The notes under the pieces are model-generated. The model did no database searches, was not told where the DNA came from, and was given only the letters and a program-made list of their open reading frames with translations. Shown one piece after another: positions 1-62,138 of a DNA stretch of 62,138 nt. The stretch covers positions 1 through 62,138 of the forward strand of contig JAUWMI010000027.1 of assembly GCA_030613245.1 (NCBI GenBank). Direction: 5' to 3'. This stretch comes from Candidatus Sumerlaeota bacterium. GTDB lineage: Bacteria; Sumerlaeota; Sumerlaeia; MWCT01; JAUWMI01. Numbering within the stretch: the first letter of the stretch is position 1; the number at the start of each line of letters is the position of its first letter. Both the position numbers and the translations under genes were made by a program.

Positions 1-378
1 ATAGTTGAAAGAGGAACAAAAGTTGGGGAAATCGGGCGCTCGGGCAATGCCGCCGGCCTTCCCCAAGCAGAAACCCACCTGCATTTTGAAATCGGCCGCC
101 TTAAGGACCCACAGATAGGCGTTCGGCCTGACGGTAGCGTAGAACCCAGTGTGCGCTACAATGGCAGGAACGTTGAAGGCATGGACCCAATCAAGTTCAT
201 TATTGACGGAAGACGAGAAATCATTCGACCGCTTAATAAAACGAAAGGGCTTTTTGAACAAATCGTTATTGACAGCACAGGAACTGAAACCATGACTATC
301 CTGCAAGCCCGCGTGACCATACAGAATAATCAGCAAAAGATCGTTGTGGAAGAACAAGAGCCGAAGCTTGCAGAATAG
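1..378 (+). CDS. M23 (LytM-type) zinc metallopeptidase, C-terminal fragment
   Basis: The reading frame is open from the first base of the window, so the gene starts upstream. The first 31 codons carry the end of a peptidase M23 domain: a Gly-rich IGRSGNAAG stretch followed by HLHFEI (bases 76-93), whose HxH supplies a catalytic His and a zinc-binding His in this family. These enzymes cut peptidoglycan cross-bridges or, when degenerate, act as amidase activators such as EnvC. After the fold come about 90 residues of charged tail with no motif I recognise. The other zinc ligands lie outside the window, so activity cannot be judged. The next gene on the same strand starts 64 bases downstream. 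Confidence 0.85.
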   Translation: MVERGTKVGEIGRSGNAAGLPQAETHLHFEIGRLKDPQIGVRPDGSVEPSVRYNGRNVEGMDPIKFIIDGRREIIRPLNKTKGLFEQIVIDSTGTETMTILQARVTIQNNQQKIVVEEQEPKLAE

Positions 379-442
379 GCCACGGGCAGCGTATAAATAC
401 CCACGCCGTGGTGACGGCAGACCCGGGTAGAGGATAAGAACA

Positions 443-2029
443 ATGATCAAACACGTCCGACGCGTGCGATTGCTGCTTTATTTCAGTCTCCCCCTACTTC
501 TGGCATGCTCAGTCCTTATAACCACACGTGCCAAAGAAGCCGCTGCGCCCCACTACGATCTGCTGATCACGGGAGGTACGGTGTATGACGGCACTGGCGG
601 TGCTGCGCGGAAACTCGACATCGGAATTCAGGGAAAACTCATCACTGCGCTTGGCGATTTCTCAGCGGCACAGGCAAAAAGAAAAATTGATGCCTCGGGT
701 ATGGCTGTGGCGCCCGGGTTCATTGACTTTCACGCTCATGGCAATCTTAAGAGGCATCCGTATCTGGACAACGAGGTGGCGCAAGGGGTCACGCTCGTTA
801 TGCTCGGCAATGATGGTGGCTCACCGGGCCGCGACGACTTGGGAAGCTATCTGGATTATCTGGACGAACAGTATCTTGGTCCAAACGTAGGCTTCTTTGT
901 TGGATTCGGAACGCTGCGCACTGCTGCCGGCGTGGGTACGAGTCCCAAACCGAGCGAAGAGCAACTGGTCATGATGAAAGCGCTGGCTGCAGAGGCGATG
1001 AAGCGTGGTGCATTCGGGCTGTCAACGGGTCTTGAATATCCGCCGGGCAAGTTTGCTACAACGGAAGAGATCATCGAGGTGGCACGTGTTGTCGCCCGTC
1101 ACGGCGGCATTTACACAAGTCACCTGCGAAGCGAGGACGACGATAAAATTGCAGGCGCTATCAAAGAAATTATTCGCATTGGCCGCGAAGCACCTATTCC
1201 TGTAAATGTATCGCACATCAAGATCGTGTTTGAACAGCATGCCGAAGCAGCCCGAAAAATTGTCGAAATGATGAACGTTGCTCGCAGTGAAGGAATTCAA
1301 ATTGCAGCGGATATCTATCCCTATCTTGCCTCGCATACTACCATCAACCTGATTATGCCCGACTGGGCGCAGCCGCCCAATGATTTTCAAGAAGTCTTGA
1401 AGACACGACGTCAAGAACTTGAGCAGGCCATTCAGGCCAATCTGGAGCGGCGAGGTGGCCCAAGCCACGTGCTTATCACCAGCGGAAAATTCGCCGCACA
1501 GGATCTCGATGAGATCGCACGCCAGCTGGACAAATCTCCTGCGGCAGTTGTAATAGATGACATCGGCCAGAGTGGGTCGAGCGCGGCATTCTTTTCGATG
1601 TTCGCACCGACCATGGAAACATTTCTGCTGGATTCTCACATCATGATCTGCAGCGATGGGAGCCCTACGATGCTCCACCCGCGCGGCTACGGCGCGTTCG
1701 CGCGCGTACTTGCTTATTATGTACGGGAACGTCAGGTGCTCAGTCTGGCTGAGGCTATCAGGAAAACGACGACACTTCCGGCAGCCACTCTTGGTTTGAT
1801 TCGTAATGGCCGGGGAAAAATAGCAGAGGGATTTTTCGCGGACCTTGTCATTTTCAACCCACTGAGCGTGCGCGACGTGGCTACGTTTGCCTCACCACAC
1901 AAATTCCCTAAGGGCATTCCATACGTAGTGATTAACGGCAAGCTTGCGAAGGACAAAGGGCAATTAACACACGTTGGCTCGGGCCGCATACTCCGCTCAA
2001 CCGACAATGTACCGACACCGCTTCGCTGA
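443..2029 (+). CDS. N-acyl-D-amino-acid deacylase (D-aminoacylase) family lipoprotein
   Basis: A 528-residue amidohydrolase. Residues 1-22 form a lipoprotein signal with lipobox L-L-A-C22, so the enzyme should be membrane-anchored outside the cytoplasm. The D-aminoacylase pattern follows: LLITGGTVYDGTG near residue 40, the metal site as FHAHGN (H97, H99; the usual Asp of HxHxD is Asn), SHLRSE, VNVSHIK, and ICSDGSP followed by HPRGYGAFARVL near the end. The family hydrolyses N-acyl-D-amino acids. The Asp-to-Asn change may alter metal binding or specificity. The start is ATG behind a GAGGA about 9 bases upstream. A paralogue with the intact HTHVD lies at 7963-9624. The exact substrate cannot be read from sequence. 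Confidence 0.88.
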   Translation: MIKHVRRVRLLLYFSLPLLLACSVLITTRAKEAAAPHYDLLITGGTVYDGTGGAARKLDIGIQGKLITALGDFSAAQAKRKIDASGMAVAPGFIDFHAHGNLKRHPYLDNEVAQGVTLVMLGNDGGSPGRDDLGSYLDYLDEQYLGPNVGFFVGFGTLRTAAGVGTSPKPSEEQLVMMKALAAEAMKRGAFGLSTGLEYPPGKFATTEEIIEVARVVARHGGIYTSHLRSEDDDKIAGAIKEIIRIGREAPIPVNVSHIKIVFEQHAEAARKIVEMMNVARSEGIQIAADIYPYLASHTTINLIMPDWAQPPNDFQEVLKTRRQELEQAIQANLERRGGPSHVLITSGKFAAQDLDEIARQLDKSPAAVVIDDIGQSGSSAAFFSMFAPTMETFLLDSHIMICSDGSPTMLHPRGYGAFARVLAYYVRERQVLSLAEAIRKTTTLPAATLGLIRNGRGKIAEGFFADLVIFNPLSVRDVATFASPHKFPKGIPYVVINGKLAKDKGQLTHVGSGRILRSTDNVPTPLR

Positions 2030-2060
2030 CTAGCCGAGGCAACTTAGGAGTCGGTCAGGA

Positions 2061-2123
2061 GTTGTAAGGGCGTTTAATTAAACGCCCCTACATGCTGTAC
2101 CGTTATCTATACAAATCTCAATA
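2061..2123. repeat. 63-bp dispersed repeat with central palindrome, copy 1
   Basis: This sequence recurs at 14302-14364 with two differences in 63 bases. The first half is a near-perfect palindrome around GGGCGTTTAATTAAACGCCC; the second half (ATGCTGTACCGTTATC onward) is unique to the unit. It lies between two co-directional genes. It resembles REP/MITE-type intergenic elements and contains no ORF. Confidence 0.85.
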
Positions 2124-2169
2124 GGGCGAGAATCCAGCAGCGTAAAAATCTCCTGGATGAGGAGCACCT

Positions 2170-3372
2170 ATGATTCAGAAACTTACCGTTTCTCTTATGA
2201 CTATGACGATTTTCTTAACTGGAGGACTCAGCAGCATGATCTTCGGGCAGGAATCGCAGGGCACGCCTTCGGATTATCAGGCGGTTCATCAGCGCGCTAT
2301 TGTAGTTGATATGCATTCCGACACCGTGCTGCGCATAATGCGCAGTGGATTTGACTTTGGAAAACGCTCGTCCCGAGGCCACATGGATCTGCCGCGCCTT
2401 AAAGAGGGTGGCGTTGATGTACAGGTGTTTGCCTGCTACGTGGCGCCGCGATTCTTGCCAGACGGAGCTACCAGCCATGCGCTGGAAATGATTCGCACGT
2501 TCAAGCGGGAAATTGCCAAATATCCTGGGGAGGCTGCACTAGCGTACAACCCTGGTGAAATTGACAACATTGTCGCCTCGAAGCGCATCGCTGCTATTCT
2601 GGCGATTGAAGGGGGCCATGCTATTCAGGACAGCCTTGATACGCTCCGCAAGTTTCACCAGCTCGGGGTGCGTTACATGACACTGACATGGATGAACACC
2701 AACAACTGGGCAGATGCAGCTGGTGGTGAGCGGCGCTGGGCAGGACTTAATGATCTTGGTGTTCGTATTGTGAGCGAAATGAACCACCTCGGGATGATCG
2801 TTGACCTCTCTCATGCTTCGGACGAAACATTCTGGGATGTCCTGAGTATCACCACTGACCCAGTAATATTCTCACACTCCTGTTGCCGCGCCCTTTGCAA
2901 TCACTTCCGAAACGTGAGTGACGAGATGCTGCGCGGCCTGGCGCGTAACGGAGGTGTGATCGGCATCAATTTCTACCCAGGCTACCTGAGCGGGGAGTTT
3001 GCCAAAGCCACCGAGGCAGCTAAAGATCAGCTTCACACAAAGGAAGAGGAGATTGAGACAAAATACAAGACTCAACCCAAAAAGCTGGAAGCCGAGAAAC
3101 AGAAACTCTGGCAAAGGCACAGGAATCGTTCTCAACCCGTGCCTCTTGATGTCCTGATTAACCACATTGACCATGCAGTGAAAATTGCAGGGATTGACCA
3201 TGTTGGGCTTGGGTCGGATTTTGACGGATTTCGGGTCACACTGGTTGGGATGGAAGATTGCTCGAAGCTTCCGAACATCACCAAGGCACTGCTCGCGCGC
3301 GGCTATTCGGAGCTCGACGTCAGAAAGATCCTGGGCGAAAATATGCTGCGCGTGTTTCGCCAGGTGATGTAA
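2170..3372 (+). CDS. Membrane dipeptidase-like exported peptidase (M19 family)
   Basis: A 400-residue protein of the renal/membrane dipeptidase family, whose members hydrolyse dipeptides and tolerate D-residues at the C-terminal position. A signal peptide covers residues 1-26 (hydrophobic TMTIFLTGG core). M19 zinc motifs are in order: HSD (H49, D51), AIEGGHAI near 147, DLSHASD, FSHSCCRAL, and the HVGLGSDFDG block near the end. An unusual, highly charged Lys/Glu segment near residues 290-320 is probably a surface helical insertion. GAGGAG lies just upstream of the ATG. Between two D-aminoacylase-family genes, it fits a role in D-amino-acid peptide turnover. Confidence 0.9.
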   Translation: MIQKLTVSLMTMTIFLTGGLSSMIFGQESQGTPSDYQAVHQRAIVVDMHSDTVLRIMRSGFDFGKRSSRGHMDLPRLKEGGVDVQVFACYVAPRFLPDGATSHALEMIRTFKREIAKYPGEAALAYNPGEIDNIVASKRIAAILAIEGGHAIQDSLDTLRKFHQLGVRYMTLTWMNTNNWADAAGGERRWAGLNDLGVRIVSEMNHLGMIVDLSHASDETFWDVLSITTDPVIFSHSCCRALCNHFRNVSDEMLRGLARNGGVIGINFYPGYLSGEFAKATEAAKDQLHTKEEEIETKYKTQPKKLEAEKQKLWQRHRNRSQPVPLDVLINHIDHAVKIAGIDHVGLGSDFDGFRVTLVGMEDCSKLPNITKALLARGYSELDVRKILGENMLRVFRQVM

Positions 3373-3708
3373 AAGCAAGAATAGAGATGTAACTGCTTTG
3401 GCAACGCCGTACAAGAATGATGCTTGAGAGAGTAGTGCATCCCGTGAGAACCAGTTGAACCCGGCACGCAGCGAGTGCTTGCCGTGATAGTTCAAACGGA
3501 ATCTTTATGGGATGACGCTGTTAGTGGTTTATACGCCATTCCTAGGCGTTCCGGGGAATTACCACTTGACACAAAGGGCTTTTTCTTCCATTGAAAATGT
3601 GACTTGTTACCGCGGGCTGCAGACGACCAGATAATCTGTACGCCCGCGCAAATTATGTGGTTCTTTTTGCGCCACAACAACGAACATGTGGTGAAGGTTT
3701 CAGACTCC

Positions 3709-6663
3709 ATGAGCAATACAAAAGCCGAGCAAGTTAATGCGAACCTGGCATCACAGGATGTGACTGCCAGATTGCGGGCACTCATTTTGGGGATTTTCAT
3801 CATTTCCGGTGCCTGCGGCTTGATGTACCAGGTTGTCTGGGTCCGAATGCTCTCGCTTGTGTTCGGCACCACGGTATACGCAGTCAGCACAGTGCTCACC
3901 GTATTTATGGCTGGATTGGCGCTGGGAAGCTACGCCTTCGGTCGCATCATTGACAAGCACCGTTCACCACTCAAAGTCTATGCAGCGCTGGAAATCGGTA
4001 TCGGTGTCTTCGCAGTGCTCATTCCGCTTATCTTCTTTTTGCTAGAGAATCTCTATACTGGTATCTATCGAAGTACCCATCCTTCCCGTTCCACCCTCAC
4101 CGTGTTACGCTTTACCCTCTCATTTCTCATCTTGCTGATTCCCACAACTATGATGGGCGGCACCCTGCCGGTGATGAGTAAATATCTGGTTCGCCAAAAA
4201 GACCGCCTGGCCACGCGGGTCGGGCTTCTGTATTTTGCGAATACGCTGGGAGCGATGATTGGTTGTTTCGCTACTGGATATTTCCTGATTCAATTGCTTG
4301 GAGTGCGCGAAACAGCGTACTTTGCGGCGCTGGGAAATCTTGTAGTGGGATTTATTGCGCTTAAAATAAACAAAACGTGTCCGCCTCTGGAGGAATCATT
4401 GGTGCTTTCACCAGCGGCGGTAGCAGAAGCGAAACGCGAGCGCACCCCTGTTGTGTTTCGGCTTGTACTGTGGGCGTTTGCGCTGTCAGGCCTGTGCGCA
4501 CTGGCGTACGAAGTGCTCTGGACACGTATTCTGTCGCTTTTTATGGGCTCAACAGTCTATGCCTTTTCAACAATGCTCAGCACGTTTCTGTGTGGGCTGG
4601 CACTCGGCAGTCTGCTGATCGCGCGCATGGCAGACAGACACAAAAACCTGATCTCCCTGTTCGGCTTTATAGAAATTGCCATTGGCATTTTGTGCCTACT
4701 GAGCATTCCACTGGTGAAAATTCTCGATCCTGCATCGCGAGCGATCTACGAGACCATTCCATTCCGAACATGGTGGCGATGGATGGGGTCCGGCTTCTTC
4801 GTTTCTGGAATCATGATGTTTATACCCACGCTGCTGTTTGGTGCAACGTTCCCCATAGTTGCGAAAATCTATACCCGCCACCTGGAGCGCCTTGGCCGAG
4901 GCATTGGTAATATTTACTCGGTAAACACAGTAGGCGCGATTATAGGTTCGTTTCTCGCAGGATTCATTCTTATCCCGCTTATCGGCATTCAGAAAAGCAT
5001 CCTTGCAATGGCACTGGTGAACGGAGGCATTGGACTCCTGCTGGTTCTCAGTAGCCCTGCTGGGGGCCGTTGGAATAAATTGGCCATTGCTGTTTTAACC
5101 GTTCTGGCGTTTTTTCTCGTTGCCTCGCGCATTCCGTTGAATCAGCCACTTGTGATCTTCTCACAAAATATTTACAGACAGGGCGATAAGCTGCTGTTCT
5201 ACAATGAAGACGTTGATGCTACGGTGGTGGTGCTGGAAGGGACAGACAATGTGCGGCGCCTTTACGCCAATCGAAACGAAGCCGCAGAGGATTCGCGCTG
5301 GGATGCTCCATCGCATAAGGTCATTGCACATATCCCTCTCCTCTTGCATCCGAATCCCAAACGCGCGCTGGTCATTGGATTCGGCATGGGCGTGACTTCG
5401 TATGCCATCACGTGCCACGATGTTGAAGTGGACGCCGTTGAAATCTCAAAAGGAGTGATTGATGCTAACTCCTATTTTGTTGATGCCAATCATCACATCC
5501 TCGATAGTCCGCTAGTCCATATAGAAGTAGACGACGGACGTAACTACACTCTGCTGACTGAGAAGAAATACGATTTGATCTCTGCCGGAATTATCCATCC
5601 CGGCGTGAGCCCTGGTAGCGCAAATTTCTACTCCAAAGATTTCTACGACCAATGCAAGCGTATTCTTACTCCTAAAGGCGTCATGTCCCAGTGGGTTCCA
5701 TTGCACTACGTTACACCTGAGAATTATCGAATCATCACACGCACATTCAAGTCTGCCTTTCCCAATACAACGCTATGGTTTAAGTACACCAACAACTTTA
5801 TGATACTGATTGGTATGAACGAACCCCTGCAGATTGACTTTCAGGATTTCGACCAACGGCTTCATCAGCCCAAGGTGCTGGCCGACCTTGCCTCGATTGA
5901 TGTGGACGACCCTTACACGCTGCTCGACTCGTTCATGATGGATGCTGATACAATTGATCAGTACGTTGGGGAAGGGCCAATTCACACGGATAATCGTCCG
6001 TACATCGAATTTTCGGGAGGAAAGGATTTGCAGCGCGTGGTCTTTGTAAACCTGGGTGGTATGCTACCCTTTCGCCAAAAGGTCTGGCCCTTTCTGGTCA
6101 ATACAGGCAAGAGCCCGGAGGAACGCGAGCAGGTCAAGGCCAGGCTTGATCGCTACTTCGAGGCCACCCAGTACACGATTCGAGGAGAGATGCTCTGCGT
6201 GGTGGAACAGTACGAAGACGTGATCGGGCTTTTTCGCACGGCGCTCAGGATCAATCCTTCTGATAAAAACACCAGGTATCTCCTTGAGAAAATCATTGAG
6301 ACTTTCACAATCAAGTCGCTCAATCGTGCCGCAACTCTACGCTCACAGGGACGCCTGGATGAAGCTCTTGCGCTAATGCAGAAAATCGTTGCTCTGGACC
6401 CGAGCTTTGCAGCTGGGTATAATAATATTGGCTTCCTCTGCCAGGAAATGAACAACTATGATGCGGCTGTGAAGGCCTACAAGCAGGCCATGGCTGTTGA
6501 TCCCAACCTGGTAGATGCGCGTTATAATCTGGCGATGCTTTACGCCAACGTTCTGGGAATGTATCCAGAAGCCAAGTCGGAATTAGAGAACATTCTCGAA
6601 ATAGACCCGCAAATGACGCGTGCGCGCGAAGCCCTGGAGAAGATTAAACAATTAGGCTATTGA
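3709..6663 (+). CDS. Fused polytopic membrane protein / spermidine synthase-like / TPR protein
   Basis: A 984-residue three-part protein. The first ~480 residues hold two homologous sets of membrane helices; each opens with a matching motif (SGACGLMYQVVWVRMLSLVFG and SGLCALAYEVLWTRILSLFMG), showing internal duplication. A spermidine-synthase-like Rossmann domain follows, with VIGFGMGVTSYA, VDAVEIS and a DDGRNYTL motif matching the DDG region of SpeE. The last ~150 residues are TPR repeats (AAGYNNIGFLCQEMNNYDAAV and a second unit). Such fusions are common in environmental bacteria and their substrate is not established. I chose the ATG at 3709 because upstream in-frame starts (TTG 3604) add an uncharacteristic leader. 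Confidence 0.85.
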   Translation: MSNTKAEQVNANLASQDVTARLRALILGIFIISGACGLMYQVVWVRMLSLVFGTTVYAVSTVLTVFMAGLALGSYAFGRIIDKHRSPLKVYAALEIGIGVFAVLIPLIFFLLENLYTGIYRSTHPSRSTLTVLRFTLSFLILLIPTTMMGGTLPVMSKYLVRQKDRLATRVGLLYFANTLGAMIGCFATGYFLIQLLGVRETAYFAALGNLVVGFIALKINKTCPPLEESLVLSPAAVAEAKRERTPVVFRLVLWAFALSGLCALAYEVLWTRILSLFMGSTVYAFSTMLSTFLCGLALGSLLIARMADRHKNLISLFGFIEIAIGILCLLSIPLVKILDPASRAIYETIPFRTWWRWMGSGFFVSGIMMFIPTLLFGATFPIVAKIYTRHLERLGRGIGNIYSVNTVGAIIGSFLAGFILIPLIGIQKSILAMALVNGGIGLLLVLSSPAGGRWNKLAIAVLTVLAFFLVASRIPLNQPLVIFSQNIYRQGDKLLFYNEDVDATVVVLEGTDNVRRLYANRNEAAEDSRWDAPSHKVIAHIPLLLHPNPKRALVIGFGMGVTSYAITCHDVEVDAVEISKGVIDANSYFVDANHHILDSPLVHIEVDDGRNYTLLTEKKYDLISAGIIHPGVSPGSANFYSKDFYDQCKRILTPKGVMSQWVPLHYVTPENYRIITRTFKSAFPNTTLWFKYTNNFMILIGMNEPLQIDFQDFDQRLHQPKVLADLASIDVDDPYTLLDSFMMDADTIDQYVGEGPIHTDNRPYIEFSGGKDLQRVVFVNLGGMLPFRQKVWPFLVNTGKSPEEREQVKARLDRYFEATQYTIRGEMLCVVEQYEDVIGLFRTALRINPSDKNTRYLLEKIIETFTIKSLNRAATLRSQGRLDEALALMQKIVALDPSFAAGYNNIGFLCQEMNNYDAAVKAYKQAMAVDPNLVDARYNLAMLYANVLGMYPEAKSELENILEIDPQMTRAREALEKIKQLGY

Positions 6664-6919
6664 GCAGGCTGCTGCTGGTAAGGAATAACAGTTTCTCATC
6701 ACTATTCCGACGTATTATGAGTTGTCTTTGTCAAGCCTCGAAAAAAATAATGTCATGTTGCCAGCACATTTTAGGATTGGCCGAACAAGAATACGGCATA
6801 CGGTGTTCGCGTTGAGCGAGAGGGAAACTGAGGCATAATCGTGATGATGGTTTTTCAATCCTTTGCGTAGATCCATGCTCGGCTCAGTTTGCATGTATTA
6901 TTCAAGGAGGGGAAAAAAT

Positions 6920-7813
6920 ATGGGGCGAAAACTCGTTTTACATTTCTGCGCTGCGATCCTGCTGCTTGTTCCGCCAGTGTTAGCGGTAGAGAATCCGATT
7001 CTGCGCGACAGAATCAAGCCCTGGGTTGACGATTTTAAAGGCACTATGGGCATTGCCCTGAAAAACCTCAGCACCAACGAGTCCGTATACATCAATGCTG
7101 ACGAACGCTTCCCATCTGAAAGCGTGATTAAAGTTCCCGTTTTGGTTGAGGCGTTGTTTCAAGCGCACGAGCAGAGAGTGAATCTAAGCAAATCAATACG
7201 CTATCGTGCAGCTGAGCATGTGGGAGGATCGGGTATTCTCCGGCATCTCCACGATGGACTCGAGCTCACACTCCACGACGCCATTTTCCTGATGATTACG
7301 CTAAGCGATAATACAGCAACCAATCTCGTTCTGGACGAAATTGGCGTGCGCGCTGTTAACCGACGTATGGAAATGCTCGGTCTGCCGAATCTCAAGATTT
7401 TCCGCAAGGTCTTCGGGAAAGAGGCGCTGGTCTACCCTGAGTGGGAAAATGAGTTTGCCCTGGGCATGGTTACCCCACGCGAGATGTGCGAGTTGCTCGA
7501 AAAAATCACAAGGAAGGAAATCATTTCACCTGGGGCGTGCGATCAAATGATTGGCATCATGCGCAGACAATTTTACGATACAAGAATCCCGCGCTACATC
7601 TCGGGTGATGGCGTCTGGGTGGCCAACAAGGGTGGCTCTGGAACTCATAATCGTCACGACGCCGCTATTATTCATACCCCGAAGTGCGACTATGTGCTCT
7701 GCATTTTTACAAAAAATAACCAGGACACCAGCTGGCGCTACGATAATAAAGCGCACACTGCAATAGCGGATATTTCTAAACTGGTATTTGACTATTGTGT
7801 GACTCCCGAGTAG
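6920..7813 (+). CDS. Class A beta-lactamase-like serine hydrolase, exported
   Basis: A 297-residue protein with a signal peptide (residues 1-22, cleavage near VLA-VEN). It carries the penicillin-recognising signature: S68-V-I-K71 as SxxK, LSDN as the SDN triad near residue 132, and NKGGSGTH as the KTG-equivalent (here KGG). A convincing class A Glu166 with ExxLN is not obvious; EWENEF sits in roughly the right place. It may therefore be a lactamase, a DD-peptidase-like enzyme or an unrelated esterase on the same fold. The start was chosen by AAGGAGGGG (6904-6912) eight bases before the ATG; an upstream TTG at 6863 is ignored. Confidence 0.85.
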   Translation: MGRKLVLHFCAAILLLVPPVLAVENPILRDRIKPWVDDFKGTMGIALKNLSTNESVYINADERFPSESVIKVPVLVEALFQAHEQRVNLSKSIRYRAAEHVGGSGILRHLHDGLELTLHDAIFLMITLSDNTATNLVLDEIGVRAVNRRMEMLGLPNLKIFRKVFGKEALVYPEWENEFALGMVTPREMCELLEKITRKEIISPGACDQMIGIMRRQFYDTRIPRYISGDGVWVANKGGSGTHNRHDAAIIHTPKCDYVLCIFTKNNQDTSWRYDNKAHTAIADISKLVFDYCVTPE

Positions 7814-7962
7814 TTGAAAAAATAATTCCGATCGAAGAACGACTGGTGCAAGACTTAGAGAGTCGGTGCAATCCAGTACGAAATTCTGTGGCCGTGTTGT
7901 TCCCCTCGCTACTTGACATCCACGGCAAAGTGCCAGCCTAAACCAGAGGAAGGAGTACTCCA

Positions 7963-9624
7963 ATGACGATCCGGACGCATCAATGGATACTATGCCTCTT
8001 TATCATCCTTGCGCTTCCATTCATCTGTGCCACTGAACTTCTGGCCGATGATCCCACGTATGACTTGGTCATTCAAAATGGGAGGATTATAGATGGTACA
8101 GGCAATCCCGCCTTCTTTGCGGACATCGGTATTCGCAATGGCCGAATAGCGGAAATTGAGTACAGAAGACAGCTCGCCGGCCGTGAAATCCTCGACGCTT
8201 CTGGTTTGATTGTCGCGCCGGGATTCATTGACGTACACACGCACGTTGACAGCCAGATTTTCAGACAGCCGCTTGCAGAGAACTTTATCCGGGACGGAGT
8301 GACTGCGGTGGTCACAGGGAACTGCGGCCGCTCGGTTAAAGACATCGCGGCGTATTTCGATCGTCTGACAAGTCAGGGCGCTGCAATTAACATTGCAACC
8401 CTGATTGGCCACAACACAGTACGCCGCAGCATAATGGAATTGTCCGCCCGTCAGCCAACCCCTGACGATATGCTTCAGATGAAAACACTCATCGCCAGAG
8501 CAATGGAAGCCGGCGCCATGGGGATGTCCACCGGCCTGATCTACATACCCGGCACGTACTCGTCAACAGAGGAATTGATCGAACTCATGAAGGCAGCAGC
8601 AGCGTATGGCGGGATCTATGCAAGCCACATGCGCAGTGAGGGGCCGGAAATTCTGGCTGCTATTGACGAAGCACTCCGCATCGGCCAGGAGGCGCACTGC
8701 CGGGTTGAAATCTCGCATTTCAAGATCGGAAACGACAACACCATCGGCGGTAGCCGGACAACTCTGAAGCGAGTGGACGATGCCCGTGCTCGCGGCCTTG
8801 ATGTCACCATGGATCAATATCCCTACGCAGCATCCAGTACGGGGTTATCAGTTTTGCTTCCGGACTGGGTGCTGGAAGACGGCCGCGAGAAAGCCCGCGA
8901 ACGCCTCCGTCAGCCCGATATGCGCCGGGAAATCGCCAAAGAGATGCTCACCTATTATACCGTGAAACGCCACCGGCCAGATTTTTCCTACGCTGTTTTT
9001 GCACGCTACAGTGGCGATACTTCGCTCGTCGGAAAGAATATTCTGGAAATCACCGCCATGCGTCGCAGTAAATCTCCCTTCCGTCTCATTTTCGATCGGA
9101 AACCTTCCATGCGCGAGCAAATCGAAACGATTATTGACCTTTATCTCGCAGGAAACGGTTCTATGGTTTACCACAGCATGGATGAAAGGGATGTGCGGAA
9201 GATCATGCGGCATCCCTGCGTGATGATCTGCTCTGATAGTGGTATTAGGAGCTACGGCAGAGGTATGCCACACCCACGCGGTTACGGCGCTAATGCCAGA
9301 GTCCTTGGCTACTACGTGCGCGGGCTGCACATGCTGAGTCTGGAGGAGGCGATCCGAAAAATGACCAGCCTCCCTGCCCAGAGCTTTTGGATCAAAGACC
9401 GCGGGCTAATTCGCGAGGGGAACTGGGCCGACCTGACGCTCTTTGACCCAGAAGAAGTTGACAGCCAGGCCACCTACGCCGATCCTCATCGTTATGCTGA
9501 CGGTATACCCTACGTCCTGGTAAATGGTGTTCTGGTTGTCAAGGAAGGCAAGCCAACAGGGGCCTTACCTGGCCAGGCTATCTATGGCCCGGGTAAAGTC
9601 TCCACAGCAGTCACTTCAAAGTAA
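7963..9624 (+). CDS. D-aminoacylase (N-acyl-D-amino-acid deacylase) family, exported
   Basis: A 553-residue paralogue of the protein at 443-2029, with a signal peptide (residues 1-29) but no lipobox. The metal site is intact: FIDVHTHVD (H92, H94, D96), then GNCG (Cys used as a metal ligand in D-aminoacylases), ASHMRSEG, VEISHFKIG, and ICSDSG with HPRGYGANARVLGYY. The family removes N-acyl groups from D-amino acids or acts on related N-acylated compounds. A strong ribosome binding site (AGGAAGGAG) precedes the ATG. The next gene is convergent 44 bases away. Two diverged copies in 10 kb suggest different substrates. Confidence 0.9.
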   Translation: MTIRTHQWILCLFIILALPFICATELLADDPTYDLVIQNGRIIDGTGNPAFFADIGIRNGRIAEIEYRRQLAGREILDASGLIVAPGFIDVHTHVDSQIFRQPLAENFIRDGVTAVVTGNCGRSVKDIAAYFDRLTSQGAAINIATLIGHNTVRRSIMELSARQPTPDDMLQMKTLIARAMEAGAMGMSTGLIYIPGTYSSTEELIELMKAAAAYGGIYASHMRSEGPEILAAIDEALRIGQEAHCRVEISHFKIGNDNTIGGSRTTLKRVDDARARGLDVTMDQYPYAASSTGLSVLLPDWVLEDGREKARERLRQPDMRREIAKEMLTYYTVKRHRPDFSYAVFARYSGDTSLVGKNILEITAMRRSKSPFRLIFDRKPSMREQIETIIDLYLAGNGSMVYHSMDERDVRKIMRHPCVMICSDSGIRSYGRGMPHPRGYGANARVLGYYVRGLHMLSLEEAIRKMTSLPAQSFWIKDRGLIREGNWADLTLFDPEEVDSQATYADPHRYADGIPYVLVNGVLVVKEGKPTGALPGQAIYGPGKVSTAVTSK

Positions 9625-9668
9625 ACTGTCCGGACCAGATCCGCAGAGATTGAATGACTGGATGAGCA

Positions 9669-11126
9669 CTACCTTTTCAGACCCATATTCAGTTTTGCGA
9701 CCTTTCCCGCCTCAATAGTTACCACATCCTCGACCGTCCCAAGGCCCGGCATCGAGGCACGTATTTGGTAACGCCCCGGTTCGAGGTCGAACACCGCATA
9801 GAACCCCGTACCATCAGTCATCACGCGCTGCGCACCGATCTCCACCGCAGCCCCATCAACAACACGCTCAGCACCAGCGCTCACTGTGCCCATCACGATG
9901 CCAACCTGCGGTTTCGTCAGCCATTTCGCTTTGGGAACCTTTGCTTTCCGCTTGAAAAGCTTCTTCTTAACAGTTCTGAAGAATGCCTCCGGGTCTGTTA
10001 CACCCTGATTGGTGCCCGTATAACAATACGTCAGGACTCCATCTATGCCTCGAATCTTACGAGCGGCCTTTATCTGAGCGATAGAGCCCTCAATGGAATT
10101 CATAAATGCGCCGTGACCAATGATGGCATGACGGTCACTCTTCGTTTCGCCAGCCAGCCGAGCCCAGTCGAGATACTGTGCCTTTTGCTCCTCGTTGTGA
10201 TCTCGCTTATAGTTCATCAGGCAGTTAAGATCCAACAGATGACCATCCATCCAGCCTACCCAGTCCTGCAGCGTATTGACGTACGAGGCAGAAGTTTTGA
10301 AATTATCTAGCCCGCCCCACGTAATTGTCGCGGCCGATAGCTTTACCCTAGGCTTGAGCGCTTTGATGTTTGCGTAGACCTTACGCAAAAGGTCAGCCAG
10401 CTGCTGGCGCCGAAACACTCCCCATTCAGCTGAATCGGGCTCCGGAATCCCTGTGCGATTATACAGCCGATTGAATCGCTGAATAGCTATAGGATGATAC
10501 CCCCATGCGTTTGCCCTGTCCACCATCACCTCGGCATACCGAATGTAGTCGAACTGGATTCCATCCACCTCGTAGTATTTCACGATATCCATCACCACAT
10601 CGGTGGTGTAATCAATCACTTCCGGAATTGCCTGATCCAGATACTGACGGCCATTGTACTCGTTCTTCCCTTCATAGTCTTTCGACAGCCATTCTGGATG
10701 GCGTAGCAGAATGTGTTTCGGCTCCCACTGGGGAATATCGTAGCCTTTGATCTTAGCTCGATACACGACCAACCATGCGTGGACTTCAATGTACTGCTTC
10801 CCACCTGAAGTATTGTGACAGAGATCGATCAAGTAGCCGAGAGGATCAAAGTTGCTCGGAGTGATGTCGGTGGCTTTCGGTTCGATGTGTGAGGTATAGT
10901 AGGCATCGCACATCTTGCGCACTTCCACAAACAGTGCGTTGTAGTTGTGGTCGCGGGCCGTCTGCACAAGCGCCTCGACCTCAGCCGGTGTATGGAAACC
11001 CGGGCCAAATGCGTCAACCCAGAGACCGCGATATTCCACAGACTTGAAGGGCCAGAATCCCAGGCTTATTGAAGTAAGCAGAAAACATACCACGACTGCC
11101 GCACCAACCTTCGTCTTCTTCATCAT
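9669..11126 (-). CDS. Glycosyl hydrolase-like family 10 (GHL10/DUF187-type) exported protein with Ig-like tail
   Basis: A 485-residue exported protein; the signal peptide ends near LGFWPF. YRGLWVDAFGPGF, NALFVEVRK, YYEVDGIQFDYIRY and the ITWGG region match the TIM-barrel GHL10 family of putative glycoside hydrolases, some of which act on peptidoglycan-like glycans. The last ~70 residues (TDGTGFYAVFDLEPGRYQIR) look like a carboxypeptidase-regulatory/CNA-B-like beta-sandwich. An AGGAG six bases before the ATG at 11126 favours that start over the GTG at 11129. The gene downstream on the same strand order begins at 12021 and encodes a deacetylase, so both may act on amino-sugar polymers. Confidence 0.8.
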   Translation of the reverse strand: MMKKTKVGAAVVVCFLLTSISLGFWPFKSVEYRGLWVDAFGPGFHTPAEVEALVQTARDHNYNALFVEVRKMCDAYYTSHIEPKATDITPSNFDPLGYLIDLCHNTSGGKQYIEVHAWLVVYRAKIKGYDIPQWEPKHILLRHPEWLSKDYEGKNEYNGRQYLDQAIPEVIDYTTDVVMDIVKYYEVDGIQFDYIRYAEVMVDRANAWGYHPIAIQRFNRLYNRTGIPEPDSAEWGVFRRQQLADLLRKVYANIKALKPRVKLSAATITWGGLDNFKTSASYVNTLQDWVGWMDGHLLDLNCLMNYKRDHNEEQKAQYLDWARLAGETKSDRHAIIGHGAFMNSIEGSIAQIKAARKIRGIDGVLTYCYTGTNQGVTDPEAFFRTVKKKLFKRKAKVPKAKWLTKPQVGIVMGTVSAGAERVVDGAAVEIGAQRVMTDGTGFYAVFDLEPGRYQIRASMPGLGTVEDVVTIEAGKVAKLNMGLKR

Positions 11127-11217
11127 CACCTTCTCCTTTTCTCAAGGATGTTCTACGTCAACCAGCCGTATACTTCTTCCAGTTCAGTTCCAGAGCATGT
11201 GGCTTTTTCTCTTCCTG

Positions 11218-12021
11218 TCAACCGTTTTTCACACGAAGAAGCTCATTTCCCACGTCGCGATACCCAACGAGAGCGATCTTACGTTGCCGGATAATTGCCT
11301 TAACCGTCACGCTAGTCAGCGCCGCAGTAATCGCTCCTCGATGTGCCGCAACGTTCTCCAATCCCCCTGGATTTGCATCCACTAGCCCTTGCATTTCCAG
11401 GCTGTTCAGACCAGGATGGCAGACAAAGAGCCACAGGCCCGGGCCAATCTCGCGCAGTATTTTTGCAATCGCCCAGCGCTTTTTACGATACGGCACCGCA
11501 TAAACACTCAGACTGTCGCCCTTACGATAGTCCCATGCCACAGGCAGCCCGTAGTCATTGGCGAGCCGTTGAATCAGCTGCCGTAATTCAGGTCTTGCGA
11601 CCAGCGAATACATATGATGATCCAGGTGGCTTATGTTCACTCCTTTCTTGATAGCCAGGTCAATCTGTGCGCGCAGCTCTCGTTCGACTTCCTCAAGTCG
11701 TGGTTTTGCGCGCAAAAACCCCTGTGTACTGCCGAACAAATAGCCTTCCTCATCAACCAGTGAAGGAACCTCTGTGGCCGGCAACACCGGCTTCCAGCGG
11801 TAGAACTTCCATTCACCATTGACTGTCAGGTGAATACCCACGCTCAGCCGGACATGACGTTTGCAAATCTCAACTGCTTCGGGAAACCAGGGCGGAGGAA
11901 CCATTACTGATGCTGAGGTGAGAATCCCGTCTCTAAAAGCCTTCTCAGTCGCAACATTTACCGAGTGACACATCCCAAAATCATCCCCACGGACAATCAG
12001 GCGAATTCGCTTTGAACTCAT
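11218..12021 (-). CDS. ChbG/YdjC-family carbohydrate deacetylase
   Basis: A 267-residue protein of the YdjC/ChbG family, metal-dependent deacetylases of chito-oligosaccharides. Metal and catalytic motifs are visible: VRGDDFGMCHSVN near residue 8, VGIHLTVNGEW, SHLDHHMYS and VCHPGLNS. The start is ATG at 12021 behind AAGGAGAGGG; the longer frame to 12069 lacks a good start. It has no signal peptide, unlike its paralogue at 13213-14121, so the pair may work in different compartments. Confidence 0.88.
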   Translation of the reverse strand: MSSKRIRLIVRGDDFGMCHSVNVATEKAFRDGILTSASVMVPPPWFPEAVEICKRHVRLSVGIHLTVNGEWKFYRWKPVLPATEVPSLVDEEGYLFGSTQGFLRAKPRLEEVERELRAQIDLAIKKGVNISHLDHHMYSLVARPELRQLIQRLANDYGLPVAWDYRKGDSLSVYAVPYRKKRWAIAKILREIGPGLWLFVCHPGLNSLEMQGLVDANPGGLENVAAHRGAITAALTSVTVKAIIRQRKIALVGYRDVGNELLRVKNG

Positions 12022-12338
12022 CTCCCTCTCCTTCTCTATTTGCAAGAGTATGCGTGGAAACGCTGGCACGAAGAGTCATCCTGCGGGCCGTGCGCCACCA
12101 CATCACTGAAAAGCCAAAATCGCACATCCGGAGCGTGCAAGACAACTTAAATCATTACTACCGCGAAAAGATTGTTCCGTTGCCTGAGCATTTAATGTTG
12201 ACAGCCCTTTCGTCGTAGAAGAACTATTAAGGAAGCATTGAGTTACATGACGTCTGCCAGATGCGCGGCGGGGTTCCAACTTGAATCTTACAAAGCGACG
12301 GACGAGCAGATTTCGTAGCTGACCGAGGCCGATACAGC

Positions 12339-13007
12339 ATGATCTCACGCCGGGAACGTATAGTTGTTGTCATTCTGTCTATTGCACTGGCCGTGTTTGC
12401 CGTGGTGTTCTACTTTTGGGCACGCGAGACCTACGTTTTGAAGAAAAACTACAACACGGCCATGGAAACCTACCAGGAGATCAACCGCTCGTATCCTTTT
12501 ACCCCTGAGGAAGATCAGAAGCTAAGTGGCGAACAAATTGACTCGTTTTTTCAAATCCAGCAGCGGCTCAGCGCCGACCCAGCGCTTCGCGCAACGTTTG
12601 CACCAGGTGCGCGCATCTACGGCGGTAAGGAGAAATGTCACCTATGGGTCAGCGTCGTGCCAACACATCAGCAGGCTCTTTTGGACATTCAAATGTCGTT
12701 TAACGAATATCAATGGATAACCCGCCGTATTTTCACAACACTCCTTGTCGCCGCTGATCAGGGGCACCAGGTGGCGCACAACGTGGTGGCTGGGTTCCAC
12801 AGCTACATCCGCAAGCTCCGCTATTATCCGACCTACGTGCAGGAGATGGTGGAGTCAGCGGAAGAGAGGTTACGTGAGCGAACCAGCGCCATCACTGCTT
12901 CCGAAATCGAACTCACCCTTCAGCTTCTGCGAAAGCATCCTGTCCCGCCTGAGGTGATGCATTTTTATTTCTCTGTGCTGCGTCAGGATTTACACCTCAT
13001 GCGGTAA
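12339..13007 (+). CDS. Hypothetical single-pass membrane protein
   Basis: A 222-residue protein I do not recognise. Residues 7-27 (VVVILSIALAVFAVVFYFW) form one membrane segment with basic residues before it, so the bulk probably faces the periplasm. The remainder is mainly helical and rich in Glu, Arg and Tyr, with no Cys pairs or catalytic-looking motif. It lies between two deacetylase paralogues, in opposite orientation to the first and co-directional with the second, 205 bases ahead of it. Composition matches its neighbours. Confidence 0.65.
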   Translation: MISRRERIVVVILSIALAVFAVVFYFWARETYVLKKNYNTAMETYQEINRSYPFTPEEDQKLSGEQIDSFFQIQQRLSADPALRATFAPGARIYGGKEKCHLWVSVVPTHQQALLDIQMSFNEYQWITRRIFTTLLVAADQGHQVAHNVVAGFHSYIRKLRYYPTYVQEMVESAEERLRERTSAITASEIELTLQLLRKHPVPPEVMHFYFSVLRQDLHLMR

Positions 13008-13212
13008 GAAAGCCAAGGGATTCCAAACATCTCATGTGCCCTGCTCGACCAATGATGAGGAGTGACTGTTGCCCAAGCTAAAGCTCTTAGAATTATGTTT
13101 GTGATCATCCCATACGGCTCTTTTGTCAACTCAAATTTCCGGTTGCAAACAATCGGAAACAGTTGTAGAAATATCCGAAACTTCACAATAGACCAGGGAG
13201 GAGCAGAAAGAA

Positions 13213-14121
13213 ATGACAAAACGACTGGCCATCGTTGTGGCCCTGATAGGACTCACAGGATGTGCAATCATCCACCAAGGCGAAGCGCCTGGTTCAGCTG
13301 AAAAACCAATCCGCCTGATTATTCGTGCAGACGATCTCGGTATGTGTCGCTCAGTGAATCTGGCGGTTGAAAAGGGCTTTAAAGAAGGAGTGCTGACATG
13401 CACGTCACTGATGGTGTCGTGCCCGTGGTTCAAAGACGCGGCCCAGATTTGCCGCAATAACCCAGATTTGCAGGTCGGCGTTCACCTCACGCTAAACAGT
13501 GAATGGGCAGAATATCGGTGGGGGCCTGTTTTGCCGATTAGCGAAGTCCCAAGTCTGGTTGATGAGGACGGCTATTTCTACCCCACAGTCAAGCAGTTTC
13601 ATGATGCTAATCCCAGGCCAGAAGAAGTTGAGAAGGAGCTGCGGGCACAGGTGAAACGTGCCTACCAGTATGGGATTGACGTGACGTACGTTGACTATCA
13701 CATGGGGACGGCTGTGTCGACGCCAGAGTTTCGAAAAATCGTTGAGAAAATCGCCCGGGAACACCAAATCCCCGTATCGCGATATTACGGCGAGGAGGAC
13801 ACGCCAAACATTTATCATACCCCACCGCCGCAGAAAACAAAACGAATGGTGGAAATTCTGGAGGAGCTCCAGCCCGGATTCTGGCTGTTTGTTTGCCATC
13901 CAGGACTCGATGGCATTGAAATGCAAGGGATGAGCGCAGTGAGCCCGGCGAGTTTACAGAATATTGCGGCAAACCGTGGCGCAGTGACACGTGCCCTTAC
14001 TAGCCCCGCTGTCAAACGCGTAATCCAGCGTCGCCAGATTGAGCTTCTTGGCTATCGCGACATCCGCGACTCCATTGTACGTACATCTCCCTCAAAGCCT
14101 TATTGCTTTTCGCATAAATAA
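13213..14121 (+). CDS. ChbG/YdjC-family deacetylase, lipoprotein
   Basis: A 302-residue paralogue of the protein at 11218-12021. An N-terminal lipoprotein signal with lipobox L-T-G-C precedes the catalytic fold, which carries IRADDLGMCRSVN, VGVHLTLNSEWA, VDYHMGT and VCHPGLDG. The two proteins align almost end to end, including the PVLPxxEVPSLVDE segment. Lipidation places this copy in the periplasm or at the cell surface, where it could deacetylate amino-sugar material. A strong SD (GGGAGGAG) lies 9 bases before the ATG. The extension after GYRDIRDS is not shared with the paralogue. Confidence 0.88.
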   Translation: MTKRLAIVVALIGLTGCAIIHQGEAPGSAEKPIRLIIRADDLGMCRSVNLAVEKGFKEGVLTCTSLMVSCPWFKDAAQICRNNPDLQVGVHLTLNSEWAEYRWGPVLPISEVPSLVDEDGYFYPTVKQFHDANPRPEEVEKELRAQVKRAYQYGIDVTYVDYHMGTAVSTPEFRKIVEKIAREHQIPVSRYYGEEDTPNIYHTPPPQKTKRMVEILEELQPGFWLFVCHPGLDGIEMQGMSAVSPASLQNIAANRGAVTRALTSPAVKRVIQRRQIELLGYRDIRDSIVRTSPSKPYCFSHK

Positions 14122-14240
14122 AGAAACAGCCAAAGCCGCTGAAGGCCTTATTTTTTGCGAATGCTTGGCCTTCAACTGTGCCATTCAACGTGGCACGGGC
14201 ATCACGCCACAGGCGCATTTTCAACTTGCCCCTGTAGATT

Positions 14241-14258
14241 CATCCGCCTAGGCGGATG
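14241..14258. repeat. 18-bp perfect palindrome (CCGCC/GGCGG family)
   Basis: A perfect inverted repeat, CATCCGCCTAGGCGGATG, in the spacer after the deacetylase gene. Related CCGCC-GGCGG hairpins occur near 20945, 21017, 21097, 24379 and inside a coding region at 44536, so this is one of a small dispersed family. No T-run follows, so a terminator is not indicated. Confidence 0.6.
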
Positions 14259-14301
14259 CCATGTATAGAATAAAAAGGTTCTTGGGATTTCATAGTGGGT
14301 A

Positions 14302-14364
14302 GTTGTAGGGGCGTTTAATTAAACGCCCCCACATGCTGTACCGTTATCTATACAAATCTCAATA
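14302..14364. repeat. 63-bp dispersed repeat with central palindrome, copy 2
   Basis: This unit matches 2061-2123 at 61 of 63 bases and in the same orientation. Here it lies just past the 3' end of a minus-strand gene, between convergent genes. The differences are single substitutions on either side of the palindrome core, so each copy has one mismatch in the stem. Confidence 0.85.
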
Positions 14365-14393
14365 AGACAACGCGTGTCCTCTTTCTCTCTTTC

Positions 14394-15557
14394 TCAAATT
14401 TTGATGAAGATTTTCTTACGGTAAAGAATCCACATCAAGCCGCACCAGAGCAAAACGTAGCTGGCGCCCCAGGCCGCTGATGAAATGTAATCGCCGAAAA
14501 TATGGGGAATCCAGCTTTTGTATAAATTGTCGTAGAGGAAATATTTTAACATGACTGTTTCGCCTGCGGCATCCTCCCACCGAATCCAAACAGTTGTGTA
14601 GGCCATGACGCTCACCCCGAAGTAGGCGGTAATTGCATTCGTACCATACACCACGAAGGGCTTCGACCAGGCTCTGTAGCCTTTTATGTCAATGATCCAG
14701 TAGCACACGCCCAGACACAGCAGCGCCCAGCCAGTAGTGTGGAAGACATAGGAGGAGGTCCAGAGGTTCTTATTGAACGGCATGTCGTGTTTCCAGATGC
14801 TCGCCACGATAAGTAACAGCGTGCCGGCAACAGCCATGCCGGCAACCTTTTCATAGCCGCTTCGCTCCTTATTTCTCAGCCAATGGCCGCACAATACTCC
14901 CGCCAGCATAGAACTGATTGAAGGTATCGTGCTGAAAAGGCCTTCGGGGTCGTGGCCCATCCCGAGGGTCTTGTCAAAATCTACCAAATATATACCCAGA
15001 AGTTTTGTATCAACGTAATCGGCGAGATTGGCAAATTTCTCCAGCCCACATGCCCCATGGCCCGGCACAGGCACGAACTTCAACAATAAATAATAAAGTG
15101 CCAATAATCCCATTGCCCAGGCAACCTGCGCCCGCACCCCACCATACATAATGATCAGGGAGACGAAGAAGTAACAGAGCGCGATACGCTGTAGCACGCC
15201 AACGAATCTATAATGTTCCAGGTATGCACCCCAGGCAGTTACCATAATGATGCACCCTAAAATGTACAAAATAACAGTCCGCCTAACGACCTGGAGAAAC
15301 AAATCTTTTTTGCTCTCGCCCCGCTCAAGCCGCTTGCTGAAACTAAAAACCATCGCCACACCTACAATGAAAAGAAAGAAAGGAAAAATCAGATCAGTAG
15401 CAGTGCAGCCGTGCCATCCGGCGTGCCGAAGCGGGCTAAAAACGTGACTCCAATCGCCCGCATTGTTGACTTGGAACATCGCAGCGATAGTTAGCCCCCG
15501 AAAAGCATCCAGCGATACTAAACGCCCCGGCTTGATCGGCTCAAGTGCGTCAGACAT
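14394..15557 (-). CDS. HGSNAT/NagX-like membrane acyltransferase (DUF5009-type)
   Basis: A 387-residue multi-pass protein. The N-terminal RLVSLDAFRGLTIAAM, then DLIFPFFLFIVGVAMVFS, are hallmarks of the heparan-alpha-glucosaminide N-acetyltransferase/NagX group, which moves acetyl groups across or at the membrane onto amino sugars. About ten hydrophobic segments can be counted. Later landmarks are GHDPEGLFSTIPSI and VYGTNAITAYFGV. The SD GCGGAGG precedes the ATG. Beside two amino-sugar deacetylases, a role in the acetylation state of glucosamine-type sugars is plausible but inferred. Confidence 0.85.
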   Translation of the reverse strand: MSDALEPIKPGRLVSLDAFRGLTIAAMFQVNNAGDWSHVFSPLRHAGWHGCTATDLIFPFFLFIVGVAMVFSFSKRLERGESKKDLFLQVVRRTVILYILGCIIMVTAWGAYLEHYRFVGVLQRIALCYFFVSLIIMYGGVRAQVAWAMGLLALYYLLLKFVPVPGHGACGLEKFANLADYVDTKLLGIYLVDFDKTLGMGHDPEGLFSTIPSISSMLAGVLCGHWLRNKERSGYEKVAGMAVAGTLLLIVASIWKHDMPFNKNLWTSSYVFHTTGWALLCLGVCYWIIDIKGYRAWSKPFVVYGTNAITAYFGVSVMAYTTVWIRWEDAAGETVMLKYFLYDNLYKSWIPHIFGDYISSAAWGASYVLLWCGLMWILYRKKIFIKI

Positions 15558-16000
15558 AGAGAACCTCCGCTTCGAAAGGCACCAGCTCTCCCCTTTTAGT
15601 AGGTTACAAACATTGCCGATCTTTTACGCAAGGTCAACGAAAATGAATACGCTGTCAGCATGTCCAATCAAGAGCGCCGGTGAGTACTGAGGATAAGCCA
15701 AAAATGAGACAAAAGATGAAATCGAATATTCAAAATACTATGTAACTGTTTAAGAACAAAGCGATTTGCCAAAAGAGATTTTGTAGAAGACCTTTCCTTT
15801 TTAGAGACCGCGAATCACAAAAATCATCCCCAACAATCCGCAACTAAACAGCTTGTTTCCCTTTACAATTGTGTTTCTTATCAGGTAATAAAGTAAGTGT
15901 AAGTAAATGCCTCAGCGTTTCTTTGTGGCTAAAGGTACAGTAGTCTTGTTGTATATGAAAATATTCTGGCTTCGTTCATAAAAAATACTCGGAACATCCT
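15558..16000. other. Intergenic region between divergent genes
   Basis: About 440 bases, A+T-rich toward the right, between a minus-strand and a plus-strand gene, so both promoters should lie here. I see a TTGACC-like box on the minus strand near 15635 but no convincing -10 partner. I found no RNA gene, no ORF with a ribosome binding site and no repeat. Confidence 0.5.
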
Positions 16001-16675
16001 GTGGAATCTTGGGGCAATAATATTAAAATCTGGTGGAAGAGTCTGGTTCATCCAGAGACTGCGGACGAACTGGTGCTTGAAGTAGTGAAGCCAGCAGGGT
16101 TTAACCGATGCCTGGTGATTGGCATTGCTTTGCTTTATGCTGTCTATGGATTAAGCATGGGGCTTTTCCGGGGAGCTTATCCTGGGCTGATAGCAGCCGT
16201 CAAATTACCATTTCTCTTCCTGCTTACGCAGGTGATCTGTTTTCCTCTCTTTTATGTCTTGAACTGTCTCATGGGTCCGCGCCTGAAGATCAACCACTGC
16301 TTTCGGCTGCTTTTGCTGGCAACGAGCGCTAATGCTTGTGCACTCGCCAGTTATGCACCGATCAGCTATTTCTTTACGCTCACCACTTCCAAAATGGGCT
16401 ATCATTTTCTGGTACTCATGCATGTGGCGGTTTTTGCTGTGGCCGGGTTGTTGAGTATCATTGTAATTGTACTGATCGTTCGCTCAACTGCCTCAAGGCT
16501 GAAATGCAGAATACGTCCTGCGTTCATTATAGCCTGGAGCATGCTATACGCCTTTATCGGGACGCAAATGGCCTGGGTACTGCGGCCATGGATTGGAACG
16601 TGGACAGTGCCCTATGCACCTTTTCGTCCATTAGAAGGGTCGTTTATCGAATCTGTAATAAAATTACTCTTTTGA
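16001..16675 (+). CDS. Multi-pass membrane protein, paralogue of the next gene
   Basis: A 224-residue protein with about five hydrophobic segments. It starts at GTG; no strong ribosome binding site is visible. The end carries IGTQMAWVLRPWIGT, matching VGTQLAWVLRPFVGS of the next gene, and the central KLPFLFLLTQVICFPLFYVLN matches KVPVLFLLTLIIVFPPIYVSN there. The pair forms a family reminiscent of Yip1-type bacterial membrane proteins. Function is not known. The next gene starts 24 bases downstream, so the two are probably co-transcribed. Confidence 0.75.
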   Translation: MESWGNNIKIWWKSLVHPETADELVLEVVKPAGFNRCLVIGIALLYAVYGLSMGLFRGAYPGLIAAVKLPFLFLLTQVICFPLFYVLNCLMGPRLKINHCFRLLLLATSANACALASYAPISYFFTLTTSKMGYHFLVLMHVAVFAVAGLLSIIVIVLIVRSTASRLKCRIRPAFIIAWSMLYAFIGTQMAWVLRPWIGTWTVPYAPFRPLEGSFIESVIKLLF

Positions 16676-16699
16676 AACTGCCAAGAAGGAGGAAATCAA

Positions 16700-17563
16700 A
16701 TGTACGAAAATGATCTGCCACCCGAAGGTAAAGGTCTATCGCCGGATGAAACTCAGGCCCATAAGCCCGAACTAAGGAATGAAAAAGAAAAGAAAGTGAG
16801 CGAAGAACCTGAACCTTCCCCACCCGGACCTGCGTGTTTTCCACGAGGCTTCGGGAAGACCGTAGATTACCTGCTGCATCATCCTGAAGAAGTTCTCGAG
16901 TCCTTCAAGCGCGATAAAGACCTCGGGCGGTTGTCGCGCATCTTCTTTGTCATCTCCCTTATTATGGCTGCCATCTACGGCGCGGTCATGGGAGCCACCA
17001 ATTTACTCCAGGGCTCATCAATGCCGCTTCAAGGGAAATTCCTGATGATCCTCATAAGTGGAATTAAGGTGCCAGTTCTCTTTTTGCTCACACTGATCAT
17101 TGTCTTTCCGCCAATTTATGTGTCGAATGCGTTTGTTGGGGTGCGCCTGTCATTTCAGAAGATGCTGGCGCTGCTACTTGCTTCGATTGCAATTACTTCA
17201 ACTGTTCTGGCAAGCACGGCAACGGTTGTCTTCTTTTTCTCCCTGACAACGAAAAGCTATAACTTCATCAAATTGCTTCACGTGTTTTTCTTCATCTGTG
17301 CAGGATATGCCGGTTTGAGCTATCTTTTTCGCTGTATCAAAGCGATTTCACCACCGGGGATGCGTCAAACACCAGGGAAGCTATTTGTGGTGTGGCTATT
17401 GCTGTATATTTTCGTAGGAACGCAACTGGCGTGGGTATTGCGCCCGTTCGTGGGTTCACCGAATGAAAAATTCCAGGTGTTCCGTCCACGCTCCGGTAAT
17501 TTCTATGAGTCGGTTCTTTATTCTGCCAGAAAGGTATCTTCAGAGATCGACTGGCGTGATTAA
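16700..17563 (+). CDS. Multi-pass membrane protein with cytosolic N-terminal tail
   Basis: A 287-residue protein. Residues 1-45 are hydrophilic and Glu/Lys/Pro-rich; about five membrane segments follow from residue ~75. It shares the same core and the TQLAWVLRPFVGS signature with the preceding gene but adds the N-terminal tail. Yip1-like domains are the nearest family I can suggest. An excellent SD (AAGGAGGAA) sits before the ATG. It ends 11 bases from the stop of a convergent gene. Confidence 0.78.
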   Translation: MYENDLPPEGKGLSPDETQAHKPELRNEKEKKVSEEPEPSPPGPACFPRGFGKTVDYLLHHPEEVLESFKRDKDLGRLSRIFFVISLIMAAIYGAVMGATNLLQGSSMPLQGKFLMILISGIKVPVLFLLTLIIVFPPIYVSNAFVGVRLSFQKMLALLLASIAITSTVLASTATVVFFFSLTTKSYNFIKLLHVFFFICAGYAGLSYLFRCIKAISPPGMRQTPGKLFVVWLLLYIFVGTQLAWVLRPFVGSPNEKFQVFRPRSGNFYESVLYSARKVSSEIDWRD

Positions 17564-17574
17564 AAGGACTATCT

Positions 17575-18774
17575 TTATCGAACCTTCTGCAACGTAGCCT
17601 TCATCAACACAACGGTGTACGGATTCCACGTGGACATTGTAAAATAAATGGTGGTAGTGGAATCGTCGCCGACCGCCAAATCCCCGAATTGATAAGGCCC
17701 GTATTCACCACCCCAGACATTTTCGCGTCCGGGGTCATGAACGCTATCGCATTTTTTGAATTCCCAGCTGGTGTGCATGAAATGGCAGTAACCGTTGTCT
17801 GACCAGGGGTGAAAGACAATCTGAGGCTCTGACCATGGTCCCCAGGGCTGGTCTGCAGTTCTCATGTTTATTCCGCGCCAATTGCCACCGCCATTGTATA
17901 GCATGATCCACTTGCGAATGAAGCGGTTGTACGAAACCGAAAGCTCACCCACGCAGGGTTGGTTAAAAAGCGGCTCTGCCTTTTCTTCTTGCGAACTCCA
18001 AATTGGCTGACCCGAACGATCAAGCCCGGCAAAGTAGCGAATGCTCGTGCGCGACTCGATGTGCTCCGCTGGTTGAAATGCGAGCCGTACGTTGCTCTTC
18101 CGGTAAGGGCCCGAGCCGAACATGACCAAACCGGTACCCTTGTTTTGCGGAAAGCCGTTCCAGGCTGAAAGATCAATTTCCACCACCGAGACATTGATGA
18201 AATGCTGTGTCGAGAGGTCGTATAGATACGTAAAGGCCATCCCATCATCATCGGAAACCGCGACGATGGAGCGCCCCATCGTGACCTCCTCGCTGTGGTC
18301 CGTGGTGTGATAAATGTACATTCGGCCACCCACGCTCGTCCCCTCCATTGGTACTTCAAAGGCGTCCTGACTGATGCCGGGGATTCGCACCGGTTTGTAG
18401 GTCCCAGTTTCATCGTGAATGAATATTAGCTTGATCCCATCCTCTGGCGAGGTATCGGTAGTATAAGCGATGGCGTCACCGCCGGGAGGCCCATGGGTAT
18501 CGCCAAAGAGCAGGTACGTGCGGCCCTTATGTCGGAACGGGACGCCAAGATCCGTGCTGGACAATTTGTAGCGGCTCTGGGTAAAGTTGATCGTCGGTTT
18601 CTTGCGTTCGCAGTCGTACTCACCTACGAGTTGGGCAATCTTTGTAGCGCGGGCAAACACAATAACGTCTTGTGCTGGTAGCTGCTCTTCATCTGTACTG
18701 AGCTTGCCGAGATTGGAACAACCTCCCACCGTAACTATAGCAACTAGAAAAATTACAAATGATGGTTTCATCAT
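17575..18774 (-). CDS. DUF4185-type lipoprotein (predicted five-bladed propeller)
   Basis: A 399-residue exported protein with lipobox V-G-G-C near residue 19. The body carries blades with DLGVPFRHKGRTYLLFGDT, GMAFTYLYDLS, GTGLVMFGSGPYRKSN, FIRKWIMLYNGGG and EYGPYQFGDL, typical of DUF4185 and related sugar-binding or sugar-cleaving propellers. Function in this family is mostly unassigned; a glycan-binding or glycosidase role is likely by fold. Its start lies 3 bases after the stop of the reductase gene at 18778-19881, with AAGG in the overlap zone, so translation is probably coupled. Confidence 0.8.
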   Translation of the reverse strand: MMKPSFVIFLVAIVTVGGCSNLGKLSTDEEQLPAQDVIVFARATKIAQLVGEYDCERKKPTINFTQSRYKLSSTDLGVPFRHKGRTYLLFGDTHGPPGGDAIAYTTDTSPEDGIKLIFIHDETGTYKPVRIPGISQDAFEVPMEGTSVGGRMYIYHTTDHSEEVTMGRSIVAVSDDDGMAFTYLYDLSTQHFINVSVVEIDLSAWNGFPQNKGTGLVMFGSGPYRKSNVRLAFQPAEHIESRTSIRYFAGLDRSGQPIWSSQEEKAEPLFNQPCVGELSVSYNRFIRKWIMLYNGGGNWRGINMRTADQPWGPWSEPQIVFHPWSDNGYCHFMHTSWEFKKCDSVHDPGRENVWGGEYGPYQFGDLAVGDDSTTTIYFTMSTWNPYTVVLMKATLQKVR

Positions 18775-18777
18775 ACC

Positions 18778-19881
18778 TTATACCTTCGTCTCTTGATCCG
18801 TAATAAGTGCACAGCGAATTCCATTGGGATCGAAACAGCCGTTGCACGAAATGCAATCAGCCACCTGTTTGTTTTGATCCTGCATTTTTACCACCAGGTC
18901 GGGCTCACGAATGAACGGGCGCGACATGGATATAAAATCCGCGGTGCCGCCGCTAATCAGCGACTCCATCACGCTCCGCGACCGGATTCCACCTACCAGC
19001 ACGACTGGCAGGCCGGTTGTGGCTTTGATCTTCGCTGCCGCCTTGCGAAAATACGCCTCCTTCTCAGGCGACAAGACATTCAGTCGTGCGGCCACAGCAC
19101 CGGCCTCGCGAATTCCTCCACTTACCTCAATGGCATCGATCCCTGCCTCGGCGATCAATCGCGCAACCTTTACACTCTCGCGCGGCGTGAGCCCGCCGCG
19201 TTTTAATCCGTCCTCTGAGTTAAGCTTGATCAGCACGGGATAGTCACGGCCAAGCACGTGGCGAATCTCACGCACGATCTCAACAATCAAGCGCGTGCGG
19301 TTCTCGGTCGAGCCGCCCCATTTGTCAGTTCGGCGATTGGTGTGGGGAGAAATGAATTCACTCAGCAAATAGCCGTGTGCACAGTGGAGCTGCACAGCGT
19401 CAAAGCCGGCTCTGCGTACACGCTCAGCTGCACGGACGAAGGGTTCTTTGATTTCCAGGATTTCCTGCTCTGTCAGAGCCTGAGGAACCAGCCCTACCGC
19501 GGGATCTTCCACTGCCGATGGCGCGAGAGGCATGCCGCCGCACTGCTCAGGCTCGCACTGACGCCCACCGTGCACTATCTGCAGGGCCACCTTGCCTCCT
19601 TCGCGATGAATAACGTCCACCAGCTGTTCGTAACCGGGAATAAACCTGTCGTCGTATATCGCGGCCTGGCGCGGCGACGACTTCCCGCGCGGGTGTATGT
19701 ATGCAAAACCAGGAATGATCAAGCCGATACGCCCGCGAGCCAATCGCTGGTAAAAGTGCAACATCTGATCGGTCACAAAACCATCTTCGCTCGCCATGTA
19801 TTCATGCGTGGCAGATCGTATGAAGCGATTCTCGAGCGTAAGAGTCCCAATGCGATACGCGCTAAACAAGACACTCATCAT
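18778..19881 (-). CDS. NADH:flavin oxidoreductase, old-yellow-enzyme family
   Basis: A 367-residue FMN-binding TIM barrel. Visible landmarks: LFSAYRIGTLTLENRFIRSAT at the N-terminus, QIVHGGRQ, FDAVQLHCAHGYLLSEFISPHTNRR, LIKLNSED and the phosphate-binding VLVGGIRSRS. A Cys cluster, CISCNGC, near residue 345 resembles the 4Fe-4S ligands of 2,4-dienoyl-CoA reductase and trimethylamine dehydrogenase, but the C-terminal flavin/NAD domain of those enzymes is absent. The substrate is unknown. It precedes and is probably coupled to the DUF4185 lipoprotein gene. Confidence 0.88.
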   Translation of the reverse strand: MMSVLFSAYRIGTLTLENRFIRSATHEYMASEDGFVTDQMLHFYQRLARGRIGLIIPGFAYIHPRGKSSPRQAAIYDDRFIPGYEQLVDVIHREGGKVALQIVHGGRQCEPEQCGGMPLAPSAVEDPAVGLVPQALTEQEILEIKEPFVRAAERVRRAGFDAVQLHCAHGYLLSEFISPHTNRRTDKWGGSTENRTRLIVEIVREIRHVLGRDYPVLIKLNSEDGLKRGGLTPRESVKVARLIAEAGIDAIEVSGGIREAGAVAARLNVLSPEKEAYFRKAAAKIKATTGLPVVLVGGIRSRSVMESLISGGTADFISMSRPFIREPDLVVKMQDQNKQVADCISCNGCFDPNGIRCALITDQETKV

Positions 19882-20308
19882 CTGATCCTTTCCAATCTGA
19901 GATTCTCGATAGAAGCGACAGCTCCTGTCGCTGGCGTGCTCCTGTATATTCAGAAATCAGCTGGAAGTGTCAAGCCTGCAAAATCCTTGTACAAAGAAAA
20001 CGCGGCCAACTGGTATCTTATCAGGGCTTTTTGTGCAGACCGGGTACTCAAAGCGCTGAAATGGGGACATCCTCCTGGGTCTTGTCAATCAAATCCTCTG
20101 CAACGGGGCGATGACCGCCATAGCTGCCCATATGCCTGATCTCTAAGAGCTTCGAACGGGGCACTGTCCGCTCCGCATGCTCCGAATAAAGAAATCCCTT
20201 TACTTTCCCAAGATGAAATGATATAAGAAAAATAGAATTTTAAGGCTGAAGAAGGAAAAAAGAAAAGGCATTTCTCGAAGAGCTGTAAGTATATAAGTGC
20301 GAATGAAA
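19882..20308. other. Intergenic region upstream of tmRNA
   Basis: About 430 bases between the divergent reductase gene and tmRNA. A small hairpin, AGCGACA-GCTCC-TGTCGCT, lies at 19914-19932. A TATA-like box around 20291 (TATATAAG) is about 12 bases ahead of the tmRNA 5' end and may be its -10; no clear -35 is seen. A long plus-strand frame running through the reductase gene into this region is an antisense artefact. Confidence 0.45.
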
Positions 20309-20692
20309 GGGGGCGTACAGGTTTCGACGGGGATCGCTGTGGAAGAGACGGCAAGCCGAGGTCGGTTCCACCACCCTCGTTAAACAGGCGGAACACTAAA
20401 TTCAAGTGCAGATGCAAATCTAGCACTTGCTGCCTAACTAGGCGGCACGTCCGCTAGCTGCTGTGCCTGCGGCGGCTAGATGGGCGCCGACAAGCGGGCT
20501 GGCTGCAAGTTTTTGTCCGAGGGCTTGTGGCGAGACACCATCGGGCTAGCCAATCATGAAAGCCTGCCTTTTGGCGTTTCTGTGCGGCGAAGCGCTTCGG
20601 AAGATCGTCTTCCGGGCAGAATAAAAAGGCTAAGCTTGTAGAAATCTCTTCTGTAGGTTCTTCGGACGTGGGTTCGATTCCCACCGCCTCCA
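20309..20692 (+). ncRNA. ssrA: Transfer-messenger RNA (tmRNA)
   Basis: A 384-base tmRNA that rescues stalled ribosomes and tags their products. The 5' end GGGGGCG pairs with CGCCTCC at 20686-20691 and adjoining base to form the acceptor stem, and GTACAGGTTTCGACGGGG is the typical 5' tRNA-like segment. The T-arm is GTGGG-TTCGATT-CCCAC (20670-20685). The resume frame encodes a tag ending ADANLALAA then TAA. The 3' CCA is not encoded here: the discriminator A at 20692 is followed by CTTTT. A second copy of the 3' end that does encode CCA lies 300 bases downstream. Confidence 0.95.
20408..20437 (+). other. tmRNA proteolysis-tag reading frame
   Basis: GCA GAT GCA AAT CTA GCA CTT GCT GCC TAA encodes ADANLALAA, ending in the LAA that ClpXP-type proteases recognise. 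The frame stays open further upstream, so the resume codon could be earlier; GCA at 20408 is the likely choice because resume codons are usually Ala or Gly. Confidence 0.75.
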
Positions 20693-20700
20693 CTTTTAAA

Positions 20701-20961
20701 ATGATCACATTATACGTACTGAAGAGTGGGAGCGGAAAACGTTATATTGGGATAACGAACAATTTATCTCGAAGATTATACGAACACCAATGCAAACGAA
20801 CTAAAGCCGGTGAACTTTTAAGTAATCTCCGAGTAATGCACACAGAAGAATATCCAGACTATACTTCTGCGCGCATCCGTGAAAAATTTTTGAAAAGCGG
20901 ACAAGGCCGTAAGTGGCTTGATGAACTGGAATGTCGGACGCGGCCCGCCAGAGGCGGATAA
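20701..20961 (+). CDS. Small GIY-YIG domain nuclease inserted at the tmRNA 3' end
   Basis: An 86-residue protein consisting of little more than a GIY-YIG domain: YVLKSGSGKRYIGITNN holds the YVL and YIG strands, with R at LSRRLYEH and an Arg/Glu helix (TSARIREKFLKSG) supplying the later conserved residues. Such small URI-type proteins are nicking or cleaving nucleases, often of unknown role. The ATG begins eight bases past the tmRNA 3' end and has no visible ribosome binding site; an upstream GTG at 20668 would lie inside tmRNA. The gene is flanked by copies of the tmRNA 3' end, so it looks like the cargo or agent of an insertion. Confidence 0.85.
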   Translation: MITLYVLKSGSGKRYIGITNNLSRRLYEHQCKRTKAGELLSNLRVMHTEEYPDYTSARIREKFLKSGQGRKWLDELECRTRPARGG

Positions 20962-20993
20962 AGCAAGCCGTGGGCTTGTGCGCCTTTGGCGCA

Positions 20994-21017
20994 TTCGATT
21001 CCCACCGCCTCCACCAG
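20994..21017. repeat. Displaced tmRNA 3' end (attachment-site-like direct repeat)
   Basis: TTCGATTCCCACCGCCTCCAC repeats the tmRNA 3' end (20673-20693) in direct orientation, 321 bases downstream. Unlike the functional copy it continues as CA, so it still encodes the CCA terminus (ACCA). The T-arm 5' strand is not complementary here, so it is not a second RNA gene. The arrangement is as expected if an element integrated in ssrA and regenerated the 3' end. Confidence 0.85.
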
Positions 21018-21040
21018 CCTACGCTAAGGCTTCGGCTGGC
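21017..21040. repeat. Inverted copy of the hairpin at 21095-21122
   Basis: GCCTACGCTAAGGCTTCGGC here is matched at 19 of 20 bases by the reverse complement of the hairpin downstream. Together with its flanks it can form a CCAGCC-GGCTGG stem. It belongs to a short palindromic family found near the tmRNA insertion. Confidence 0.6.
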
Positions 21041-21094
21041 AAGCACTATTCATTTTGGTAATGACTCAATAGCGGCCTAAGTCTTTGCAAAGGC

Positions 21095-21131
21095 TGTCCG
21101 CCGAAGCATTAGCGTAGGCGGATTTTTTTTT
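21095..21131 (+). terminator. Hairpin followed by T-run
   Basis: TCCGCC (21097-21102) pairs with GGCGGA (21117-21122), followed directly by nine T residues (21123-21131). On the plus strand this is a good intrinsic terminator for tmRNA/GIY-YIG transcription; it also faces the convergent flavodoxin gene. Confidence 0.65.
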
Positions 21132-21193
21132 CGATTATCACCAATATGAGGCGGAACCATTGCACTACGCCGGGTGCGCGCAATCCTGTAGGG

Positions 21194-21640
21194 CTACTTT
21201 TTTAAGGCCGCAAGAGCAAGCTTTCGACCCAGCTGCTGGAGCTCGGCTGTCTTTTCCTTATCCGGCCGATTCGTCACTAGAACCGTCTTCGCAATGGGTC
21301 GAAGCTTAAATGTCTTACAGATGCTCTCCACGCTTTCCGATGCCCTTCCTCCTCCGCCGTGTGTTACGAAAATCGCACAGGGCTTATTGGTTACTTTCCC
21401 TTCGGTAGGATAGAAGGTTCGGTCGAAAAAATCCTTTACGCCACCCGCCATGTAGCTGAAGTAATCCGGCGTGCCAATGGCAATTCCATCACATGCCAGG
21501 AGGTCGTCCACTGTCGCCTTGAGCGCTTGCTTGACCACGACCTGTGTACCTTTGAGTGCGCGTGCGCCTTTTGCGACAGCCCGAGCCGCAGTCTTGGTAT
21601 TCCCACTCAATGAATGATAGATGACCAGAATCTTTGCCAT
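21194..21640 (-). CDS. Flavodoxin family protein
   Basis: A 148-residue protein with the flavodoxin FMN-phosphate loop SLSGNTK near residue 10, a second loop at GTPDYFSYMAGGVKDFFDR, and HGGGGRASESVES as the third. These small cytosolic proteins carry electrons or, as NAD(P)H:quinone-type variants, reduce substrates. A strong SD (AAGGAG) precedes the ATG. It lies downstream of HU on the same strand, but an intrinsic terminator separates them. Confidence 0.9.
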   Translation of the reverse strand: MAKILVIYHSLSGNTKTAARAVAKGARALKGTQVVVKQALKATVDDLLACDGIAIGTPDYFSYMAGGVKDFFDRTFYPTEGKVTNKPCAIFVTHGGGGRASESVESICKTFKLRPIAKTVLVTNRPDKEKTAELQQLGRKLALAALKK

Positions 21641-21797
21641 CCTTTTTCTCCTTTTTCTCTATGTCAAGTTTCCTGACAAGCCCCGAACAAACGTCTCATG
21701 ATGCAGTGTGCAGCACATTTATGTCATGCGGATGAAATGAGACAAAGCCAGGTGCTGCTTCCCCTCCTCTCAGGGCTCTCACGCCGCCAGAAGAAAT

Positions 21798-21838
21798 AAA
21801 AAAAGAGGCAGGTACAGCTCGCCACTGCTCCTACCTCT
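21798..21838 (-). terminator. Intrinsic terminator of the HU gene
   Basis: On the minus strand, GAGGTAGGAGCAG pairs imperfectly with CTGTACCTGCCTC and is followed by seven T residues (plus-strand A-run 21798-21804). It lies 18 bases past the HU stop. Confidence 0.65.
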
Positions 21839-21855
21839 CTGGCAAAACAGCGCAT

Positions 21856-22134
21856 TTACAGGCTCTTTTTCAGTGCCGGTGCAGGTTTGAACCCCACAGT
21901 CTTGCTCGCTTTTATTTTGATCTTCTCACCGGTACGCGGATTCACGCCTATCCGTGCCTTTCGAGATCTTACAGTAAATGTACCAAACCCGGCTACTGAA
22001 AACCTTTTCTCCTTTTTGATCGCCTTGGCGATTGCACCAAATGCACAATCAATAACACCTTCAATAGAAGCCTTACTCAAATCGTTGCAACACTTCGTGG
22101 CCTTTACAGCGTCTATCAGCTCACTTTTGGTCAT
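21856..22134 (-). CDS. HU-family DNA-binding protein
   Basis: A 92-residue nucleoid protein. The HU fold is clear: TKSELIDAVKA at the N-terminus, FSVAGFGTFTVRSRKAR leading to the DNA-binding arm, NPRTGEKIKI as the signature loop, and KTVGFKPAPALKK at the C-terminus. It bends and compacts DNA as a dimer. A near-perfect SD (GGAGGTGA) precedes the ATG, and a strong sigma-70-like promoter lies 60-90 bases upstream, consistent with high expression. It has its own terminator, so it is probably monocistronic. Confidence 0.95.
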   Translation of the reverse strand: MTKSELIDAVKATKCCNDLSKASIEGVIDCAFGAIAKAIKKEKRFSVAGFGTFTVRSRKARIGVNPRTGEKIKIKASKTVGFKPAPALKKSL

Positions 22135-22193
22135 TCGACCTCACCTCCCTTGTTGAGAAATTAGTGATTGCCGATTTCTGTATTTGCAGGTGT

Positions 22194-22221
22194 ATAATAC
22201 CCAATGGAAACCATTTGTCAA
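22194..22221 (-). promoter_or_regulatory. Sigma-70-type promoter for the HU gene
   Basis: On the minus strand a perfect TTGACA (22221-22216) is followed after 16 bases by TATTAT (22199-22194). It faces the HU gene, whose start lies 60 bases downstream. The match to the -35 consensus is exact and to -10 is 5 of 6. Confidence 0.65.
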
Positions 22222-22322
22222 ATTTTTTTATTGCAGACGCAAGAAAAAAATACCTCTTCACAATCAGTGCCCAGGCGGCATACAATCAAGGCGTCTATCT
22301 ACTGAGGCGCTGAGCCGAGAAA

Positions 22323-22607
22323 ATGCCTGCATCACTTTATAAGGTCGAGCTGGCCACGGCGCTTTCGGACGAGCAAGTCCAGTGCCGCGTATGTCAGCGC
22401 CGTTGCGTCATCCGAAAAGGAGAGCGCGGCTATTGCTTAACGCGCGAAAACGTTGATGGCACGCTCTACTCCCTGGTCTACGGCCTTGTGGCATCCCTGG
22501 CGATATCGCCTATCGAGAAGAAACCAATGTTTCACTTCTACCCAGGGAGTCGCTGGTTGTCAATAGGAACAATTGGATGCAATTTTCGCTGCCATCATTT
22601 CGGGTAG
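22323..22607 (+). pseudogene. Truncated AmmeMemoRadiSam-type radical SAM gene
   Basis: The 94 residues match the N-terminus of the AmrS/PflA-like radical SAM family (normally ~330 residues): QCRVCQRRCVIRKGERGYC, YSLVYGLV, SPIEKKPMFHFYPGS and SIGTIGCNFRC. The CxxxCxxC cluster is cut off: after CNFRC the frame reads HHFG and stops, so the third Cys is missing. The stop lies inside a palindromic dispersed repeat (22604-22630) and the rest of the gene is gone; a permease gene follows at once. It cannot bind a normal 4Fe-4S cluster. Confidence 0.8.
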
Positions 22608-22630
22608 GGACAGATTATAATCCGTCCCTG
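22604..22630. repeat. GGGACAGATTATAATC palindromic repeat, copy 1
   Basis: GTAGGGACAGATTATAATC plus its mirror CGTCCCTG forms a hairpin with one mismatch. A second copy lies at 29109-29136 and a half copy (AATCTGTCCCTAC) at 55016-55028. It marks the exact truncation point of the radical SAM gene. Confidence 0.75.
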
Positions 22631-22643
22631 TAATGTGAAAAGA

Positions 22644-23996
22644 ATGCCTGAACAGCAGATCAGCAGATCGCCTGGCGAGCCGTTAGCGAGGCAGTTGGGG
22701 CTCTGGGATGCAACAGCCATCATCATGGGTATCATCATCGGTGCGGGCATATTCCGGGTGCCTGCTGCAGTGGCCGGATTCGTGCCTACAGGGGGTGCGA
22801 TTATGCTTGCCTGGCTTATTGGAGGGCTGCTTGCGCTATGCGGTGCGCTCTGCTACGCCGAGCTCGCTGCCGCCATGCCAATCACAGGTGGGGATTATGT
22901 TTACCTGCGCGAAGGCTACGGCAGGTGGGTAGGCTTTCTGTTCGGATGGACCAAGCTCTGGGTGGTTCGCACCGGCTCTATCGCAAGTATTGCATTCGTA
23001 TTTGCCGAGTATGTTAGATATCTCATTCCACTCTCTCCTACCGAAATGAAAATAGTTGCCATCCTGGCGGTTCTTCTCCTGACGGGTGCAAACACCATAG
23101 GGCTGCGCCATGGAAGTAATATCCAGAACATCTTCACGGCACTGAAGATTCTGGCAATCGTGGCTATTATAGTCCTTGGGCTGGCGTTGGAAGGCGGCAG
23201 CACGGCGCACTTTTCACCGTTATGGCCTGCTTCGGTCGGGAAGAATTTCTTAGGCGGATTTGGCCTGGCGCTCATCTTTATTCTCTGGACGTATGGCGGG
23301 TGGAACGAAGCGACGTATGTGGCTGGCGAGGTGAGACAGCCGGAAAAAACGCTTCCTCGCTCGCTAGTGTTCGGCATTTCTGGCATTATAGTTCTTTATC
23401 TCCTGATCAACTGCGTCTACCTCTACGTTCTCCCCATAGAAGAAATGCAAGGCTCTCCCACGGTAGCTGCTGATGTGCTGGAGCGGCTGGTAGGGCCTCG
23501 TGGGGGCCAGATTGTAGCAATCATGGTGATCATCTCAACGTTTGGGGCGCTGAATGGCCTGATTCTTACCGGCGCTCGCATCTCCTACGCAATGGGACGC
23601 GATCACACTCTGTTCCGTTGGCTCAGCCGCGTGCACCCACGATTTCAGACTCCCGCTACTGCAATCGGCTTTCAGGCAATCTGGGCGATAGTGTTGATCT
23701 TCTCGGGTACATTTGAGACGCTGGTTTTCTATACTGCATTTACTACCTGGCTCTTTTTTGGCTTAGTTGTCCTGGCGCTAATAATTTTGCGTAAAAGACG
23801 ACCAGACATGCCACGGCCGTACCGCGTATGGGGCTACCCGGTTATTCCCGTCCTGTTTATTGCAATGACGCTGATCCTGCTCCTGAATGCGGTGTGGCAT
23901 GCGCCGCGCGAGTCGTTGTTCGGGTTAGGTTTCATTCTGCTCGGTTTGCCAGTGTACTATTGGTCTGCCATCCGCGACAAAAACATGCCGCATTAG
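22644..23996 (+). CDS. APC-superfamily amino acid permease
   Basis: A 450-residue transporter with 12 predicted membrane helices. The APC signature IMGIIIGAGIFRVPAAVAG lies near residue 30, followed by GGLLALCGALCYAELAAAMPITGG and DYVYLREGYGR; ILWTYGGWNEATYVAGEVRQPEKT in the middle is typical of LAT/YfnA-type permeases. It imports or exchanges amino acids across the inner membrane. I chose ATG 22644 over GTG 22635; neither has a convincing SD, perhaps because the repeat just upstream replaced the native leader. Confidence 0.9.
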   Translation: MPEQQISRSPGEPLARQLGLWDATAIIMGIIIGAGIFRVPAAVAGFVPTGGAIMLAWLIGGLLALCGALCYAELAAAMPITGGDYVYLREGYGRWVGFLFGWTKLWVVRTGSIASIAFVFAEYVRYLIPLSPTEMKIVAILAVLLLTGANTIGLRHGSNIQNIFTALKILAIVAIIVLGLALEGGSTAHFSPLWPASVGKNFLGGFGLALIFILWTYGGWNEATYVAGEVRQPEKTLPRSLVFGISGIIVLYLLINCVYLYVLPIEEMQGSPTVAADVLERLVGPRGGQIVAIMVIISTFGALNGLILTGARISYAMGRDHTLFRWLSRVHPRFQTPATAIGFQAIWAIVLIFSGTFETLVFYTAFTTWLFFGLVVLALIILRKRRPDMPRPYRVWGYPVIPVLFIAMTLILLLNAVWHAPRESLFGLGFILLGLPVYYWSAIRDKNMPH

Positions 23997-24265
23997 GGTG
24001 GTAAATTACGCGAGAGTAGACTTTTCTTCCAAGGAACATACACCCAAGGCTATCAAATAACCTTTTTGCAGTTTATATTTCCGGTACGAAATACGCTAGT
24101 GGGTACATTCTTTTTCCCGAGATGTGTGTAAATTCGTGTCATTCGTTTCTATTCGCGATCATTCGTGTTACTTGTATTTTGGAAGTATACGAATGCGCTC
24201 GAATGAACGCACGAATATCATGAGAAAGTGACCAGAGAGCAGTGCGGTATTAAATGGAATTGCCT
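23997..24265. other. Intergenic, non-coding
   Basis: The stretch after the permease is A+T-rich and contains several ATTCGTGT-like short repeats around 24130-24170 and a match to the type of intergenic decay sequence often seen in genomes of this kind. I see no ORF with a start signal and no terminator. Confidence 0.4.
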
Positions 24266-24598
24266 AAGGTTACTGAACTTTGGAACTTTTCCCAAGTGCT
24301 CCAGGTACGGTAAAGCTTTAAGAGTGCTCTATGAAGGGCGTTGAAATACACAGACTATCCACGATGCCTTTATTTGAGCCCGCCTTGAGGCGGACTAAAA
24401 CCAAAAAGGCCAGCTTCTCCTTAGAGCAATGTGGCGAAGGCGTCATAGCTGAAAAGCCAGGGCTCTGGCAATTTCGTTCAGTCTGCATTCAGGGCTTAAA
24501 CTGAACGAAATCCATCGCCTTGATGACCTTGCCCAAGCCTGATAAGAGCGTTTTAGGAGCTGAAGCATTCGAAAAGTTCTAAAGTTCAGCAAGGTTAC
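24266..24598. mobile_element. MITE-like element with terminal inverted repeats and 8-bp duplication
   Basis: TGAACTTTGGAACTTTT (24274-24290) is repeated in inverted form as AAAAGTTCTAAAGTTCA (24572-24588), 16 of 17 matching and weaker similarity extending inward. Both ends are flanked by AAGGTTAC in direct orientation (24266-24273, 24591-24598), a likely target-site duplication. The ~315-bp interior has no intact ORF; it contains a smaller inverted repeat ATTTCGTTCAGT / ACTGAACGAAAT and a CCGCC-GGCGG hairpin at 24379. The right end stops four bases before the ATG of the next gene. Confidence 0.7.
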
Positions 24599-24602
24599 AA
24601 AA

Positions 24603-25412
24603 ATGCAGCCGAAGATCCGCGAGGTTCAGTGTAAGTCAATCCTGAACAAATCAGGCATTCAAGGCGTGGACTTTGCCCTGAACCCTTATATCGGGTGCGA
24701 GCACGGCTGCCTCTATTGCTACGCTAAATTCATGAAGAAATATACCGGCCATGCAGAACCCTGGGGTCACTTTGTGGACATTAAGGTGAATGCACGCGAG
24801 GTGCTCGAAAAACAACTGCGCCGCATTGGGCGCAAAACAATTATGCTTGGCACCGTGACCGACGCGTATCAGCCCATTGAACAACGCACTATGCTGACCA
24901 GAAGTCTTCTAATGCAGCTCGCCACAAAGGATCTCCATCTGCATATTCAGACAAAATCCAGTTTGGTGCTGCGTGATCTCGAGCTGCTGACTCGGTTCAA
25001 CGATGTTGAAGTCTGTTTCACCGTCATCACACCTGACGATGCAGACCGGGTCATTCTTGAGCCGAGGGCATCGTCCATCCGCGATCGCCTTCGCGCAGTG
25101 GAAACCCTGGCGAGTCAGCAAGTGGATGTGAGCGTCTTTATCGGTCCGCTGATTCCCTTCATGAGCATGGGTAAGATTCTGAGATTGCTTAAGGCGGTGT
25201 ATAATTGCGGAGCTAAAGAAATCTTGTGGGATCAGCTCAATTACATCCGCAGCAATGCCGGGCGCCTCCAGAGTGCTCTGCGAGAGCGCTATCCGCGCTT
25301 TGCGAAGACGCTACCGTATGCTTCCTTCGATGCATATTATGATAAGGCAGATCAGGTAATTTCCGAATTCTGTGCTTCGCGAGGCATTGAGGGAATTGGA
25401 GTCAAATCCTAA
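24603..25412 (+). CDS. SPL-type radical SAM protein (COG1533-like)
   Basis: A 269-residue radical SAM protein. The cluster motif is GCEHGCLYCYA (CxxxCxxC) near residue 33, preceded by FALNPYIG, typical of the SplB/Rv2578c group. MLGTVTDAYQPIEQ and VTRSLL follow, then a barrel. Spore photoproduct lyase itself repairs UV lesions, but short relatives like this one are widespread in non-spore-formers and have no settled role. The start lies directly behind the right end of the MITE-like element, whose AAGGTT may double as the ribosome binding site. Confidence 0.85.
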   Translation: MQPKIREVQCKSILNKSGIQGVDFALNPYIGCEHGCLYCYAKFMKKYTGHAEPWGHFVDIKVNAREVLEKQLRRIGRKTIMLGTVTDAYQPIEQRTMLTRSLLMQLATKDLHLHIQTKSSLVLRDLELLTRFNDVEVCFTVITPDDADRVILEPRASSIRDRLRAVETLASQQVDVSVFIGPLIPFMSMGKILRLLKAVYNCGAKEILWDQLNYIRSNAGRLQSALRERYPRFAKTLPYASFDAYYDKADQVISEFCASRGIEGIGVKS

Positions 25413-25523
25413 TGTGCCCCAGGAGCATCGAATTGCAAGTTCTCGTGCGCCCAGCAGAGATTTGGCCAAATAGATTTCAGCTCTAGGCGACCCCGACCTA
25501 CCAGGATATGTTAAGACGTCCTG

Positions 25524-25856
25524 TTAAATGTCGTGACCGTACCAGGCGTCAACGAGGGGACCTACTTCATATTCCGTTATTCTTGAGTCATTGCTAAGCC
25601 AATTTTCAACGGCATGACGATGCTGTTCTGTTGTCGATCCCCGAGGTTCATCGAGTGTAACAAACACTTCCCACTCATTATCCGTGCTACCACCACCACA
25701 TACAAGTCCGTTTTGCTCAATTGCCTTCCCAATAAAGTCATCGTTGAGTTTGTTGCTCTCTTCAATCGATAGATCTTTTGAAAATCGAAAGGTCACGCTG
25801 AAGCCCAATTCTTGAAATTCCCCCATGCGCTTCTTCTTGCGGAGACGCTTCCTCAT
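25524..25856 (-). CDS. YggL-like (DUF469) protein
   Basis: A 110-residue protein of the YggL family: MRKRLRKKKRMGEFQELGFSV at the N-terminus and FIGKAIEQNGLVCGGG in the middle are characteristic. In gamma-proteobacteria YggL binds the 50S ribosomal subunit. The start is the ATG at 25856 with GAGAAG ahead; the TTG-started extension to 25877 is unlikely. The C-terminal part (EYEVGPLVDAWYGHDI) extends past the core family. Confidence 0.85.
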   Translation of the reverse strand: MRKRLRKKKRMGEFQELGFSVTFRFSKDLSIEESNKLNDDFIGKAIEQNGLVCGGGSTDNEWEVFVTLDEPRGSTTEQHRHAVENWLSNDSRITEYEVGPLVDAWYGHDI

Positions 25857-25908
25857 CAACTTCTCACATAAATCCAAATTAAGTATCTGTCTTACACCTA
25901 TTGTCTAT

Positions 25909-26637
25909 TCAGTACAGTTGCCAGTCAACAATGCTGGAAGTGGAGTTTAGGTATTCCATAATGCCGTGCTTAAGCGCTTCGGCCATGGTCTGGCGGAATG
26001 AATCTGTAGATACCAGATTGTCTTCGACGGAATTCCCCATGTGCAGCATTTCTGGCAAAATAACCGGCACATCGGACCAATTAAAGCCGGTGATGTCTGA
26101 GCGCTCGGTCAACCCCAAGTCCGGTAAACCCGTATCCTGAGCATAAATTTGCTGGATTATCTGGGCGGCACTGAGACTTTCCTCATAAATATCATCTGTC
26201 CACCCATCATGATAGGCTGGATAAAGAGTAAAGCACCCGCCATTGCCCCCTGGGCCGCTGCCACTATTACAATGCAGGCGGACAAACAGGTCAGCATTAC
26301 AATCGTTAGCAATTAATGCCCGTTCGCTATTGGAGATATCCACGTCATGGGTGGTTCGTGTCATAACCACGCTGGTGCCTGCGTCTTCCAATAAGTCCCT
26401 CAGCTTTAATCCGATATCTAACACCACGACATACTCCGGGCCGGCAATGGCGCCGGAAGTGCCCGAAGATACTTTTGCCTTCATTGTTGATGAGCCGGGG
26501 CCAATAGGCTCCAGGCCATAATTTGCATACTCCTGATGCCCGGGGTCAATGCAGACCAGGAAGGCAAAACTCGGGCTGACCATAGCAAAAGTAAGCATGA
26601 TGATAAGAAAAGCGCTCGCCTTTATGCCTCTTGCCAC
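25909..26637 (-). CDS. N-acetylmuramoyl-L-alanine amidase (Amidase_3), exported
   Basis: A 242-residue cell-wall amidase with signal peptide (IKASAFLIIMLTFAMVSPSFA). The zinc site is visible: His in CIDPGHQ, Glu in PEYVVVLDIG, His in VRLHCNS and catalytic Glu in ILPEMLHMGN. It cleaves the bond between MurNAc and L-Ala. The start is decided by the ribosome binding site: GGAGG (26648-26644) lies six bases before GTG 26637, inside the longer frame beginning at ATG 26664. It stands 52 bases from the YggL gene on the same strand. Confidence 0.88.
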   Translation of the reverse strand: MARGIKASAFLIIMLTFAMVSPSFAFLVCIDPGHQEYANYGLEPIGPGSSTMKAKVSSGTSGAIAGPEYVVVLDIGLKLRDLLEDAGTSVVMTRTTHDVDISNSERALIANDCNADLFVRLHCNSGSGPGGNGGCFTLYPAYHDGWTDDIYEESLSAAQIIQQIYAQDTGLPDLGLTERSDITGFNWSDVPVILPEMLHMGNSVEDNLVSTDSFRQTMAEALKHGIMEYLNSTSSIVDWQLY

Positions 26638-26766
26638 GGCTAACCTCCACTCCCTGCTTGGCATTCTGACCCGCCGCGGCGGGAAAGAATCTCACTAAAT
26701 GTAGATTCTGCAGCTTAACCCAATCTTGATATGATTAATTTCCTTCCGCGCAGCTGGTACTCATTT

Positions 26767-27138
26767 TCATTTCGGTTTTTTCTTAAAGAGAACACCGAAA
26801 AGAATGGACACCCCCAGGATAATTACAATAACAGGAACAATCTTTAGTTCTAATCCTAAAAAATTTATGAGACCGATAGCTAATGTGATAGTACCGATAA
26901 TAATGGCTGGTTGGCTTTTTTTCAGTCCCTTCAGGTACTTCACGAGGCTTAGCCCAAGCAGAATAGCGCCAATCCCGAGAAAGAAAGCTCCTTTTGGAAC
27001 CACATCTTTCGGAATGAGCCAAATAACCCCAATCAAAATTACAAATAATGCCCATCCAATTGTCACGAAGCGGTCGTGTATCTTTTGGGTATCCCCCTTT
27101 TGCACATGCGGAACTTGATTGTCTTCTTGAGGTGACAT
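26767..27138 (-). CDS. Small multi-pass membrane protein
   Basis: A 123-residue protein with a polar N-terminal 24 residues and four hydrophobic segments (WALFVILIGVIWLIP, GAFFLGIGAILLGLSLV, AIIIGTITLAIGLINF, VPVIVIILGVSILFGVL), ending in KKKPK. It looks like a DUF5668/LiaF-type membrane domain, but I cannot assign a role. A strong SD (AAAGGAGGAA) precedes the ATG. Confidence 0.75.
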   Translation of the reverse strand: MSPQEDNQVPHVQKGDTQKIHDRFVTIGWALFVILIGVIWLIPKDVVPKGAFFLGIGAILLGLSLVKYLKGLKKSQPAIIIGTITLAIGLINFLGLELKIVPVIVIILGVSILFGVLFKKKPK

Positions 27139-27227
27139 TCTATTCCTCCTTTCCTGGGTTCTGTATCAAGATGCACTGTGCTCCTGTTTTTTCTTCACGC
27201 AAAGGCGCTAAGCTGCAGAGACCCTGC

Positions 27228-28313
27228 TTAAAGATACTTGTCGAGGCCTTTGGTGCGGAGAAGGGCGACGATATCCTTTACATGCTGTGCTTCTTCCTTG
27301 GGACACACCAGAACCGCGTCCTTTGTTGCTACTATAACCAAATTGTTGGCCCCCAGAGAGACGATAAGGGGTGCGTCGGCATCGGGGGAGCTGTAGAGAA
27401 TGGAGCCATGTGTGTCCACGGAAATACACTGGCCCACCACGATATTGCCCATTGCATCGGCTGCATGGATCTTTCCGAGCGCATCCCAGGCCCCAATGTC
27501 GTTCCAATCAAACTCGGCACGCACCACGAAAACATCGGATGCCTTCTCCATAATGCCATAGTCAACCGAAATGACCGGGAAGATCTCAAATACACGCTCA
27601 AGCACCGTGTGTGCTGTGGAAGTGTCCCATGCGTCAGCGAGCGCCTGAATACCAGCGGACATCGCCGGAAGAAAGGTATCAACCGCTTTTCGAAACACGG
27701 CGGTCTTCCAAAAAAACATCCCACTATTCCACAAGAAACTGCCGCTCTCCAGGAACTTCCTGGCAGTTTCAGGGTCAGGCTTTTCCCGAAAACGCTTGAC
27801 CTGATAAATCGTTCCGTCAGGCGTTGATTGAATCTCCTTGCCCACCTCAATGTAGCCAAATCCGGTAGCCGGAGTGCGCGGCGGAATGCCAAACGTGACG
27901 AGAGCGTCCTTGTCTTCAGCGAATCGCAGTGCTGCCTCCACATTGCGCTGGAATGTAACAGAGTCGCGAATGACGTGATCCGCGGTTAACACAGCCATGG
28001 TTGGGTTGCCATAGCGTTTCGAGGCAACCGCTGCGGCAAAGGCAAGACACGGTGCCGTGCTTCGGCCCATCGGCTCGCAGAGAATATTATCGGGAAGTAA
28101 GTCAGGAACTTCCTGTAAAATCGTCTTTTTCAGCTTCGCATTGGTTGCGATATAGATATGTTCAAGACCAATCAAGGGTTGAATCCGCCTGACAGAGGCT
28201 TCCAGCATTGTAGCGTGTGCGTCAAATCGAAGGAGTTGCTTTGGCCGGTTCTGCCGACTGACGGGCCAGAATCGCTCGCCAGCACCGCCTGCCATAATTA
28301 CCGCAATACGCAT
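27228..28313 (-). CDS. manC: Mannose-1-phosphate guanylyltransferase
   Basis: A 361-residue nucleotidyltransferase that makes GDP-mannose from GTP and mannose-1-phosphate for glycan and LPS synthesis. The pyrophosphorylase signature MAGGAGERFWPVSR-RPKQ lies at residues 8-26; VLTADHVI, FGIPPRTPATGFGYIE and FREKP follow in family order. The isomerase domain of bifunctional ManC/AlgA is absent, so this is the short monofunctional type. A strong SD (GGGAGG) precedes the ATG. The GT2 gene upstream ends 20 bases before it; the pair probably forms an operon supplying mannose donors. Confidence 0.9.
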   Translation of the reverse strand: MRIAVIMAGGAGERFWPVSRQNRPKQLLRFDAHATMLEASVRRIQPLIGLEHIYIATNAKLKKTILQEVPDLLPDNILCEPMGRSTAPCLAFAAAVASKRYGNPTMAVLTADHVIRDSVTFQRNVEAALRFAEDKDALVTFGIPPRTPATGFGYIEVGKEIQSTPDGTIYQVKRFREKPDPETARKFLESGSFLWNSGMFFWKTAVFRKAVDTFLPAMSAGIQALADAWDTSTAHTVLERVFEIFPVISVDYGIMEKASDVFVVRAEFDWNDIGAWDALGKIHAADAMGNIVVGQCISVDTHGSILYSSPDADAPLIVSLGANNLVIVATKDAVLVCPKEEAQHVKDIVALLRTKGLDKYL

Positions 28314-28333
28314 AATCCCTTGCCTCCCCGTGA

Positions 28334-29086
28334 TTATGAGTCCTTAGGAGCCCGAGGCAAAAGCCCAAGCCGCAATTTTACCAGATCCACAAACATCTTA
28401 GTGGAATCAATGAGGGGATGGATCCTTGATTCGGGCGAATTTATCCATCGCACCGGCACCTCTTTGATCTTAAACCCTTTTTGCCGTGCGCGGAAAAGTA
28501 TTTCTACGTCAAATGCAAACCCCTGCATGCTCTGAAGTGGAAACAGAGCTTGGGCTGCCTGGGCCGTAAACAGCTTGAATCCACACTGCGTATCTTTTAT
28601 GCCACCAAGCACCAGCAGGCGCACCATGAGATTAAATATGCGGCCCATCATCTCGCGATACCATGCCTGGTGCAGCTCGATTCGCGACTCTTTGAGTCCT
28701 CGTGAGCCAATTGCAATATCATACCCCTCCTCCAGCGCCTGCAAGAGTCTGCTGAGTTCCTCAATAGGCGTAGACAGGTCCGCATCGCTAAACAGGCGCA
28801 CCTGGCCTCGCGCAGCTACCATTCCGTGCTTTATTGCAGCGCCTTTGCCTTGATTGCGCTCGTGCAACACAGTGTGTAGAGCGCGACCAGCCATAGACTG
28901 GCGGGCCACCGCTACGGTCTTGTCCTGGCTCCCATCATCAACAAGCACGACCTCCCACGAGTAGGACTGGCGGGAGAGATAGTCGCAAATCCGCTCCAGG
29001 GTCGTGCCAATCCGCTGTTCCTCATTAAACGCAGGAACAACGACCGACAAGTACGGCTCTTGCGCTGTCGGACTTTGTAGATTCAT
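28334..29086 (-). CDS. GT2 glycosyltransferase (dolichyl-phosphate glucosyltransferase-like)
   Basis: A 250-residue GT-A enzyme: LSVVVPAFNEEQRIG, VVLVDDGSQDKT, the nucleotide-sugar DxD as FSDADLS, and GGIKDTQCGFKLF, which is typical of dolichyl/undecaprenyl-phosphate beta-glucosyltransferases. No C-terminal membrane helices are present. It would load a sugar onto a polyprenyl phosphate at the inner membrane. It is the first gene of a pair with manC. Confidence 0.85.
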   Translation of the reverse strand: MNLQSPTAQEPYLSVVVPAFNEEQRIGTTLERICDYLSRQSYSWEVVLVDDGSQDKTVAVARQSMAGRALHTVLHERNQGKGAAIKHGMVAARGQVRLFSDADLSTPIEELSRLLQALEEGYDIAIGSRGLKESRIELHQAWYREMMGRIFNLMVRLLVLGGIKDTQCGFKLFTAQAAQALFPLQSMQGFAFDVEILFRARQKGFKIKEVPVRWINSPESRIHPLIDSTKMFVDLVKLRLGLLPRAPKDS

Positions 29087-29108
29087 ACGTCGCGCCTTTG
29101 TTTATTTC

Positions 29109-29136
29109 GTAGGGACAGATTATAATCTCTCCCTAC
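29109..29136. repeat. GGGACAGATTATAATC palindromic repeat, copy 2
   Basis: GTAGGGACAGATTATAATC followed by TCTCCCTAC is nearly identical to 22604-22630 and again sits just outside a gene end, 23 bases upstream of the GT2 start codon. It can form a 12-bp hairpin. Confidence 0.75.
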
Positions 29137-29290
29137 AGCTAGGGTACACGGCCGACCTCCAAAGAGCAACTTGTGCGCCTCAGATGTACTAGTTTTATTT
29201 GCATTTTAGCAGCCATTCATCTAGTAGTATTACCACGTATAAATAACGTGCTGTGTTTCACTTGTCAATCTTGAAGGATGTGCTGTAAGT

Positions 29291-29431
29291 ATGAAACGTC
29301 AACGGAAACCAAAAAGGCGCCTGCCGCTCCCGCGAAAACCTCCAAAAGTCGAGCCGGACAAGAAGAAAACGGAGGACAGAACGCGTTGTCGCAAACGACT
29401 GCGCCCGGGTGATCTCGATCTCGACACGTGA
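29291..29431 (+). CDS. Short basic protein, 46 residues
   Basis: An ORF of 46 residues beginning MKRQRKPKRRLPLPRKPP and ending GDLDLDT. It is rich in Lys, Arg and Pro in the first 20 residues, with an acidic tail. Short basic proteins with a PLPRKPPKxE core occur in several bacterial groups, but I know no function. A weak SD-like GAAGGA lies 15 bases upstream. Support is limited to composition and the intact frame. Confidence 0.4.
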   Translation: MKRQRKPKRRLPLPRKPPKVEPDKKKTEDRTRCRKRLRPGDLDLDT

Positions 29432-29765
29432 AGCCCCCTGCAGCGGCCTTCTCTATGGCTCACAGGCCTGTGATTACGAAAGGCAAGAACTCTATAAGCA
29501 AAGATGACACGGATGCTGCACGATGTCCTCCGGCGTCATCCTATATAAGCACACCAGAGAGCTTTTTATGGCCCTGTCTGCCACGTAACAGCCAGGAGTG
29601 ACCGTTCGGTGAAAGGTACAATCAGTGCCATCGCCCACGCACCTGATCTGGATAGAGTGTTTTTGCATCAAAAACAGAGGAGCTCCTGGACGGTCTTACA
29701 AGAGACAGGGAACGTCCTGCGCAGCAGAGATCTCGGTCATAAGCACCATTTGGCAACCTTTTTTC
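29432..29765. other. Intergenic region upstream of rpsT
   Basis: About 330 bases with no ORF that has a ribosome binding site and no repeat I can identify. The rpsT promoter begins at its right end. Confidence 0.45.
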
Positions 29766-29794
29766 TTGACTCGTCATTGGCCCTGTACTATTAA
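29766..29794 (+). promoter_or_regulatory. Sigma-70-type promoter for rpsT
   Basis: TTGACT (29766-29771), a 17-base spacer and TATTAA (29789-29794) lie 82 bases ahead of the S20 start codon. Box matches are 5 of 6 each with ideal spacing. The resulting leader would be roughly 75 bases. Confidence 0.6.
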
Positions 29795-29876
29795 AGTAGC
29801 ACTCAAAATTGAGGTGCGCCGAAAAAATTAGCGTGTTCGTTTCATACTAGTGGTCTAACCAAGGAGGTAGTGGCGA

Positions 29877-30152
29877 GTGCCTATTAAGAAATCTGCAGCA
29901 AAGCAATTGCGGAAAAGCAAGAAAAACCAGGCTCGGAACAAAGCGGCAAAATCTGCAATGCGCACAGCCATCCATAAAGTGGAAAAATGCCTTGAGGCAA
30001 AGGATATTGAGGGTACAAAGGATGCGCTGGCACGTGCCATAAGCACGATCGATAAAACTGCTCAAAAGGGAATTATTCACAAAAACAAAGCCGCACGGCA
30101 TCACGCTCGCCTTATGAAAAGAGTCAACCAGCTCCTTTCTTCGGTGAAATAA
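29877..30152 (+). CDS. rpsT: 30S ribosomal protein S20
   Basis: A 91-residue basic protein matching S20 throughout: PIKKSAAKQLRKSKKNQARN at the start, AMRTAIHKVEK, and GIIHKNKAARHHARLMKRVN in the C-terminal helix. It binds 16S rRNA early in 30S assembly. The start codon is GTG at 29877 with AAGGAGGTAG six bases before it; non-AUG starts are also used by rpsT elsewhere (UUG in E. coli), where they are linked to translational autocontrol. It is monocistronic here. Confidence 0.95.
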   Translation: MPIKKSAAKQLRKSKKNQARNKAAKSAMRTAIHKVEKCLEAKDIEGTKDALARAISTIDKTAQKGIIHKNKAARHHARLMKRVNQLLSSVK

Positions 30153-30267
30153 CCTGCCCGGCGACTGCCTGCGAAGAGGGCTCTGCTTCCCGCACGTTGA
30201 ATTGTTCTCACTCGCAGGTGATCGAACGTATACACACTTCTCAAAACATCTGTCCGTAACTCGACGC

Positions 30268-30312
30268 AAAAAAAACACAGGGATACTCATTATCCTTCCC
30301 GGCATCCCTGTG
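30268..30312 (-). terminator. Intrinsic terminator of the 30.3-35.9 kb minus-strand gene run
   Basis: On the minus strand CACAGGGAT (30312-30304) pairs perfectly with ATCCCTGTG (30284-30276), followed by eight T residues (plus A-run 30268-30275). It lies 34 bases past the last stop of the run and may also stop rpsT transcription from the other side. Confidence 0.75.
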
Positions 30313-30345
30313 GTTTCTGTCATGAGTGGTGGGCGCAAATGCCCT

Positions 30346-30747
30346 CTATTTCTTCTTCTTTTTCTTCTTCTTCTCCTGCCGCATGTGGAGTTCAGACTGC
30401 AGCTTGCCCAGGCACTTGTTCATATCCAGAAACAATGTATGCCAGTCCACCTGCAGTTTTGAGAATTGCGCTTCGGATTGCATCTTCAAATGCGACAAAC
30501 TCACCGCCTCGCAGAGCACCTCGAGAATACCCTCTGGATCCTTCAGTTTGTCGCCCATCAGTTCTGCAAATTTGAAATGATTCAGTGCAAGGAGACTGAG
30601 GATTTGCTGGAACGCAGCCTCATCATTCTCGTGAATCTTACGATGTACCAGATCGTCCGCGAACATTTTGAAAAAATCGGCCCAGAGCTTGGTATACTCA
30701 CGGCATACCTGGGTGCGATTCTCAAGCGTAAGAAATGGACTTGCCAT
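30346..30747 (-). CDS. Helical protein, paralogue of the tail-anchored protein at 34283-34861
   Basis: A 133-residue, largely helical protein with no signal peptide or membrane span, ending in a run of eight Lys (AAG/AAA codons). ILEVLCEAVSLSHLK...DWHTLF aligns, at the same spacing, with ILEILRQSISVGHLR...NWHSVF of the protein at 34283-34861, and the LW...F helix before it also matches. I recognise no known family. It is the last gene of the run and lies 78 bases after the small membrane protein gene, with a terminator directly after it. GTG codons at 30756/30753 are alternative starts. Confidence 0.7.
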   Translation of the reverse strand: MASPFLTLENRTQVCREYTKLWADFFKMFADDLVHRKIHENDEAAFQQILSLLALNHFKFAELMGDKLKDPEGILEVLCEAVSLSHLKMQSEAQFSKLQVDWHTLFLDMNKCLGKLQSELHMRQEKKKKKKKK

Positions 30748-30825
30748 ATTCACCACGTCCTGTATTCATTACGGGAGAAACTCAGGTATGGCAATGCGAG
30801 CTCCTCACCCATGCTGCCCCGTTAC

Positions 30826-30951
30826 CTACCCTTTCTTGAAGAGATTCAGGGAGAAAAAAATGTAGAGAGCAAAGGCAATAATGGCGACAATGACGATAAT
30901 TTCAATCTGGTTAACGTAGTTGATCGAGAACCCTTTGAGAAAGTCCAACAT
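30826..30951 (-). CDS. Single-span membrane microprotein, 41 residues
   Basis: A short ORF encoding MLDFLKGFSINYVNQ followed by one strong hydrophobic segment (IEIIVIVAIIAFALYIFF) and SLNLFKKG. The positive residues at the end suggest the C-terminus is cytosolic. A purine-rich GTAAGAAG precedes the ATG. It fills the otherwise empty 235-base space between the giant lipoprotein gene and the last gene. The protein at 34283-34861 is the same helical domain as the last gene with a membrane segment attached, so this microprotein probably supplies the anchor that the last gene product lacks. Confidence 0.65.
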   Translation of the reverse strand: MLDFLKGFSINYVNQIEIIVIVAIIAFALYIFFSLNLFKKG

Positions 30952-30982
30952 GCTTCTTACGATCCTGCGGAAAGGTTACACA

Positions 30983-33900
30983 CTAGAGCGACGATACAGC
31001 TCGAAATCGCTTCTCCTGTGCGAAAAACGAAGCCCGCACCTTATTCTGCTTACTCCTTACATCGTCAATGAGGGTAAATGCTTTGGTAATGATCTCCTTA
31101 ATCGCACCCTGGTCAAAGTCTTCCAGTATGAGGAGTTTCTCAAAGTACATTGCCGCGAGGCGTGCATTCTTAACCGTCTGGAGTACTTCTTTATGAAGCT
31201 CGCGTTTGGTCGGCGGTTGATTGAGTACGCCAAGCGCTTCGACTAATTCATCCATTTTGCTTCGGAACTCAATGGGTTCATCACCACCGGCAATGCTGAT
31301 ATATTGACTCTGGCCTTCCGGGCCGACCGCCAGACGCATCAGCACGTCCGGGCCCAATCGGAGTACCGTATTGAATCTCCGCATCGCCGTTGAGAGCGTA
31401 TCCAGGATTTCTGCAACCTCGCGCCGATAGATTTCCTCTTCGCGTTGCACTACAATATCATTGATCAGGGCGATGCCCTTGCGGAGATAACGATACGACG
31501 ACGAATACTTTTCCTTATCAAAATCTTCCATTGCAAAGGTTAAATATCGCTCAGCCTTCTCAACGACCTCAGGATCAAAATTCTCCATTTCTTTCGTCGC
31601 AATAATCTCGTGAAGATGGTTGCGTTTGGCTTCCACGAGGTCAGCGATCATCACGGGCGTATTTTCGATGAGATGGCTCAAGCGGGCCTCAATTTCTGAG
31701 AGCTCCCTGTCCACATAGTCATACTTCTCCACCGTAAACTGGGCTTCCACCTTGGCGATCCGTTTGAACAGCTCTTTGGCATCTTCAACGCGGAAGTAGT
31801 TGGCACCGGAATGCAAGGCAACATTCAAGGTATCTTTGACGAACTCCATGCGCGCATCATAATCCAGCTTCTTTGCATCCACAATGACCTGCTCGGCTTC
31901 ACTCCGGGCTCTGTCGGCAAAGGCGTGCGAGGATATGTAGTCGCGTCTGTCAAGCGATTCACGCGCGATTTTCCCGTGCACAATTGCCTTAGCCAGCAAT
32001 TCGTAATTATACTTCCATCCGTCGTATGTCTTGGCGTCATTAATTGCGGTTTCTGCATCTCTGACTTTCTTATAAAGAGCCTCGCTGGCTCTTTTAAATG
32101 CCTGAAGTGCAGTATTTTTTGCAGCGACAGAATCCGCACTGGCAAAGAGATTCTGTGCGGTCAGGTGGAGCTTACGCGCCTCTTCGAGTGGCGAAGCGGC
32201 GTATGTGGACGCGCCAGCCTCCTCTGCCTGGCTCATTCTCTCCTTTGCTCGCTGAATTTCATCCTGTGCCCAGAGGCGGCTCGCATCGAGCGAAGCTGCA
32301 GAGGCCACTTTTGCCGCCTGGAAAGCAGTTTCCAGAGCTGGCTTTAACTTTTCCACAGTAAGTGCCCGCTCAGCCTCGGCTAGAAGCTCCATGGCCTCGT
32401 TCAACTCAGTAGCCATATATTTGTCTGTCTGATACTCGGGCGCCTGTTGGATAATTCGCCGTGCCTCTTCAATATTCACCACAGCTTTCTTCGATAACTC
32501 CTGAACTGTCACTTCCAGCTGGGCGCGGGTTTCCGAGGCCTTGTGCGCAGCGTCCTTGTACCTATTATCGCTCAGCAGCACCTTTGTATCTTCGAGCAGA
32601 ATTTTGGTTTTATCCAGTTCCTCAGGCGCGTACTCACGAGCACCGTCTCGCTCGTAGCGGGTAATCTGCGCTGCCAGCTCGGTAATCGCGTTATGGGCCA
32701 CAACATGATAGGTTTCCGAGAGCACATACTCGGCACTCTTCTTCACGTCGCCAGCCATGAGAATCGCCTTCTTGTATTGCTTCTCTTCCTGACGAACCTT
32801 TGCAATTCCATATGACAAGCGGGCATTTCGCAAAATCTCGTTTAAATTTTCTTTCATCAGCTCCTTGCTATTCTCGAATTCCCTCTCCAGAGACGTCATG
32901 GCGTCGCGCAGGTTAATAATGAATATGGTCTCCATTTTATCAAAGACTCTCTTCGCAATATTCCAAGCATCACTTGCAGAGCGCAACGCATCCAGCGCCA
33001 GCTCGTCAAACGCCGTTTCAATCTTCTCGTTTTCGCGCAACGCCTCCTGACAAACTGTTTCCGTGTCTTCAAACAGCTCTCTATCAAATTTTGCACGAGC
33101 ATCAGCAAGCATCTCCTCAACGACCTCAACCCGACCCGGGAGATACTCCTTTGCCCCGCCCTCTACCAGAGCAGAAATCGCCATCTCCACAGCTTCAATC
33201 TTCGCATTGGCCGACTTCTGCCGCGTGATATAGATGAGATCCTTCACCTTAGGCTTCAGGAATTCCGCAGTATCCAGGACAGTGTCGAATTTTCCTTCAA
33301 AATAATCCTGAATCATGGCTTCAAATGTATCGACACACGACTTCAACATGTCGGGCGCATAGATTTCCGCCCCCTTTATGATCGCAATGGACAGATCGGA
33401 TTCGATCATCGAGATCTGTTCCTGCGATTTCTTCTCTTTAGCTTTGAGAATTCCCTCTTCAGCCTTGCTCACGGCACGATCCGACTGACTGATGGCGCCA
33501 AGATAATCGCGCCTGACACTAATCATGTTTTCAATGGTGGCTATGTAGTCTGTAACTTCGATGATGTATTCAGGGGCATACTTGTGAACTTCCTGCGTAC
33601 GCATTTCGGAAAGGGCATTCTTAGCGTCTTGCATCTTGCGCTCCGCTGAATTGCTCAGTCGTCTCAAGAGGAGATCAACCTCACTGATCACCTCCTCGGA
33701 CAGCTCAATAACTTTATCCCACTTGTCCTTGGCCAAGCGCTCTTTGGCCTTTGCGTAAAGTTCCTGGATCTTCTCATAGCGTTCAGGGTCTTCCTTACTC
33801 CCCTCATTCAGGTCAGCAACGTCAATCGCTGCCTTGGCATCGTTGATCTTCACATTCGCACGCTGGGTCTTTGATTGAGTTAGTGTCCGCTCCGCCAGGC

Positions 33901-34165
33901 TCACCGCGTCCTTTGCCCGCTCCAGAGCCACACTATAATTTCGCGCATTGAGCTGCTGATTAGCAGCGTTAACGTTTGTCCGCGACTGCTCTAAAAGAGT
34001 TGCCGCATACTTTTCTGCCTCGTGTTTCTGCGCCTCTTCGAGCCGATTCTTTGCCTTCTTGAGCAGCAGATTGGTCCGTTGTTTTGCGCACCCTGCAATC
34101 AACGACAACGAACAGACTAATGCCGCCATGTAGAGAATTACTCTGATTCGCATCAGCCGCCCCAT
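30983..34165 (-). CDS. Giant lipoprotein of repeated DUF4398-like helical units
   Basis: A 1060-residue protein with lipoprotein signal and lipobox I-A-G-C26. The rest is almost wholly helical, with about ten units of ~85-100 residues. Each has a pattern A-x-x-YAPEyL-x-x-A near its start and a paired helix ending KY-x-x-A/V...A; examples are KYAPEYIIEV, IYAPDMLKS, EYLPGRVEVVEEM, EYAPEELDKTK, KYMATELNEAMEL, TYAASPLEEARKL and NFDPEVVEKAERY. This matches DUF4398-type repeats found in outer-membrane lipoproteins. Length predicts a very long rod reaching across or along the periplasm. The ATG at 34165 is chosen because GGAGG lies eight bases ahead; the longer frame to 34276 is not supported. Function is unknown. 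Confidence 0.85.
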   Translation of the reverse strand: MGRLMRIRVILYMAALVCSLSLIAGCAKQRTNLLLKKAKNRLEEAQKHEAEKYAATLLEQSRTNVNAANQQLNARNYSVALERAKDAVSLAERTLTQSKTQRANVKINDAKAAIDVADLNEGSKEDPERYEKIQELYAKAKERLAKDKWDKVIELSEEVISEVDLLLRRLSNSAERKMQDAKNALSEMRTQEVHKYAPEYIIEVTDYIATIENMISVRRDYLGAISQSDRAVSKAEEGILKAKEKKSQEQISMIESDLSIAIIKGAEIYAPDMLKSCVDTFEAMIQDYFEGKFDTVLDTAEFLKPKVKDLIYITRQKSANAKIEAVEMAISALVEGGAKEYLPGRVEVVEEMLADARAKFDRELFEDTETVCQEALRENEKIETAFDELALDALRSASDAWNIAKRVFDKMETIFIINLRDAMTSLEREFENSKELMKENLNEILRNARLSYGIAKVRQEEKQYKKAILMAGDVKKSAEYVLSETYHVVAHNAITELAAQITRYERDGAREYAPEELDKTKILLEDTKVLLSDNRYKDAAHKASETRAQLEVTVQELSKKAVVNIEEARRIIQQAPEYQTDKYMATELNEAMELLAEAERALTVEKLKPALETAFQAAKVASAASLDASRLWAQDEIQRAKERMSQAEEAGASTYAASPLEEARKLHLTAQNLFASADSVAAKNTALQAFKRASEALYKKVRDAETAINDAKTYDGWKYNYELLAKAIVHGKIARESLDRRDYISSHAFADRARSEAEQVIVDAKKLDYDARMEFVKDTLNVALHSGANYFRVEDAKELFKRIAKVEAQFTVEKYDYVDRELSEIEARLSHLIENTPVMIADLVEAKRNHLHEIIATKEMENFDPEVVEKAERYLTFAMEDFDKEKYSSSYRYLRKGIALINDIVVQREEEIYRREVAEILDTLSTAMRRFNTVLRLGPDVLMRLAVGPEGQSQYISIAGGDEPIEFRSKMDELVEALGVLNQPPTKRELHKEVLQTVKNARLAAMYFEKLLILEDFDQGAIKEIITKAFTLIDDVRSKQNKVRASFFAQEKRFRAVSSL

Positions 34166-34282
34166 GGACATGTCCTCCGCCTTGGTTTCCTGTTCATCCC
34201 CTCGCCTAACGCCACATAAAGCATCCCGTCTTGGGCTTCCCTTTTCCGCGCCCCCGCCAGCGGGCTCAGGATTCAATAAAGC

Positions 34283-34861
34283 CTATAGCTGTGACAACAC
34301 AAACAAGATACCTGCCGCCACCACTATAACAGCAATAATAATGAGTACGATCCATAGCTTCTTGGAGCTAAGAAATTCAAAGGATTCTTGACCCCGTTTC
34401 CCTTTTTTGCCCAGCCCACGGCCTCCAGTGGCAGCCATGGCCTTGATCTTTGCTACCGAGACTACGCCGCCCCTTTTTTCTCGTAGCAGTGGTACAAATC
34501 CTTCGGCAAGAAAACGATACGCACCAACGGTGCGACTTAAGTAAACGAAGACACTATGCCAGTTTGTATAGAGCGTCCGTTTGTCGCCTATAGGCAACGC
34601 GCGCAAGTGCCCCACGGAAATTGATTGGCGTAGAATCTCGAGAATCTTATCGCCGCCGTAATAGAAGAGTTCATTTGAGCGCTGTGCGAGTGCCCGATGG
34701 CTCTTGGCAAGCGTGCTCTTGAGCTCGAGAAAATCCTGCTCTTCCTGGCGCGAGATTGGCTCACTCGTGAAGGAACGCTGAAAATACGTCCTAAACGAAA
34801 CCCACAGCTGAAGCAGATTCTTGAACCCCTCCAGATTTCCAGAAATGACTTGAGTTTTCAT
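34283..34861 (-). CDS. Tail-anchored helical protein
   Basis: A 192-residue protein: helical domain (residues ~1-130), a Gly/Lys linker (GGRGLGKKGKRGQES), and a single C-terminal membrane span (LWIVLIIIAVIVVAAGILFVL) with only SQL after it. The helical domain is paralogous to the last gene of the run (30346-30747). With no signal peptide, the domain should face the cytosol with the tail in the inner membrane. It lies 24 bases after the secreted protein gene and 117 bases before the giant lipoprotein start, so translation is likely from one mRNA. Confidence 0.75.
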   Translation of the reverse strand: MKTQVISGNLEGFKNLLQLWVSFRTYFQRSFTSEPISRQEEQDFLELKSTLAKSHRALAQRSNELFYYGGDKILEILRQSISVGHLRALPIGDKRTLYTNWHSVFVYLSRTVGAYRFLAEGFVPLLREKRGGVVSVAKIKAMAATGGRGLGKKGKRGQESFEFLSSKKLWIVLIIIAVIVVAAGILFVLSQL

Positions 34862-34885
34862 CGTGATGTTCTATACAGCCCCTGT

Positions 34886-35860
34886 TTACCGAAAATAGCT
34901 ACTAGTCGCGCCGCCGCCTCCGCCGCCCGCAGCAGCACCCGTAACCCCTCCTCCTCGAGCGCCGCTAAAGCGGTCAGTCGCGGCCTGCTGCTGTTGTCTC
35001 TCTTCCTCCAAACGCAGCTGTTCTGCCAGAATGGGATTAAATCCCGGCGGCATCGGAGCACCTGGCGTTTCAGGTGGTATCGGCACGTAAAGCGGATAGA
35101 ATCCACTCGTTGGATCATCAGGATTCTTTCGAAACATGCGCAGGAACCGCTCATTCCATTCTTTGAGCTTAGCGTCACGTTCTTGTTCCTCGTAGCGGCT
35201 CTTGGTGATTTGGGAAATGGGCTCTGTGGTAGTGGCATAAAGACGGAAGAATTGCAGAGAATCCGCTTCTTCGCAGTAGCGCAACAGCGAAAGCAATCGT
35301 TCCTTAAGAGCGTTACATTCCGACCCTAAGAACTCGTCACTGCGCTCAGTGATATTCGTATATTCTCCATCGCCAGCTTCTATGTCGCCGTGGGTGCCAT
35401 CATCATAGAACTGCGTTTTGGCAACTATCTCTGGCACTTGCGCCCTCCTCACATCTTCAAGTAATGTGCCACACACTGCACACCTTACACGCTGGCCACC
35501 AATAACCATTACCATTACTGGTGTTGGCGTTGGTGTTGGCCCTGTGCCAGGCGCCGGCGCAGCGACCCACTGGGTTGGGGCTTCTGATGGTGCTGCACCT
35601 GCACCAGGTGGTCCAGCGCCGCCAGCCCATCCATCTACAAAATTCGATGGTCCAGGCCTGGCAGCCGGTACCGGTGCAGCAACCGCCCGGGCTCCTCCTA
35701 TATATGTGCTAGCGTCCAGACCGCCAGTTGGGCTTGCATCGAGAAGAGGCCGTTCCGCCCCGCCTGTATCAAAAGGATTTAGCTGAGCCAGTGTAACTGA
35801 TGCAAAAGCCCAAGCAAGGATCGCAAACAGTCCTACAAAAAGCAGTGAAAATCGTCTCAT
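34886..35860 (-). CDS. Secreted Pro/Ala/Gly-rich protein, first gene of the envelope run
   Basis: A 324-residue protein starting MRRFSLLFVGLFAILAWAF with a signal peptide (cleavage near TLAQ). Residues ~40-110 are low-complexity Ala/Pro/Gly with a GTGPTPTPTP linker. A folded part follows: CAVCGTLLEDV, then DDGTHGDIEAGDGEYTN, a motif class seen in exported beta-domains, and an Arg/Glu-rich helix. The C-terminus is Gly-rich (GGGGGGATSSYFR). AAAGGGAGGG lies seven bases before the ATG at 35860; the longer frame to 35959 lacks support. It is the promoter-proximal gene of a five-gene run. I recognise no family. Confidence 0.7.
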   Translation of the reverse strand: MRRFSLLFVGLFAILAWAFASVTLAQLNPFDTGGAERPLLDASPTGGLDASTYIGGARAVAAPVPAARPGPSNFVDGWAGGAGPPGAGAAPSEAPTQWVAAPAPGTGPTPTPTPVMVMVIGGQRVRCAVCGTLLEDVRRAQVPEIVAKTQFYDDGTHGDIEAGDGEYTNITERSDEFLGSECNALKERLLSLLRYCEEADSLQFFRLYATTTEPISQITKSRYEEQERDAKLKEWNERFLRMFRKNPDDPTSGFYPLYVPIPPETPGAPMPPGFNPILAEQLRLEEERQQQQAATDRFSGARGGGVTGAAAGGGGGGATSSYFR

Positions 35861-35941
35861 CGGAATCCCTCCCTTTGCCCTAAGAAAATTGCGGCGAGAA
35901 ATCTTCAATCCGCCAATTTCCCTATTGAACACATTTAATTT

Positions 35942-35969
35942 ACTAATATATCGGCACACAATATGTCAA
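35942..35969 (-). promoter_or_regulatory. Possible promoter of the five-gene envelope run
   Basis: On the minus strand a perfect TTGACA (35969-35964) is followed by an A+T-rich region with candidate -10 boxes TATTAG or TAGTAA at 15- and 18-base spacing. It lies about 85 bases upstream of the ATG at 35860. The -10 assignment is uncertain. Confidence 0.4.
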
Positions 35970-36141
35970 ACAAAATAAGTTCCATTATCTCCCTATTTTA
36001 TTTGACTTGGAAAACATCCTTCGCGTTGACATGGCAGCTGTATTCTGAGATTCCATCGCGCATTACTACTCATGGCTTGCTCCCGGGTCCAGGCAAGATC
36101 CTTCCTGTTCCTGCACCAAAAGCAGTCCTTCTCGGACTTTG

Positions 36142-36906
36142 CTACCTCACCACAATGCGATGCTTATTCGCTTCGTAACGAACCTGGCCAATTCCTTTAA
36201 CCTTCATGATATCCTGTGAGGAACGAAATGGCCCGTGTTCCTGGCGATACTGAATTATTCGCCCCGCCAGTGCATCGCCAATTCCATCGAGGCGCTTCAA
36301 CTCTTCAGACGAGGCTGTGTTGATATTTACTGTCGCAAGAGAAGCGTGCGGGGAAAATACACCCTGGAGCTCTTTTTGCACCCCTGCCACTGCCGGCACT
36401 GTCACAAGCAAGGGAGTAAACGGCGCTGGCAATTGGGCTGTACTGGGAGCCGGTTGACCTTCCTGTGGCTCATCCACGCATACGTATCCCTTCAACCCGG
36501 AATATGTTTTCTCTCCAATACCCGAAATATTCAATAACTCCTCTACGGCTCTGAAACCCTTGTTTGCCTCTCGATAGTCAATAATGAGTTGTGCTTTCTT
36601 GGGACCAATGCCAGGTAGCTGATCAAGCTGCTCAAGCGTTGCCCGATTAATATCAAGACGGCCGTTGACGTAGCTACGCTGTGTCGCCGGAAGAAGCATT
36701 GGCACCTGGCTTTGCTCTGCCTGATTTGCAGTGCCACCTGCTGACGTCGCCTTGCTAACTTTCCCAGATCCGGGTGCCCCTGACTCCACCCATACACCAT
36801 GCCGGCCCGAGCGGCGGCCAACATAATGAATACCCATACCGACGGTAATGACTATGATCAACAGGAGCAGAACCTTCTGCTCCTGACGTGTCATTCCAGA
36901 AAGCAT
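36142..36906 (-). CDS. ComEA-like protein with two helix-hairpin-helix domains
   Basis: A 254-residue protein with one N-terminal membrane span (VLLLLIIVITVGMGIHYV) and two HhH DNA-binding units: DINRATLEQLDQLPGIGPKKA near residue 85 and VNINTASSEELKRLDGIG near residue 190, each continuing into a second hairpin. ComEA proteins bind DNA in the periplasm during competence. Two HhH modules rather than one is unusual; the linker is Pro/Ala-rich. A SD GAGGGGGAG precedes the ATG. It follows leuS by 67 bases on the same strand. Confidence 0.85.
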   Translation of the reverse strand: MLSGMTRQEQKVLLLLIIVITVGMGIHYVGRRSGRHGVWVESGAPGSGKVSKATSAGGTANQAEQSQVPMLLPATQRSYVNGRLDINRATLEQLDQLPGIGPKKAQLIIDYREANKGFRAVEELLNISGIGEKTYSGLKGYVCVDEPQEGQPAPSTAQLPAPFTPLLVTVPAVAGVQKELQGVFSPHASLATVNINTASSEELKRLDGIGDALAGRIIQYRQEHGPFRSSQDIMKVKGIGQVRYEANKHRIVVR

Positions 36907-36973
36907 TGCTCCCCCTCTGGCTGGGAGAAATTGCGCGACGCCGTTGCACAGGCAACGATTGCCGCACAGTCGC

Positions 36974-39463
36974 TCACAGTACGATGTTGATTAATTTTCC
37001 TGGAACGTAGATCACACGCTCAACAGTTCGGCCTTCAAGATGCTTGAGCACCCGTTCATCCTGGAAGGCCGCTTGCTTGATCTGCTCTTCCGTTAAATCA
37101 GCTGCCACTGAAACTTTGCCGCGTAATTTTCCATTCACCTGAACTACGATCAGCATCTTTTCGGCTGCGATGGCCTGTTCGTCATAAGGCGGCCAGGGTT
37201 CGGTCGAAATGGAGTGAGGGTTACCAGTCGCGGCCCAGAGCTCTTCGCAGAGATGTGGGGCAAACGGTGAGAGCAGTATAAGGAGCCGCTGGATGCTGTA
37301 CCATAGCAGCGCCTTAGAATCTGCATCATCGCGCAAGGCATACCGATAAAGCCCGTTGAGCAGTTCCATGATCGCCGCAATGGCCGTATTGAAATGAAAC
37401 CTGTCTCCTATATCAAGTGTCACCCGCTTGACAGTTCTGTGGACTAGCCGGTATAGCTCTCGATCAGCAGGATTTGACCCTGGGATCGGCGAATGCTGCG
37501 AAGCCGCTACTCCTCCCTCCTGAATAACGTTCAGGTTTGACTGCACGAATCGCCACACCCGATTGAGAAACCGATAACAGCCCTCGACGCCCTGATCACT
37601 CCACTCCAGTTCCTTCTCTGGCGGTGAGGCGAACAGAATAAACAGCCGCGCTGTGTCGGCTCCATAGCTTTCAATAATATCATCGGGATCAACCACATTT
37701 CCAAACGACTTCGACATCTTTTTCCCGTCTTTTGTAACCATCCCTTGAGCCAGCAATTGCTCAAAAGGCTCGTCGAAATCTATTAAACCGAGATCGTGAA
37801 GGGCCTTACAGAAAAACCGCGAGTACAACAGGTGGAGAATTGCATGTTCCACTCCACCGATGTATTGATCAACCTCCATCCAATAATTCACGGATTTCCC
37901 GTCAAACGGAACAACCTTATTGTGCGGGTCACAATAGCGCAAGAAGTACCAGGAGGAATCGAAAAAGGTGTCCATCGTATCTGTTTCGCGTTGGGCCGGC
38001 CCGCCGCACTCAGGGCACTTCGTCTCGACAAAGTCGCGACTTTGGGCCAACGGGTTCCCACTCGCGCTGAACCGTATCTCCTCTGGCAAAGCAACTGGCA
38101 GGTCTTGCTCACGCACTGGAACAATATTACACCGCGAACAATAGACCATGGGAATTGGCGTGCCCCAGTAGCGCTGCCGGCTGATAAGCCAGTCGCGTAG
38201 CTTGTATTGCATCGTGCGCTTCCCCAGGCCGCGGGAAATCAGATCATCCGCAATGGCCTGCTGAGCACGCACGGAGTCCTTTCCGTTGTACTTACCTGAG
38301 TTAACCATCACTCCCGGCTCCACGTACGCCGATGCCATGTGGTCCGGGTCAAGCGTTTCTCCCTGCGGCTGAATGACTACCCGAATTGGGATATTCATGA
38401 GCCGTGCGAATTCAAAGTCGCGCTGATCATGTGCAGGCACTGCCATGATACATCCGGTGCCATACTCCATAAGAACAAAATTGGCAATGTAGATGGGAAT
38501 CTCTTCGCCATTCACAGGATTAATGGCTTTTCGGCCGATGAACATCCCTTCTTTCTGGCGATCCTCTGCGGTGCGCGTAAAGCGATCTTCCAGCACTACG
38601 CGATTAACGAACCGCTTGACTTCCTGTTCATAATCTGTGCCTTTTACCAGTTCCATCACCAGCGGATTTTCGGGAGCAAAGACCATGAATGTTACGCCAA
38701 AGAGCGTATCAGGACGTGTGGTAAAGATTGGCAATAGCGTGCCGGAATCCGCAATCTGGAATTCCACCATGACTCCCTCGCTGCGGCCAATCCAGTTGCG
38801 CTGCATGGTCTTGACGTGTGCCGGCCATTTCTCCAGCCGATTAAGATCATCCAGCAAGCGATCTGCATAAGCTGTGATCTTGAGAAACCACTGCTCGAGG
38901 TTTCGCACCGTAACTCGTTCTTCACAGCGCCAGCATTTCCCGCTAATGACCTGTTCATTGGCAAGCACGGTCTGGCACTGTTCGCACCAGTTGATCGGCG
39001 CCCGCTTCTTGTAGGCAAGCCCATGTTTGTAGAACTGCAAAAAGAGCCACTGATTCCAGATGTAGTAGTCCGCTCGACAAGTAACGACTTCGCGAGTCCA
39101 ATCGTAGCTCAGCCCCAGGCGTCGCTGCTGCTGTTTCATACTCTCGATGCATTGTTCCGTCCAGACACGCGGATGAATCTGGCTCTTTTTTGCTGCATTC
39201 TCAGCAGGAAGACCAAACGCGTCATAGCCCATCGGATGCAAAACGTTAAAACCTTGTATCCGCTTGAATCGCGCTAGTGTATCCCCAATACAATATACGC
39301 GCAGGTGTCCCATATGGAGCTTCCCGCTGGGATACGGAAACATTTCAAGCACGTAATACTTGGGACGCGTGGTTGTATCAGCGGTTTCAAATTGCCGGGT
39401 GGCTTCCCAGTGGGCTTGCCATTTTCCCTCAATATCCTTGTGCGGATAATAAATTTCGATCAT
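36974..39463 (-). CDS. leuS: Leucyl-tRNA synthetase
   Basis: An 829-residue class I synthetase of normal bacterial length. The HIGH-equivalent HMGH (residues 50-53) follows FPYPSGKL, the zinc-type segment [21 protein letters not shown] is intact, the CP1 editing domain is present ([12 protein letters not shown]), and [10 protein letters not shown] carries the KMSKS loop near residue 585. The C-terminal anticodon-binding region ends [13 protein letters not shown]. It charges tRNA-Leu. The start is ATG 39463; a TTG two codons earlier is not supported. No strong SD is seen. Confidence 0.97.
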
Positions 39464-39823
39464 CGTCAATTGACTTTCTTGTAGGTGAGCCGGGTGAAAG
39501 ATTGTATCTATATCACAGCCAAATTTTGAGGCTTTTTAACTGGGAAGGCAAGAAAAGTCAAGCTGTTATCCTCCTCTGGTCATCACCATCGGAGGCGCCT
39601 GGCTTCCAGCATGGTACGAGTGAATGTGGCCTTAGGTTGTATCCTTATTTCGGCGGTTGGAGTACGACCTCTGTGATTTTGCGCGACTAACTGACCTTGA
39701 CACAAATCAACACACGCAATGCCGGTGCATCAATACAGTACTCCAGAAAAGGTTACATTTTTCAAAAGGACATCACGGTCGGAAGAACATACCCTGCATT
39801 GAGAAGATGTGCAGGCGGTAGGC
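39464..39823. other. Intergenic region upstream of leuS
   Basis: About 360 bases without a supported ORF. On the minus strand a TTGACT-17-TAAAAA pair, about 75-105 bases ahead of leuS, could be its promoter, but the -10 is a weak match. No T-box antiterminator features are evident. Confidence 0.4.
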
Positions 39824-40405
39824 CTAGCAACGAGAGCTCAGGATGAAATTGCGAATCTGCTCTTTTTCCTTCCGATGCAGATTCAAAAACATGAGCCCCA
39901 TACGACAGGCAGGTAGCTCAAGCTTGCTAAACTCTGTATGCACAATTTGTGCTTTCACGCTTGTTGGGAGAACATCTTTGGACGAGACCTCAAAATGCAC
40001 GGTCACATCGCAGATCTCCGTATCAAATATCTCCTGGTACTTCTCATCAAAGTCGCTAACCACAATAGCCAAGCCCGTTTCACTCATATTTTTCACAATG
40101 CCATTGAGGATCACGAGAGGAGCGATTGCAGAAGAGGTTTGAACGCGAAGCTGTATGGGACAGTATATGGTGACCCGCTTTTCCCGGCGTTTTTCATACT
40201 TCACAGTCCAGTCGCTGTGAAGCCAGCTGTCCGTTGCATCCTTACGCAATTTCTCCCATGTTGTCTCGTCTGCACAGGAAGTGCAGCGAAATACTTTCTC
40301 GGTCCCAATCAACCTCTCTACCACACGCGCATTCCCGCAATTGCACCAAACTGTCGCCTCATCGTGCGAGGTGTGATGACGATACTCTTTAAGCAAGATC
40401 ATCAT
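39824..40405 (-). CDS. PilZ-domain protein with N-terminal zinc-ribbon-like segment
   Basis: A 193-residue protein. The N-terminal part holds two Cys pairs, CNCGN and CTSCAD, spaced by 22 residues, like a small zinc ribbon. The PilZ domain follows: KRREKRV supplies the Arg-rich c-di-GMP-binding motif, and NMSETGLAIV corresponds to (D/N)xSxxG. The protein likely binds cyclic di-GMP and alters its partner, perhaps through the ribbon; the output is unknown. A promoter with a perfect -35 lies about 100 bases upstream. Confidence 0.82.
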   Translation of the reverse strand: MMILLKEYRHHTSHDEATVWCNCGNARVVERLIGTEKVFRCTSCADETTWEKLRKDATDSWLHSDWTVKYEKRREKRVTIYCPIQLRVQTSSAIAPLVILNGIVKNMSETGLAIVVSDFDEKYQEIFDTEICDVTVHFEVSSKDVLPTSVKAQIVHTEFSKLELPACRMGLMFLNLHRKEKEQIRNFILSSRC

Positions 40406-40507
40406 AGGCTCTCCAAAGCGCTCCTTACGTTTTTTTAAGATTACCCGAACAGCTAATTAACAATGCACTAAATTGAAACACATCTACTCTATTCAACTTT
40501 CAAATTA

Positions 40508-40535
40508 GCAATAGAAAAAGCATATCATTTGTCAA
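40508..40535 (-). promoter_or_regulatory. Promoter candidate for the PilZ gene
   Basis: On the minus strand TTGACA (40535-40530), 16 bases, then TATTGC (40513-40508). The -35 is perfect and the -10 is 4 of 6. Confidence 0.4.
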
Positions 40536-40616
40536 GAAAATTCTGATTCCCCGCCGATTTTTCTGACAGCAGTTCAGGTCAAGACATGTTGGCCTTGGCT
40601 TTAATGTTCATGTGCA

Positions 40617-41276
40617 TTACAGTACTTTCGGCGGTAGAATTTCAATTCCTGTGTTGCCCTGCTTGACTGCCTTGAACAGGATACGCTCGGCTGCAGCGCC
40701 TTTCTTCGAGTACACTGGACAGAGCGTTTTGGGTACCAATGTTGCCTTTGCGCAAGCCATGAACAGCTCATCCAGACGAGACGGAATGTGGATTAGATAA
40801 AGTGCACCTCGCGTGCATAGCAGTTGAGCTGCTGCGCTGACGATTTCGTCTAACTGTACATTAATCTCATGACGCGCCACCGCCTTTTCTTTGCTCGGTG
40901 GCAGCCGGCCGGCTCCTCGCTGATAGTAGGGAGGATTGGAGACCACGATGTTGAATTCGCCACGTGGAAGCACCGCATCAATCTGGAGAATGTCGCCTTC
41001 CATCAGACGAACCTGCCCTTTCAGGTGTGCCTGATTCCTCCGGAGATTTTTTTCAGCTAGGACAAGCATGGAAGATTGTATTTCAACGCCTATCACTTGC
41101 ACGTCTTCGCGGGATGCAAGACAAATGGCAACCACGCCACTACCGGTACCCAGATCAACGATACGCTTCCCCGGTGCGAGCGTAACAAATTCCGCCAGAA
41201 GGAGAGAATCTACACACGGAGTGCTGTCCGCGCCAAAATCCAATTGGTCAAAAGCCTTTGTGCAATTTTGGACCAT
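40617..41276 (-). CDS. tRNA1(Val) A37 N6-methyltransferase-like protein
   Basis: A 219-residue SAM-dependent N6-adenine methyltransferase of the TrmN6/YfiC family. Motif I is VDLGTGSGVVAICLA, and the catalytic NPPY (SNPPYYQRGAGR) is followed by EKAVARHE, typical of this family. The predicted substrate is A37 of tRNA1-Val. It ends a minus-strand group with dut, whose stop lies 89 bases upstream of its ATG. Confidence 0.85.
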   Translation of the reverse strand: MVQNCTKAFDQLDFGADSTPCVDSLLLAEFVTLAPGKRIVDLGTGSGVVAICLASREDVQVIGVEIQSSMLVLAEKNLRRNQAHLKGQVRLMEGDILQIDAVLPRGEFNIVVSNPPYYQRGAGRLPPSKEKAVARHEINVQLDEIVSAAAQLLCTRGALYLIHIPSRLDELFMACAKATLVPKTLCPVYSKKGAAAERILFKAVKQGNTGIEILPPKVL

Positions 41277-41365
41277 TTTCCTATCCGGCTATCCAAACGT
41301 CGAAAAAATGGTTTTAATGTGCCAAAGGCACATAAAAGATCAGTAGCGATATTAGCACGTGGCGG

Positions 41366-41866
41366 TCAATCATTAGGTGGGCCTGTGCCTGTGTGGCCAA
41401 AGCCACCATCTCCTCGTTCTGTGGCTTCAATCTTGCGCACCTCCTCAAGAGCCGCACGCTCGACTTTGCTGAAGACCATTTGCGCGATGCGCTCGCCACG
41501 CCTCACAACAAAGGGTTGCTGGCCAGAGTTCGCCAGGATCACACCAACTACTCCTCGGTAATCGGCGTCAATCGTGCCTGGTGAGTTCAAGATACCAATC
41601 TGGCTATGCAAGGCAAGTCCGCTGCGAGGCCGAATCTGTGCCTCGTAGCCCGCTGGAATTGCCAGACGGATACCCGTGGGAATCAGCTTGACCTCCCCCG
41701 GCGCAATCTCAGTTTCCTTTTCGACCGCAGCGTAAAGGTCAAGACCAGCCGACTGGGCAGTGTGATACTCCGGTAGAGGTAGGTCCTCACACCCAGGTTC
41801 CCGCTGAATTTGCACGCGCAAGAAACTCAATTTCGTCCTCTGGCCAGATAAACGAGCATCTGCCAC
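41366..41866 (-). CDS. dut: dUTP diphosphatase
   Basis: A 166-residue trimeric dUTPase that converts dUTP to dUMP and keeps uracil out of DNA. All five motifs are present: SAGLDLYA, RPRSGLAL, GTIDADYRGVV, RRGERIAQMVF and the C-terminal RGDGGFGHTG. The start used is GTG 41866. A TTG 12 codons later, with GAGGA five bases ahead, is equally possible and gives the usual family length. Confidence 0.95.
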   Translation of the reverse strand: MADARLSGQRTKLSFLRVQIQREPGCEDLPLPEYHTAQSAGLDLYAAVEKETEIAPGEVKLIPTGIRLAIPAGYEAQIRPRSGLALHSQIGILNSPGTIDADYRGVVGVILANSGQQPFVVRRGERIAQMVFSKVERAALEEVRKIEATERGDGGFGHTGTGPPND

Positions 41867-42328
41867 TGTATGGTATCGCTCAACAGCTCGCTGCTGCGGA
41901 GAATCTGAGCTGTAGTTATGAGGAAGAGTGTAGAAAAGTCAACAATGAAGTAAGCAAGCGCCCCGTTCCGGCCCAAAAAGCGAGAAGGGCTTCAATCTCC
42001 AATTTGCATGCAGTGTGCGCGAGCCTTGAGGCCACCAGTCGGGCAAAAAACTCTTGCAAAGCCCATATGCTCGTTCCTATATGTAAGTCTGTTAATGAGT
42101 TGACATTCAGGGACATAGTGCAGCAGTTTTCCTCCTTGCGCCTATGATACGGGTTGCAGCTCCTCTGCCGTCTCTCATTGTGCTGAACGAAAGAGCAAAG
42201 ACATTATCGAATGCAACTTTAGGCATTAGTCGTCTGCACACCGAGATGCTGGAGAGGTCCCAGCGCAGAGCCGAAAACTTTGGCGTTACACGTTAAGTTC
42301 TGCAAGGGTCATCCATGGGACGAGTGTC
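41867..42328. other. Intergenic region between divergent genes
   Basis: About 460 bases between dut and the divergent regulator. A 66-codon minus-strand frame (41916-42116) has an AAGGAGG 14 bases ahead of its ATG, but the spacing is poor and the product looks random. I see no RNA or repeat. Confidence 0.4.
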
Positions 42329-43693
42329 ATGAAAAGAATTTTGCTTGTTGATGACGATGTAAACCTCCGCCGGGTGATTGAGTATAATCTCACCCAGCAA
42401 GGTTACGAAGTTGTGGTAGCCAGCAACGGCGAGGAGGCGCTGAAACACTTTAGTGCCGCTCCATTCCATCTGGTTGTCACTGATATTCGTATGCCAGGTA
42501 TGGACGGCACGGCGCTGCTCCACGAGTTGAAGCGGCGTTCGCCTTCGATCCTGGTTATTGTTATCACTGCGTATGGTACCATTGAGAACGCAGTCCGAGC
42601 CATGAAGGCGGGTGCATACGACTACATCACCAAGCCGTTCAACCGGGAAGAGCTCAATCTGGTCGTCAAAAAGGCACTCGACTATCAGGGACTGCTAGAA
42701 GAGAACATCGCCTTACATCAGCAACTGGAAGAAAAGTTCCGGTTTGAGAACATTATCGGCGCCAGCGCCAAAATGCAGGCCATTTTCAAACAAATGGCCC
42801 GGATCAAAGATTCCGATGCCACTGTGCTTATTCGTGGCGAGAGCGGGACAGGCAAAGAACTGGTGGCAAAGGCGCTCCACTATAATGGAAAGCGGAGGAA
42901 CGAACGCTTTGTGCCGGTCAATTGCTCCGCCATCCCAAGTGAGTTGCTTGAGAGCGAGCTGTTTGGCCATGTCAAAGGTGCCTTTACCGGTGCAATTGCC
43001 GACCACGAAGGTAAATTTGCGACGGCCAATAAGGGCACGATATTTCTGGATGAGATCGGCGATATGTCGCCCGCGCTTCAGAGCAAACTGTTGCGCGTGC
43101 TTCAGGAGAGAGAGATTGAACGAGTAGGCACAACCCGGCCTGTTCCTGTGGACGTGCGAGTTATCGCTGCTACGCATACAAACCTGGAGCAAAAACTTAA
43201 GCAGGGCGAATTTAGAGAAGACCTCTATTACCGGCTGAATGTGATTCCCCTGGTGCTCCCGCCACTCCGGGAGCGACCCGAGGATATTCCGCTGCTCGTT
43301 CAACACTTTGTGAAAAAACTCGGGGCCGGGCACCTGACAATCAGCCCTGATGTACTCAGAACGCTTCAATCGGCCCGCTGGCCGGGAAACGTGCGTGAGC
43401 TGGAGAACTTCTTTGAACGGATTGTTTTGATGCGAGAAAGCCAGACGAACGTGGTCACTCTTGAGGATCTACCTGCGGATTTTGCTCGTGTGCCATCCAC
43501 CACGCTTCCCCTCAATCTCAGCATTCCGGAAGAGGGTATTGCCCTTGAAGAACTGGAGAAGGCTCTGATCGTGCGAGCTTTGGAACAGAGCCAGTATAAT
43601 CAGTCAAGAGCTGCAAAACTCCTTGGCATTACTCGCCAAACCCTTATTTACCGTTTGAAAAAATACAAAATCAGAGTTCCCTCAGCTCATTAG
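42329..43693 (+). CDS. NtrC-family sigma-54-dependent response regulator
   Basis: A 454-residue regulator. The receiver domain has phosphoacceptor D52 (VVTDIRMPG) with acidic pocket DDD 8-10 and Lys in ITKPF. The AAA+ domain has Walker A GESGTGKE near residue 171 and the sigma-54-contacting GAFTGA near 215; Walker B is FLDEIGDM. The C-terminal Fis-type HTH reads SRAAKLLGITRQTLIYRLKKY. It activates sigma-54 promoters after phosphorylation. No histidine kinase gene is adjacent, so it is an orphan here. A weak GGGACGAG lies ahead of the ATG. Confidence 0.95.
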   Translation: MKRILLVDDDVNLRRVIEYNLTQQGYEVVVASNGEEALKHFSAAPFHLVVTDIRMPGMDGTALLHELKRRSPSILVIVITAYGTIENAVRAMKAGAYDYITKPFNREELNLVVKKALDYQGLLEENIALHQQLEEKFRFENIIGASAKMQAIFKQMARIKDSDATVLIRGESGTGKELVAKALHYNGKRRNERFVPVNCSAIPSELLESELFGHVKGAFTGAIADHEGKFATANKGTIFLDEIGDMSPALQSKLLRVLQEREIERVGTTRPVPVDVRVIAATHTNLEQKLKQGEFREDLYYRLNVIPLVLPPLRERPEDIPLLVQHFVKKLGAGHLTISPDVLRTLQSARWPGNVRELENFFERIVLMRESQTNVVTLEDLPADFARVPSTTLPLNLSIPEEGIALEELEKALIVRALEQSQYNQSRAAKLLGITRQTLIYRLKKYKIRVPSAH

Positions 43694-43776
43694 ATTCTGG
43701 CATACAGTCCGAACCGAAGCGCCAGGACATGGTGAGCGGCGATCGAAAAGCATACTATTCCAAGAGAGGATGCGCG

Positions 43777-45837
43777 ATGACTCAACGGCTCGCCTGGCTT
43801 ATACTCACCTGCTGCTGCCTGGTCTCATGGGCGCAAGCAGAAGTCGCTCAGAGCGATGATCCACTGGATATTGCTTTGCAAAAAGTCGGTCTGACGCGCG
43901 AGCGGCTAGGATTTATGCCCTGGGATGCACCGCTTGCTGGCGGCCAGCGCTATCGTCTTGGCGTGTTTGACTTCTACATGCATCATCCTCTTAAGATTCC
44001 TTACTTTCTCGGGCATTTTAAGCGGAACTTTCATAAGTACCAGGATTCTCTTCGTGATACGCTGATCTATATGTCGGGCAAAGTTGATGAAGCAGTTCGC
44101 CGGGGATATCACTATAATCCAATGGAGAAAATGTATGAAAAGATTTCTCAACCTGACGCCTTTTATACGGCTCTCGAAGAGCTCTTTCGCACAACAGAAA
44201 GCCGCATACCTCTGTTTGACCGCCAGGGCCTGCGCCGGCAAATAGCAGCACTCCCTCAACCCGTGGCCACTGAAGCAGCACGCATCGTCTTCAGCATGGC
44301 TTCTGCATCAAGATGGCATACCCGTGCGTTCCGACGTTTGCCTCGGCCGCTCTATGAACGCATTGCACCACATATCAATTACCTGGTCTTCCACCGTGGG
44401 ACGCAGGAAGAGCTGAAATACGATTTCCTGGAGGCGATTGGTCTGGTGGATTATCGCTTCCTGTATACCGGAGCTCTGGAAGTGGCAGACGCAGTTGACG
44501 AGGCCGTGGAAGCGCTCAAGGACTTCGACCCGCAATCCGCCGAGGCGGACAAGTCGGATTTCCACTTCTCCTACGAGACGCCATTGGGTCGCATTGTAAT
44601 TGATAGCGGAAATGATAGTGTCTACAATGAAGCAGAAAACTATTTGCTCATCCTCGACTTTGGCGGAAACGACACATACTCCAAAGGGGGTGCGAATAAA
44701 GATTTGGATCATCCATTTTCCGTGCTTATTGATTTCAAGGGCAACGACCGCTACAATTCTGGCGATCGCGATGTCCCTGCATTTGGCTCCGGATATTTCG
44801 GCTATGGCTTCCTGCTGGATTTCGAGGGCGATGATCTGTATCGGTGCATTAATTCTACGCAAGGAAGCGCCAGCTTCGGTGTGGGCGTCCTTATTGACTA
44901 CGGCGGCAATGACAAATACATTGGCCGAACCACGGCACAGGGTTTTGCCCAATATGGGCTGGGTTTGCTATTCGACCGGGGAGGCAATGATATCTATTCA
45001 GCCTTCCTGGCTTCCCAAGGCCATGGCGCAACCAAAGGCTATGGCCTGCTTGTTGATCTTGAGGGTGACGACATTTACTATAGCGATGATGAACACATCC
45101 TTTTCCCCTCCGCGCAATCGCGGACACACAATCGAAGTATGAGCCAGGGATTCGGCGGCGGCTTGAGGGGCGACCTGGCAGATGGGCATTCACTCCCCGG
45201 GGGGGTCGGTGTGCTTTACGATTTGGAAGGGAACGATCAGTACTCGGCAGGTGTGTTTGCCCAAGGATGTGCCTACTGGTCAGGGGTCGGCATTTTATTA
45301 GATTCAAACGGAGATGATCGCTACTTTGGAGCATGGTATGTGCAAGGTGCCGGAGTTCACACCGGGGTTGGAGTTTTGCTAGATGAAGGAGGCGACGACA
45401 CGTACATTGCGCGGCTAAATGCGTCCCAAGGGCTTGGCCACGACTTTTCGCTTGGCATGCTGATTGATAAGACAGGCAATGACACGTATCATGCGCCGAA
45501 TTTGAGCCTGGGCACCGCTAACAGTAACTCCATTGGTCTATGCTTTGATCTCCATGGGGATGACTCATACAACTCGACAGGAACTCTTACCCTCGGCGCA
45601 TACAATAATAGCGAGCTCGGCACACTACGGGAAGACTTTCTGAACATCGGCATCTTCCTTGATACACAGGGCAATGATACTTACCCCGGGCCACCAGCGG
45701 CTGAAAATTCCATCTGGGTGCGGGAACGCGAACACCCACAATACGAACTGCTGTCTGAAAAAGGAGTAGGCTTGGACGGCGACTACACGAAGTTACCTGT
45801 GCGATTTGAACCGTATACAGAGGATAAGAAAAAATAA
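43777..45837 (+). CDS. Exported Gly-Asn-Asp repeat protein
   Basis: A 686-residue exported protein (signal peptide ending near SWAQA). The first ~260 residues are helical and unrecognised. From about residue 270 there are roughly eleven repeats of about 26 residues with the pattern GxGxLLDxxGNDxYxxxxxxQGxxxx; examples are LLILDFGGNDTY, LLFDRGGNDIYSAF, ILLDSNGDDRYFG and VLLDEGGDDTYI. The Asp-rich turns recall Ca2+-binding beta-helices, and a right-handed beta-solenoid is likely. ATG 43777 was chosen for its AGAGAGGA and because the signal peptide starts there; the longer frame to 43729 adds a non-signal leader. A CCGCC-GGCGG palindrome is embedded in frame at 44536. It is co-directional with the regulator 83 bases upstream. 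Confidence 0.75.
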   Translation: MTQRLAWLILTCCCLVSWAQAEVAQSDDPLDIALQKVGLTRERLGFMPWDAPLAGGQRYRLGVFDFYMHHPLKIPYFLGHFKRNFHKYQDSLRDTLIYMSGKVDEAVRRGYHYNPMEKMYEKISQPDAFYTALEELFRTTESRIPLFDRQGLRRQIAALPQPVATEAARIVFSMASASRWHTRAFRRLPRPLYERIAPHINYLVFHRGTQEELKYDFLEAIGLVDYRFLYTGALEVADAVDEAVEALKDFDPQSAEADKSDFHFSYETPLGRIVIDSGNDSVYNEAENYLLILDFGGNDTYSKGGANKDLDHPFSVLIDFKGNDRYNSGDRDVPAFGSGYFGYGFLLDFEGDDLYRCINSTQGSASFGVGVLIDYGGNDKYIGRTTAQGFAQYGLGLLFDRGGNDIYSAFLASQGHGATKGYGLLVDLEGDDIYYSDDEHILFPSAQSRTHNRSMSQGFGGGLRGDLADGHSLPGGVGVLYDLEGNDQYSAGVFAQGCAYWSGVGILLDSNGDDRYFGAWYVQGAGVHTGVGVLLDEGGDDTYIARLNASQGLGHDFSLGMLIDKTGNDTYHAPNLSLGTANSNSIGLCFDLHGDDSYNSTGTLTLGAYNNSELGTLREDFLNIGIFLDTQGNDTYPGPPAAENSIWVREREHPQYELLSEKGVGLDGDYTKLPVRFEPYTEDKKK

Positions 45838-45855
45838 ACGCTTCAGTTGCCAGGG

Positions 45856-45946
45856 CAGAGACAAATAGTTTTTAATCTTGTTAATCCTGTAAATCTTGTC
45901 TAAAAAAATATTTAGACATGATTAACAATATTTACATAATGACAGA
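45856..45946. repeat. AATCTTGTTAATCCTG palindromic repeat, copy A
   Basis: ATAGTTTTTAATCTTGTTAA and its mirrored ATTAACAATATTTACATAA can form an imperfect long hairpin. Similar units lie at 45982-46078 and 46463-46551. The first two precede, and the third ends, a GxxExxY gene. Confidence 0.75.
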
Positions 45947-45981
45947 AGAGTTTAATGGATGAGCTTGGCATGCTGTCCGAG

Positions 45982-46078
45982 CACAGACATATAGTTTTTA
46001 ATCTTGTCAATCTTGTAAATCCTGTCAAAAAACAAAATATTTAGACATGATTAACAAGATTTACATGATTATAGAAGA
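45982..46078. repeat. AATCTTGTCAATCTTG palindromic repeat, copy B
   Basis: The second unit of the family, starting CAGACATATAGTTTTTAATC and ending ATTAACAAGATTTACATG, with a small insertion (CAAAAAACAAAA) at the loop compared with copy A. It ends nine bases before the ATG of the GxxExxY gene. Confidence 0.75.
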
Positions 46079-46087
46079 TGTTGACTG

Positions 46088-46476
46088 ATGGATATTGATA
46101 GTCTGACAGAAAAGATAATTGGATGTGCATACAAAGTCCATAATACCATAATAGTCTTTGGCCGGGTTTTCTTGAAAAGGTCTATGAAAATGCTTTGCGT
46201 ATCGAACTGGAGGAGCTTCGACTCAAAGTCAAGCAGCAGGAACCTGTTACTGTTTACTACCGCGAGCATATTGTGGGAGAGTTTTCCGCGGATCTCATAA
46301 TTGAGGATCGAATCGTAGTGGAGCTCAAAGCAATACGCAACGTGGCAAAGGAACATGAAGTTCAACTGGTCCACTATCTCAATGCGACAAAGATCGATCA
46401 TGGACTGCTGATAAATTTCGGGTCTTCAGTGGAAGTGAAAAGAAAATTCAGGGAATACCATTGCAGAGACAAATAG
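46088..46476 (+). pseudogene. GxxExxY protein gene, frameshifted
   Basis: The gene opens with MDIDSLTEKIIGCAYKVHNT, as in the GxxExxY family (PD-(D/E)xK-like small proteins). Eight extra bases (46148-46155) then shift the frame by two; the expected PGFLEKVYENALRIELEE continues in the other frame from 46156. The rest is intact: VTVYYREHIVGEFSADLIIEDRIVVELKAI and ATKIDHGLLINFGSSVEVKRKF. The last residues and stop (CRDK) come from the start of repeat copy C. The family often sits beside such repeats, so a mobile unit is possible. Unless the shift is recoded, no full product is made. Confidence 0.8.
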
Positions 46477-46551
46477 TTTTTAATCTTGTTAATCTTGTAA
46501 ATCCTGTCTAAAAAAATATTTGGACATGATTAACAAGATTTACAGGATTAA
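46463..46551. repeat. AATCTTGTTAATCTTG palindromic repeat, copy C
   Basis: The third copy, starting GCAGAGACAAATAGTTTTTA and ending with GATTAACAAGATTTACAGG. It is the best palindrome of the three and supplies the stop codon of the GxxExxY gene. Confidence 0.75.
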
Positions 46552-46581
46552 AAGGGGACTTGAGCAGGTTAATTGACCAAT

Positions 46582-46762
46582 ACAGGGACAGGTTAAGTAA
46601 TAGAGGGCCAGGGAGGCACAAGAGGGGGAAATCAGGAAGAACACCTACACCGGGCGTCCGACCGGCACGACCGATTTCATAGAAAAACTAGAAAGGCTGC
46701 TGGGCCGTTATCTGCAGCGTCAGAAACCGGGACTAAAAACATAACCTGTCCCCATGTTCACC
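46582..46762. mobile_element. Miniature element derived from a RAYT transposase 3' end, copy 1
   Basis: A 181-bp unit bounded by GGGACAGGTTA and the inverted TAACCTGTCCC. Its plus strand encodes, after TAA TAG, a remnant RAREAQEGEIRKNTYTGRPT then FIEKLERLLGRYLQRQKPG, matching the C-terminus of REP-associated tyrosine (Y1/IS200-like) transposases. The catalytic HUH part is absent. Three more copies lie downstream. Confidence 0.75.
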
Positions 46763-46793
46763 GGCCAACGCTAAACGACATGGGATATGAATC

Positions 46794-47696
46794 ATGAGAA
46801 CCTATTTTGATTGCATACCGTGTATCGTTAGACAGGCTCTTGAAGCGGTGAGATTTGTTACCGACGACGAGGCGATCCACGAGCAAGTATTGAGAGAAGT
46901 ACTGCACAGCGCGAGCGTAATGGATCTGCGGAAGTCTCCCCCGGTGATGGGCCAGCGAATTCATCGTCTCATCAGGAGACTTACCGGCAATGTCGATCCG
47001 TATAGAAGCGTCAAGCAGCATTTTAATCGCTTTGCCATGGATCGATATCCTGAGCTCAAAGAAAAGATCAACCAGTCAAGTGATCCACTTCAGAAAGCTG
47101 TGCGGCTAGCGATTGCTGGCAACATTATCGATTTTGGGGTCACTAGTAATTTAGACGACTTGAATGTTCAGAAGGCAATTGAGCATTCGCTCACAGCGCC
47201 GCTGAAGGGAAATCTGGAAGATTTTCGCAAATCGGTCTTGGAAGCACAGGATATTCTCTATCTCGCTGACAACGCAGGAGAAATTGTCTTCGACCGTTTG
47301 CTAATCGAACAGATACCGCTTGAAAGAATAACACTGGCAGTAAAGGGCAGCCCGGTGATCAACGATGCTACCGTGGTGGATGCGCAACACGTAGGTTTAA
47401 CCGATATTGTTGAAGTAATCGATAACGGTTCGGACGCACCGGGTACTGTTTTGGAGGAATGTTCAGAAACGTTTAGACGACGATTTAATAAAGCCGACCT
47501 GGTCATTGCAAAGGGACAGGGTAACTATGAGACACTGAACGACGTGGACAAAAGTATCTTCTTTCTGCTTAAGGTGAAGTGCCCTGTGATCGCTAGGCAT
47601 ATCGGTTGCGAAATAGGAAGCCTGGTTATTGAAAGAAGAATCTCTGCAATGACTAGTGGGAAGGAAGAAGAAGAGAACAAAGCGGGGACAGGTTAA
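46794..47696 (+). CDS. DUF89/ARMT1-like metal-dependent phosphatase
   Basis: A 300-residue protein of the DUF89 (damage-control phosphatase) family. The N-terminal MRTYFDCIPCIVRQALEA with paired Cys, LADNAGEIVFDRLLIEQ with the metal-binding D-N pair, and KGSPVINDATVVDA are family signatures; the final acidic and Asn residues lie in ITVIDNGSDAPG-like context. Relatives remove phosphate from damaged sugar phosphates. The last residues (NKAGTG) and the stop codon come from repeat copy 2, so the original C-terminus was replaced. ATG 46794 follows GATATGAATC without a strong SD. Confidence 0.85.
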   Translation: MRTYFDCIPCIVRQALEAVRFVTDDEAIHEQVLREVLHSASVMDLRKSPPVMGQRIHRLIRRLTGNVDPYRSVKQHFNRFAMDRYPELKEKINQSSDPLQKAVRLAIAGNIIDFGVTSNLDDLNVQKAIEHSLTAPLKGNLEDFRKSVLEAQDILYLADNAGEIVFDRLLIEQIPLERITLAVKGSPVINDATVVDAQHVGLTDIVEVIDNGSDAPGTVLEECSETFRRRFNKADLVIAKGQGNYETLNDVDKSIFFLLKVKCPVIARHIGCEIGSLVIERRISAMTSGKEEEENKAGTG

Positions 47697-47871
47697 GTAA
47701 TAGAGGGCCAGGGAGGCACAAGAGGGGGAAATCAGGAAGAACACCTACACCGGGCGTCCGACCAGCACGAGCAGTTTCATAGAAAAACTAGAAAGGCTGC
47801 TAGGCCGTTGTCTGAAACTACAGAAACCGGGACGGAAAAAGAGAAATCCATAACCTGTCCCCATGTTCACC
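47684..47871. mobile_element. RAYT-derived miniature element, copy 2
   Basis: A 188-bp unit, GGGGACAGGTTAAG to TAACCTGTCCCC and ATGTTCACC. The coding remnant reads YTGRPTSTSSFIEKLERLL then GRCLKLQKPGRKKRNP and TAA. It overlaps the end of the DUF89 gene and provides its stop. Confidence 0.78.
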
Positions 47872-47989
47872 GAACTTACTGGAGAATCCCAGATTACATC
47901 GCAACAATGGGCGCGTCAGGCATAGTTTGGTTTATATGAACGATGATGAAAAAAGGCCAAGATGCCTTTTTTGCAATACTTGAGAAACA

Positions 47990-48289
47990 ATGAATATGAA
48001 TCGCTTGCGACAACTACTACGGCCTTTTCAAAAGAACATTAGTGTCGCTATAGCTCTTGTCCTGTCCCAGATTATACTTATTGCTTTTCTGGCGGCTTTA
48101 TACACAAGTAGCAAATATCTAAAGGAGCATTTTGACTCTTCTACGAGTTTCATATTAAAGACACTTTTGGTCGCTTATTCAGTAAGTGCTGCTATTATGA
48201 TAATTTACGCTATTCACTCGTTGTTTATGAAAAAGAAAACCCCCTCGTCGACTAATCTCGATTCTAACAACGAGAAAGAGGGGAAATAA
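47990..48289 (+). CDS. Small two-span membrane protein
   Basis: A 99-residue protein with two hydrophobic segments (ISVAIALVLSQIILIAFLAALY and TLLVAYSVSAAIMIIYAIHSL) and a polar tail rich in Asn, Ser and Lys. It is A+T-richer than its neighbours and sits between two RAYT-derived elements. I do not recognise it; small two-span proteins in such places are sometimes immunity proteins. The SD is weak. The frame is otherwise clean. Confidence 0.55.
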   Translation: MNMNRLRQLLRPFQKNISVAIALVLSQIILIAFLAALYTSSKYLKEHFDSSTSFILKTLLVAYSVSAAIMIIYAIHSLFMKKKTPSSTNLDSNNEKEGK

Positions 48290-48404
48290 GTAGTGATAAG
48301 AGGAGAAAGCCGGCAAAGGGGAGCTGGTAATGGAGTCGGCCTTTGACATTTGACAATCCGCAGCTGACCCCTACTTCCTTGATCCGGAAAATCCATCAAA
48401 TAAT

Positions 48405-48597
48405 ACAGGGACAGGTTAAGTAATAGAGGGCCAGGGAGGCACAAGAGGGGGAAATCAGGAAAAACACCTACCACACAGGGCGTCCGACCAGCATGAGCAG
48501 TTTCATAGAAAAACTAGAAACGCTCCTGGGCCGTTGTCTGAAACGACAGAAACCGGGACGGAAAAAGAGAAATCCATAACCTGTCCCCATGTTCACC
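48405..48597. mobile_element. RAYT-derived miniature element, copy 3
   Basis: A 193-bp unit with the same ends. The remnant reads YHTGRPTSMSSFIEKLETLL then GRCLKRQKPGRKKRNP and TAA, so the frame of the transposase tail has been kept although the rest is gone. Confidence 0.78.
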
Positions 48598-48622
48598 CTG
48601 GATTATTATAAGGAGGAGTTCA

Positions 48623-49507
48623 ATGATCTTTCGATTTTCAACATATACTCCTGTAAAAAGAGGAGTAAGTGACAATATGTTATTTCAAATGTTACCTACA
48701 AATATAAGAGAAGAGCTAATTAAGGATGAGCGCATACCAAATGGTGTTTGGATAGAGCTCAGCAAAAAGGATATTATAAGAGAAATAGATAAAATTTTTA
48801 AAATACCAAAGAGTAGAAAGATTACTAAATATTATCATGTTGAAGTGACACAAGAGGATATTGATCAATTTGGTCATTTTTTCTTATTGGCTGAAACGAT
48901 TTACTATAAAAAAGATTTTGATGCTACATTCAACGAATCAGAATGTGATAATGTTGATTGTCCATTCGGGGCATTTCTCAGCGCTCCATATATAATAAAG
49001 AGAGCCAAATTGTCTAAATTTGATATTGGGGGTATGTTTCACCCAATGGTAAACGAAAGATATTTAATGATATCCGAAAGACTGAAAACTATTTTCGAAA
49101 ATAATAATATTACTGGTTTAGAGTATGAAAAATGTCAGTTCACTGATAAAATGTATATGGGTAAACCTATTTATTTTTCTAAGATAACAGGAATAGGAAG
49201 TACGGTTGCGGACGATATTAGAGTGAATCGTTGGTGTTGCAAAAAACATAGAATACCAGCGGAATTCCATTCATTTAATGATTCATATCCTAATGATATG
49301 CTTTCTAAAGAGGACTTTCAATTAATACCCACTATTCACACTACAAAAGGAATATATAGATATCAAACGCCAGCCCTTATAATCACTACACGAGTATTAA
49401 AGATCTTGTTAGATTCAAAGAGTATCAGATTTTTAAATGAAGGGTTTTTTTACAAAAAATCATTTAGACCTTGTGCCCCAGTGAGCGCTATCCGGCAAGA
49501 AGAATAA
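48623..49507 (+). CDS. A+T-rich orphan protein, possible immunity-type
   Basis: A 294-residue soluble protein I cannot place in a family. It carries two Cys clusters, ESECDNVDCPFG (residue ~115) and RWCCKKHRIP (~200). ITGLEYEKC and a late IRFLNEGFFYKKSF echo the layout of Imm11/double-CxxCG immunity proteins, but this is a weak resemblance. Its base composition is strikingly A+T-rich against the surroundings, indicating recent transfer. AAGGAGGAG lies four bases before the ATG. An RHS fragment follows directly, flanked by RAYT-derived elements. Confidence 0.6.
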   Translation: MIFRFSTYTPVKRGVSDNMLFQMLPTNIREELIKDERIPNGVWIELSKKDIIREIDKIFKIPKSRKITKYYHVEVTQEDIDQFGHFFLLAETIYYKKDFDATFNESECDNVDCPFGAFLSAPYIIKRAKLSKFDIGGMFHPMVNERYLMISERLKTIFENNNITGLEYEKCQFTDKMYMGKPIYFSKITGIGSTVADDIRVNRWCCKKHRIPAEFHSFNDSYPNDMLSKEDFQLIPTIHTTKGIYRYQTPALIITTRVLKILLDSKSIRFLNEGFFYKKSFRPCAPVSAIRQEE

Positions 49508-49538
49508 AATAGAACTTTGTCTATAGGGGGTCAGACCT

Positions 49539-49702
49539 CATTTTCCCAGTTTAAAGGGAGCCGGGTTAGCCGTAGTGTAACCGGTGGTGATAATGATGGT
49601 GAGTACATCCGCTACCTGACTGACTACGAGAACCTGACCGGCTATTCCCAGACCCTCGCCGAAGTTGATAAGACCGGCAGGAGCAAAGCGGGGACAGGTT
49701 AA
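49539..49702 (+). pseudogene. RHS/YD-repeat protein fragment
   Basis: The frame reads YIRYLTDYENLTGYSQTLAE then VDKTG (49610-49678), resembling the YLxDxNNxTGYxQVxEE core of RHS repeat proteins. Upstream it fades into non-homologous sequence and downstream it is cut by the fourth RAYT-derived element, which supplies the stop. An intact RHS gene would be thousands of bases; only about 70-160 bases remain. A GGTCAGACCTC repeat-like sequence precedes it. Confidence 0.6.
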
Positions 49703-49775
49703 GTAATAGAGGGCCAGGGAGGCACAAGAGTGGGAAATCAGGAAAAACACGTACACGGGACCTGTGACCGGTGCG
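49690..49775. mobile_element. RAYT-derived miniature element, copy 4 (truncated)
   Basis: This copy starts GGGGACAGGTTAAGTAATAG and follows the others through AATCAGGAAAAACAC, then diverges past ACACGGGAC; the right end and the inverted TAACCTGTCCC are missing. It abuts the end of the next, convergent gene. Confidence 0.7.
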
Positions 49776-49809
49776 CTCCTACGTGCACAACTTCTCCGCC
49801 TAAAACGGA

Positions 49810-51183
49810 TCAAGGTGCTGGTGGAGGTAGAAGAGTCTCGATTATTACGCGGTCGAGGATCAGCTTCGCAGTTGGGGCGTCTCCGGGATTGAAGTTGAGC
49901 ATGTCAAAGGAGATGAGCAGGTCTTCACCAACGCAGTTTGCTGGAGGTAAGAAGTAGAGCCGGTCGTATGTCGTGTTTGTGGTGCCGGGAGAATTAGCTC
50001 CGTCACCAATGCTTGAAATGCCGAAGGTGTGTGATGCTTGCAGATTCCCGGTGTTGTACCGCAGGCGCATCTCTGGAACAAGCGCAGGGTTGGTCACGTC
50101 TGTGCGAATTTCAAATGTCCCGCGATACAGTTTGTTCGCCTCGATCGTTATATCTGCCGGATGGTTCCCCCAGAAGCCAAACGTATTTGTATTGGTTGTC
50201 GCGCGAAGCTCGAGCACACCCGCAGAATGAATATACTGCGGCGCACTGAACACAATCGGCGCGCCACCCGTTGTCCAGCCATCCTGGCTCAGCTCGAAGT
50301 CGTAATCCTGAACTACGGTCGCCAGTGGAAGCGAATCCAGAGCAAAGCGATCAACAATAACCGTATCCAGCGAAAGTTCTGCCACCGCAGCATCGACGGG
50401 ATTGAAGTTAAGAAGATCGAAAGCCAGCATTGCGGCCGTATCATTCGCAGGCGGCACAAAGTAGAGATCATAATCCGTGCCCGCCGGCTCAGGAGACGCA
50501 GCGCCGTCACCAGCGCTTTCGATTGACAGGACATCATACTGCTGCAGGTTCAGCGAGTTTGCCCGAAGGCGTATCTGCGGAACAACGCCTTGATCCGTTA
50601 TATCAGTCGAGACATTAAACCGAGCACGATAGAGATAGTCTGCGTCTGCAGGAATTGCATCCTGCGGACTCTGCCAGTAGCCAAACGTATTCGTATTCGT
50701 TGATGAAGTCATCTTCAGGTAGTCAGGTTCCCAGGCAAAATCGGGAGCGGTAAACGCGGCTGGGGCTGCGCCGCTCGCCCAATCTTCAGTATCCGGGACA
50801 AAGTCAAAAACCATCGGCCAGGGGGTAGGAGTTGGTGTCGGCGTTGCGGTTGGAGTGGCTGTTGGTGTCGCTGTGGGAATCGCTGTGGGTGTTGGAGAAG
50901 CGGTTGGCGATGCTGTTGGGGTAGGAGTTGGAGTTGGACTTGGTGTGGGCACAGCAAGTGGGATACCGACAATCAGTTCATAATTTCCGCTCGTTACTTT
51001 GCCTACCGCTGGCTCGCCCACTGCGTCCCATATATTATAGTTTGTGGAATTCCGCTCTCTACCCGCTGAATCAATTTCCTCAGCAATAATTTCATAATTC
51101 ACGCTACTGCGTGCAAACCCAACATTACTGACAACCATAAGAACGATAGTCAGGATGATTGCCAATTGCTTTCTTATGCTCAT
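49810..51183 (-). CDS. Exported two-domain protein with Thr-Pro linker
   Basis: A 457-residue exported protein. The signal peptide (residues 1-24) is followed by VNYEIIAEEIDSAGRERNSTNY, a segment seen near the start of many exported proteins of this kind. A ~45-residue linker of PT/AT repeats (TPTPTPTASPTASPTPT) comes next. Two homologous ~150-residue domains follow, each containing a matched TNTNTFGYW/TNTNTFGFW, a VVPQIRLRA/LVPEMRLRY strand and a DLLNFNP/DMLNFNP near the end. They look like jelly-roll modules of the carbohydrate-binding kind. No catalytic motif is seen. A surface adhesin or glycan-binding role is inferred. Confidence 0.72.
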   Translation of the reverse strand: MSIRKQLAIILTIVLMVVSNVGFARSSVNYEIIAEEIDSAGRERNSTNYNIWDAVGEPAVGKVTSGNYELIVGIPLAVPTPSPTPTPTPTASPTASPTPTAIPTATPTATPTATPTPTPTPWPMVFDFVPDTEDWASGAAPAAFTAPDFAWEPDYLKMTSSTNTNTFGYWQSPQDAIPADADYLYRARFNVSTDITDQGVVPQIRLRANSLNLQQYDVLSIESAGDGAASPEPAGTDYDLYFVPPANDTAAMLAFDLLNFNPVDAAVAELSLDTVIVDRFALDSLPLATVVQDYDFELSQDGWTTGGAPIVFSAPQYIHSAGVLELRATTNTNTFGFWGNHPADITIEANKLYRGTFEIRTDVTNPALVPEMRLRYNTGNLQASHTFGISSIGDGANSPGTTNTTYDRLYFLPPANCVGEDLLISFDMLNFNPGDAPTAKLILDRVIIETLLPPPAP

Positions 51184-51266
51184 TCTGAATGCTCTCCTGT
51201 TACAAATTTTTATTACCTGCTTATTCTTCTTCGCACCTTTAAGGACTTCTGTTGTGTTGGGACTAG

Positions 51267-53363
51267 TTATCCGCTTGTATAAACCACTGCAATAAGATAG
51301 ACTTTGAGTGTTTGTCCGTTAAACTCGACGGTCTCGTTCACGGAATCCCAATCAACCGTTTCTATCGCCTTGCCCAAGGTGCAGGAACGAAGCAGGCTGT
51401 CATCCTGTCTCTGGCCGTAGCCGGGGACATACGAAGTAGTGATATAATCTCCTACTTCGATCGGGCCGTCTATGTTACACACCCAGACCCGACCCTCGCC
51501 GAGAGCATTAACTGTACCGAAACGTTCTCCTTCGTTCGCCTTGTACCAGTGGCCGTCAATCAGGGAAGTCTCGGCGACAAAAACGCCAAAAACCGCGTTG
51601 TCATTGCCCGTGTCGGAAAGTTTCACTGTCGGTAGTGTGGAAGAGACGCATACAACGCCATCTTCAGCAGGCCTGACATATGTCTTGCCGGTTACGGAAA
51701 CAATCATCCCCGACTCAACATCTGCGGGAAAATCATTCGAGAGCTTCACGTCATGGCCGCCAGTGAATGTGCCGTAATCTATACTACCAGGAGGGCCTGC
51801 GGCATAAAAGCTATACAATTTCCCAGAGCCTACGACGCCCGTGCCACTGGCGCCTGAGGCATAGCCTTCAACGCCATTGCCAGATGCGCCCGTAGCCCAA
51901 GCGTAGATACCTACGCCATAGGAGGACGAGGCCTTAAACCAGCCGCCGTAGTTGGTCCCAGGCCCTGTATCAGTGGCCTCGCCTTTGACGCCTGTACCAG
52001 TGCTGCCCGAGGCCACACCGGAGATCCCTGTGCCAGCGCTGCCCGTGGCTTTGCCGGAGGCGCCCCGGCCAAAGAGGCCTGAGGCCTCGCCATAGACGCC
52101 CCCGCCCGATCTGCCCGCAGCCGTAAAGTAGCCGCCGTAATTTTCTACATCTCCGCCATCAGTGGCCTCGCCGTAGACACCTCGACCAGTCCCGCCTGCA
52201 GCCTTAAAATAGGCGCCATAGTTCTGTACAGAGACTCCTGTTTTAGTAGCATCGCCGAAAACAGCCCGGCCTTGTTCGCCCGCGGCCCTAAAATAGCCGC
52301 CGTAGTTTGTCACATCTCCGCTATTAGTGGCTGCCCCGAAAACACCCCGGCTTTGTGCGCCCACAGCCGAAAAGTAGCCGCCGTAAGTCCAGCCATACTC
52401 TCCCGTATGACTGGCATGCCCCGTGACGCCCCGGCCTTCTTCGCCTGTGGCCCTACCATAAACCCCGGTACTTATGCCGCCCGCAGCTGTAAAGTAGCCG
52501 CCGAAGTTATGTTGTAATGTTTGCGCGGTATTGCTGGCCTCGCCATAGACTCCCACGCCAGAGCTGGCCGCAGACTTAAAGTACCCGCCGTAATTGCTTT
52601 GAAAAGATCCTCCCTCGCTATTCGTGGCCTCTCCGTAAACGCCCCGGCCATCCGTTCCTCCGGCCACAAAGTAACCGCCATAGTTCTCTACTTCCCCATT
52701 ATCAGTGGCGCTGCCGTAGACGGCAGATCCGCTTCCGCTATTCGTTGCGCTCAGAATGCCTCCACTGCTCGACCCGCTGATGCTGTCCGGACCTATGGCA
52801 TTAAGATATTTCTCGGTCAATGTCTGGCTGCCTTCGTAGAGATTCGTAGCCACGCCCGAACGGCCAAAGTCACTGGCGGAGGTAATAAAAGAGCTGCTCT
52901 GCTGACCATTGAGCGTCTGTGCATCATCTGCTTTATAACTATATGGCGTGCTTTGTAGACGGCTGTCAGGGCTGAGCTGCTGGGAGCCGTTTACTCCATC
53001 ATCAAACCAAACCCGCGCATACGTCTCAGCAGTATTAAACACATCAAGGGGAATTCCCTGAGTCATATTAGGCAGGCTGGTATCGCCCAGTTGCACGCTG
53101 AATCTACCCTCGGAAACTGATAATGAGACAGCACTGGTAGGTTCACTGCCCGCGACACTTGTGCCATCATTTGACCAATAGGTCACATCTCCAGCCGCAT
53201 TCACGATAGCAAATTTGAAATATCCTGTGCCGTCAAATCTGACCCCATCAACCTCAACTACGCCCTGATAATTTATCATGTGCGGAATATCGGCATATAC
53301 GTACCCAACCAGTACCATGAGTCCACAAACGCCTATCAAGAATATCACCCTTCTTGTAACCAT
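51267..53363 (-). CDS. Exported tandem-repeat protein with C-terminal self-processing-like domain
   Basis: A 698-residue exported protein. After the signal peptide, IPHMINYQGVVEVDG and VSLSVSEGRFSVQLGDTS form an N-terminal domain seen in many exported repeat proteins. Residues ~190-530 are about 20 repeats built on NYGGYFxAAGxxGRGVYGEAT, approximately 20-25 residues each, Gly-rich beta. The C-terminal ~150 residues (GTFTGGHDVKLS...DVESGMIVSVTGK, GDYITTSYVPGYGQ) resemble intramolecular-chaperone/peptidase G2-type domains of phage and surface fibres. An adhesive fibre is likely. DNA repeats here mimic CRISPR at first sight but are coding. Confidence 0.75.
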   Translation of the reverse strand: MVTRRVIFLIGVCGLMVLVGYVYADIPHMINYQGVVEVDGVRFDGTGYFKFAIVNAAGDVTYWSNDGTSVAGSEPTSAVSLSVSEGRFSVQLGDTSLPNMTQGIPLDVFNTAETYARVWFDDGVNGSQQLSPDSRLQSTPYSYKADDAQTLNGQQSSSFITSASDFGRSGVATNLYEGSQTLTEKYLNAIGPDSISGSSSGGILSATNSGSGSAVYGSATDNGEVENYGGYFVAGGTDGRGVYGEATNSEGGSFQSNYGGYFKSAASSGVGVYGEASNTAQTLQHNFGGYFTAAGGISTGVYGRATGEEGRGVTGHASHTGEYGWTYGGYFSAVGAQSRGVFGAATNSGDVTNYGGYFRAAGEQGRAVFGDATKTGVSVQNYGAYFKAAGGTGRGVYGEATDGGDVENYGGYFTAAGRSGGGVYGEASGLFGRGASGKATGSAGTGISGVASGSTGTGVKGEATDTGPGTNYGGWFKASSSYGVGIYAWATGASGNGVEGYASGASGTGVVGSGKLYSFYAAGPPGSIDYGTFTGGHDVKLSNDFPADVESGMIVSVTGKTYVRPAEDGVVCVSSTLPTVKLSDTGNDNAVFGVFVAETSLIDGHWYKANEGERFGTVNALGEGRVWVCNIDGPIEVGDYITTSYVPGYGQRQDDSLLRSCTLGKAIETVDWDSVNETVEFNGQTLKVYLIAVVYTSG

Positions 53364-53632
53364 TGTATCTACCTCCTAGAAGTTTTCAACTTGGAGTTGA
53401 AGTGCATCTGTCTTATTTGCCGCTATTATATCTGATGTGTCAAGAGAATTGGGGAAATTGACCCCATGTAGTACTGCGGCTTTGAGGCATATCCTGCGTC
53501 ATGGACAACGAAATTAATGGTGTGGGTCTCTGTCAGAAGATCATCTCCGGCAGAATGTGGGATAGGAGAAAAGACGGCGCCAGGGATGGAAACCAGAACG
53601 CTTGAGAAGGAAGAAGGAATTCAAGAACCGCG

Positions 53633-54988
53633 TCAGGATGTTATGTGCACTGCTGCGTTCTCTGCTTGCTCAGCGTAATTCTCATTCAGGAGCTCGCTCA
53701 AGTGTAACACGCGCAGCGGCAAACCAGCTTCCCGAACACCGCGTTCCAGCTGAAGAAGGCAGCCGGGGTTTGCGGTGATCACGGCATCTACACGAAGCGA
53801 GCGCAGCTGTGTCATTTTGTGCTCCAGAATGCGTTTTGACATATCCTGATGCTTTATTGCATATGCGCCCGCACCTCCGCAACACCAGTCGGCTTCCGGC
53901 AACTCAACGTACTGAATTCCCGGAAGGCATTGCAACAACCTGCGAGGAGATTCTTCGATCTTCTGGCCGTGTCGCAATTCACACGGATCATCATAGGTAA
54001 TGCGCAAGCCGTTATACGAGCGGAATCGCTCAGGTTCAAGGCCAACCTCGCTGACAAATTCGCCCAAGTCGCGCGTGCGCAGCGCTATGGTTTGCGCTGC
54101 TTTCGCCTCAGGGCTATTATCTTCAAAGAACGCCGGATAGGATTTCAGCATCGCGACACAGCTTGCACAGTTCGTAACAATGGCTATTGTCTCGTCGCGC
54201 AGAAGTCGTTCGCAATTCTTGCGCACGAGCTGATGGGCCAGCTCGAGCTCGCCTTCGTGGAGATGCGGCGCTCCGCAACACCACACGTCTTGCGGTGTTA
54301 CGACCTCATAGCCAAGTTTCAATAGCAAATGGTATGTTGCCTGGCACACCCGTGGAAATAGCAGATTCATTGCACATCCTACGAAATAGAGGACGCGCCC
54401 CCTGGGCACAGCAACGCTGGCTGTGCGTTCCTCAATGCTACCGAGAAAGGGCGGACCCTGGTAGGCAGGTAACAGCGATTCATGGGCAGCAAGATGAAAC
54501 GGCAAGAACCGCAAGACTTGCGAGCGCCGGACAAGTGCCTGAAGACCCATGCGCTGATAGAGGCGTAGCGGGCCAGTGGCTATGCGCATCAAGCGCTGGT
54601 CGCGCGCAACACATTTTAAGAGAAAACGCTCGAACTGTGTACGTATACCTCGGAAGTCTGGCACCGAGCGAATCCAGATAAATGCATCTGCAGGCCGTAT
54701 GCCTGCTGGGCATGCTGAGGTGCACGCCCCACACCCCAGGCAGTGCGATATTGCTTCAACAACTTTTTCCGTTGCCTTGAGCTCTCCCCGGACATACGCG
54801 TGAATCAAGGCAAGGCGACCTCGCGGGGAATGCATCTCCATAAGAAACTCGCGATATGAGGGGCACACAGAGTTGCACTTGCCGCAAATTGCACAGTAGT
54901 CCATGCGCGCGGACTCGAGCTGACGCCTGACTACCGCTGGCACTGTAATCTTCTCTTGTACAGTATCAATACTCATACCTTCACTCAC
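53633..54988 (-). CDS. glcF: Glycolate oxidase iron-sulfur subunit-like protein
   Basis: A 451-residue protein with two 4Fe-4S motifs, CAICGKCNSVC...CPS and CLGCGACTSACPAG, followed by two CCG domains: WCCGAPH and WCCGGAGAY. This is the GlcF/LldE-type layout; GlcF passes electrons from glycolate oxidation to the quinone pool. The catalytic flavin subunit (GlcD) is not adjacent, so partner and substrate are inferred. Start choices are GTG 54988 and ATG 54976; neither has a clear SD at good spacing. Confidence 0.85.
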   Translation of the reverse strand: MSEGMSIDTVQEKITVPAVVRRQLESARMDYCAICGKCNSVCPSYREFLMEMHSPRGRLALIHAYVRGELKATEKVVEAISHCLGCGACTSACPAGIRPADAFIWIRSVPDFRGIRTQFERFLLKCVARDQRLMRIATGPLRLYQRMGLQALVRRSQVLRFLPFHLAAHESLLPAYQGPPFLGSIEERTASVAVPRGRVLYFVGCAMNLLFPRVCQATYHLLLKLGYEVVTPQDVWCCGAPHLHEGELELAHQLVRKNCERLLRDETIAIVTNCASCVAMLKSYPAFFEDNSPEAKAAQTIALRTRDLGEFVSEVGLEPERFRSYNGLRITYDDPCELRHGQKIEESPRRLLQCLPGIQYVELPEADWCCGGAGAYAIKHQDMSKRILEHKMTQLRSLRVDAVITANPGCLLQLERGVREAGLPLRVLHLSELLNENYAEQAENAAVHITS

Positions 54989-55088
54989 ATTGAGCGCTTT
55001 CTCATTCGGCCCATGAATCTGTCCCTACCATAGAAGCACAACCCGACGGCTGGGTCCTTTGCTCGAGCCACAATCATGTACAGCTTGT

Positions 55089-56195
55089 TCATCGCAGCAC
55101 CTGCAGCAAATTTTGCAAAAATTTTCCTTCGTCCTCCGCCGGACAAAACGCAACTCCTATTTTAAGATAACTAATGGGCAGGTCATCTGTACGATACTTT
55201 ACCATTTTCACAAAATCCTTCTGGGTAGTCAGCATGATGTCAGGCTTGAGCAACTGAGCAAGCTTGCGCAGCGCTTCTATATCATCCGGGCGGTAAATGT
55301 AATGATCGCTATACACGCATGTCCTGATGAGATTGGCGCCGCATCGCCTCAGCAAAGCAAAGAACGATTCCGGCTGGGCGATCCCACAAATAGCCACTAC
55401 TCGCTTCCCGCGCAGGCACTCGGGCGACTCGACAGGTGATCCGTTAAACGGAACCACACTCTCTGCCTGATATGTTGCGCGGAAAATCGGCCCTGTGAAG
55501 CCCATGCGTTGCACCTCTTCTGTCATCTCGCTGAGCTGAACATCTTCGTCGCTTTTCGCCATCAACACTACCATGTCGGCGCGCCGAAGTGCCGATAGAG
55601 ACTCGCGGAGTGTACCTGCTGGGAACATTTTCAGATTCTTAAGCGGCTTGCTGGCATCAAGGAGCACCACGTCGCAATCGCGCGCCATCTGCCAGTGTTG
55701 AAATCCATCATCCAGAACGCAAACCGTTGTGCCAAAGTCCTTGATTGCTTTCTGGCCTGCTGCAGCGCGTTGGCGAGCAACAACTACAGGCACCCCCGGA
55801 CAATTATGCGCCAGAACCAGCGGCTCGTCGCCTGCTGTTAAAAAATCGCCAATTATGTCGGTTTCGCTGGAGACGACGACCACATCGTCGCCATGCTTCG
55901 GTCTGGCGTAGCCACGGCTCAGGATTGCCACCCGATGCCCATCGTTTCGCAATGCCAGCGCCACTTTCTCGGTAAACGGCGTTTTCCCGGTACCTCCCAG
56001 TGTGATGTTGCCAATGGAAATAACTTTGCAGGGCAGGCGGACGGTGGACTTTAATCCAGCTTTGTAGGCGAGTTGCCGCACTTTGTGGAGCTGCAAGTAT
56101 CCAAAGGACGCGCAGCGAAGCAGACCGCGCAGCAGTGCATGCCCCTGCTGCGGCGACGACGTCTCATCAATCAAATCGCGCAAAGGCCTTCTCAT
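55089..56195 (-). CDS. lpxK: Tetraacyldisaccharide 4'-kinase (lipid A biosynthesis)
   Basis: A 368-residue inner-membrane-associated kinase that phosphorylates lipid IVA precursor. The Walker A-type GNITLGGTGKTPF lies near residue 65, SRGY follows, and CVLDDGFQHW holds the LpxK DDGxQH motif. The ATG at 56195 overlaps the TGA of the upstream glycosyltransferase (ATGA), so the genes are translationally coupled. LPS synthesis by this organism is strongly implied. The longer frame beginning at 56231 overlaps the upstream gene and is unlikely. Confidence 0.93.
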   Translation of the reverse strand: MRRPLRDLIDETSSPQQGHALLRGLLRCASFGYLQLHKVRQLAYKAGLKSTVRLPCKVISIGNITLGGTGKTPFTEKVALALRNDGHRVAILSRGYARPKHGDDVVVVSSETDIIGDFLTAGDEPLVLAHNCPGVPVVVARQRAAAGQKAIKDFGTTVCVLDDGFQHWQMARDCDVVLLDASKPLKNLKMFPAGTLRESLSALRRADMVVLMAKSDEDVQLSEMTEEVQRMGFTGPIFRATYQAESVVPFNGSPVESPECLRGKRVVAICGIAQPESFFALLRRCGANLIRTCVYSDHYIYRPDDIEALRKLAQLLKPDIMLTTQKDFVKMVKYRTDDLPISYLKIGVAFCPAEDEGKFLQNLLQVLR

Positions 56196-56896
56196 CCGGG
56201 CCTCCGAAAGCGAAACTTCAGCACAGACCACAGTCCATTCAACATAATGCGCAGCGTAAAGGTGGACTTGCCTGCACGGCGTTCTTCAAACACGATTGTC
56301 ACTTCCGTAAAAGAAAATCCATGCGCGTGGCAGGCCATGAGAATTTCCTGGACAATCGCCGGTCCGTTCGACGTCATCCGTTCCAGTCCAATCTTCTCCA
56401 GCACGTTGCGGCGAAATACGCGGAATCCCGACGTACAATCTTTCACTGGAAGGCGCAGCACGGTACGGATGTACCAGTTCGCCAGAATAGTAATAAGAGG
56501 CCGCAGCAGACTTCTTCCTACCTCTTTGCCTCCGGGAACCAGACGTGATCCAATAACCACATCACTCTTTTCCGCCGCCTCCAGCAAGGAGGGAATGAAG
56601 CGGGGATGATGGGAAAAATCGGCATCCATTTCAATGATGTAATCTGCGTCTGCGTTGACCGCGTACAGAAAGCCAGCAATGCCCGCTGAGCCGCGTCCCT
56701 TTTCCTGCGTCCGGTGCACAAGATGGACGCGCGGGTTCTTAGCAGACATTTCCTCGACCAGCTGCCACGTGCCGTCAGGCGAGTGATCATCAACCACCAC
56801 AACTTCCATGTCGCTGCGCAGAGCCAGGAGCTCACGAATGAGCGGCTGAATGTTCTCCGCCTCATTGTAGGTTGGCACCATTGCCATTATCTTCAT
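56192..56896 (-). CDS. Polyprenol-phosphate mannosyltransferase-like GT2
   Basis: A 234-residue GT2 enzyme. MAMVPTYNEAENIQPL, VVDDHSPDGT, EMDADFSHHP (DxD) and KDCTSGFRVFRRNVLE are the signatures of dolichol-phosphate mannose synthase-like enzymes, which use GDP-mannose. The C-terminus lacks a membrane helix. GDP-mannose would be supplied by the manC product at 27228. The gene overlaps lpxK by four bases and probably serves envelope glycan synthesis. Confidence 0.88.
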   Translation of the reverse strand: MKIMAMVPTYNEAENIQPLIRELLALRSDMEVVVVDDHSPDGTWQLVEEMSAKNPRVHLVHRTQEKGRGSAGIAGFLYAVNADADYIIEMDADFSHHPRFIPSLLEAAEKSDVVIGSRLVPGGKEVGRSLLRPLITILANWYIRTVLRLPVKDCTSGFRVFRRNVLEKIGLERMTSNGPAIVQEILMACHAHGFSFTEVTIVFEERRAGKSTFTLRIMLNGLWSVLKFRFRRPG

Positions 56897-56914
56897 CGGC
56901 TCTCACTCACATAC

Positions 56915-56944
56915 AAAAAACGTCGGGGTCGTACATCCCCGACG
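56915..56944 (-). terminator. Intrinsic terminator after hicBA
   Basis: On the minus strand CGTCGGGG-ATGTACGA-CCCCGACG forms a perfect 8-bp stem followed by six T residues. It closes the toxin-antitoxin transcript and lies 18 bases before the GT2 start codon, so it also insulates the envelope genes. Confidence 0.75.
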
Positions 56945-57091
56945 CTGTCATGCTGTTCGTTGTGCAGAATTGCCCTTTCTCCCCAAACCTGGGTTTGCCG
57001 TCACGGTTCCCTCTAGATCATCCACCTCAGCACGGTTCTCTGCAGTAACGTGTTCGGCGCTTTCCCATAAACTAGTCTGCCATTGTCATCC

Positions 57092-57331
57092 CTATGTCTT
57101 TTCGTAGGATTCAAGAAACTCCTCCCTCGAAATACCAGCTTGAGAGCAAATGGTTCTTAGTGTTGAAGCTTTCATCGTTGGATGGTTCGGCATGGTCAGA
57201 GGAGTCGTTGTTCCGTCCAGATTGTCGCGTACCATAGAAATATGCTCCTTTTCCCGGACGATCCGAAAGCCCAAAGCCTTCAGAGCTTGGATAACCTTTC
57301 GTTTTGGTGCATCAACAGGAAACTTCCGCAT
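57092..57331 (-). CDS. hicA: HicA-family mRNA interferase toxin
   Basis: A 79-residue protein with the HicA double-stranded RNA-binding-like fold: KVIQALKALGFRIVREKEHISMVR, with His in the GSH-equivalent position, and TTPLTMPNHPTMKASTLRTI. HicA toxins cleave mRNA. The start ATG overlaps the stop of the preceding HicB frame (TAATG). The 3' part ISREEFLESYEKT is typical. Confidence 0.85.
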   Translation of the reverse strand: MRKFPVDAPKRKVIQALKALGFRIVREKEHISMVRDNLDGTTTPLTMPNHPTMKASTLRTICSQAGISREEFLESYEKT

Positions 57332-57555
57332 TAAACATCCACTCCGGCTTCAGCAACAAATGCCTCAAGAATGGGCGGATCAACATCGAGAACATCTGCC
57401 CCAAAACTCTCAATGTGGAAGCGGATAGCGGATTTCACGTCAGCGAGAGATTCCTCATAGGTGTCGCCTTCTCCAACGACTACACCTTTTAGCCCCAGAG
57501 GATACGCGACGTATCCATCGGGATGTTTTTCAACTACGATTTTGACCTGTCTCAT
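57331..57555 (-). CDS. hicB: HicB-family antitoxin
   Basis: A 74-residue UPF0150/HicB protein: VKIVVEKHPDGYVAYPLGLKG, GDTYEESLADVKSAIRFHIESF. It lacks a separate DNA-binding domain, as many short HicB proteins do. Antitoxin comes before toxin, the reverse of the commoner hicA-hicB order, and the frames overlap, ensuring antitoxin is made first. Confidence 0.85.
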   Translation of the reverse strand: MRQVKIVVEKHPDGYVAYPLGLKGVVVGEGDTYEESLADVKSAIRFHIESFGADVLDVDPPILEAFVAEAGVDV

Positions 57556-58166
57556 GCCATCCTCCTCCGAATCTCGAAAAGAATCCTGACATACTTTTCA
57601 GGCACCCAATCCGTTTTTGCGTTTGCCTCCAATCGGCCTTTTTGGAGACAATTGATGTGGCTGAATGTGTTTTATCTCAATTCGTGCATTTTTAATTCAA
57701 GGAGCACTCACCATGCTTTTTCGGTTTATTGGCTTGCCTTGGCCGCCCGCACAGAACCCAGGTGGCTGACTCCATATCTCTTCATATTTCCTATGGGCTC
57801 AAGGTTTGTCGCTGGTTATTGGGCGCGTAGTCTTTTTCCAAAATATCAGATGGTGTGAGATCTTATAGATCTAATCCGCTCCTTTGATTTTCCAGTGCCA
57901 ATAGAGAAACCATAAGAGACTCAGATTCTGGTAAGCTCTATCAGGTTCGCCTGTTTTGGTATAATAGCAAATATGAAAGAATGGAAAGAAGGAAGTTAGA
58001 TTTAATTGCCAGAGACCTTCCCATCCTTCGCCGCTAGAGAGAAAAAGATGGGCGAGATTCTTGCGGAGCTTACTATTAAACATAATTGCCTTAACGAAAA
58101 AAGACCAAATGTGTCAGCGGCCCAGCGGAGTGTGCTCAGCTGCAGCCACGTGTTGGGCAAAGTTCT
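57556..58166. other. Intergenic region
   Basis: About 610 bases between hicB and the hairpin near the RRM gene end. Frames here (for example 57523-57858 plus) have no ribosome binding site and no recognisable product. The sequence around 57860-58050 is A+T-rich and could contain a decayed gene. No RNA is evident. Confidence 0.4.
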
Positions 58167-58199
58167 ACTCGGACCTGCCTGCCACAGGCAGGTCCGAGT
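58167..58199 (-). terminator. Strong hairpin downstream of the RRM gene
   Basis: ACTCGGACCTGCCTG and its perfect complement CAGGCAGGTCCGAGT are separated by three bases (CCA), a 15-bp stem. It lies 36 bases past the stop of the RNA-binding gene, as expected for a transcript end, but no T-run follows on either side, so it may be a 3' stability hairpin or a repeat. Confidence 0.45.
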
Positions 58200-58234
58200 G
58201 CTTGTCTGCGTACAACGAACAGGCAGGCCGCTTA

Positions 58235-58561
58235 CTAGAAGCGCCGCCCACCTCCTGGTCTTCCTCTACCTCGGCCTCCTCCTCCACCTGGACGGCCGCC
58301 TCCACCTCCACGGCCTTCGGTGCGAGGACGTGCCTCATTAACATTAAGCGTTTGTCCCTTCAACTCCTTGCCGTTCAGGCCCTCGATCGCGGCCTGCGCT
58401 TCGGCTTTAGCTGGCATCTCCACGAATCCGAACCCTCTTGATTCGCCACTGAACTTGTCCTTTATAACACTAGCGGATGCAACCTCTCCGAAGGCCCCAA
58501 ACGCCTGTCGCAAATCCTCTTCCGCAACCTCGCGCGACAAATTTCCTACGTAGATATTCAT
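58235..58561 (-). CDS. RRM RNA-binding protein with Gly/Arg-rich tail
   Basis: A 108-residue protein with one RRM: RNP2 is IYVGNL (residues 3-8) and RNP1 is RGFGFVEM (residues 42-49). The last ~30 residues are RGG-type Gly/Arg repeats. Such proteins resemble cyanobacterial and other bacterial cold-inducible RNA-binding proteins and probably bind and remodel RNA. A strong SD (AGGAGGAG) precedes the ATG. Confidence 0.93.
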   Translation of the reverse strand: MNIYVGNLSREVAEEDLRQAFGAFGEVASASVIKDKFSGESRGFGFVEMPAKAEAQAAIEGLNGKELKGQTLNVNEARPRTEGRGGGGGRPGGGGGRGRGRPGGGRRF

Positions 58562-58911
58562 GCTCTCCTCCTACTAAGAATTTAGCTCCGTCTTTCTTAG
58601 ACATTTATGAGCCTGAGGCTCATTTATACCGTTATACCATAATTTCGCCTGACATCTCCGTGTCGACGTTCAGCCTCTCCGGCGGCGCCCAGAAAAGAAT
58701 CCCCTGCGCTGGACGATAATCTCTCAATTCCATATTTTTTGCGCCATTTGAAACGTGTGCCCTATGCCCTAGGCATTGACTATCGAACCTCTGGTGTAGT
58801 AGATAGTCAAGAAAAATCAAAGCGATAAAATTGTCGAACAGCCTCTTCGTATCCTAATTGCTTCATACCACGCAGTGCGGCGATGAAAAATCTACAGAGG
58901 CAAGTGAGAGT

Positions 58912-59754
58912 ATGCTAGCCGATCTTTTGGGCGACAAATGGTCAAGGGCTTACCGGCGCCTGCGGGAGCCGAAGACCCAGGACGAGCTGAATTTGAACGA
59001 GGCGGCCATCCTTACCGCGCTTGAGGCTTCGCCCATCCCCGTGGCAGAACTCACTCTCGACCCCAAGAAGGTACTCCACTGGGTCGCGAGAGCCGATTAC
59101 GCCACACACCATCCGAGCTACTATTCCGAGAATCTTGCGGAGAAGTCGCTAGAACATTTCCTGGCATCCATGCTGCTTGAACTTCAACCCGGCGACGTAT
59201 ACGTAGATATTGCCAGCCAGAACGGCGTTGCCCCGGAAATCTACAACCGGCTTCACGGCGTCATTCCATACATGCAGGATCTCACCTTCGAGCCGGGCAT
59301 TCACGGCAACCGCATTGGCGGGGACGCGGGCAATCTACCTTTGCCCGGTCAATTCGCTGATGTGCTTGGCCTTCACTGTTCCTTCGAGCACTTCGAAGGA
59401 GACCGCGACATTCGTTTCATTCGTGAGGCAGGCCGGGTTCTGAAGCCTGGCGGCCGATGCGTAATTGTACCGCTATATCTATGTGACCACTATGCATGCC
59501 TGACAAATCCCCTCCTATCCGTACCTGGTCGAGTAACGTTCGACGACGAAATGAAGCTCTACGCATCGCGCACGTGGCAAAATCGCCACGCCAGGTTCTA
59601 CGATGTTCGGCGCCTGGTCGAGCGCATCTGGGAACACCGAGAGCCGCTGGAAATGACGGTCTTCGTCATAAAGAACTACCAGGACGTTGATTCGTCTTGC
59701 TACTTGCGCTACGCTGCCCTCCTGCGCAGGCCGTCGGACCTCATCAGAACGTAA
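58912..59754 (+). CDS. SAM-dependent methyltransferase-like protein
   Basis: A 280-residue protein. The class I methyltransferase core is recognisable: VYVDIASQNGVAPEI as motif I (weak: no GxGxG), ADVLGLHCSFEHFEGDRD as motif IV with its SFEHF, and LKPGGRCVIVPLY as motif VI. Its substrate is not evident. ATG 58912 is preferred; the TTG at 58858 lacks an SD. Motif I lacks the usual glycines, so SAM binding may be altered or lost. Confidence 0.75.
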   Translation: MLADLLGDKWSRAYRRLREPKTQDELNLNEAAILTALEASPIPVAELTLDPKKVLHWVARADYATHHPSYYSENLAEKSLEHFLASMLLELQPGDVYVDIASQNGVAPEIYNRLHGVIPYMQDLTFEPGIHGNRIGGDAGNLPLPGQFADVLGLHCSFEHFEGDRDIRFIREAGRVLKPGGRCVIVPLYLCDHYACLTNPLLSVPGRVTFDDEMKLYASRTWQNRHARFYDVRRLVERIWEHREPLEMTVFVIKNYQDVDSSCYLRYAALLRRPSDLIRT

Positions 59755-60029
59755 GTTCCCCCGGAAAAATTCCCTCCTATGCGAGTGCTGGTAGAGCCTG
59801 TTCGAACATGCGTTGGAGCTTCAAACTCTTTTGCAGGTGATACCCACCTACTTTTATATCTTGATCTATTGATCTTCGCATAAGTAATGGTACAGTTGAA
59901 AGCTTAGCGATCGCGTAAGAATCGGGCTTTAAGGGGCATTGGGCATTCCTTTATTTATGCGAAATTCGATAAGATGAATCATGACTACAAACTTGAAAAA
60001 ACCAATAAATTATATGGCCATCGGTACGC

Positions 60030-60248
60030 TTATCTATACCGCGTTTTTCCGCTGCCCCTTTGACGGACATCCTGAGCTTGCTTTCCTAGCGATCTAATGT
60101 ATTTATGAAAACTCAACTCTTCATACTCTGCTTCCTTAGCAAGAATTTTCCTTGCAATATGCACTTGCTGTAAAGCCGGATCATCGGGGAATTCCTCTTC
60201 TACCATTTTTCTTATTGCTTCTGTTTCTTTTTTTGTGATTTTGTGCAT
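60030..60248 (-). CDS. Small charged protein, likely partner of the PIN toxin gene
   Basis: A 72-residue helical, charged protein: MHKITKKETEAIRKMVEEEF, then ILAKEAEYEELSFHKYIRSLGK. It starts 13 bases after the PIN gene stop, as expected for a toxin-antitoxin partner; it has no clear ribbon-helix-helix, so it may be a variant VapB or a hypothetical. Its frame is intact. Confidence 0.6.
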   Translation of the reverse strand: MHKITKKETEAIRKMVEEEFPDDPALQQVHIARKILAKEAEYEELSFHKYIRSLGKQAQDVRQRGSGKTRYR

Positions 60249-60261
60249 GTTCTATCTCCAA

Positions 60262-60719
60262 TTATAATTCTGCAGGGGTCATAATCTCTATTTGCCTGAA
60301 TCTATTTAAAGTATTCACCATCTTCACTATGTCTTTGGTTTCTCTCCTTACAATATGTCTGAAGTTCCAACTCAAAAGAATACCCAGCTCGTTTATTACA
60401 GCAACAGCAATATGGTAAGCATCTTCTGGATAATTCTTCGGAACCGCACCGTACCGAACGTACTCGTTTGCCAACGATTCAACATCATCGGTTAAAAGAA
60501 GCACTGAAAATTGCGATACCACTTCTTTCATTCTGCTTCGGAGAACAGGGTCAGGGGTACGTTCAATTTCTGCAGCCGTAATCTCGGAAATGAATGACTC
60601 AAAATTTTCTATCTCCTCAAAAAAAAACCCTCCGTAAGCGATCTCCTCTCGGGATTTCTCTCATCAAAAAGTGCTGAGATTACCTAAGTGTCCAGATACA
60701 CCTTCACTTTTCTCTTCAT
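60262..60719 (-). pseudogene. PIN-domain toxin gene, disrupted
   Basis: Reading from ATG 60719, the sequence MKRKVKVYLDT is followed by an in-frame TAG (60686-60684) and then VISALFDERNPERR, the expected PIN N-terminus with catalytic Asp in YLDT. Later, after a run of nine T (60619-60627 as A on the plus strand), the frame must shift to reach EEIENFESFISEITAAEIER and the intact MKEVVSQFSVLLLTDDVESLANEY...EDAYHIAVA...SWNFRHIV. Two lesions make this a broken gene unless stop readthrough and slippage both occur. The 89-codon frame 60262-60531 is its surviving 3' part. Confidence 0.75.
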
Positions 60720-60831
60720 CTTAGTCTACCTTGTTAGAAGCATGGCGTATAATGTACTATGGGAAAAAGAAATTTAGGCAAACGAGTGGAGCGTCCCGGT
60801 TTTGCACTCAGCATTCACAGGTCCCGTAGTT

Positions 60832-62138
60832 CTATTTTACAACGCCGGTGGCTTTGGCGCCGCAGCATTTTTTGTACTTTTTACCGCTGCCGCAGGGGCA
60901 GGGCTCGTTACGACCGATCTTCGGGCCAACGCGCACGGGCTGCTGACCCGAACGCGGCCGTCGACCAGGTTTGACAGGTTCGCCTTCAGCCTGAGCTGCT
61001 GCTGCCGCGGCTTCCATCTGTGATGCATCTTTGCGAAACTGGATTTCACGCGGGCCTGCTGCGCGTTCTTCTTCCATCACAATCTGCGTACGGAAGAAGC
61101 GTTCGAAAATTTCTTTGTTAACGTTGTACATCATCTCATGAAACTGACGCGTGGCCTCGCGTTGATATTCAACCAGCGGATCGAGCTGTGCATACGCTCG
61201 CAAATGTACCCCTTCGCGCAGCTCGTCAACAGAGAGCAGGTGATCCTGCCAGTCTGTATCAATAGTTCGCAGAATTACCAGCCTGCCAAGATTGAGGATC
61301 AATTCCTCGCCAATGAGTTCCGCTTTCATCTCGTAGGCATGCTTGATCCGCTTCATCACGGCATTCATGAAGTCGTCAAATGCCGTGCTGTCTTCAGCAG
61401 TAATGTCTGAAAAATCCTGGTACGGAATATTGCGCTTGATCCAATCAATGAACCCGCGGACATTCCACTCTCCAGTCGGGCGCTCCGGATCGCCGTATGT
61501 TGGAAATTCATTCACCAGCGCGTCGTAGGTAATATCAAGCATGATGTCTTTCAGGTCTTTACTCACCAGCACTTCGCGGCGCAGCGAGTAAACCGCTTCG
61601 CGCTGCTTGTTCATGACATTGTCGTAATCCAGAGTGCGCTTTCGTCGTTCAAAGTTAATGTCTTCAATCTTTTTCTGCGCTCGGGTGATGGCTCGCGTGA
61701 TCATGGGATGCTGGATTTCTTCTCCCTCTTTCATTCCCAGGCGCGTCATGATGCCTGAGATGCGGTCTGAGCCGAACAGACGCATCAGGTCATCTTCCAG
61801 CGAGAGGAAGAAGCGCGTCGCGCCGGGATCGCCCTGGCGGCCGCTACGGCCGCGCAACTGCCGATCAATACGTCGTGCTTCATGTCGCTCTGTGGCGACA
61901 ATCTGCAACCCACACGGACAATCTTGCAGACAGTGGACGTACTCCTTGCGCGTCTTAACGCCTTTACATTCCGGTGTTGAGTCGCAGTCCAGATCGCATT
62001 CAATACAGCAGCGAGGGCATTTCACCACGCCTGGCCCAAGTTTGATATCAGTTCCGCGGCCCGCCATGTTCGTGGCAATTGTCACTGCCCCCTGCTTTCC
62101 GGCCTCGCGAATGATCTCGGCTTCTTTCGCGTGATACT
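60832..62138 (-). CDS. secA: SecA preprotein translocase ATPase, C-terminal part
   Basis: The gene runs off the right edge; about 435 codons are present. [20 protein letters not shown] and [15 protein letters not shown] are the second helicase motif region. Then comes an unusual Cys-rich segment ([18 protein letters not shown]...CPCGL) before the standard [22 protein letters not shown]. The long-helix and wing domains follow ([17 protein letters not shown]), then a Gly/Pro/Arg linker and the C-terminal zinc finger ([13 protein letters not shown]). SecA drives protein export through SecYEG. The C-terminus is intact. Confidence 0.96.

Follow-up and report, generated by a model that had tools for sequence, protein, structure and literature searches.

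We asked whether five neighbouring minus-strand ORFs, at positions 30346-35860 of a Candidatus Sumerlaeota contig, form a cell-envelope system that has not been described, and what such a system would do. The window analysed was the entire contig (C88; 62,138 nucleotides) of a 4.29-Mb draft genome. The ORFs were named g1, g2, g3, g4, and g5 in coding order, and the gaps between them were 24, 117, 31, and 69-78 bases (Table 1). An earlier note on this DNA had listed the same five genes with gaps of 24, 117, 31, and 78, encoding a secreted, a tail-anchored, a lipoprotein, a 41-residue membrane, and a second helical product; the ORF positions and spacing agreed with it, and all five kinds of product were found in the ORFs. 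Its transcription signals held up less well. At the proposed promoter (35942-35969) a TTGACA was present, with no TATAAT-like hexamer at 16-18 nt. Promoter-like sites in the region numbered 9, near the 5.8 ± 2.4 expected from shuffled sequence, and the promoter was rejected as a -35-like hexamer without a properly spaced partner. The stem that the note had described as a perfect-stem terminator folds well and is plausible as an intrinsic terminator after g5, but it is not perfect, as 11 consecutive pairs are followed by a bulge. Just upstream of g1, at 36142-36906, lies an ORF for a ComEA-like protein with two helix-hairpin-helix regions.

Table 1. Coordinates, strands, and predicted properties of the cassette features in the window.
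Feature	Position	Strand	Description
g1	34886..35860	-	Secreted, 324 aa; signal peptide, Pro/Gly-rich linker, conserved core with choice-of-anchor X motif (YDDGTHGDIEAGDGEYT)
g2	34283..34861	-	192 aa; cytosolic helical-bundle domain, Gly/Lys-rich linker, C-terminal TM helix (tail-anchored)
g3	30983..about 34168 (start 34165 or 34168)	-	Lipoprotein of about 1060 aa, all helical, about 12 repeats of 72 residues; DUF4398 match
g4	30826..30951	-	41 aa, single-span membrane protein
g5	30346..30756 or 30747	-	Cytosolic helical protein, 136 or 133 aa; g2 domain without TM
Probable intrinsic terminator, 3' of g5	30268..30312	-	MFE -18.5 kcal/mol, z -2.85, followed by eight U

We investigated if the five genes occur together in other genomes, as the earlier note had proposed; it had held that finding them apart in relatives would refute a system. 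Loci were fetched around matches and then searched with profiles built from the cassette genes. A g3 family search of genome contigs, run with a 7-row alignment, returned 12 loci, 8 of them from Candidatus Sumerlaeota or candidate division BRC1. Of 40 Sumerlaeota genomes, 39 carried the g2 domain and 38 carried g3; of the two without a g3 match, G001 has its locus cut by a contig end. In a second phylum the domain was carried by 13 of 14 genomes. The same-strand order g1-domain-g3-g4-domain was intact in 46 loci from three phyla (34 Sumerlaeota, 11 from the second phylum, and 1 from a third, G167), two of which had split genes (g3 in L055; g1 and g3 in L111). This recurrence is greater than chance. 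In relatives the genes lay together, in this order and on one strand, in nearly every contig reaching far enough. G304, from the same phylum as G167, carried domain-g3-g4-domain with no g1 recognised and was the sole incomplete locus not explained by a contig end; the remaining incomplete loci stopped at contig ends. No cassette matches were obtained in G015 (82% complete) and G391, for which true loss and an assembly gap are both possible.

The five-gene unit is bounded, and its neighbours differ between lineages. The cassette was flanked by leuS-comEA in the window, L066, and L067, by comEA in L037, by proC in family f158, and by an lptE-like gene with holA or manC in f266 (here and below, the names hslV, HU/IHF, tatA/C, holA, proC, and lptE-like were assigned by eye from translations, not by family search). 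A fixed genomic neighbour (comEA, leuS, proC, or holA) was rejected as a general link because each held only in some lineages. When flanking ORFs were compared all-against-all by BLAST, the families widely common across phyla were g1, the g2/g5 domain, and g3. Five loci had a pilin family in common, and apart from a few pilins no further cross-phylum gene family emerged; most other wide groups had lengths and distributions suggesting that they are reading-frame shadows of cassette genes.

Trees of the cassette proteins pointed to an old origin. In the g3 tree (52 rows) each phylum fell on one side of a branch, with support of 97, 97, and 100. In the tree of the g2/g5 domain, g2, g5, and a lone paralogue, X, formed largely distinct groups, and Sumerlaeota X joined X of the second phylum with support of 98/99; the deep branches were weakly resolved, long rows were unsure, and neither g2 nor g5 was one clade. 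Since g2, g5, and X grouped apart and X of the two phyla joined, their duplications appear to predate the split of these phyla. The separation of the three phyla by g3, with the largely distinct domain groups, argued that the cassette is ancient and has been retained. A g3 tree that matches taxonomy, as under vertical inheritance, would also be obtained from an old operon of functionally unrelated genes that stayed together by inheritance only. We consider this very improbable, as the neighbours changed repeatedly whereas the five genes kept their order despite divergence down to about 25% identity. Gene order so strict across such divergence usually marks a core complex.

The largest product, g3, carries the lipobox LIAGC, and its Cys27 was invariant across 31 relatives. 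Its structure model was all helical (pLDDT 88.8, pTM 0.36), with a regular pattern of long and short helices, and profiles of single 72-residue units matched other units with E down to 1e-11. The protein matched DUF4398 (PF14346) at 32.8 bits, above the Pfam gathering score of 27.9 (E 9.7e-8; 19 of 31 family members matched at E <= 0.01), and gave a weak match to LipL71 (NF033163; 22.8 bits, far under the curated cut-off of 600). It resembles the helical-repeat lipoproteins of the DUF4398 and LipL71 type in these scores, but differs from them by its length of about 1060 residues, its repeats numbering about 12, and its fixed operon. The top Foldseek rows for g3 were vinculin and alpha-catenin rods, with E 0.004 or worse and TM near 0.1. 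Part of g3 was also of a helical-bundle type similar to the N-domain of Borrelia BB0323 (PDB 6rjx/6rjw; prob 0.87-0.94, TM on target 0.51-0.55), yet E was 2.9-5.2, not significant, and no sequence relation was found. Judged on these models, both likenesses are an analogy of fold type only, below significance. Away from the cassette, some genomes encode a second, shorter protein (229-368 aa) matching g3 in its N-terminal part (G002:C1:25017-25442, G004:C205, G003:C287, and G006:C70).

The claim that two products share a domain was borne out by profile-profile comparison of g2 and g5 (E 7.5e-19, probability 99%, aligned over 113 columns). A Trp, a Glu-Phe motif, and a Trp-His were nearly invariant in both. 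The g2 model (pLDDT 86.9) consisted of a helical bundle at residues 3-119 and a TM helix at 166-191, and had no significant fold match in the PDB. An identity as ABC-3C CTD8 was considered for g2 (18.7 bits against a cut-off of 27.6) and dropped because only 1 of 30 relatives showed CTD8. In the window, g5 ends in a C-terminal lysine run, KKKKKKKK (30349-30390).

The same domain occurs outside the cassette, in several settings. A third paralogue (domain, TM, and periplasmic part) immediately followed pilC in 18 of 24 Sumerlaeota loci, usually or often ahead of dprA, and had the same pilC setting in G304, outside Sumerlaeota. One example, L069:5690-6715 (G000:C25), has 341 aa and sits between pilB-pilC and dprA-topA; the same place is taken in most Sumerlaeota. 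In the phylum of G244, with small genomes, a lone domain protein was often directly behind pilT (L087, L089, L142, and L143). Of 60 genomes sampled from the large phylum of G315 (L150-L179), 56 carried a lone relative with a TM helix, and many of these proteins were beside HU/IHF, tatC, and tatA, not pilus genes. These varied settings argue for a predicted membrane-associated cytosolic module that is used in several contexts and is repeatedly, though not solely, linked to pilus genes.

That link raised the possibility that the cassette assists a type IV pilus, a competence system, or a type II-like machine, in which the domain would be an adaptor to the PilC/PilB/PilT side, the other parts an extra envelope-spanning collar or guide, and g1 the exported part. 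Besides the positions behind pilC and pilT, this would fit with comEA lying ahead of the cassette in four loci including the window, and with the twitching pili reported for every Sumerlaeota MAG examined (PMC8092238). The PilMNOPQ alignment complex likewise has cytosolic, inner-membrane, and outer-membrane parts. Yet no cassette product matched PilM, PilN, PilO, PilP, or PilQ in Pfam and NCBIfam, and a canonical pilM-N-O-P-Q set was located elsewhere in these genomes (PilM by family search; PilN, PilO, PilP, and PilQ read from translations), so that the cassette has no gap in this set to fill; a role in place of a missing PilP was rejected for this reason. Moreover, the HU/IHF-tat setting in the phylum of G315 does not involve pilus genes, pilin-like genes were rare near cassettes (5 in 0.8 Mb), and T2SSF genes were so many in every genome tested that their co-occurrence says little. 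We hold a pilus accessory to be unlikely, though still a serious contender.

The first gene, g1, matched choice-of-anchor X (NF041940) at 28.6 bits, above the curated cut-off of 25. The motif was matched by 14 of 30 g1 relatives and spans only about 21 residues. A conserved SSxYF-type C-terminal tail was seen in 17 of 46 g1 proteins, all from a subset of Sumerlaeota, and was not kept as a general property of g1. Neither g1, g2, nor g3 had a significant relative in the PDB by sequence and fold searches. The small g4 has one hydrophobic span with a conserved Glu at the TM start and a Lys-rich C-terminus, and was retained in three phyla. We weighed if the cassette could be a device dedicated to exporting g1 or displaying it on the surface, with g2, g4, and g5 as the inner-membrane and cytosolic part, g3 as the periplasmic and outer-membrane part, and g1 as cargo. 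The constant first place of g1, its signal peptide and choice-of-anchor X motif, and the tail in some g1 proteins speak for such a device. No ATPase, channel, or barrel was found among the products by Pfam and NCBIfam, however, and the tail does not extend beyond part of Sumerlaeota, leaving this reading improbable.

The earlier note had seen no recognisable enzyme and known no described operon of this composition. Family searches agreed on the first point; for the second, neither the databases (Pfam, NCBIfam, PADLOC, and PHROGs), nor comparison with PDB sequences and folds, nor the literature searched revealed a known system built from such parts. The profile search that the note had suggested gave only DUF4398 (g3) and choice-of-anchor X (g1) above cut-off. 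Four of the five products are without a known family beyond the short g1 motif, and g3 is known only as a DUF4398 repeat protein. Pfam and NCBIfam detected neither an OmpA-like Pal domain nor TolA/B/Q/R homology among the products, and Pal-like proteins were encoded elsewhere in 18 of 18 cassette genomes tested; therefore the cassette is no substitute for Tol-Pal tethering, and the Pal substitute was rejected. Similarly, a type VI membrane complex received no support, with no DotU/TssL, TssM, or TssJ match in Pfam and NCBIfam. By analogy with the cassette, TssJ-TssL-TssM also combines a tail-anchored helical cytosolic protein with a lipoprotein. Anti-phage defence or phage origin was rejected as there was no PADLOC or PHROGs match. 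The cassette is like the FESNov synapomorphic families in being unknown, phylum-marking, and conserved in context. Such families, marking whole uncultivated phyla, are common (PMC10849945), which tempers surprise at the cassette; Sumerlaeota is not named in the main text of that paper.

Together, these results demonstrated that the unit and its order are conserved in three phyla, that g2 and g5 are paralogues, and that g3 is a repeat lipoprotein. The earlier note's proposal of an undescribed envelope system was thereby supported, by the order in three phyla, the differing neighbours, and topology predictions that fit the envelope, and the five genes very probably form a real, undescribed cell-envelope system. 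That the five products physically form one apparatus remains an inference, as no complex was modelled and no expression data were available. Our leading explanation, inferred from topology and order and held at somewhat less than an even chance, is a trans-envelope assembly that serves as a structural tether or scaffold. In such an assembly, g3 would be lipid-anchored in the outer membrane (the residue after its Cys is Ala rather than Asp), and about 12 helical repeats in a chain would reach as a rod into or across the periplasm. The tail-anchored g2 and the single helix of g4 (N-out, C-in) would make up an inner-membrane base, the helical domains of g2 and g5 a cytosolic paralogue pair, and g1 would be exported to act in the periplasm or at the surface. 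Less surely, the assembly would serve to link the outer membrane with the inner membrane and cytosol. Against the assembly, the structural analogies are below significance and no interaction has been shown. Against a tether, lone relatives of the domain are found next to pilC, pilT, or tat genes, which may instead indicate a machine. The choice among tether, scaffold, and accessory of a pilus-type machine is undecided.

The standout feature is the strict five-gene order in three phyla, by which the cassette marks a likely core complex in a phylum that has no cultured member and whose envelope biology is unknown. It is quite possible, though we would not rely on it, that the cassette represents a novel class of machine spanning the envelope, which is ancestral to at least three phyla, has been kept by almost all of their members, and is built on a helical cytosolic adaptor domain that pili and further membrane machines, in these phyla and neighbouring ones, use as well. 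The domain common to pilC- and pilT-linked proteins provides a concrete handle on the cassette, and the cassette makes testable the question of what else spans the envelope in these phyla. Elsewhere in the window, a tmRNA gene with the tag ADANLALAA was located at 20309-20695 on the plus strand.
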